Shown here in pieces: positions 1 through 24,454 of a stretch of 24,454 nucleotides of DNA (the first letter of the stretch is position 1; every line of letters starts with the position of its first letter). The DNA is from a virus: IMG/VR virus record IMGVR_UViG_3300025411_000082, positions 1 to 24,454 of that record; one strand, given 5' to 3'. Made by a program: the position numbers and the translations under genes. The notes below the pieces were generated by a model that saw only the letters and a program-made list of their open reading frames with translations, was not told the origin of the DNA and searched no databases.

Positions 1-28
1 TCTAAATTAAAAAAATCGTTATATATAC

Positions 29-640
29 TCATATACAGGTTTCTACTAGTTTCGCCTCTGCCTCTCTTCTTGCAAGCAATCCATCAAGACCCTTACCTTC
101 CCATATACGCTTCATTTTTCGTAACTCCTCTGCAATACCTCTATAATCACGCTTTGGCACAAGGAGCTTTATGTCTCTCATTTCGAGACGACTATCTCCT
201 GTCATACTCGTTCCTCGATTAAAAACAAGGGAGACAAGGGCTCCGTAAGCATTATCACAAAGCTGATCAAGACCTGGAAAAGCTTTCTCAGCAAGATTAG
301 CAAACTTAGGCCATGTTAAAGTATTGAATATATGTACAGCGTGATTCCAATCAACGGTAATATTAAGCGGTTTTATTTGTTGTACATACTCTCTACCTGC
401 TTGCCCGGTCTTACCAGAAGCACGTCTTACAGCTTCAAGTTGATCAGACGGTAAAAAGCCAAAAATTCTTGAAAGCTCATCTGGTGTATAATAACCACAA
501 TCAATACCTATACCAAGTGTTGTTCCTGACGCACCTCCTGGCCAAGTTGGATGTGTTAGGTATTTGTTATAATATGATTCATTACCACCAACTTCATATT
601 CAAGAATAAGATTTAATGCATCAGGTGATGGGTATTTCAT
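29..640 (-). CDS. Lysozyme-like endolysin
   Basis: A 203-residue protein that probably cleaves peptidoglycan at the end of infection. Near the N-terminus are a glutamate pair in LEYEVGG (E14, E16) and, after WPGG, the segment SGTTLGIGIDCGY (residues 38-50). This is the Glu...Thr-Gly-x-Gly arrangement of T4-lysozyme/pesticin-type muramidases. A later NAYGALVSLVFNRG (about 130-143) matches the conserved helix with N-R-G seen in these lysozymes. There is no signal peptide, so a holin is needed for release. The start ATG overlaps the stop of the upstream membrane-protein gene by 4 nt (ATGA), which suggests translational coupling. The lysozyme fold assignment is from motif recognition; which glutamate is catalytic is inferred. 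Confidence 0.8.
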   Translation of the reverse strand: MKYPSPDALNLILEYEVGGNESYYNKYLTHPTWPGGASGTTLGIGIDCGYYTPDELSRIFGFLPSDQLEAVRRASGKTGQAGREYVQQIKPLNITVDWNHAVHIFNTLTWPKFANLAEKAFPGLDQLCDNAYGALVSLVFNRGTSMTGDSRLEMRDIKLLVPKRDYRGIAEELRKMKRIWEGKGLDGLLARREAEAKLVETCI

Positions 641-996
641 ATATTAACATTTTGAATATTATAATCACCTTCTTTAGTGTTATTTGTTAAAAATTGCTCA
701 CTAACATTAATATTTCTGTTTTCATTAAACAAACTGCTTTGATTACTTGTTATATTTTGATTTTCACTAATGGAATTCGATCTAAAAAGTTTCATTGTTT
801 CGGTACCAGAGTAACCAAGAATAAAAGCACCTGCTAGAAACGTTAAAAATGTAAGATAAGGTGTAACATCTCTTAATAAATGAAAAGCATCTAAGCTCAT
901 TATTATGGTCAGATATATAAGGAAAACAATAAGCCACTTTTGTCTGTTTCCTTCACAGAATTTTTCTTTTGTAAAAAGTTTTCTTTCCTCAGACAT
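637..996 (-). CDS. Two-segment membrane protein, holin candidate
   Basis: A 119-residue protein with a charged N-terminus (about 20 residues), two hydrophobic segments (about residues 21-40 and 45-62) and a polar Asn/Ser/Gln-rich C-terminal tail of some 50 residues. It lies directly upstream of, and overlaps by 4 nt, the endolysin gene. That position and the two-helix topology make it the best holin candidate in the cassette. There is no recognisable Shine-Dalgarno; the start is preceded by GATAAGTAATTAT, a near match to the ATAAATA element found elsewhere. The role is inferred from context; an antiholin or an unrelated membrane protein is possible. Confidence 0.6.
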   Translation of the reverse strand: MSEERKLFTKEKFCEGNRQKWLIVFLIYLTIIMSLDAFHLLRDVTPYLTFLTFLAGAFILGYSGTETMKLFRSNSISENQNITSNQSSLFNENRNINVSEQFLTNNTKEGDYNIQNVNI

Positions 997-1006
997 ACAT
1001 AATTAC

Positions 1007-1120
1007 TTATCCATGTAAATGGAAAAGTATACAACGTGCTATAACTACGCCAAATATTAAGCTATAAACACATATAGCATAGAAGAGATAGTTTGAGTGT
1101 GGTCTATAATCCTGATCCAT
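1007..1120 (-). CDS. 37-residue membrane miniprotein in lysis cassette
   Basis: A short reading frame beginning MDQDYRPHSNYLF, with a single hydrophobic stretch (about residues 12-33) and a short C-terminal HLHG. Its start lies 2 nt after the stop of the 75-residue gene upstream and its stop is 10 nt before the next start, so it fits neatly into the cassette. A longer version of this frame starting at 1201 would overlap the upstream gene by about 80 nt and is less likely. There is no Shine-Dalgarno. It may be a small holin or antiholin component; coding status is moderate because the frame is so short. Confidence 0.4.
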   Translation of the reverse strand: MDQDYRPHSNYLFYAICVYSLIFGVVIARCILFHLHG

Positions 1121-1122
1121 AC

Positions 1123-1350
1123 TTAGAAAAGAATACCGCAAAGAAACCCTAAGATAAAGATAGCAATAACAAGGGATGTTTTTGGGTGTAAAGCTACCCA
1201 ATCAAAGAATGAATTAAATGCTTTGGATACTATTGAAGTAGCTGTATTAAGTTTAGGTGTAGCAACAGTAATAGCTTCATGAACTTTTGGTTCAAACGCT
1301 GAAACCGTATTATTTATAGTGGATTCTATATTTTGTATAAGATCGTCCAT
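1123..1350 (-). CDS. Single-span membrane protein, lysis cassette
   Basis: A 75-residue protein. Residues 1-50 are amphipathic, with helix-forming spacing and few charges. Residues 58-75 form one strong C-terminal membrane segment ending at the terminus (IFILGFLCGILF). A CATAAATA element lies 5 nt before the ATG, so the gene probably starts its own transcript, which would continue into the holin candidate and endolysin. Position among lysis genes suggests a holin, pinholin or antiholin role. No family is recognised, and a structural membrane role cannot be excluded. Confidence 0.55.
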   Translation of the reverse strand: MDDLIQNIESTINNTVSAFEPKVHEAITVATPKLNTATSIVSKAFNSFFDWVALHPKTSLVIAIFILGFLCGILF

Positions 1351-1355
1351 AATAA

Positions 1356-1363
1356 TATTTATG
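1356..1363 (-). promoter_or_regulatory. ATAAATA late-promoter-like element
   Basis: Reads CATAAATA on the minus strand, 5 nt before the ATG at 1350. It matches the T4-type late promoter consensus (TATAAATA) and would drive the lysis genes downstream. Confidence 0.55.
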
Positions 1364-1382
1364 GTACAAGTCTATTTTTTGA

Positions 1383-1970
1383 TTAAAATAGAAGGAACCT
1401 ACTGGCTCTCAACCAGATATAGCCTAAAATAGCAGTAACTAATACAATAATAGCTATACTCTTACGTAAATTTGATGCTTCTAGCTTATAAACACGTGTT
1501 TGAAGAGTTTCAGCGTTTTTAATAATAATATCTTTCATTTCTTTTTGATGTTTAAGTTCATTTATTGTATTTTGATTATCCTTTACAAGATTAGCGTTAT
1601 CTTTCTTAAGCTGTTCATTAATGGCTCTATTTTTTAATAAAGCTTGATAATCAGACGAACCAACAACTACAACTCTTTCATCTTTATATTGATCTGGTAC
1701 TAAGACCACAGCTGTTTTACCTTTTTTAGGTGAATTTTTAACAACTTTATCAGCTTCATATACTGATTGAATAGGAATTCTATGTTTCGGTGTTTTTACA
1801 AGTTTTGTTGTTTCATTTGAATAGTAATAAGCAAGATCAACACGCTTCTTAATTAAAGAATCAGACGTTGCATATACATTTTGACTGAGAGCTTCGGATT
1901 GTTTCTCAGTATAATATGTACAAGAAACAAGAAAAGCAGCTATGGCTGCTAAAATAAGAATACGCTTCAT
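1383..1970 (-). CDS. Candidate unimolecular spanin (lipoprotein with C-terminal TM)
   Basis: A 195-residue protein with a bacterial lipoprotein signal: a basic start (MKR), a hydrophobic core, then the lipobox LVSC with the lipidated cysteine at residue 17. The middle is polar, and residues about 110-165 are Lys/Glu/Asn-rich with heptad-like spacing, consistent with a coiled coil. A single membrane segment lies near the C-terminus (about 171-189, KSIAIIVLVTAILGYIWL). An outer-membrane lipid anchor plus a C-terminal inner-membrane anchor is the layout of u-spanins such as phage T1 gp11, which join the two membranes in the last step of lysis. Its place next to the holin and endolysin genes agrees. 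It is longer than T1 gp11. Function is inferred from topology and neighbours. Confidence 0.65.
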   Translation of the reverse strand: MKRILILAAIAAFLVSCTYYTEKQSEALSQNVYATSDSLIKKRVDLAYYYSNETTKLVKTPKHRIPIQSVYEADKVVKNSPKKGKTAVVLVPDQYKDERVVVVGSSDYQALLKNRAINEQLKKDNANLVKDNQNTINELKHQKEMKDIIIKNAETLQTRVYKLEASNLRKSIAIIVLVTAILGYIWLRASRFLLF

Positions 1971-2007
1971 GTATATAATTACATAATGGCGATTAAGAAA
2001 TCAACTT

Positions 2008-2175
2008 TTATTGATCAGGAAATAATGTACGAACAATTATTTCTGTTGTATTAACGGATGGGCGTGTATGAATAACCGCTTTTCTAACTGTAGATGTTTG
2101 GTGCGCTACAAGTTTTTGTGAAACACTCTCATTATCACTTGAACCGCCATGAGTAGCATTCTCATTATTTGCCAT
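2008..2175 (-). CDS. 55-residue hypothetical protein
   Basis: A short frame beginning MANNENATHGGSSDN and ending LFPDQ. The first 20 residues are polar and Gly/Asn/Ser-rich; the rest has a basic patch and a hydrophobic stretch near the end (TTEIIVRTLF). It starts 3 nt after the stop of the 144-residue gene upstream, in the same TAATATATG start context as the genes at 2613 and 4503, which supports it being expressed. No family is recognised. It links the structural genes to the lysis module. Confidence 0.5.
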   Translation of the reverse strand: MANNENATHGGSSDNESVSQKLVAHQTSTVRKAVIHTRPSVNTTEIIVRTLFPDQ

Positions 2176-2178
2176 ATA

Positions 2179-2613
2179 TTAATAATTATAAGCTGAAAGC
2201 TGAAAGTATTTCCAAATTGATGACACAGCGTTTGAACTAGTGTATCCTGTTGATACTGCAGTTATCAAAGTACCGGTTGGACCATTAACATAGTATAGAG
2301 AGTTAACAGGGTATCCACCTGCATTAAGAGTAAACTGAACGTAATCGTATTGAGGAATACCTAATCCGGATGAATCACCTTGATTGACATTATAAGTTAA
2401 AACTGCAACTTTTGGATAAATTGTAGTAGCTGTTAATGCATTTGATAATGAATTATTTGGAAACGCCTGTGTTGTATCAGGATAATGAGTTACTGCCGTA
2501 ACAGATACAGATGGAAATCTACTATCACCAAACAAGGGAATAAATTTACCGTTTTCTAATTGTTCAAAGTTATATACTACTGAGGAATTATCACTATTGT
2601 CAGGACTTGGCAT
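2179..2613 (-). CDS. 144-residue hypothetical, probable virion accessory protein
   Basis: Rich in Ser, Thr, Asn, Tyr and Val with no signal peptide or membrane segment, the composition of the beta-rich adhesins upstream. It starts MPSPDNSDNSS and ends with WKYFQLSAYNY. A segment with PQYDYVQFTLNAGGYPVN suggests a beta-sandwich. It lies within the adhesin/tail operon, and an AATAAATA element overlaps the stop of the gene before it, 7 nt from this ATG. No family is recognised; a small tail or decoration protein is a guess from composition and place. Confidence 0.6.
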   Translation of the reverse strand: MPSPDNSDNSSVVYNFEQLENGKFIPLFGDSRFPSVSVTAVTHYPDTTQAFPNNSLSNALTATTIYPKVAVLTYNVNQGDSSGLGIPQYDYVQFTLNAGGYPVNSLYYVNGPTGTLITAVSTGYTSSNAVSSIWKYFQLSAYNY

Positions 2614-2620
2614 ATATTAT

Positions 2621-2628
2621 TATTTATT
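2621..2628 (-). promoter_or_regulatory. ATAAATA late-promoter-like element
   Basis: Reads AATAAATA on the minus strand, 7 nt before the ATG at 2613. It contains the stop codon of the upstream membrane-protein gene. Confidence 0.45.
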
Positions 2629-2914
2629 GTAGAAAGATCTTTTTATATAAAATTGATGCAAAGAAATATGTTATAACTCCACATAGTATATTAGAAATTG
2701 AAGGCGTAAAAATTAGTAAAGCTATAGGATTATATAAAAACGAAGTTAATAAGCCAAACCAAAATGCACTGCATTCTGGACATAAAAGAGGTATACTAAT
2801 AATAGGTATTTTTGAAACTAAATTGCGAACTGGTTTAAAAATTGTTGAAAAACTCCACATATATGAGACACCAAGACTCATACAAAGAAAAGATAATATT
2901 TTATCAGTAATCAT
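2624..2914 (-). CDS. Membrane protein with CPEC-FW motif
   Basis: A 96-residue protein with about three hydrophobic segments (residues 5-25, 36-62, 64-90). The motif LLCPECSAFWFGLL (about 43-56) resembles the CPxCxxFWxG pattern of small DUF1360-like membrane proteins. The start overlaps the stop of the upstream 529-residue gene by one base (TAATG), so translation is probably coupled. Function is unknown. Being embedded between virion genes and the lysis module it may act late; that is inferred from position only. Confidence 0.6.
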   Translation of the reverse strand: MITDKILSFLCMSLGVSYMWSFSTIFKPVRNLVSKIPIISIPLLCPECSAFWFGLLTSFLYNPIALLIFTPSISNILCGVITYFFASILYKKIFLQ

Positions 2915-4503
2915 TACCCAATAAATACAGCACGAATATAAGAAACATTCTTAACGCCCCATGAATTTTGTTGAATAATATTTCCATTATTATCGTATAA
3001 ATTTTGCATGTCAGCAAATAGAGTTGCGGCTGTAGTGTTATTATTATGAATACCAGGGTTTGTTTGTGGGTACGCTGCAGACGAACCAGGAGCTCCATTA
3101 TAAAAATATGTGCCGTTTTGTGAAACAGGATCTTGTCCCCATGCATATATACCCTTATAATTAGGAAGATAATTAGGAGGTGAACCTGCTGTTGCTGAAC
3201 TTGTAAATCCGAACTCATTTCTCGGTCCATCTTGACCATATTTTGCTGCTCCGGTTTGCCAGCCATTTAATTCAAACCAACCATTACCAGGTGTTGCAAA
3301 TAAAAATGTTTGTAACCCAAAAACTGTAGTAGTATTTGCAGGCATGTAGTAATAAGAACGTAGATACACTTCTTGACCTTGAGAATACGATGGTATTCCC
3401 TCCCACGCTGCTACATCAAGAACACTTAACGGGCGAGTTGCAGTTGTATACGCTCTGTATGGTGGAGATAATAATGGAAAAGATCCTGTAACATTAGTCC
3501 AGCTAAGTTGATCAAAGGCACTAGGTGTTGTTGTAGTAAATGTACCTAATCTTGCCCAATTAGTAGTTGCGTTGGCACCCATTCTAACAAAAAGTCTGCC
3601 CTCTACATATACCATACGCGGACGACTACCAGTTGTGACAGACACTCTTAAAGGATTACTTCCTGAATCTGCCATTACGTTTTGCCACATATTAGAAAAA
3701 CCTGCTGTACCTTTAGAACAATCTACACCATAAACAAAACTCGTTTCTTTATAAAATGTTGTTCCAATATCATTTATATCATACTGAGCATTATATACAC
3801 TTGACGAAAGTGTTGTAATTTGTGATTGTAACGGTGATCCATCAATTATAAAATTATATGGATCTGATCCAATGGTAATGCCATTGGATCCACTAAGATT
3901 CATCCCTCGTACGACACTAGCCGGTACATTACTACCAAGACCAACTATTTGATTATTAAGAAGAGGTACGCTTGTAGCTTTACCTGTTTTAACAGTATCT
4001 GTATTAGCAAGAATACTACTTGGATTAACAGCTGTTACAATCTGTGTTGTTGTATTCCAGTAGCCACTTGTAGTTGAAATTAAATTTATAGCAGAAGCTA
4101 TAGAGGCAACACCACTGGATAATAAAAGTGTATTTACACTCCATATACCATTATTATTTTTTAATGTATTATTATCAGCTTGAAAGTAATTAGCAGCAGG
4201 GGACCATGTATTTGCACTTGTGTAAGTATACAATGTTTGTACTTTTGAAGCATCAAAATCAAGAACTATATCACCAACTTGAGGTGATGTAACACTATTG
4301 CGACCACTAGGTACATAATTAAAATTTCTCACTCCAACAGGGTTACCTCCCAACGTAATACCGTCACCTACAAACAATCTAGTTGTATCAGTAGTATAGC
4401 CTAACTCACCTTGCGAAAAAATAACATTAGTTTTTCTTTGACTATCAGTTCCATTACGAACTATAATCTTAACTACTGTGTCTGTTGTTATTGTAATTGC
4501 CAT
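2914..4503 (-). CDS. Tail fibre/adhesin with GELG-GDG N-terminal domain
   Basis: A 529-residue protein. Residues about 10-55 carry RNGTDSQR, GELGYTTDTTRLFVGDG and GG, a small domain common at the N-terminus of phage fibres and resembling the major tropism determinant N-terminal domain; it usually attaches the fibre to the virion. The next ~180 residues are Ser/Thr/Asn-rich with repeats of low complexity. Residues about 240-529 form a large Gly/Tyr/Trp-rich C-terminal region ending in NSWGVKNVSYIRAVFIG, probably the receptor-binding part. The N-terminal domain is shared with the 142-residue protein just upstream. The start context is TAATATATG, 3 nt after the stop of that gene. Confidence 0.7.
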   Translation of the reverse strand: MAITITTDTVVKIIVRNGTDSQRKTNVIFSQGELGYTTDTTRLFVGDGITLGGNPVGVRNFNYVPSGRNSVTSPQVGDIVLDFDASKVQTLYTYTSANTWSPAANYFQADNNTLKNNNGIWSVNTLLLSSGVASIASAINLISTTSGYWNTTTQIVTAVNPSSILANTDTVKTGKATSVPLLNNQIVGLGSNVPASVVRGMNLSGSNGITIGSDPYNFIIDGSPLQSQITTLSSSVYNAQYDINDIGTTFYKETSFVYGVDCSKGTAGFSNMWQNVMADSGSNPLRVSVTTGSRPRMVYVEGRLFVRMGANATTNWARLGTFTTTTPSAFDQLSWTNVTGSFPLLSPPYRAYTTATRPLSVLDVAAWEGIPSYSQGQEVYLRSYYYMPANTTTVFGLQTFLFATPGNGWFELNGWQTGAAKYGQDGPRNEFGFTSSATAGSPPNYLPNYKGIYAWGQDPVSQNGTYFYNGAPGSSAAYPQTNPGIHNNNTTAATLFADMQNLYDNNGNIIQQNSWGVKNVSYIRAVFIG

Positions 4504-4506
4504 ATA

Positions 4507-4935
4507 TTATATTACACTTAATGTATTTGGTAGAACTGATGTATTAATCCATAATGACCCTGTAGACAATCCACCAGATACTGTAGGTAAAATTGTACGA
4601 GCATTGTATTGTGTTAGTATCGGTAATATTGCGTAATTAGCAAAATTCGTACCTGGTGTACTGCTCAAATAATAAAAACAAGTAGTATTAGTATCATAAA
4701 CTATATCATTTAACTGTACATACTGACATGTTTGATTAATAAAACTTTGAGATATACTATTAATAGTATAGAATTTGATAGCTGGACATATACCACCTAC
4801 TGTTGAACCATCACCAACAAAGAGACGTCCAGAGTCGATAGTAAATCCTAACTCACCCTGATCGAGGATAATTTGCTGACGTTGAGCATCAGTTCCACGT
4901 CTGACTTTAACCTTTACTATTGATACATTAGCCAT
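4507..4935 (-). CDS. Short protein with the same GELG-GDG N-terminal domain
   Basis: A 142-residue protein whose first ~50 residues (RRGTDAQR, then GELGFTIDSGRLFVGDG and GG) match the N-terminus of the 529-residue fibre downstream. The remaining ~90 residues are Thr/Ile/Leu-rich and do not resemble that protein's C-terminal region. It may be a short fibre, an adaptor, or the first half of a two-part adhesin. A CATAAATA element lies 6 nt before the ATG. Confidence 0.65.
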   Translation of the reverse strand: MANVSIVKVKVRRGTDAQRQQIILDQGELGFTIDSGRLFVGDGSTVGGICPAIKFYTINSISQSFINQTCQYVQLNDIVYDTNTTCFYYLSSTPGTNFANYAILPILTQYNARTILPTVSGGLSTGSLWINTSVLPNTLSVI

Positions 4936-4941
4936 TGTAAT

Positions 4942-4949
4942 TATTTATG
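4942..4949 (-). promoter_or_regulatory. ATAAATA late-promoter-like element
   Basis: Reads CATAAATA on the minus strand, 6 nt before the ATG at 4935; it would start a transcript for the two GELG-domain proteins and genes after them. Confidence 0.55.
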
Positions 4950-4964
4950 AAGATATACTAATTA

Positions 4965-6590
4965 TCAATTAATATATATTGGGATATTTAAATCAGGTGC
5001 TACCCTAACATCTAATTGCAGTGTATTAAAAATTGAAACTTGTGCATCAAAAATAATTTTTAAACAACGATTAAGAATAGTATTTTGAAAAATTTCATTG
5101 CAACCAATAAAGTTTATTACATTTTGATCAAATGTTGCGTCAATCATCTCTTGCGAAGTTAGATAGCGTGTACCTTGAAAAATAAGAGTACCTCTAGTAT
5201 CAGGCTCGTATAAAAATTTACTATAAATGAGATCACGAAGACGAGTATGATTAATTATTAATTTTGCGAGTGATTTATTAAACACCCAATTCTGTACATA
5301 TTCATCTGTATTAATTTGCAACGAACTTAACGGATAAACATCAAAATTGTCTGTTACAAGAACAGTATCAAGATTTATATTATCGTAGTACACGCCAAAT
5401 TTACCAGCATTATTATACGTACTAAAAATAACATTATTATCATTATTCTGAGTATTAACAATAGAAGTAAACGCTTTTATATTTTCTGATACAACGTTAA
5501 ATCTGTAAAATAAATAACTACCTATTGTATCTTGTATTGAACTGTAGAATTTTTTATAAACATTTTTATTTGTCACAAGATAAAAAATATCTGCATTTGT
5601 AGTAGACGTAGTTATACTCTGATAATACTCGCCATCAGGCAATAACGGTAATAATGTTGCAGTAGATGATGTAAAAATGCTGTTATATCCAATAAGTTTG
5701 TTATTATTGGTTAATACGTAGACATTGCCACTATTATTAACAGATATATCAATTGGATAATTATTATTAAAATCTCTAAACAATCTATGGGTTGTTATCC
5801 AATTAAAATCAGTGTCATACTGCTTAATGCAACCATTACCCGAATCGAGTACATATAAATTTGAATTATATATTGCAAGACTTTCCGGCTTATTATACAA
5901 TAAAGCATTATCATATGTACCACTACCACCTATACTTCTTACATAGACCAATTTATTAGCTAATACATTATTATTTGTTAAAAACCCTGTTGCGTTAAAT
6001 TGATGTATTAAATTAGCACTTAAGTCAACAACATACAAGTAATTTGTATTTGGATCGAGTACAATTTTATTAATACCTGTAAAATAAACATTTGAAAATA
6101 AAGCAGTAGTATTTGTACTAAGGGCAACTGATACATTTTGTAAATTTACATCACCCGTTAATGCAACAAGGTCAGTACCGGAAGAAGTAAAAAATGTATA
6201 ATAGTTTGGACTAACAGATGTATTTAAACCACCAGTTATAACTGAAGTATTATCGAGATTTGAGTAACCAGTTGTTGATAACGGAGAAAATTGACTTGAT
6301 GAAATAAATTGAGAAGTTGTATACCAACTTAATTGCGTATTTGGTAGAATATTACCTACAAATCCAATGGATGAAATAGGAATAACATTTGATGCTACAT
6401 TACTATAGCGATATAACTGAATATAATTACTATATAGCTTGTTAAACGCGTTATTAATAACAGCAGTAGTTACAACATCATTTTCTGCAATAGATATTGC
6501 TTCAAATCCTGAATAAGGTAAAGTTAATGATGTATGAAGCGTACGGTCATATACTGTTCCAACTTGACTGGCTATGTCTGCTATATTCAT
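4965..6590 (-). CDS. Virion protein with NHL-like beta-propeller repeats
   Basis: A 541-residue protein. Residues about 165-310 contain units of the form ...KIVLDPNTNYLYVVDLSANLI and ...SLAIYNSNLYVLDSGNGCIKQYD, the pattern of NHL-type beta-propeller blades (hydrophobic strand, YV-D, then I/L-x-x-Y/F). The last ~130 residues are more helical and charged and may bind the neighbouring structural protein. It starts one base after the stop of the 1232-residue gene (TAA C ATG), so the two are made from one transcript. No signal peptide. It is probably part of the tail or baseplate adhesion apparatus; the propeller call rests on repeat pattern and the structural role on context. Confidence 0.65.
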   Translation of the reverse strand: MNIADIASQVGTVYDRTLHTSLTLPYSGFEAISIAENDVVTTAVINNAFNKLYSNYIQLYRYSNVASNVIPISSIGFVGNILPNTQLSWYTTSQFISSSQFSPLSTTGYSNLDNTSVITGGLNTSVSPNYYTFFTSSGTDLVALTGDVNLQNVSVALSTNTTALFSNVYFTGINKIVLDPNTNYLYVVDLSANLIHQFNATGFLTNNNVLANKLVYVRSIGGSGTYDNALLYNKPESLAIYNSNLYVLDSGNGCIKQYDTDFNWITTHRLFRDFNNNYPIDISVNNSGNVYVLTNNNKLIGYNSIFTSSTATLLPLLPDGEYYQSITTSTTNADIFYLVTNKNVYKKFYSSIQDTIGSYLFYRFNVVSENIKAFTSIVNTQNNDNNVIFSTYNNAGKFGVYYDNINLDTVLVTDNFDVYPLSSLQINTDEYVQNWVFNKSLAKLIINHTRLRDLIYSKFLYEPDTRGTLIFQGTRYLTSQEMIDATFDQNVINFIGCNEIFQNTILNRCLKIIFDAQVSIFNTLQLDVRVAPDLNIPIYIN

Positions 6591-6591
6591 G

Positions 6592-9500
6592 TTAATTTAT
6601 CCAATTAATTTTATTAATTTGTGAATATACAGGAGCTGTATTATTAAGCTCTGTTAAAATTCTTGTTTGAAGTGCTTGCTGTAGAGAAGGATCAGTTATA
6701 CCAGTATTTATGATATTTAAATTATATAAAGTAGATTTTGAACCCGGTACTGTTGCTTTAAAGTATCTTTCAATTTCTTCAACATAATTTCTACGACCAC
6801 AAGGTATATCTACTACAAGATCCTGTATCATCATACCCTGACGGGTAAGACTCATTATATCAAAATCATTTAATGATGTATTATACAGATTATAATTAGT
6901 AATAGTTAAATTATTAACTAAATAATTTTTATTTTTAAGGTATTTAAATAGTGGTACATTATTTTTGAATGTAGCAGTACCAAACATAAATGGTCGTTTA
7001 ATTAAATTACTAAATTTATATTTTCTCGGTTGAAAATAAGTGTTACCCACTTCTTGCCCGTCAATAAAAAGTGTCATCTCACCGTGATAACTATCAAAAC
7101 GTACGGCAAAATGGTGTGGCCCAGGATCGAGACCTGACAGTGAAGTAATTATTTCGGTAGTAAGTGTATCGGCACTATTATAAACATTAGTTAATACTGC
7201 TTTTACGTTTAAATTAGCGTCACCATATACAGCATGGACATAATTCTGTATGTAATTATCGTTAGTAGTGCTATCAAAGTTAAAATTAACAGGTGTATCT
7301 ACAATTGTATTCGATATAACACCACCGGTTAACGCTATAACATTTATTTGATACCCTGATAATGATGTATTTGGATTATATCCATTACGAGCTACAACAA
7401 CCGTTTGACTTAATCCTGTTGGAGTAATATCATTTAATATATTAATGGTATTATTACTATATGTATCAATAGAAATTGTTGTATTACCAGATATATTATA
7501 TCCTAACCCTGGAGCTGTATTAAAAATAATTTGATTATTACCAATTGTATAATCGAGATTAGGTTTATACGTACCGCTATACTGTACTGTATCTAATGAA
7601 TAGATATTTGCAGCTATAATAACACCTTGTGAATTAATAATTGAAGATATAGCACTTAAAGTTGTTGTATATTGATAATTTAAACTGTAATCAGAAGGAT
7701 TTAACGAATAACCATTACCTGTAAGAGTAAAAGTAGTTGTTATACCATCTCCAACGAAATTAAATGGTATTATTTGCGTACTATTTGGACTAAAAGAGCC
7801 GGATAATAATAATGCTCTACTAGATGAATATGCATAATAGTTTTTTTGACTATCTAATATCCAAATATTATTATTAAAATCAAAATTGTAATCAGCAAAT
7901 GCTGAATAAGATTTAAACGCAGTAGTAACCTGTAAGAGTGTAGTATCCCATTTTAAAATTGAGGTATAATCAGGTGATAGATAATATATAAATCCATTAT
8001 TTAAACGTGCCTGATCACCTAATGTTAGATATAAACTATTATTATAATAGGTTATTGTATTTGCTGTATCGATATTACATCCAGGGGCATAATATATGTT
8101 ATTAAACGTTGAAGTTACATCAGTTAATGTAGCGTTAATAAGGTCAGCTTGCAAAATATTTGTAGTTGTAGGTGAACTACAGAGTATATAACCCGTATCT
8201 GCTGTATAATCAAAACTAACAGCATATTCTAATAACGGATTTGTTATAGAAATTAAAGGTATATCCGCTACATCATATCTTACAAATGTACCATCATTAA
8301 AAATACCATAATAATCACGCATTCCTTCGAGTCTCATAAACCCAAGAGGTGTTGAGGTGTAGTTAATTGTTTTTAGTGGTGTCAAACTAGTGTTTAAAAT
8401 GTTAAGACTAGTTAAACCACTAACAAATAAGGTGGGTGTAATGTTATTAGTATTAAAAATACCAAATCCATCATGCACAAAATTACCAGCTAATTGATAT
8501 CCAAGAGGTTTTTGCCAATTTGTACTATTACCGTAAAAAGATAATGTAAATTGATTAGATAAATCAATTGTAGAAAGAGAATTACTAATAGTGTATTGGT
8601 TACCATTGAATATAAACTCATTTGCTGTTAATCCAGCTGGTAGTACATTACTGTCATCGGTTTTTAAATACGCTGAAAAACTATTATCCACCAAATACGG
8701 ATTAAAGGACTGAATATACTGGTTAATATAACTATTACCTATGTGTTGATATGCATAATAGGCACCGGGCTCCAGTGTTAGCTGTGATGGTATATCAAAT
8801 ACTGTTATATTACCTATAATACTTGAAACAGATGATAATAAAGTAGCAAATGATGTAACATAATTAACAGACGCACCGGTAAGTGCAGCTATATAACTAA
8901 TAGTTGATGGATTATAATATCTATCAACCCAAATCGGTTCGGTTATTACATTTGTACTACCTGATAACCAACTACATAAAAATGAACCATTTGTTTCATT
9001 AGAAACTGTACCAAATGGTGATGTATACTTAGCCGATGCAAGTTTCTTAAAAATCTTATCTGACTTCATCGGGTGATCGCCTGCAATTGCACCTGCCTCA
9101 ATAAATCCTGCGTTGGCAACATTTATATTAACATAGGGATAGAGAAATTGTGGTGTATGAAAGAATGTTGTCTTATCAGCAGGTAAAATTAAGTTGGATG
9201 TATAAGCTTGATAACCTAAGCTAATATTATCGTCGCCTTTTAACTGATTGGACCCAGTAAACAATTTTTGATACTGTCTTGAGCTAGCATCATCTTCAGT
9301 AAAATAATTTGAGCGATTGGCTTGGAAAGGATTACCGCGACCTTGATATCCTTCAGGGGTATTTGTATTTTTTAAAGATAAAAGATTAACGTTAAGTTGA
9401 CCATCTGTTACAACATTATTATATTGAGAATTAACTAAAAGATTTGAATTAACTGTTGCTATACTTCTATCAACATTAATATCTTGGGTATTAGTTTTAA

Positions 9501-10290
9501 AATTGCGTTGATAGCTAACCCAAGCATCATATAAGAGTGTATCCGTCTTTGCGCCAGGCTTGGCCATACACAACCAAGCTGCTGTTGGTGGATAGGGAGT
9601 ATTGCCTCCTTGAACTGGCTTAAGGAATGCAAGGGTAGGATTTGGACCTGGAGTATAACCTACAAATTCACAAATATTATTGCCTGAAATATCCGTTAAA
9701 CTTTTTGATAAAATTAATACGTTACTATGTTGATCATATGCATAATAAAAAATTTGTGTACTATTTGGACCAAGACTATCTTGTTGACAATCAAATTGAA
9801 AAGATAAAAAAGCATCAGTAGCTGTAAGGTATCTATTTACTCCTTTATAAGAATGTAAGATTTTACAGAATAAATCATCTAAAAACAGTACTTCAAAAAA
9901 GCTTCTATTATCCAAATTATTAGATACACCTGTTAAGGCGACATTAGCAACACTTTGAGTTATTGCAGGCTCTTCAGTTACAAGAAAACGAGTATTATTA
10001 TCAATATCTGGTGTATTGTATGTTGCAAGATATGTACTAAATCCATTAACTGGTAATGGATCCAGAGATTGAATACTAACATTAGATGTTAAAGAATCAT
10101 AACGTGTAAGATAGAGATTTGAATAGTTATTTGTTGTTGTATCTTGTAAGTTACCGTATATTTCTGTTAACGGTAAATTATACCCTTGCTCTGTAAGAAA
10201 GAAGGACTGATTTAATGTCACTGTATCGTCCGATGCATATGCAGAGGATAAACCGATAAAGTTTGTTGGATTAAATGAGACAACATCCAT
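6592..10290 (-). CDS. Large structural adhesin (1232 aa) with LamG-like region
   Basis: The longest gene of the window. The protein is very rich in Asn, Thr, Ser, Tyr and Leu. A stretch in the last ~200 residues with GPHHFAVRFDSYHGEMTLFI, DGQEVGN and later FMFGTATF fits a laminin-G/concanavalin-like sandwich (a strand, a second strand, then IDG). Earlier parts hold propeller-like segments (TGYILCSSPT, NNSLYLTLGD, NNIWILDSQ). The terminal ~80 residues (IPCGRRNYVEEIERYF onward) are more charged and may be a docking segment. Its first ~130 residues weakly resemble the start of the 541-residue protein (Y-SN...LYRY...SNV). A GATAAATA element lies 9 nt before the ATG. It is likely a large tail or baseplate protein that contacts host glycans; this is inferred. 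Confidence 0.65.
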   Translation of the reverse strand: MDVVSFNPTNFIGLSSAYASDDTVTLNQSFFLTEQGYNLPLTEIYGNLQDTTTNNYSNLYLTRYDSLTSNVSIQSLDPLPVNGFSTYLATYNTPDIDNNTRFLVTEEPAITQSVANVALTGVSNNLDNRSFFEVLFLDDLFCKILHSYKGVNRYLTATDAFLSFQFDCQQDSLGPNSTQIFYYAYDQHSNVLILSKSLTDISGNNICEFVGYTPGPNPTLAFLKPVQGGNTPYPPTAAWLCMAKPGAKTDTLLYDAWVSYQRNFKTNTQDINVDRSIATVNSNLLVNSQYNNVVTDGQLNVNLLSLKNTNTPEGYQGRGNPFQANRSNYFTEDDASSRQYQKLFTGSNQLKGDDNISLGYQAYTSNLILPADKTTFFHTPQFLYPYVNINVANAGFIEAGAIAGDHPMKSDKIFKKLASAKYTSPFGTVSNETNGSFLCSWLSGSTNVITEPIWVDRYYNPSTISYIAALTGASVNYVTSFATLLSSVSSIIGNITVFDIPSQLTLEPGAYYAYQHIGNSYINQYIQSFNPYLVDNSFSAYLKTDDSNVLPAGLTANEFIFNGNQYTISNSLSTIDLSNQFTLSFYGNSTNWQKPLGYQLAGNFVHDGFGIFNTNNITPTLFVSGLTSLNILNTSLTPLKTINYTSTPLGFMRLEGMRDYYGIFNDGTFVRYDVADIPLISITNPLLEYAVSFDYTADTGYILCSSPTTTNILQADLINATLTDVTSTFNNIYYAPGCNIDTANTITYYNNSLYLTLGDQARLNNGFIYYLSPDYTSILKWDTTLLQVTTAFKSYSAFADYNFDFNNNIWILDSQKNYYAYSSSRALLLSGSFSPNSTQIIPFNFVGDGITTTFTLTGNGYSLNPSDYSLNYQYTTTLSAISSIINSQGVIIAANIYSLDTVQYSGTYKPNLDYTIGNNQIIFNTAPGLGYNISGNTTISIDTYSNNTINILNDITPTGLSQTVVVARNGYNPNTSLSGYQINVIALTGGVISNTIVDTPVNFNFDSTTNDNYIQNYVHAVYGDANLNVKAVLTNVYNSADTLTTEIITSLSGLDPGPHHFAVRFDSYHGEMTLFIDGQEVGNTYFQPRKYKFSNLIKRPFMFGTATFKNNVPLFKYLKNKNYLVNNLTITNYNLYNTSLNDFDIMSLTRQGMMIQDLVVDIPCGRRNYVEEIERYFKATVPGSKSTLYNLNIINTGITDPSLQQALQTRILTELNNTAPVYSQINKINWIN

Positions 10291-10299
10291 GATTACTAT

Positions 10300-10307
10300 T
10301 ATTTATC
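10300..10307 (-). promoter_or_regulatory. ATAAATA late-promoter-like element
   Basis: Reads GATAAATA on the minus strand, 9 nt before the ATG at 10290. Confidence 0.55.
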
Positions 10308-10324
10308 AACAAAATAGTGCGCTG

Positions 10325-10969
10325 CTATGCACTTAAAGTTAATGCATGCGTAATATAATTAGGCGAACAAGTTTCAAAAATATTAAGCAACTCATTTGAA
10401 CTTACACCAACTGATATACTATTTAAAAGATGTGTATCAGATATCTCGTAAATTGATGACGGAAAGAAAGAAGCTGATATATTGTATATAAAGCTTACGA
10501 GATTGCCGTTAATAACAGTAATTGAGGGTGTATAAGTAGTACCGCTAAGACTCAATGGGTAATAATCGTGACTTATGTTTGTATTACCTGGAGTTTCAAG
10601 TAAAGCAACACCAGCAAAACTTTTACCTATTGGATAATTTACAGTTTGTTTAGTACCATCACCAAAATTATAAAATATTTTAAAAATACCAAAAAGTGAA
10701 GTATCTAATCCTGACGTTGAAAATATAAGTGTATATGGACCTTTTAATGGATTAAGAATTATATTAGTAGTAAAACTTTGAATTATAAATTCCCAAGGAA
10801 AAAAAGATCCATCATTATATTGCTGTAGATATGTGGGAGTTGAACCAAATGAACCACCATCAGCTGCGGCTGAAAGAGTAGAGAGTGGTGTATTAAACGT
10901 TAATGAATCAGCAAGACCAGGAACGCCTATAAATTGATTACTTGAAAGATTGACAGTGTATGTTCTCAC
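10325..10969 (-). CDS. 214-residue hypothetical virion protein (GTG start)
   Basis: Begins at GTG and encodes a Ser/Thr/Leu/Phe-rich protein without signal or membrane segments. It contains FGIFKIFYNFGDGTKQTVNYP (about residues 93-113), reminiscent of the core of PKD-like beta-sandwich domains (Y-x-F-G-D-G-T), which fits an immunoglobulin-like structural module. The GTG lies 6 nt after a GTAAATA element that overlaps the stop of the fibre gene. It sits between the 802-residue fibre and the 1232-residue adhesin, so it may be a connector or chaperone for them; that is inferred. Confidence 0.6.
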   Translation of the reverse strand: MRTYTVNLSSNQFIGVPGLADSLTFNTPLSTLSAAADGGSFGSTPTYLQQYNDGSFFPWEFIIQSFTTNIILNPLKGPYTLIFSTSGLDTSLFGIFKIFYNFGDGTKQTVNYPIGKSFAGVALLETPGNTNISHDYYPLSLSGTTYTPSITVINGNLVSFIYNISASFFPSSIYEISDTHLLNSISVGVSSNELLNIFETCSPNYITHALTLSA

Positions 10970-10975
10970 TGTTTA

Positions 10976-10982
10976 TATTTAC
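10976..10982 (-). promoter_or_regulatory. ATAAATA-like element (GTAAATA)
   Basis: Reads GTAAATA on the minus strand, 6 nt before the GTG start at 10969, overlapping the stop codon of the fibre gene by one base. Confidence 0.4.
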
Positions 10983-13390
10983 TATAGATATACAGGTATA
11001 TACCCTATATAAGTTCCATTAGCATCATAAGCTGATATACGTTTAGAGAAAGTACCGAGAGCACCAGTACCTGTAGTACTAAATGCAGGTTTAGCCATGA
11101 CGACGGTACCTTGCGAGCTAAGATTATTTACAAATGTATAATTAGCCGTTTTTGATACAAGATTTGATCCAAGAGCAAAACTATTAGCTCCACAAACATT
11201 ATTACCGGATCCACCTGCTACGAAGGAATTTAATCCGCAAGCATAATTGTAATACCCACCTGCTATAGTTGCGTTAGCAATATTTGTTGGAATAACATTA
11301 AAGCTACCACCTGCAATGGTACCGTAATTACCAGAAGCTGTGTTACAAATACCACCACCAACAAATGATGAATATCCAGAAGCTGTGTTATTGAGACCAC
11401 CACCTATTATTGAATAACATCCTTGAGCGTAGTTAGAAGAACCACCAACTACTGCAGAATATGCACTTAATGCAACATTATTTAATCCACCACCTATAAA
11501 TGAATATATTCCAGAAGTAGAATTGCTCCAACCACCACCAGTAAATGAATAATTTGCATAAGCATTATTGCTTTGACCACCTACAACTGTAGCACAATTT
11601 GCATTAACAAAGTTACATATTCCACCACCTATAAAAGATTTTAATCCACCCGCTATATTTTGTATACCACCACCAATCGTTGAAGTATTTGAAGCAGCAT
11701 TACAGACACCACCAGCTATAGTACTATAACAACCGGAAGCTGTATTCAATACTCCACCTCCTATAGTATTAAACGCTCCACAGCACGCAATATTTTGATC
11801 ATAAACCCATGCAGTTGAGTTTCCACCAAAACTTGTAAAATTACCAGGTACAACTACACTCGCACAACTACTATTACATGTAATATTTTGTATAAAAGCA
11901 GTAAATGTTTTTGTACTTGATAAGGCGGGAGCTGCAGTCGTACTTAAAAAAATAGTAGCAATATCATTTTGATTAAAATTACTGCACACTGATGGAGTAT
12001 TAAAAATAAATGCTGTACAACAACCACTACTATGGGCAGATAATTTTGCAGCGTAACTAATAGGATAAGCACCAGCTGCATTAAAGCTGCCACCTCCAAT
12101 ATAAGAAAAGCTTGTATTAACAATATTTGAATTACCGCCACCAATAAAAGAATTACAGCCATTGGATGTATTAAGTGTACCACCTACAATAGCTGAACCA
12201 TTTAAAGCTGCATTACATAACCCACCCCCCACAGTACCGTAATTGCCTGAAGAGGTATTTAAGATACCGCCTCCAATAGTATTACCTATAACAGCTTGAT
12301 TTAAAGATTGATCATAAATGTATAAACTATTGGCACTTAAACTTGCAGTATTACCTGATCCTTGGGTACAATAACTAAAATCAGTAGTGCCTGTTGAACC
12401 TCCAATTATAAGACAACCTGCAGAAGCACCTGATCCACTTATTACAGATATAACGGTTGCACAAGTTGAATATAATGCAGATCCTAAATTGTTTATTGAA
12501 GTTAAAGAGGGGTTATTTGTAGTAGTGTAAATTACACCCACAGTATCACCTGTTTTGAATTTTGTAGTAAGACCTGCCCCTTGATTATCAATAATACCGG
12601 TACATTTACCATTACCAGATAATGTACCAATAACTGAGCCTGCATTACTACGGGTTTTAATATTATTAACAAATGCTATAGCAGCACCACCAATATGATT
12701 ATAACCACCTGTGCCGATAAAATTATAACATCCACCAGATATATAATTACCAATACCACCACCTAAAACATTATAGTTACCGCTGTTTGTATTGTTTATA
12801 CCACCGAGAGTAGTACTGTAATTTCCACCATATCCATACGGTACACTACTAACAGGAATAATTGTACTAGTATTAATAACAGAATACGGTCCGCGATAAC
12901 CACCTATGTTAGGATTCCAAGATCCTGAGTTTAGATAAACCGTTGTTTCTGTGTTTGTCCAACCTGCACTGTTTGTAATAACAGTTGTATTAGCATTTCC
13001 AGTAGCGTTCCATGTAGTTAAATTTGTTGTTACAGTATTATATGTATACTGCCAATTAGCACTGTTGCTGCTTAAAGTTGTAAGTGTGTTATTCCAATTG
13101 CCACTTAATGAGGAAAGTGTATAGTATGTTGAATTCCAAGTACCACTATTGCCACTTAACGTAGTTCCAAGGTTAACAATAGATTTAGTCCAATACGCAC
13201 TTGTTGAATAAACAGTTGAGTAAGTAGATTGCCAATTAGCACTATTTGCTGTAAGGGATGTTAGAGCTGCTTGTCCGTAATATGCACTAAAATTTGATAT
13301 TTGACTTACAATAGTGTTAATGGTAGCATTAGCAACTAAACCTGTAATTGCAGGTACATTAAGTGTTAGGGTAGCGGCTACTGTAGGCAT
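10982..13390 (-). CDS. Tail fibre with YadA-like 15-residue repeats
   Basis: An 802-residue protein. Residues about 45-160 form a stalk of repeats around S-x-N-W-x-x-T-Y/L-x-T. Residues 196-236, 371-438 and 542-737 are built of 15-residue units of the type GGGLNNTASGYSSFV, the left-handed beta-roll repeat of YadA-like trimeric adhesin heads, closing with NSFALGSN (compare NSVALG in YadA heads). Two non-repeat inserts (about 237-370 and 439-541) interrupt the array and both end with Y-DQ...NTIGGG. About 22 cysteines occur, many at matching repeat positions. The last ~60 residues form a small end domain. Probably a trimeric tail fibre that binds the host surface. A GTAAATA element lies 10 nt before the ATG. 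Confidence 0.75.
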   Translation of the reverse strand: MPTVAATLTLNVPAITGLVANATINTIVSQISNFSAYYGQAALTSLTANSANWQSTYSTVYSTSAYWTKSIVNLGTTLSGNSGTWNSTYYTLSSLSGNWNNTLTTLSSNSANWQYTYNTVTTNLTTWNATGNANTTVITNSAGWTNTETTVYLNSGSWNPNIGGYRGPYSVINTSTIIPVSSVPYGYGGNYSTTLGGINNTNSGNYNVLGGGIGNYISGGCYNFIGTGGYNHIGGAAIAFVNNIKTRSNAGSVIGTLSGNGKCTGIIDNQGAGLTTKFKTGDTVGVIYTTTNNPSLTSINNLGSALYSTCATVISVISGSGASAGCLIIGGSTGTTDFSYCTQGSGNTASLSANSLYIYDQSLNQAVIGNTIGGGILNTSSGNYGTVGGGLCNAALNGSAIVGGTLNTSNGCNSFIGGGNSNIVNTSFSYIGGGSFNAAGAYPISYAAKLSAHSSGCCTAFIFNTPSVCSNFNQNDIATIFLSTTAAPALSSTKTFTAFIQNITCNSSCASVVVPGNFTSFGGNSTAWVYDQNIACCGAFNTIGGGVLNTASGCYSTIAGGVCNAASNTSTIGGGIQNIAGGLKSFIGGGICNFVNANCATVVGGQSNNAYANYSFTGGGWSNSTSGIYSFIGGGLNNVALSAYSAVVGGSSNYAQGCYSIIGGGLNNTASGYSSFVGGGICNTASGNYGTIAGGSFNVIPTNIANATIAGGYYNYACGLNSFVAGGSGNNVCGANSFALGSNLVSKTANYTFVNNLSSQGTVVMAKPAFSTTGTGALGTFSKRISAYDANGTYIGYIPVYL
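11180..11767 (-). repeat. Main array of 45-bp (15-residue) beta-roll repeats
   Basis: About 13 in-frame units of 15 codons with GG at positions 2-3, Asn near 6 and a Y/S-S-hydrophobic end. Many units keep the exact 15-residue step. At the DNA level they are diverged, so this is an old protein repeat and not a recent tandem duplication. Confidence 0.75.
12077..12280 (-). repeat. Second block of 15-residue repeats
   Basis: Four to five units (GGGILNTSSGNYGTV and relatives) in the fibre gene, between the two inserted domains. Confidence 0.65.
12683..12805 (-). repeat. First block of 15-residue repeats
   Basis: Two to three units (LGGINNTNSGNYNVL and relatives) immediately after the N-terminal stalk of the fibre protein. 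Confidence 0.6.
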
Positions 13391-13400
13391 GGTGTATTAA

Positions 13401-13407
13401 TATTTAC
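13401..13407 (-). promoter_or_regulatory. ATAAATA-like element (GTAAATA)
   Basis: Reads GTAAATA on the minus strand, 10 nt before the ATG of the fibre gene at 13390, within the 44-nt gap after the lectin gene. Confidence 0.4.
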
Positions 13408-13434
13408 GTTAAAAGACATTTTTTCCATTAAGAA

Positions 13435-14394
13435 TTAGCGAATGAGGATATAATTATCACCTGAAACTAATCCTGCAGTTCCACCAGAAGTTGCTATTAT
13501 AAGTGGTAATGCACTGAGATATTGATTATTAGTAATACTATTAACTGTTGTTATAGTATCACCTACATTTAGGTATGATGACAGTGATGTTAAATTTGAT
13601 GTGAAAGTAAAATATGAACCTGTAAGTGTTGTTTGATCTAAACCATAATTCCAAGTTCTATATCCGCTTAAAAATACACCATTAACATTTAAGTTTTGTA
13701 TTTTAAACTCTGTTACATCTTCACCTGTTGCAAATCCTAAGCAACAATAAACACTATCCGGCCACCAAGCAGTAGTCGGTAAAATATAATTTACAAAATT
13801 AGAAAATAAGTTATCCGTTGGGCGCTTCATATCAACGACAACACGTTGACCAAAGTCAGTTAAACGCACACGGATTCTATTATATGTAACAGTGTTTGTA
13901 TTACCAAAAGAACCAGTATTTGTATAAAAAACTGTACTAAAGGGAAATGAGCTACCTGAGACATCACCACTATTATACAAGAAATTATAATTATTGTCGA
14001 ATGAGTCACGGATTGTTATTGAATTCGGTACTGGTACATTCAAACCATTAACTCCAAAATTATTTGTACCAAAATTTCCTGTTATATCAAAGCCAATACC
14101 AAGCGCTCCTCGATATACACCAGGAAATGAACTTAAAGATGCACCACTCAAAGCACTTACACCTTGTACTGGACTATAACATAACCCTGGACCTGGTCCA
14201 CCCCCAGATATTGCACTCAATGTACTAGTAAAGAATACACTAAACCCTTCACCACCGGCAGTACCAGGTCCATAACATGCATAATCAAAAGTTACAACAA
14301 TATCTTTTGATATATCGAATCCCTGATTAAGGAATACAACACCTGCATTAGCATTCGGTTCTAACAAATAATTATATGGTAGAGATGTTGGCAT
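13435..14394 (-). CDS. Legume-lectin-like (ConA-fold) adhesin
   Basis: A 319-residue protein. Residues about 28-110 contain DIVVTFDYACYGPG, GGEGFSVFFTST and RGALGIGFDITGNFG, matching the order found in L-type/legume lectin domains (first strand, G-x-G-F-x-F-x-x, then G-x-L-x-I-x-F-D-x-x-x-N). A strand with NRIRVRLTDFGQRVVVDMKR follows (about 172-191). The C-terminal ~90 residues form a separate Thr/Ser/Leu-rich part. No signal peptide. It is the first gene of the minus-strand structural block and has its own CATAAATA element. Likely a carbohydrate-binding tail or capsid decoration protein; binding specificity cannot be read. Confidence 0.7.
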   Translation of the reverse strand: MPTSLPYNYLLEPNANAGVVFLNQGFDISKDIVVTFDYACYGPGTAGGEGFSVFFTSTLSAISGGGPGPGLCYSPVQGVSALSGASLSSFPGVYRGALGIGFDITGNFGTNNFGVNGLNVPVPNSITIRDSFDNNYNFLYNSGDVSGSSFPFSTVFYTNTGSFGNTNTVTYNRIRVRLTDFGQRVVVDMKRPTDNLFSNFVNYILPTTAWWPDSVYCCLGFATGEDVTEFKIQNLNVNGVFLSGYRTWNYGLDQTTLTGSYFTFTSNLTSLSSYLNVGDTITTVNSITNNQYLSALPLIIATSGGTAGLVSGDNYILIR

Positions 14395-14403
14395 TACATG
14401 AAG

Positions 14404-14411
14404 TATTTATG
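14404..14411 (-). promoter_or_regulatory. ATAAATA late-promoter-like element (minus)
   Basis: Reads CATAAATA on the minus strand, 9 nt before the ATG at 14394. It forms a divergent pair with the plus-strand element at 14435-14442 in a 53-nt intergenic region. Confidence 0.6.
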
Positions 14412-14434
14412 AATTAAGTTCAAGGATCCTACAG

Positions 14435-14442
14435 ATTAAATA
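14435..14442 (+). promoter_or_regulatory. ATAAATA-like element (ATTAAATA, plus)
   Basis: Reads ATTAAATA, 5 nt before the GTG at 14448. It is the plus-strand partner of the divergent pair. Confidence 0.45.
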
Positions 14443-14447
14443 TCTAT

Positions 14448-15575
14448 GTGGATTTAAATCATTTATTTAAAAAAGAACCTATTACAGAAAACAATAAACA
14501 GCCTGAATATTTGACAATATTTGGATTTCCTACCTTTAGTAAGGTAGCAGCTATTGCTATTGACGTGGTTTATTGGTTTATTATCTTTGTTGCTTATTGT
14601 TTTGCATTCCATGCATTGAATAACATTTTAATTACATGGAATTGGTTGTTAGTAGGACTTGCAAGCTTTGCTGTTGTCGGATTACCTTATTGTGTTAAGA
14701 TTATTCTATTTGGACGCAAGGAATTTCCATTAAAAGCAGCATTATTGTGTTTATTCTTGAGTCTCTTACCTACTATCTTTGATTTTACAGGATTTTATTC
14801 AGAAACTGGTCTTCAAGATAGTTTACAACAAAGTAAAGTACAGATATCTGAATCAATTTCATCGTTTGAGATACAAAGTAAGAAATCTGCTCAAGATAAA
14901 GAACTTGAAATACAAAATACCGGTAGAGATAAGAAGACAGTAGCAGAACAAACTTTATTGCAGTCATCTTCAGACATACAAAAACAGGTAGAGGATGCAA
15001 ATCAAGCTGTTTTAGATGAAAAGGAAGGTGTTAAGGGGAAAGCTGGAGATGGACCTAAAGCTAAAGAACTTCAAGCACGGGTTCGTAAGCTAAAAGCACA
15101 ATCTGATATTGATAATCAACAATCTAAAGCAGAACTCAAACGTCAAAATGATGTTATTGACCAAGAAACAAATGAAAAACTTCAAGCACTTAAACAATCA
15201 AATGTTTTATTGGGAGATAAACTTTTAAACTGTAAAAAAGAAGTCAATAATGCAGGAAACTTTAAAGCTTTAGAGTTGTCAGTAATAGATGCCAACAGTC
15301 TATTATCTTCGATCGCCTCTAATCTCAGTGTGTCTTATATCCCCGTGCGGATTATAGGATCTGACAACATTATTAAAGTATCTTTCGGGTCTTTAACAAC
15401 TGGAGATATTACAGCTATCATATGTTTCTTGTTAGCCTTTCTTATGGAAATAGGTGATATTATTATAACGTTTGTAATGCGTTATGAAAAGAAAATACCT
15501 ACACCAATTATTAAATCATCGTCAGATGATACTCTTCGTCATGTAAAATATACTAAAAGTTACGATGGGTATTAA
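14448..15575 (+). CDS. Membrane protein with long coiled coil
   Basis: A 375-residue protein starting at GTG. Three hydrophobic segments lie in the first third (about residues 33-58, 63-88 and 96-118). They are followed by a ~150-residue Lys/Glu/Gln/Asp-rich stretch with heptad character (about 130-280), then a last membrane segment (about 320-345, with FLLAFLMEIGDIIITFVM) and a basic tail. This layout, N-terminal helices then coiled coil then terminal helix, resembles DUF4407-type membrane proteins, but family membership is not certain. Its stop shares TTAA with the stop of the convergent gene. It may be a late membrane protein, given its ATAAATA-like element; function is unknown. Confidence 0.65.
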   Translation: MDLNHLFKKEPITENNKQPEYLTIFGFPTFSKVAAIAIDVVYWFIIFVAYCFAFHALNNILITWNWLLVGLASFAVVGLPYCVKIILFGRKEFPLKAALLCLFLSLLPTIFDFTGFYSETGLQDSLQQSKVQISESISSFEIQSKKSAQDKELEIQNTGRDKKTVAEQTLLQSSSDIQKQVEDANQAVLDEKEGVKGKAGDGPKAKELQARVRKLKAQSDIDNQQSKAELKRQNDVIDQETNEKLQALKQSNVLLGDKLLNCKKEVNNAGNFKALELSVIDANSLLSSIASNLSVSYIPVRIIGSDNIIKVSFGSLTTGDITAIICFLLAFLMEIGDIIITFVMRYEKKIPTPIIKSSSDDTLRHVKYTKSYDGY

Positions 15576-16198
15576 CCCTTGTACTTTTTTGAGAATGTCT
15601 TAGCTGTAGAAAGACAGTGCTTAGTGTATTTACATTGATCACAAACTCGATCTGAATTAAGATAAAGTTGTGGAGCAATACAGGAGCCATTCTTTGTATT
15701 TTCTACAACATACTCTGTTAAATTTGAATATGTACGCGGTTCTTTTGGAATCCATTTTACTGAAATTTGACGTACTTCTTCTAAGCTCATTCGTTTATTT
15801 GTTTTTGGCTTCTTAAGGAGTTTAAGTCGTGCCAGTACTTGTTTATTTATGGAGAAAGGCTTTATATTAACAGGGCGTAATTGTTTTTGAACTTCCTCAG
15901 GAGAAATTCTTTGACGAAGTAATCTCTTTGCTTCATTAGATACATAATGTTCAGCAAACGGAACTGGTCCTCCAAATTTTTTATTTCCCTTAGCAATTCC
16001 TGCCTTTGACACTCTTCGCTCTAACCCTGTAACAATACAGGTCATAACTTTACTCTTAATAATACTTTCATCAACGACTTTTACTTTAACAGGTTTAGTC
16101 TTAATAGGTTTTACTTTTTTTATCTTCTTAGATACAGCCTTTACCTTGACCTTTTTAACGGTCTTTTTAAGTGGTTTTTTGACTTTTTTGCCTTTCAT
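15572..16198 (-). CDS. Lys-rich protein with TCIVTG domain and C-terminal Cys cluster
   Basis: A 208-residue protein in three parts. Residues 1-50 are an extremely basic tail of Lys/Val/Pro repeats, like histone-H1-type tails. Residues about 52-110 hold a domain with MTCIVTG, KKFG, F-EHYVSNEAKRLLRQ that is also present in the 99-residue gene at 16890. The C-terminal part ends with C-x13-C-x2-C-x5-C (GSCIAP ... RVCDQCKYTKHC), a likely zinc or iron-sulphur site. It is convergent with the 14448 gene and divergent from the 16274 gene. A nucleic-acid-binding role is inferred from the tail and Cys cluster; no family name is recognised. Confidence 0.65.
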   Translation of the reverse strand: MKGKKVKKPLKKTVKKVKVKAVSKKIKKVKPIKTKPVKVKVVDESIIKSKVMTCIVTGLERRVSKAGIAKGNKKFGGPVPFAEHYVSNEAKRLLRQRISPEEVQKQLRPVNIKPFSINKQVLARLKLLKKPKTNKRMSLEEVRQISVKWIPKEPRTYSNLTEYVVENTKNGSCIAPQLYLNSDRVCDQCKYTKHCLSTAKTFSKKYKG

Positions 16199-16209
16199 GT
16201 GCTGGTTAT

Positions 16210-16238
16210 ATTATAGAGTTAAAAAAATAATTCAAGAG
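16210..16238 (-). promoter_or_regulatory. Sigma70-like promoter (minus)
   Basis: On the minus strand CTCTTG, 17 nt, TATAAT, ending 11 nt before the ATG at 16198. The TCTTGAATT around the -35 recurs in the promoters at 16526 (TTCTTG) and 22832. Confidence 0.5.
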
Positions 16239-16267
16239 TTGATTTATTGAAATATATAGTCTAGTAT
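16239..16267 (+). promoter_or_regulatory. Sigma70-like promoter (plus)
   Basis: TTGATT, 17 nt, TAGTAT, ending 6 nt before the ATG at 16274, so transcription would start at or next to the start codon. It is back-to-back with the minus-strand promoter. Confidence 0.5.
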
Positions 16268-16273
16268 GCTGTC

Positions 16274-16525
16274 ATGCCTTACATTACACAAGAAAAAAGA
16301 GACAACTTTATGACTGGAAACGGTACTATAGAGAATCCTGGTGACCTAAATTTTGTACTTACCAAGGTGTGTTTAGAGTACTTGGAAAACAAAACAGAGA
16401 GCTATCAATCCTATAATGATATTGTCGGAGCTTTAGAATGTTGTAAGCTCGAGATGTATCGTCGTGCTGTTTCTCCTTACGAAGATGCAAAGATTGCTGC
16501 TAATGGAGATGTTTATTCAAAGTAA
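16274..16525 (+). CDS. DUF6899-type conserved phage protein
   Basis: An 83-residue protein with the hallmarks of a family widespread in phages and now grouped as DUF6899: MPYI-xQE-R at the start, GDLNFVLT (about 24-31), then a Y-x-x-Y-N-D-I-V-G-A-L-ECCKLE-Y-RR block and SPYED-KI-NGDVY at the end. The usual length is near 80-100 residues, so it is complete. Function of the family is unknown. It has its own promoter directly at the start codon and no Shine-Dalgarno. Confidence 0.8.
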   Translation: MPYITQEKRDNFMTGNGTIENPGDLNFVLTKVCLEYLENKTESYQSYNDIVGALECCKLEMYRRAVSPYEDAKIAANGDVYSK

Positions 16526-16554
16526 TTCTTGCAATAATCTAAAATCACTATAAT
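16526..16554 (+). promoter_or_regulatory. Strong sigma70-like promoter
   Basis: TTCTTG, 17 nt, perfect TATAAT. The predicted start near 16561 gives a ~29-nt leader containing AAAAGGAGGTG for the gene at 16590. Confidence 0.65.
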
Positions 16555-16570
16555 ATCAAATTTATGAAAC

Positions 16571-16581
16571 AAAAGGAGGTG
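16571..16581 (+). promoter_or_regulatory. Exceptional Shine-Dalgarno (AAAAGGAGGTG)
   Basis: A full-length anti-SD match, 8 nt before the ATG at 16590. It is the only such site seen in the window; most genes here have none. Confidence 0.75.
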
Positions 16582-16589
16582 AAATAACA

Positions 16590-16784
16590 ATGATCGATTA
16601 CACAAATAAGAATCTCCGTCCAAAGACGTTTTTCGTCAAGATGGAGCGTAACCGTGACGGTAGTTTTACCGTTAAGCGCGCTAAGGTCCTCGAGAAGACC
16701 AATCAGTTCGAGCGCAGCACACGTCAGGTTGATGCACGCGACTTCACTCGCGCCATCCGCACAAACGATATTACCGTTGCTTAA
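16590..16784 (+). CDS. Highly expressed 64-residue hypothetical protein
   Basis: A small basic protein (MIDYTNKNLRPKTFF start, many Arg/Lys/Asp/Thr, NDITVA end) with no hydrophobic segment or Cys. It has a near-perfect promoter, an exceptional Shine-Dalgarno and a strong terminator right after it, so it forms its own high-output transcription unit. Codons are richer in C and G (CGT, CGC, ACC, GTC) than in the adhesin genes, in line with strong expression. No family is recognised. Its expression signals suggest an early abundant protein, perhaps acting on host nucleic acid or enzymes; that is speculative. Confidence 0.8.
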   Translation: MIDYTNKNLRPKTFFVKMERNRDGSFTVKRAKVLEKTNQFERSTRQVDARDFTRAIRTNDITVA

Positions 16785-16801
16785 TTCGGTATAACAATGA
16801 G

Positions 16802-16839
16802 AAGACCGGCTGTTACTACTTAGCAGCCGGTCTTTTTTT
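16802..16839 (+). terminator. Intrinsic terminator
   Basis: An 11-bp perfect stem (AAGACCGGCTG / CAGCCGGTCTT) with an 11-nt loop, followed by seven T. It ends the transcript of the 64-residue gene. Confidence 0.9.
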
Positions 16840-16852
16840 GTCAACTATTTTA

Positions 16853-16881
16853 TTGCCTTTCTTTTTTAAATTTCCTATTAT
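16853..16881 (+). promoter_or_regulatory. Sigma70-like promoter
   Basis: TTGCCT, 17 nt, TATTAT, ending 8 nt before the ATG at 16890; it directly follows the terminator. A second TATTAT is at 16879-16884. Confidence 0.45.
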
Positions 16882-16889
16882 TATCACTA

Positions 16890-17189
16890 ATGAATGCTGC
16901 AGAAATTAACGCTAGATTTAAGAAAAGTATCTCAAACGATCCTTCCGTTCTTACTTGTATTGTAACAGGAAAGACGAGACCTACTAACAGTGCATATTTG
17001 GAAGAGAAATCAAAGAAACTCGGTTCAAAAGAAGAGTTTATTAACCATTATATATGTCGTGAGGCATTAACAATGCTTAAACAAGGGAGAACAGTGTATG
17101 ATGTTCGATCTGCACTCGGTGTCTCTACAGCTATCCTACCTCCGGATGAGAAAAAACTTCTCCGTGCCTTAAAAATAAACGGAAAATAA
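16890..17189 (+). CDS. TCIVTG-domain protein (short paralogue)
   Basis: A 99-residue protein made almost entirely of the domain seen in the 208-residue protein at 15572-16198: LTCIVTGKTR, a Lys-rich KSKKLGS, EEFINHYICREALTMLKQGR and VRSALGV. Aligned positions share TCIVTG, KK-G, F-x-(E/N)HY, EA-x-x-(L)L and a final V-x-x-x-L. It lacks both the basic tail and the Cys cluster of the longer protein. Function is unknown. The two copies flank the DUF6899 gene and the 64-residue gene on opposite strands. The promoter is 8 nt from the ATG and there is no Shine-Dalgarno. Confidence 0.65.
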   Translation: MNAAEINARFKKSISNDPSVLTCIVTGKTRPTNSAYLEEKSKKLGSKEEFINHYICREALTMLKQGRTVYDVRSALGVSTAILPPDEKKLLRALKINGK

Positions 17190-17192
17190 GCT

Positions 17193-17220
17193 TTTAATTC
17201 CTTTTGAATTCCCATATACT
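17193..17220 (+). promoter_or_regulatory. Sigma70-like promoter
   Basis: TTTAAT, 16 nt, TATACT, ending 6 nt before the ATG at 17227. AATTCCTTTT and CCCATAT in it recur in the promoter at 22833-22861. Confidence 0.45.
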
Positions 17221-17226
17221 AATAGT

Positions 17227-18135
17227 ATGAAAATTAACCTACAGAGTACGTCGTTTACAGCAGTCAAAGATGTTCAGATTCCTGACATTTACAATCGTCG
17301 CGTCAAGTCGGGTATTCCCGAGGTTGACGAAATGTTCGGAGGTGGAATGCTTCCGGGTTCAGTTACTACAATCTCATCAAAGGCAGGTGTTGGTAAGTCG
17401 ACGATGGTTCTTCAGATTCTTAACGGTATAACAAAGAACGGTCATAGGGTTGGATTTGTATCGGCGGAGGAGTCTATTCATCAGGTTGCCTTTGCCTGTA
17501 AGCGTCTTGGTATTGAAGATGTTGGTATTTGTAACGAGTCTAATGCTAAGAAGATTATCGGGTTTATGAACGACGTTGACGTTATCGTCATTGATTCGTT
17601 CCATGCTGTCGATAAGAGCAATATGGAAGAGAAGGAGTTCATTGAGACTCTTATTAACCGTGCTAAGGAGACAGAGTGTGTTGTTCTTATTATCTGTCAT
17701 CTTACTAAGGGTGGTGTTATTAAGGGTACAAACCTGTTGACGTACGCTGTTGATGTCAATGTTTTTGTTGAACTCTCAGAGGAAGAGCCTGGTCATCGTC
17801 GGATTTACTTCGCTAAGAATCGCTTCGGTCCTGGTATTGACTATACCTGTGCGTTTACTAGTCGTGGTTATGACTTTACTCCGGTTAAGATAACCGAGGG
17901 TGCTGGTAAGACTACTAAGTCTGATAAGAAGGAAGAAGCTCGTAAGCAAATTCTTAGTATGAACGGTAAGTTCTCAGTCTCTGACGTTTGTACAGCTCTT
18001 AAGGTTGATGCCTCCAGGGCTGGATGGCTTCTTCGGGAGCTTACGACTGAGGGCAAGCTTACTAAGAATGATCTCCGTGGCAATAAGTGCCGGTGGAGGG
18101 TAAATAAAGTCGAAGCAATCATAACCAAACACTAA
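17227..18135 (+). CDS. RadA-like RecA-fold ATPase with winged-helix C-terminus
   Basis: A 302-residue protein. The order of motifs is that of RadA/Sms: Walker A in SKAGVGKST (51-59, with Ser where the first Gly is usual), GFVSAEES (76-83, RadA YVSGEES), Walker B VDVIVIDS (ends 124), a HLTKGG-IKG...YAVDV segment (158-177) and the signature KNRFG (197-201). RadA normally has an N-terminal zinc finger and a C-terminal Lon-like domain, about 450 residues in all. Here both are missing and residues ~230-295 look like a winged helix (FSVSDVCTAL...AGWLLRELTTEGKL). RadA drives branch migration on recombination intermediates; this phage form may do so in recombination or replication. A DnaB-like helicase or KaiC-like protein is less likely because of KNRFG. 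Confidence 0.8.
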   Translation: MKINLQSTSFTAVKDVQIPDIYNRRVKSGIPEVDEMFGGGMLPGSVTTISSKAGVGKSTMVLQILNGITKNGHRVGFVSAEESIHQVAFACKRLGIEDVGICNESNAKKIIGFMNDVDVIVIDSFHAVDKSNMEEKEFIETLINRAKETECVVLIICHLTKGGVIKGTNLLTYAVDVNVFVELSEEEPGHRRIYFAKNRFGPGIDYTCAFTSRGYDFTPVKITEGAGKTTKSDKKEEARKQILSMNGKFSVSDVCTALKVDASRAGWLLRELTTEGKLTKNDLRGNKCRWRVNKVEAIITKH

Positions 18136-18136
18136 T

Positions 18137-18262
18137 ATGGCAGGCAAAGGATCAAAATCACGCGTAAGCGACACAAAAAAATACAAGGAAAACTTTCCTA
18201 AGGCATCAGGCAAGGTTGAAGGCTTTGTAAAGATCAAGGGAAAGCTTGTAAAGAAATACTAA
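18137..18262 (+). CDS. 41-residue basic miniprotein
   Basis: A short frame MAGKGSKSRVSDTKKY... ending KGKLVKKY, with about 30% Lys/Arg. It starts one base after the stop of the RadA-like gene (TAA T ATG) and its TAA overlaps the next start (TAATG), so it is tightly coupled on both sides, strong support that it is coding. Composition suggests nucleic-acid binding. No family is recognised. Confidence 0.65.
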   Translation: MAGKGSKSRVSDTKKYKENFPKASGKVEGFVKIKGKLVKKY

Positions 18263-18900
18263 TGACACCAGAAAAATTCCAAGCACGCAATCATGCTTTA
18301 CGGTGTGATTTTGCTGACCTTGAGACCTATAAAAAGTCTTTTAGTCGTAAGTTTTGGAACTTTATGGACGATAAGTTTAGTATTCGTAGTGTATGGGATG
18401 TACTTCCATTCCGTTGGAAGCTACGATACTACGATAAGATTCGTCCAATCTTTGCTCCAGAAAATAATCGTATTCGTAAGGCAATTCCACGTACCTGGAC
18501 AGACACATCTCACCTTATTGAGATTATAAATTTTGAGTTTATTAAGAGTTTTTATGAAACAGAATACCTTCATGGTCACACTGATTGGGAGGGTACAGGT
18601 GAGCACGCTGTAGCGTTCGCTAAATGGCTTGAATCTGCTTACAATTATATTACTATTGAACGACCACAGCTAGAAAAAGATATGGATAATGCCTATCCAC
18701 CTCATCAACCACTCAAGGAAATGTTTGTACCGTGTGAGACAGATGATAAGGGTAAGGTTAAGATGTTTAAGATGACACCACGAGAAGAGTCATACGAAGA
18801 ACTCTATGGAGAGGTTAATCGTCTTGAGCAACTTATTCAAGATAAAGATAGTGATATTCTAACACAACTTGTTAAATATCGTTACTTCTTTTGGTCATAA
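18262..18900 (+). CDS. 212-residue hypothetical phage protein
   Basis: A soluble, mostly helical protein, rich in Trp, Tyr and Phe (FSRKFWNFMDD, FRWKLRYYDKI, RTWTDTSHLIEIINFEFIKSF) with a Lys/Glu-rich C-terminal third. It overlaps the upstream miniprotein by one base (TAATG). The central W-x-D-x-S-H-L-I-E-I-I-x-F-E segment resembles a pattern I associate with hypothetical proteins of large phages, but no function is known. It is followed by tRNA-Tyr within 9 nt. Confidence 0.6.
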   Translation: MTPEKFQARNHALRCDFADLETYKKSFSRKFWNFMDDKFSIRSVWDVLPFRWKLRYYDKIRPIFAPENNRIRKAIPRTWTDTSHLIEIINFEFIKSFYETEYLHGHTDWEGTGEHAVAFAKWLESAYNYITIERPQLEKDMDNAYPPHQPLKEMFVPCETDDKGKVKMFKMTPREESYEELYGEVNRLEQLIQDKDSDILTQLVKYRYFFWS

Positions 18901-18908
18901 AATTTAAT

Positions 18909-18992
18909 GGGTAGATACCGAAGCTGGACAAACGGGGAAGACTGTAAATCTTCTGGCTATTGCCTTCAGTGGTTCGAATCCACTTCTGCCCA
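18909..18992 (+). tRNA. tRNA-Tyr (GTA)
   Basis: Acceptor GGGTAGA/TCTGCCC, anticodon stem GAAGA/TCTTC with loop CTGTAAA (anticodon GTA), long class-II variable arm with GGC-TATT-GCC, T arm GTGGTTCGAATCCAC, discriminator A. CCA is not encoded. Class-II shape and anticodon agree on Tyr. Confidence 0.9.
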
Positions 18993-18994
18993 GA

Positions 18995-19001
18995 CTAAAT
19001 A
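18995..19001 (+). promoter_or_regulatory. ATAAATA-like element (CTAAATA)
   Basis: Reads CTAAATA just after tRNA-Tyr, 9 nt before the ATG at 19011. Confidence 0.35.
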
Positions 19002-19010
19002 ATATATGCT

Positions 19011-19250
19011 ATGACTCTTATGGATCACAATCCACCACATAATACAGCACCTATAATAGATCGCAATACCATTAAATGGAGTGGGTATTTTTCAACGTCA
19101 GAGCAGGCAGATGAGCATTTAAAAGAACAGACTAAGCATCATGCAGAAAACGAAAATAAATTGGTCGTAAGTGCTAAGAAAGAGTTTGTAAACAGACATT
19201 TTAAAGGATATTTTCTTTATCGCTTTGTTGTAATATTAACAAATAAATGA
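19011..19250 (+). CDS. 79-residue hypothetical protein
   Basis: A small protein, His/Asn/Lys-rich, with a central SGYFSTSEQADEHLKEQTKHH and a hydrophobic/aromatic end (GYFLYRFVVILTNK). A second ATG at residue 4 is an alternative start. The CTAAATA element 9 nt upstream favours the first. Its TGA overlaps the next ATG (ATGA). No family is recognised. Confidence 0.55.
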   Translation: MTLMDHNPPHNTAPIIDRNTIKWSGYFSTSEQADEHLKEQTKHHAENENKLVVSAKKEFVNRHFKGYFLYRFVVILTNK

Positions 19251-19459
19251 ACTTTAAAAAGATATTTGAATCATTATTAACCGAACACATGCACTCTAAA
19301 CAGAAGGCAGGCTATGTGGCTCATCCTGTTGATGGTCATCGCTGTGATGTATGTACGATGTGGAGACCTCCAAATAAGTGTTCTGCCGTATTCGGTGTTA
19401 TTAAACCTGATGGTTGGTGTAAGTGGTGGAAGAGAACACATAGAAAGGATAGAAAATAA
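19247..19459 (+). CDS. HiPIP-like iron-sulphur miniprotein
   Basis: A 70-residue protein with four cysteines as C33-x2-C36-x8-C45-x12-C58. The last falls in V-x-x-I-x-P-D-G-W-C-x-x-W, very like the end of the high-potential iron-sulphur protein signature (C-x2-C, then C, then GWC-x-x-W/Y). HiPIPs bind a 4Fe-4S cluster for electron transfer; classical ones have longer spacing between the second and third Cys and are exported, while this one has no signal peptide. Zinc binding is an alternative. It overlaps the previous gene (ATGA) and the following one (TAATG), so all three are coupled. Confidence 0.6.
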   Translation: MNFKKIFESLLTEHMHSKQKAGYVAHPVDGHRCDVCTMWRPPNKCSAVFGVIKPDGWCKWWKRTHRKDRK

Positions 19460-20094
19460 TGAAGGTATACCTCGACATGGATGGGTTACTTGCTAACCTT
19501 TTTGATACAGTTTCCATGGGAATGATTGGTAAGCATTATAAAGCACTAACGGAACCTGAAAAAGAACATACACGTCAAATTTGGACAGATAGAGAAGGTA
19601 AAGCTAAAGAGTTCTTTCAAAAACAGGGTGGAGTTAAGAAGTTTTTTGCCGATCTTCCTACTTTTGGCCCTCTAACTGACGCTATTATTAACACAGTTGT
19701 GAAAGAGGTAGGAGGTTATAGTATTTGCTCCTGTCCTGCTGGTATTGATGAACAGGCTTCAGAAGCTGGAAAGAGAATTTGGATTCATAAGCACCTTAAC
19801 CCACTTCCTGATGAAATGTCCTTTGTTAGAGATAAAACTATTAACGCAATTAATAAAGAAACAGGTAAGCCCAATGTTCTTATTGATGATTTTCCAAAAT
19901 ATATTAAAGAATGGAAAGCAGCTGGTGGTATTCCAATAGAAATGCGTACAGATAGCTTGAATAGTCCAGAAGAAGTAAGAGCATTTCTCACTAAGAAACT
20001 TAATGCAGCTAAAGAACAAATTGATGGTGTACAACCTGAACCTAAAATACCAACGTTTGAGCAATACGTAAGAAAAGTGTTGCATTCTCTCTAA
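19459..20094 (+). CDS. HAD-family 5'-nucleotidase-like phosphatase
   Basis: A 211-residue protein of the HAD superfamily. Motif I is YLDMDGLLANLF (residues 4-15; nucleophile D6, acid/base D8). Motif II/III is likely in GYSICSCPAG (S) and the lysine of KRIWIHKHL, and motif IV is VLIDDFPKYIKEW (D-D about 139-140). This pattern and length match 5'(3')-deoxyribonucleotidase-like proteins (NT5C type), frequent in large phages, where they may adjust nucleotide pools during degradation of host DNA. The C-terminal ~30 residues, with TFEQYVRKVLHSL, are an extra tail. Start overlaps the upstream stop. Substrate cannot be read. Confidence 0.75.
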   Translation: MKVYLDMDGLLANLFDTVSMGMIGKHYKALTEPEKEHTRQIWTDREGKAKEFFQKQGGVKKFFADLPTFGPLTDAIINTVVKEVGGYSICSCPAGIDEQASEAGKRIWIHKHLNPLPDEMSFVRDKTINAINKETGKPNVLIDDFPKYIKEWKAAGGIPIEMRTDSLNSPEEVRAFLTKKLNAAKEQIDGVQPEPKIPTFEQYVRKVLHSL

Positions 20095-20114
20095 ATGCAT
20101 CCATAATTATTTGT

Positions 20115-20735
20115 ATGGGTATGTTTGATATAATTTTTATAAAGAAAGCACTTCCTCTTAATAAAGAGCTTAAAGCTCTAAAAGATATTAAGTGGGAAGA
20201 ATGTGACTTTCAGACTAAAGATCTTGAAAATTCTCTCTCTATCTACGAAGTTACTAAGACCGGTAAACTTCGCTACCAAAAAGTAGAGAGGGAGTGGGTA
20301 GATGATGAAGGGGCTTTTTTTAAGGGGTATATGAAAGAGGTATCTTCTAAGTGGGTTGATACCAAGCATACAGGTACAGTAAGATTTTATCATAATTTTT
20401 CTACTAATAAATCAAACGTTAATATTTTTTCAGATGTAATTGAAGATGATACCGATCTTGATGGATATGATTGGTGGGTGGAGTTTGAAGCTGAATTCGT
20501 AAAAGGTAAGCTTACTGAAATTACTCTTACTGAAGCAAAGAAAGAACCTGCTAAGATTCGTATTATTCAAAATATTGAATGGGCTAAGGATCTTAAGAAA
20601 AAGGAATCAACTCTTCATCGTCGTATTATAAAATTTTTACGTAAGTCAAAGATTTACCGCAAATTGATTAGTAGTTTATTAAAGCTTAATTCAATTATCT
20701 CTAGTAAGATTAGTTGGGTTCTTTATAGACTCTAA
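20115..20735 (+). CDS. MGMFD-type hypothetical phage protein
   Basis: A 206-residue protein beginning MGMFDIIF-KKALPL, a start typical of a common but uncharacterised phage family. It is beta-rich with a W-V-D-D-E / F-K-G-Y pattern and a Trp-rich acidic DGYDWWVEFEAEF segment (about 117-129). The last ~45 residues are highly basic and amphipathic (RRIIKFLRKSKIYRKLISSLL). The basic tail could bind membrane or nucleic acid; function is unknown. It is the last gene before the RNA island. Confidence 0.6.
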   Translation: MGMFDIIFIKKALPLNKELKALKDIKWEECDFQTKDLENSLSIYEVTKTGKLRYQKVEREWVDDEGAFFKGYMKEVSSKWVDTKHTGTVRFYHNFSTNKSNVNIFSDVIEDDTDLDGYDWWVEFEAEFVKGKLTEITLTEAKKEPAKIRIIQNIEWAKDLKKKESTLHRRIIKFLRKSKIYRKLISSLLKLNSIISSKISWVLYRL

Positions 20736-20744
20736 TTGTTCTTT

Positions 20745-20752
20745 GATAAATA
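20745..20752 (+). promoter_or_regulatory. ATAAATA late-promoter-like element of tmRNA
   Basis: Reads GATAAATA, with 5 nt between its end and the first G of the tmRNA. That is the spacing at which T4-type late promoters start transcription, so the mature 5' end could be the primary start. Confidence 0.65.
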
Positions 20753-20757
20753 ATTTT

Positions 20758-21208
20758 GGGGGCGTACTGGTTTCGACTTATACTCGAAGTTTGTATGGCA
20801 CGTAGTGGTTAATCAGTTGGCCACTTTAAAAAGCTGATTAAAAACATAAATGCAGAAGATAACTCTGACGCTATCCTTGCGGAAGCATTGTATTGTCTCG
20901 AGAACGCTGACGAAATCCTCGCCAGCTTTGAAGAGCCAGCACTCCTAGCTGCCTAAGGAACCAAAAGATAATCCTATTAAAGCTTTTGGAAATAAAAATA
21001 GGTTTAGAAGGTCTTGTGATTCTTAGAAAATTGAGTGCAAGCGGTGGTATGTGGTCGTTAATCACACATACAGGTAGGACTCTAAACATGGATAGGTCGC
21101 TAGTGCCTGGTTACCTTTAGTCAACCAAAGTACGAAAGCTAGCTAAGCGTGTAGAAGTATAAATAGAAAAGTATAAACACAGGGGTTCGACTCCCCTCGC
21201 CTCCACCA
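20758..21208 (+). ncRNA. ssrA: tmRNA (transfer-messenger RNA)
   Basis: The 5' end GGGGGCGTACTGGTTTCGAC and the 3' end GGGGTTCGACTCCCCTCGCC-TCCACCA are diagnostic. GGGGGCG pairs with CGCCTCC to give the acceptor stem, and CCA is encoded. An H-type pseudoknot upstream of the tag is explicit: AGTGG (20804-20808)/CCACT (20821-20825) interlocked with TTAATCAG (20809-20816)/CTGATTAA (20834-20841). The tag frame begins at GCA (20852) and ends at TAA (20954-20956). At 451 nt it is longer than typical bacterial tmRNAs (about 350-400 nt), partly because of the long tag. It would rescue stalled ribosomes and mark products for proteolysis during infection. It needs SmpB, which is not in this window. Confidence 0.93.
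20852..20956 (+). CDS. tmRNA-encoded 34-residue proteolysis tag
   Basis: From the resume codon GCA the frame reads AEDNSDAILA..., and ends ...FEEPALLAA before TAA. Start (A-x-D-N) and end (L-x-A-A) follow normal tags recognised by ClpXP/ClpAP. Most tags are 8-20 residues. This one has nine acidic and no basic residues, and one Cys. Confidence 0.75.
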   Translation, partial: AEDNSDAILAEALYCLENADEILASFEEPALLAA

Positions 21209-21219
21209 TTTTATTTTAC

Positions 21220-21293
21220 GGGGAATTAGCTCAGTTGGTAGTAGCGATAGCTTTGCAAGCTATAGGTCAGCGGTTCGATCCCGCTATTCTCCA
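21220..21293 (+). tRNA. tRNA-Ala (TGC)
   Basis: Acceptor GGGGAAT/ATTCTCC, anticodon stem ATAGC/GCTAT with loop TTTGCAA (anticodon TGC), T arm AGCGG-TTCGATC-CCGCT, discriminator A. The D stem has one mismatch (GCTC/TAGC). CCA is not encoded. It lies 11 nt after the tmRNA and may be cut from the same transcript. Confidence 0.9.
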
Positions 21294-21302
21294 CAATTTT
21301 TA

Positions 21303-21309
21303 TTAAATA
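21303..21309 (+). promoter_or_regulatory. ATAAATA-like element (TTAAATA)
   Basis: Reads TTAAATA, 5 nt before the ATG at 21315. Confidence 0.4.
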
Positions 21310-21314
21310 TATAC

Positions 21315-21677
21315 ATGGCTTCTACACGTTTAAGCGCAGCTCGCGATATAGCACATGGTAAATTTCCAGCAACAGGAGTGAAACGATCTCCTAAATGGGC
21401 TGCTGTACGCAAGGAACATCTTAAGAATAATCCAAAATGTGCAATTTGTGAAGGTACAGAAAAACTTAATGTACATCATATTAAACCATTTCATTTACAT
21501 CCGGAATTAGAACTCGATCCAAGTAACTTTATTACTCTTTGTGAAAGTGCAAGTTATGGTATTATCTGTCATATTCTTGTTGGTCATTTAGGTGATTATA
21601 AAAACATAAATCCAAATTCTGTAGAAGATGCTAAAATTTGGAACGCTAAATTAAAAGAAGATCATTTTCAGAAATAG
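21315..21677 (+). CDS. HNH nuclease-like protein
   Basis: A 120-residue protein. It has KWAAVRKEHLKNNPKCAICE (about 27-46), the zinc-type first Cys pair C-x2-C, then NVHHIKPFHLHPELELDPSN (H-H at 54-55, downstream N at 73), L-C at ~77, and a second CHILVGHLGD box (about 87-96). This is the HNH fold order (C-x2-C ... HH ... N ... C-x-x-x-x-x-H), with a final GHLG segment seen in phage HNH proteins. It may be a free-standing homing-type nuclease sitting among tRNA genes, a common place for them, or a packaging-associated HNH. There is no intron boundary around it. Confidence 0.75.
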   Translation: MASTRLSAARDIAHGKFPATGVKRSPKWAAVRKEHLKNNPKCAICEGTEKLNVHHIKPFHLHPELELDPSNFITLCESASYGIICHILVGHLGDYKNINPNSVEDAKIWNAKLKEDHFQK

Positions 21678-21708
21678 CTTGCAGGAACCAATACTTGGTA
21701 TTAATATA

Positions 21709-21716
21709 GATAAATA
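21709..21716 (+). promoter_or_regulatory. ATAAATA late-promoter-like element of tRNA cluster
   Basis: Reads GATAAATA, 7 nt before the 5' end of tRNA-Thr. Confidence 0.55.
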
Positions 21717-21723
21717 AATTAAC

Positions 21724-21797
21724 GCCCGGTTAGTTCAATGGTAAAACGAGGGTTTTGTAAACCTTAGTCGTGAGTTCGATTCTCACACTGGGCTCCA
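21724..21797 (+). tRNA. tRNA-Thr (TGT)
   Basis: Acceptor GCCCGGT/ACTGGGC, anticodon stem AGGGT/ACCTT with loop TTTGTAA (anticodon TGT), T arm GTGAG-TTCGATT-CTCAC, discriminator T and encoded CCA. Confidence 0.9.
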
Positions 21798-21817
21798 TAC
21801 TTGATCTTTTACATTTT

Positions 21818-21892
21818 ACGTCGGTGGTACATTGGCTGTGCAGCAGTCTCCAAAACTGCCTTAGGTAGGTTCGATTCCTACCCGGCGTGCCA
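21818..21892 (+). tRNA. tRNA-Trp (CCA)
   Basis: Acceptor ACGTCGG/CCGGCGT, anticodon stem GCAGT/ACTGC with loop CTCCAAA (anticodon CCA), T arm GTAGG-TTCGATT-CCTAC, discriminator G as usual for Trp, CCA encoded. Confidence 0.9.
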
Positions 21893-21898
21893 TAAATA
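21891..21898 (+). promoter_or_regulatory. ATAAATA late-promoter-like element of large RNA
   Basis: Reads CATAAATA and overlaps the CA of the tRNA-Trp CCA end. By the spacing seen at the tmRNA it would start transcription near 21904, at the 5' edge of the structured region. Confidence 0.5.
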
Positions 21899-22041
21899 GA
21901 ATTATAGTAATCGGCAAAACCCTCTCTACAACTGTTCGAAGAGTTGTATGCATGGAACCGGTTCTTCGTAAGTTCATACAAAACTAGAACATAATCAAGG
22001 ACGCTTGAGGTTTTTAGGACAAAGGAACTTACATTAATTTC

Positions 22042-22113
22042 CGCAGAGTAGAGAACTGGTATCTCGTCACGCTCATAACGTGAAGGCAGTGGGTTCGATT
22101 CCCACCTCTGCCA
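22042..22113 (+). tRNA. tRNA-Met (CAT), initiator-like
   Basis: Acceptor strands CGCAGAG and CTCTGCC leave a C1-C72 mismatch while positions 2-7 pair. The D stem GAGA/TCTC has A11-U24, anticodon stem TCACG/CGTGA with loop CTCATAA (anticodon CAT), T arm GTGGG-TTCGATT-CCCAC, discriminator A, no encoded CCA. An unpaired 1-72 and A11-U24 are initiator marks; only one of the three G-C pairs next to the anticodon loop is kept (G31-C39). Elongator or Ile (lysidine) use is possible. It lies within the large structured RNA region. Confidence 0.85.
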
Positions 22114-22639
22114 ATTTTTTAGTTGCCACTTCCTTATTCAGGCATTATATTAAAAGAATAAGAATTGATCTTTGATAGTACATTTTGAAATTTGACTAGG
22201 CGCAAGTCTTAAAAGCTAAAAGACTCCCGCGATAGGTGATAGCGAAGCATTCGGCCGAGTGAACGTGTAGCCTATAAGATAAATCTCCGTGAAAGCGAAT
22301 GAGGTTTTCTAGTCATACAAATTAAGTTCCCACGTTGTAGGTATAATCCGTGGGAGAGATACGTTGAGTTGTCTGTTGGTATGTTAGTAGACGTATTTTC
22401 ATAGGAGGAGCCAAAAACTTACATACAGCTACGATCCCTTGCTTTAATAAACACAGACTGGTCGACGAGCTGGCTCCATGCCGGCACTCGATGAGGAGAG
22501 AACAAAATCCGGAACAAAAGCTTTTCAAACACCACAAATTTTCATATAATGCTACCATGATGTCGGTCTCAAGTCCGAGCGATAGGAGATGGCCTCTCCT
22601 ACGAAACGCAGAGAGAATGAAAACATAGACTGCAGTCTG

Positions 22640-22674
22640 CCCCTATTACCCTGATCAGGTAGTAGGGGTTTTCT
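22640..22674 (+). terminator. Intrinsic terminator of large RNA
   Basis: An 11-bp stem (CCCCTATTACC / GGTAGTAGGGG, one wobble) with a 7-nt loop followed by TTTTCT. It marks the 3' end of the structured RNA transcript. Confidence 0.85.
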
Positions 22675-22688
22675 GTGTTCTAGAATGA

Positions 22689-22695
22689 TTAAATA
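22689..22695 (+). promoter_or_regulatory. ATAAATA-like element (TTAAATA)
   Basis: Reads TTAAATA, 5 nt before the ATG at 22701, right after the terminator. Confidence 0.4.
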
Positions 22696-22700
22696 ATTAT

Positions 22701-22829
22701 ATGCTCGATCCACTGGAAGCTGCTATGGTGGGTTTATTTACTTTAGGTTTTATAACAGCTTATGCTATAATGTATTCTACTAAGTTGGTAACTTTACTTG
22801 CAAAGTATTTTAAGGGAATCAAAAAATAA
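22701..22829 (+). CDS. 42-residue single-span membrane protein
   Basis: A short frame MLDPLEAAMVGLFTLGF... ending YFKGIKK. Residues about 9-33 are hydrophobic and the end is basic, a clear small membrane protein. It follows the large-RNA terminator with its own TTAAATA element 5 nt before the ATG. No family is recognised. Confidence 0.55.
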   Translation: MLDPLEAAMVGLFTLGFITAYAIMYSTKLVTLLAKYFKGIKK

Positions 22830-22832
22830 TTC

Positions 22833-22861
22833 TTGAATTCCTTTTCGAGTGCCCATATTAT
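22833..22861 (+). promoter_or_regulatory. Sigma70-like promoter
   Basis: TTGAAT, 17 nt, TATTAT, ending 9 nt before the ATG at 22871. It shares AATTCCTTTT and CCCATAT with the promoter of the RadA-like gene. AAGGGG lies 2 nt before the ATG, too close for a normal Shine-Dalgarno. Confidence 0.55.
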
Positions 22862-22870
22862 AAAGGGGTA

Positions 22871-23974
22871 ATGAGCACAACAAACACACTAGACAAGTTC
22901 GTCGCCAAGAGCAACGATATTCGCCAGACGCTGCAAGGTTATACCCTCGCTCCTCTGGATATTGAGTCCATCGAGAAGAACGGAAATAACTTCTCTTACA
23001 ATAACAACCGCCTATCCAGTACATCTCTTAAGAGTCTCCTTGGAGTTCTTGGAGTTAAGGATCAGCTCGTTAACGAGATTAAGGATGACAGCTCTCAGTG
23101 GGCTCCTCTCCATAATGCTCTTACGAACATTAAGAAGAACAAGCGTGTAACCGCGATTGTTAATAACCACAACAATGAGATTGTTAATCTCTTCGATCGC
23201 CCTATCAAGGAAGAGCGTCAGATTGACCTCTCAGCTGGTCTCCGTTATACAGAGGCCTTCTTGAAGGACAACGAGAATAATCTCGAACTTCGTGACTTTA
23301 ACTTTGATCCTACTAACATTAGTATTGGAATTAACTTCAAGAACCCTGATTCTGATATTGACGTATTCGGAGATGGTCATGATATGTGGAAGGGTGGTTT
23401 TGGAATGAACTTCTCTCTCAACAAGTCTCAGTTCTATCCCTATCTCCTCCGTTTGGTTTGCTCCAATGGAATGACCGCTGTTCATCGTATGGCCCAGCGT
23501 TTCATCGATAGTGCTGACTTCAGTCAGAAGACCTTCGATACTCAGGTTCGTAAGTTCCTAACTGGTGACGCTCTTCGTCAGGAGATTACGTCAAGTGCTA
23601 ATCGCCTTAGGGATAACAATGCCTCCCTTAGAGAATTCAATGCTGCTCGTAGTATTACGATGAAGTATGATAAGGAGCTAGCAGTAACTGCTTTCTCTGA
23701 TCACGAGATTCGTTCACGGTATAAAGAGGTCGGTATTGATCTTAATAAATCGAAGGGTACTCGTTGGCAGTCAACGGCTAACTCGAACGTTAATGCTTAC
23801 GATCTCTTTAATAAGATCACAAACGTTGCTACTCACAGTGTCTCTGACGAGAACGTAGCATTCAGGATGGAGCTCAACCGACTTGCCTCTGAGTTGTTCT
23901 TCAAGGGACCAGACTTCGCTTCAATCGCACCGGATCCATTCCGTGAGGTTGCACCAGCAAATCTTAACGCCTAA
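22871..23974 (+). CDS. DUF932-like early phage protein
   Basis: A 367-residue soluble protein. The central part, with FGMNFSLNKSQFYPYLLRLVCSNGMT (about 177-202), resembles DUF932 proteins of phages and plasmids (a hydrophobic strand, then R-(I/L)VC-(S/T)N-x-(M/L)T), which have no settled function. The N-terminal ~130 residues are Asn/Leu/Lys-rich. The C-terminal part has FNAARSITMKYDKELAVTAFSDHEI and a Ser/Asn-rich linker. Codons are richer in C/G ends (CTC, CGT, AAG, ATC) than in the adhesins. A sigma70-like promoter and a terminator make it a single-gene unit, probably early and strongly expressed. The DUF932 link is a judgement from the motif. Confidence 0.6.
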   Translation: MSTTNTLDKFVAKSNDIRQTLQGYTLAPLDIESIEKNGNNFSYNNNRLSSTSLKSLLGVLGVKDQLVNEIKDDSSQWAPLHNALTNIKKNKRVTAIVNNHNNEIVNLFDRPIKEERQIDLSAGLRYTEAFLKDNENNLELRDFNFDPTNISIGINFKNPDSDIDVFGDGHDMWKGGFGMNFSLNKSQFYPYLLRLVCSNGMTAVHRMAQRFIDSADFSQKTFDTQVRKFLTGDALRQEITSSANRLRDNNASLREFNAARSITMKYDKELAVTAFSDHEIRSRYKEVGIDLNKSKGTRWQSTANSNVNAYDLFNKITNVATHSVSDENVAFRMELNRLASELFFKGPDFASIAPDPFREVAPANLNA

Positions 23975-23987
23975 GTAAATAAAGTAA

Positions 23988-24036
23988 ACCGGGCGGGCCT
24001 CTGCACATGCAAGCTATCTCACGCCCGGTCTTTATT
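23988..24036 (+). terminator. Intrinsic terminator (long loop)
   Basis: Stem ACCGGGCG (23988-23995)/CGCCCGGT (24022-24029) with a 26-nt loop, then CTTTATTT. It follows the DUF932-like gene and precedes tRNA-Gly by 1 nt. The interrupted T run makes it weaker than the other two. Confidence 0.65.
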
Positions 24037-24037
24037 T

Positions 24038-24112
24038 GGAGATGTAGCATAATGGCAATGCACTTCTTTGCCAAAGAAGATACTGCCGGTTCGAGCCCGG
24101 TCATCTCCTCCA
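24038..24112 (+). tRNA. tRNA-Gly (GCC)
   Basis: Acceptor GGAGATG/CATCTCC, anticodon stem CTTCT/AGAAG with loop TTGCCAA (anticodon GCC), T arm GCCGG-TTCGAGC-CCGGT (outermost pair G-T), discriminator T, CCA encoded. Confidence 0.9.
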
Positions 24113-24115
24113 TAC

Positions 24116-24190
24116 GGTCTCATCGTCTAACGGCTAGGACACGCGGTTTTCATCCGCGTAATCGGAGTTCGAGTCTCCGTGAGACTGCCA
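24116..24190 (+). tRNA. tRNA-Glu (TTC)
   Basis: Acceptor GGTCTCA/TGAGACT (first pair G-T), anticodon stem CGCGG/CCGCG with loop TTTTCAT (anticodon TTC), T arm CGGAG-TTCGAGT-CTCCG, discriminator G, CCA encoded. It is 3 nt from tRNA-Gly. Confidence 0.9.
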
Positions 24191-24196
24191 GGAAAC

Positions 24197-24204
24197 AATA
24201 AATA
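24197..24204 (+). promoter_or_regulatory. ATAAATA late-promoter-like element
   Basis: Reads AATAAATA, 6 nt before the ATG at 24211. Confidence 0.5.
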
Positions 24205-24210
24205 ATACTG

Positions 24211-24454
24211 ATGTTAACGTTTGAACAGTATTTTAATCAATCTGAATCACCAGTTGTTATAGTTGGTGGTATTCATGGTGATGAACCAGCTGGTAATATA
24301 GCTGCTAAAAAATATCAAGGTAGAGAAGGTATTATTGTAATAGCTGACGTTAATACAACTGGAGAGAGAAGACTAGATGGAGTAGATCCAAATAGACATT
24401 TTGACAAAAAAGATTCTCTCCCAATTGAGGATGAAATCTTAGCTAAAATTGAAG
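24211..24454 (+). CDS. M14/AstE-AspA-type zinc peptidase (partial)
   Basis: The first 81 residues are visible; the gene runs off the window. VVIVGGIHGDEPAGN (about 15-29) carries the zinc-binding H-x-x-E core (HGDEPAG) of the succinylglutamate desuccinylase/aspartoacylase branch of M14 carboxypeptidases. DVNTTGERRLDGVDPNRHF (about 46-64) carries the N-x-x-x-x-x-x-R and PNR-F substrate-binding motif. Phage members may trim peptidoglycan peptides or other acyl/peptidyl substrates. The N-terminus MLTFEQYFNQ is an added segment. An AATAAATA element sits 6 nt before the ATG. Confidence 0.75.
   Translation, partial: MLTFEQYFNQSESPVVIVGGIHGDEPAGNIAAKKYQGREGIIVIADVNTTGERRLDGVDPNRHFDKKDSLPIEDEILAKIE

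Follow-up and report, generated by a model that had tools for sequence, protein, structure and literature searches.

A candidate modular phage RNA with a conserved core and a predicted divergent twister ribozyme beside tRNA genes

GOLLD and ROOL are large folded phage RNAs to which, to our knowledge, no function has been assigned. In the available part of PMC12286853, GOLLD is described as keeping its 3' region constant, with lower conservation in the 5' region, tRNAs that are sometimes found in the linker, and a cage assembly. Self-cutting RNAs form a further group of phage elements: theta ribozymes occur in the tRNA arrays of gut phages, where a part in 3' end processing has been proposed (PMC10879173, available text; the word "twister" is absent from its main text), twisters lie near genes of Mu-like phages (PMC10085705, available part), and hammerheads in phages are known (PMC3088659, available part). 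With phage hammerheads, Mu-like-phage twisters and phage theta ribozymes already described, ribozymes in phages are a known kind, and what is new here is a twister variant together with an RNA core. A literature search covering titles and the starts of abstracts, mostly outside the subscription literature, returned no twister in RNA arrays of T4-like phages among the matches listed.

The locus considered here belongs to a window of 24,454 nucleotides (the whole stretch of DNA that was analysed, from the virus record IMGVR_UViG_3300025411_000082) and resembles several of these systems in part. With GOLLD, as the available part of PMC12286853 presents it, it shares the character of a large phage RNA near tRNAs with a constant 3' part, a variable 5' part and sometimes a tRNA inside, and the module map of its relatives contains the same constant 3' region, less conserved 5' region and optional tRNA. 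It differs from GOLLD in that its core (C) measures only about 215 nt, a predicted twister lies behind this core and no model match was obtained. With ROOL, in the same partial description, it has phage encoding, a pseudoknotted fold and proximity to tRNA islands in common, but again without a model match: the Rfam models of GOLLD and ROOL gave none to E = 10 in the window and L010 stretches or to E = 1 in other relatives. Theta ribozymes, as far as the available text of PMC10879173 describes them, likewise place a self-cutting RNA in phage tRNA arrays (cleavage being predicted in the present case), although an HDV-like fold is combined there with tRNA trailers and a twister fold here with a non-tRNA RNA. 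The Mu-like-phage twisters in the available part of PMC10085705 have a comparable phage-related setting, whereas the present variant is located in T4-like phages and in an RNA array. The best reading is a new, previously uncatalogued class of pseudoknotted phage RNA with a GOLLD-like layout that, judged by model search, is not homologous to GOLLD.

Positions 21904-22674 had been interpreted in an initial annotation as a single RNA of about 770 nt. The dense RNA structure in this region is genuine, but it is split over several units (Table 1), since a tRNA-Met gene and a sigma70-like promoter are located inside; both had been missed, as had the twister ribozyme at the 3' end. The view that the region lacks a credible coding frame is borne out, as no conserved reading frame was found and the insertions and deletions in C are not multiples of three. 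The longest stop-free stretch on the minus strand over C spans 67-71 codons in 8 of 15 sequences (window included), 62 in one and 31-44 in six, and on these frames and indels a coding function was rejected. The picture of a large structured phage RNA beside tRNA genes also holds, with module A, domain B2 and core C each giving no Rfam match at threshold, and A, C and the twister covary strongly among relatives from other viral contigs. Of the two options that had been offered, a divergent GOLLD or ROOL member and a new class, the latter agrees with the best reading. The folding energy of 22155-22674 (z = -2.21; one of 100 shuffles folds as well) is by itself evidence of modest weight.

Table 1. 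Coordinates of features in the window and arrangement of modules in related loci
Locus	Feature	Position	Strand	Basis or remark
Window	Module A, structured RNA of about 130 nt	21904..22037	+	includes the triple-nested arm; tRNA-Trp on one side, tRNA-Met on the other
Window	tRNA-Met (CAU)	22042..22113	+	ARAGORN; Rfam tRNA, 59.4 bits
Window	Predicted sigma70-like promoter, TTGCCA-17-TATATT	22123..22151	+	10 of 12 consensus matches
Window	Conserved leader AUAAGAAUUGAUCUUUGAUAGUACAUUUU, predicted transcript start	22152..22190	+	alignment, module map, separate pattern scan
Window	Domain B2, form a, closed by GACUAG/CUAGUC	22193..22318	+	form b or absent in relatives
Window	Core C, multi-helix RNA, about 215 nt	22318..22533	+	12 distinct sequences; model R2
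Window	Divergent type-P1 twister with P5 hairpin	22535..22625	+	Rfam RF03160; covariation; model R1
Window	Local hairpin AGACUGCAGUCU between ribozyme and terminator	22627..22638	+	another palindrome, GAGTTCGAACTC, in all eight relatives inspected
Window	Intrinsic terminator and T tract	22639..22674	+	terminator 22639-22669, 12 pairs; similar sequence in relatives
Window	Module order			A, tRNA-Met, leader, B2a, C, twister
L010	Module order			leader, tRNA-Met, B2b, B3, C, twister, D
L013	Module order			A, leader, tRNA-Met, C, twister
L016	Module order			B2b and C; twister 6 kb distant
L073	Module order			module A, then directly twister and terminator
L152	Module order			B2a, then twister, without C
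L169	Module order			twister flanked by two reading frames
L010	D/D2 site	4810-4870		
L028	D/D2 site	9985-10060		
L102	D/D2 site	1815-1910		
L152	D/D2 site	3' of twister		

Relatives were obtained from viral contigs, 13 of which were reached via the protein encoded at 22871-23974 and the remainder through pattern scans with pieces of C, the leader, the twister and module A. Several loci are copies of one sequence, and the alignments comprised seven distinct sequences at first and later twelve for core C. In a collection of 50,697 phage records, which may omit records very near the window, nothing related to the RNA was found beyond tRNA-Met or a 30-base match, and the neighbouring protein had no relative there either; in bacterial genomes, model R2 supported none of 41 pattern hits. 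A T4-type major capsid gene is present in 6 of 10 records tested, its absence from the other four saying little because the records are fragments, and the capsid protein of one record is at most 35.7% identical to that of a Synechococcus phage. Among 42 stretches matching the twister pattern, 23 are without the AATGCTAC strand and appear by eye to be chance matches in coding sequence. The 19 stretches L152-L170 comprise 11 with the downstream GCAGAG strand, of which L162, L164 and L168 repeat other loci, one of type P5 (L166) and seven that look like coding chance matches (L153, L154, L156, L158, L163, L167 and L170). On reading, five further loci (L020, L026, L034, L067 and L068) were judged to match the patterns by chance and were set aside.

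The ribozyme predicted behind C shares with the type-P1 twister (RF03160) the stems P1 and P4, a double pseudoknot, a U-A cleavage site and conserved letters in L4 and L1. It differs in falling below the gathering score, in having one pair altered in each pseudoknot, in the loss of one P2 pair in the twister alignment (A3), in its position at the 3' end of a phage RNA and in its P5 hairpin, a feature present in 1% of annotated twisters according to the available part of PMC6154101. The window copy is predicted to cleave itself between U22547 and A22548, with P1 formed by 22539-22545 and 22617-22623. It matches RF03160 with 25.8 bits in cmscan (E = 0.0061 in 1.2 kb and 0.00056 in 111 nt) and model R1 with 71.8 bits, being one of the 14 source sequences of R1. 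Matches to RF03160 were obtained in the window and at 13 other loci, ranging from 25.8 to 45.3 bits (L088 45.3, L169 42.1, L159 36.9, L046 35.8, L155 32.9, L018 and L021 32.4, L060 30.2, L065 30.0, L157 29.3, L010 28.3, L161 27.5 and L165 25.8). None of these 14 reaches the gathering score of 67.2 bits, and four loci with the variant (L028, L073, L152 and L160) gave no match to E = 1.

In alignment A3, 93.1% of cells are paired, compared with 81.8% in shuffles and at most 51.5% in slid versions, 10 of the 20 pairs have changed on both sides, and all five measures were reached by none of 500 shuffles. Stems P1 and P4 are both present and covarying. Among 23 instances, collected with an expression that itself demanded the L4 loop and the GCAGAG strand, P1 pairs via several unrelated sequences, although L160 and L161 have only three pairs in an unbroken row and L155, cut off at the end of its stretch, has none; the three variable (outer) pairs of P4 are complete in 20. 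Three P2 pairs in A3 are invariant and the fourth is non-standard in all 14 rows, a U-G pair being possible in L088 and L155. The A directly 3' of the cleavage site is invariant, and both the L4 loop and the G adjoining P2 have been kept; the constancy of the L4 and L1 letters is partly built in, because the pattern that supplied most A3 sequences itself fixed the L4 loop and a portion of L1.

According to the available part of PMC5408937, pseudoknot T1 joins L4 to L1 by three Watson-Crick pairs, and in T2 a conserved GC of L2 pairs with two nucleotides from L4. Both are present here, and all cells pair in the 13 distinct rows, yet their letters depart from the Rfam consensus: T2 is A-C/G-U instead of G-C/G-C, and the middle pair of T1 is U-A, or U-G in L046, L010 and L157, instead of C-G. 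In the window, A22554 would pair with U22574 in T2 and U22569 with A22614 in T1. A covariance model free of pseudoknots cannot reward pseudoknots that are altered yet still paired, which is one likely reason for the low RF03160 scores and thus for a threshold search missing the variant. This suggests that phages may hold more such ribozymes below the Rfam cut-off. Also in favour of the ribozyme reading, a type-P5 twister above the Rfam threshold (45.7 versus 37.6 bits) is located at 189-264 (minus) of L166, a virus contig found solely via the core of the window twister, with which it has L4 and L2 letters in common; a sub-threshold match to a type II hammerhead lies 4 kb from it. The twister variant of L169 (2642-2706, minus; 42.1 Rfam bits), located between two reading frames, has a P1 of nine pairs.

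Core C is best read as a pseudoknotted non-coding RNA. RNAalifold on the 12 sequences proposes 35 pairs; in 12 of these both partners have changed and pairing has been maintained. A hand-set structure has 28 pairs, 11 of them so changed. In the latter, 95.5% of cells are paired, against 84.8% in shuffles and at most 52.9% in slid versions; four of five measures were reached by none of 500 shuffles and the remaining one, further pair types, by 31, and the hand-set pair of columns 12 and 46 pairs in no sequence. At least one pseudoknot is predicted, between GGAGCC (22407-22412) and GGCUCC (22472-22477), whose letters are nearly invariant. At the 3' end of C, a last helix can form in the 15 sequences checked from differing strands that include GGAAGGA/TCCTTTC, GAAAGA/TCTTTC and TTGAG/CTCAA, taken as the best stem from two short strands with no shuffled control. 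By eye, covariation (TTAG/CTAG in L008, L013 and L015) is also seen for an alternative helix that would join CTGG (22458-22461) to CCGG within the loop of this last helix; it is broken in L028 and competes with the extended helix chosen by RNAalifold.

Model R2 gives its own 12 source sequences 193 to 255 bits, as expected by construction. Fourteen records were searched whole, 12 of them chosen for holding C or a twister and some holding the same sequence here (L016 and L032; L028 and L036). Eleven contain one copy above 200 bits, one a copy truncated at the contig end, the L060 record a distant copy of 37.7 bits and the L070 record none; each record has at most one strong C and at most one strong twister. 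Beyond copy number, these searches added C in the L060 and L074 records and the twister in the L070 and L074 records. From the analogy with what has been proposed for GOLLD and ROOL, we infer that C may have a scaffold role in infection, as folded RNA or as ribonucleoprotein. At about 215 nt, C is compact enough for in vitro study; no record searched has more than one strong copy, and a predicted ribozyme follows it.

In 11 of the 12 loci that make up the C alignment (A2), and likewise in L102 and L165, the twister begins no further than about 5 nt from where C ends. It also occurs with no C adjoining it (L046, L060, L073, L088/L164, L152 and L169) and is therefore not dedicated to C. Conversely, C has no adjoining twister in L016 or in its distant copy in the L060 record. 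Modules were mapped by blast of representative modules on 24 loci (L088 giving no match) and by reading in further loci. Where they co-occur, the order is leader, optional modules, C, twister and then either a hairpin with terminator or D/D2. Between leader and C, loci have either no module at all or one or more from the set B2 (two forms), B3, X and tRNA-Met, the last being present in L010, L013 and L028. Modules thus appear to be exchanged as cassettes among related viruses at A/T-rich joints, which separates the kept part from the optional ones. D and D2, folded by eye, replace the hairpin and terminator of the window 3' of the twister. Domain X, also recognized by eye (L028 9590-9680 and L159), has a long inverted repeat; it follows the leader or tRNA-Met and precedes C or a remnant of C.

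Domain B2 corresponds to a multi-branch structure that had been proposed at 22194-22314. The swap of its closing stem, GACTAG/CTAGTC in the window and GACCG/CGGTC at the same place in other phages, fits that proposal, and tRNA-Met or B3 lies beside B2 in relatives. Each form varies too little to test the interior: among the seven B2b sequences only 3 of 33 pairs show changes in both partners, and mean column identity across the five B2a copies is 93%, which leaves B2 poorly tested.

At the right edge the intrinsic terminator that had been called is confirmed, whereas the late-type promoter suggested at the left edge, before module A, is discarded: its ATAAATA core is not enriched, occurring 15 times in the window against 17.6 expected. 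The sequence TATAAATA does stand immediately upstream of module A in one relative, L013, and upstream of the leader, not of module A, in L065, L102 and L159, occupying in L065 and L102 the place of the promoter. The sigma70-like promoter of the window is predicted from its consensus match only. By itself it is weak, because six such sites were found in 1.2 kb against 3.2 expected in shuffles, and it gains weight because several relatives with different flanking DNA keep promoter-like hexamers, by eye, before the same leader. A long-range pairing of 22454-22460 with 22633-22639 had also been considered. Its second strand is replaced by GAGTTCGAACTC in all eight relatives inspected, and a local hairpin is likelier, because GAGTTCGAACTC, like AGACTGCAGTCT in the window, is a local palindrome. 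A group I intron, prompted by the same pairing, was rejected, with no Intron_gpI match in the stretch to E = 10.

Modules, covariation and twister architecture are shown by sequence comparison; beyond these, we infer transcription, cleavage in the cell and a role of C. A reading that we regard as probable is an RNA of about 500 nt made from a host-type promoter, with C as its constant pseudoknotted part, a 3' end matured by the twister and exchangeable front domains. Transcription would start at the host-type promoter and end at the terminator; the twister right behind C would then cut between U22547 and A22548, giving C a defined 3' end and removing the terminator hairpin, while B2, B3, X or tRNA-Met would be gained or lost in front of C at A/T-rich joints among related phages. 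Processing is established for tRNA genes in general, so that where tRNA-Met lies between leader and C it would likewise fix an end on the 5' side of C. A wider view, which we hold tentatively, is that T4-like phages have a modular system in which folded RNA domains, tRNAs and a twister are exchanged as cassettes at short A/T-rich joints round a constant pseudoknotted core; tRNA processing would cut the core at its front end and the ribozyme at its rear, and the mature core would build an RNA-only assembly convergently resembling the cages of GOLLD and ROOL. That the twister has instead decayed, or is purely structural and non-cutting, with the RNA ending at the terminator, seems rather unlikely: the sub-threshold Rfam scores and the P2 pair lost in every A3 row fit such decay, but P1 and P4 have stayed paired through many different sequences, the A following the cleavage site is retained, as are the L4 loop and the G beside P2, and pseudoknot pairs that differ from the consensus remain paired, all of which a decayed copy would be expected to lose.

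It is possible, though we lean against it, that a tRNA-like array is cut into separate small RNAs, with C, B2, B3, A and the twister each on its own and not domains of a single large RNA. Modules are missing or moved in some loci, tRNA-Met sits between leader and C in three of them, C occurs without the other modules in L104, and in L160 a promoter can be made out by eye between C and twister; yet the twister directly follows C in nearly all A2 loci, and the order of leader, C, twister and terminator is constant where they co-occur. The two readings overlap, as one transcript could be processed to separate RNAs. Descent from GOLLD or ROOL, suggested in the initial annotation, would account for the phage setting, the tRNA neighbours, the constant 3' and variable 5' parts and the possible tRNA inside (known for GOLLD from the available part of PMC12286853), but the cmscan run proposed for it gave no match at the E values stated above and the available description in PMC12286853 makes no mention of a twister, leaving this origin very improbable. 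Scarcely more credit is due to a cis-regulatory leader or trailer of a neighbouring protein gene: in L016 and L032, a reading frame comes after B2 and C with no terminator evident by eye, and the L169 twister lies between reading frames, whereas in the window a terminator closes the unit and the sequence downstream of C and twister varies by phage (by eye). The RNA of about 500 nt with a constant core and a twister-matured 3' end is the reading preferred here.

Upstream of that predicted transcript, module A is structured in its own right. The triple-nested arm that had been noticed at 21968-22032 is real: RNAalifold on 14 sequences of the module finds 33 pairs, 16 of them with both sides changed. 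In the surrounding tRNA neighbourhood, a tmRNA of about 450 nt was matched at 20758-21208 (Rfam, 114.8 bits), with long inserts relative to the model and absent from the ARAGORN output. A sub-threshold group I intron match (34.8 versus 50 bits, cut by the stretch end) lies at L021 3907-4013 (minus), a site that coincides with L005 3386-3492; its coordinates fall just before the tmRNA 3' end, so that the L021 tmRNA may hold an intron. Between tRNA-Ala and tRNA-Thr, the window encodes an HNH endonuclease (21315-21677; PHROG HNH families), and inserts that by eye look homing-endonuclease-like are located between a tRNA or module A and the leader in L008 (3430-4230) and L013 (2780-3650).
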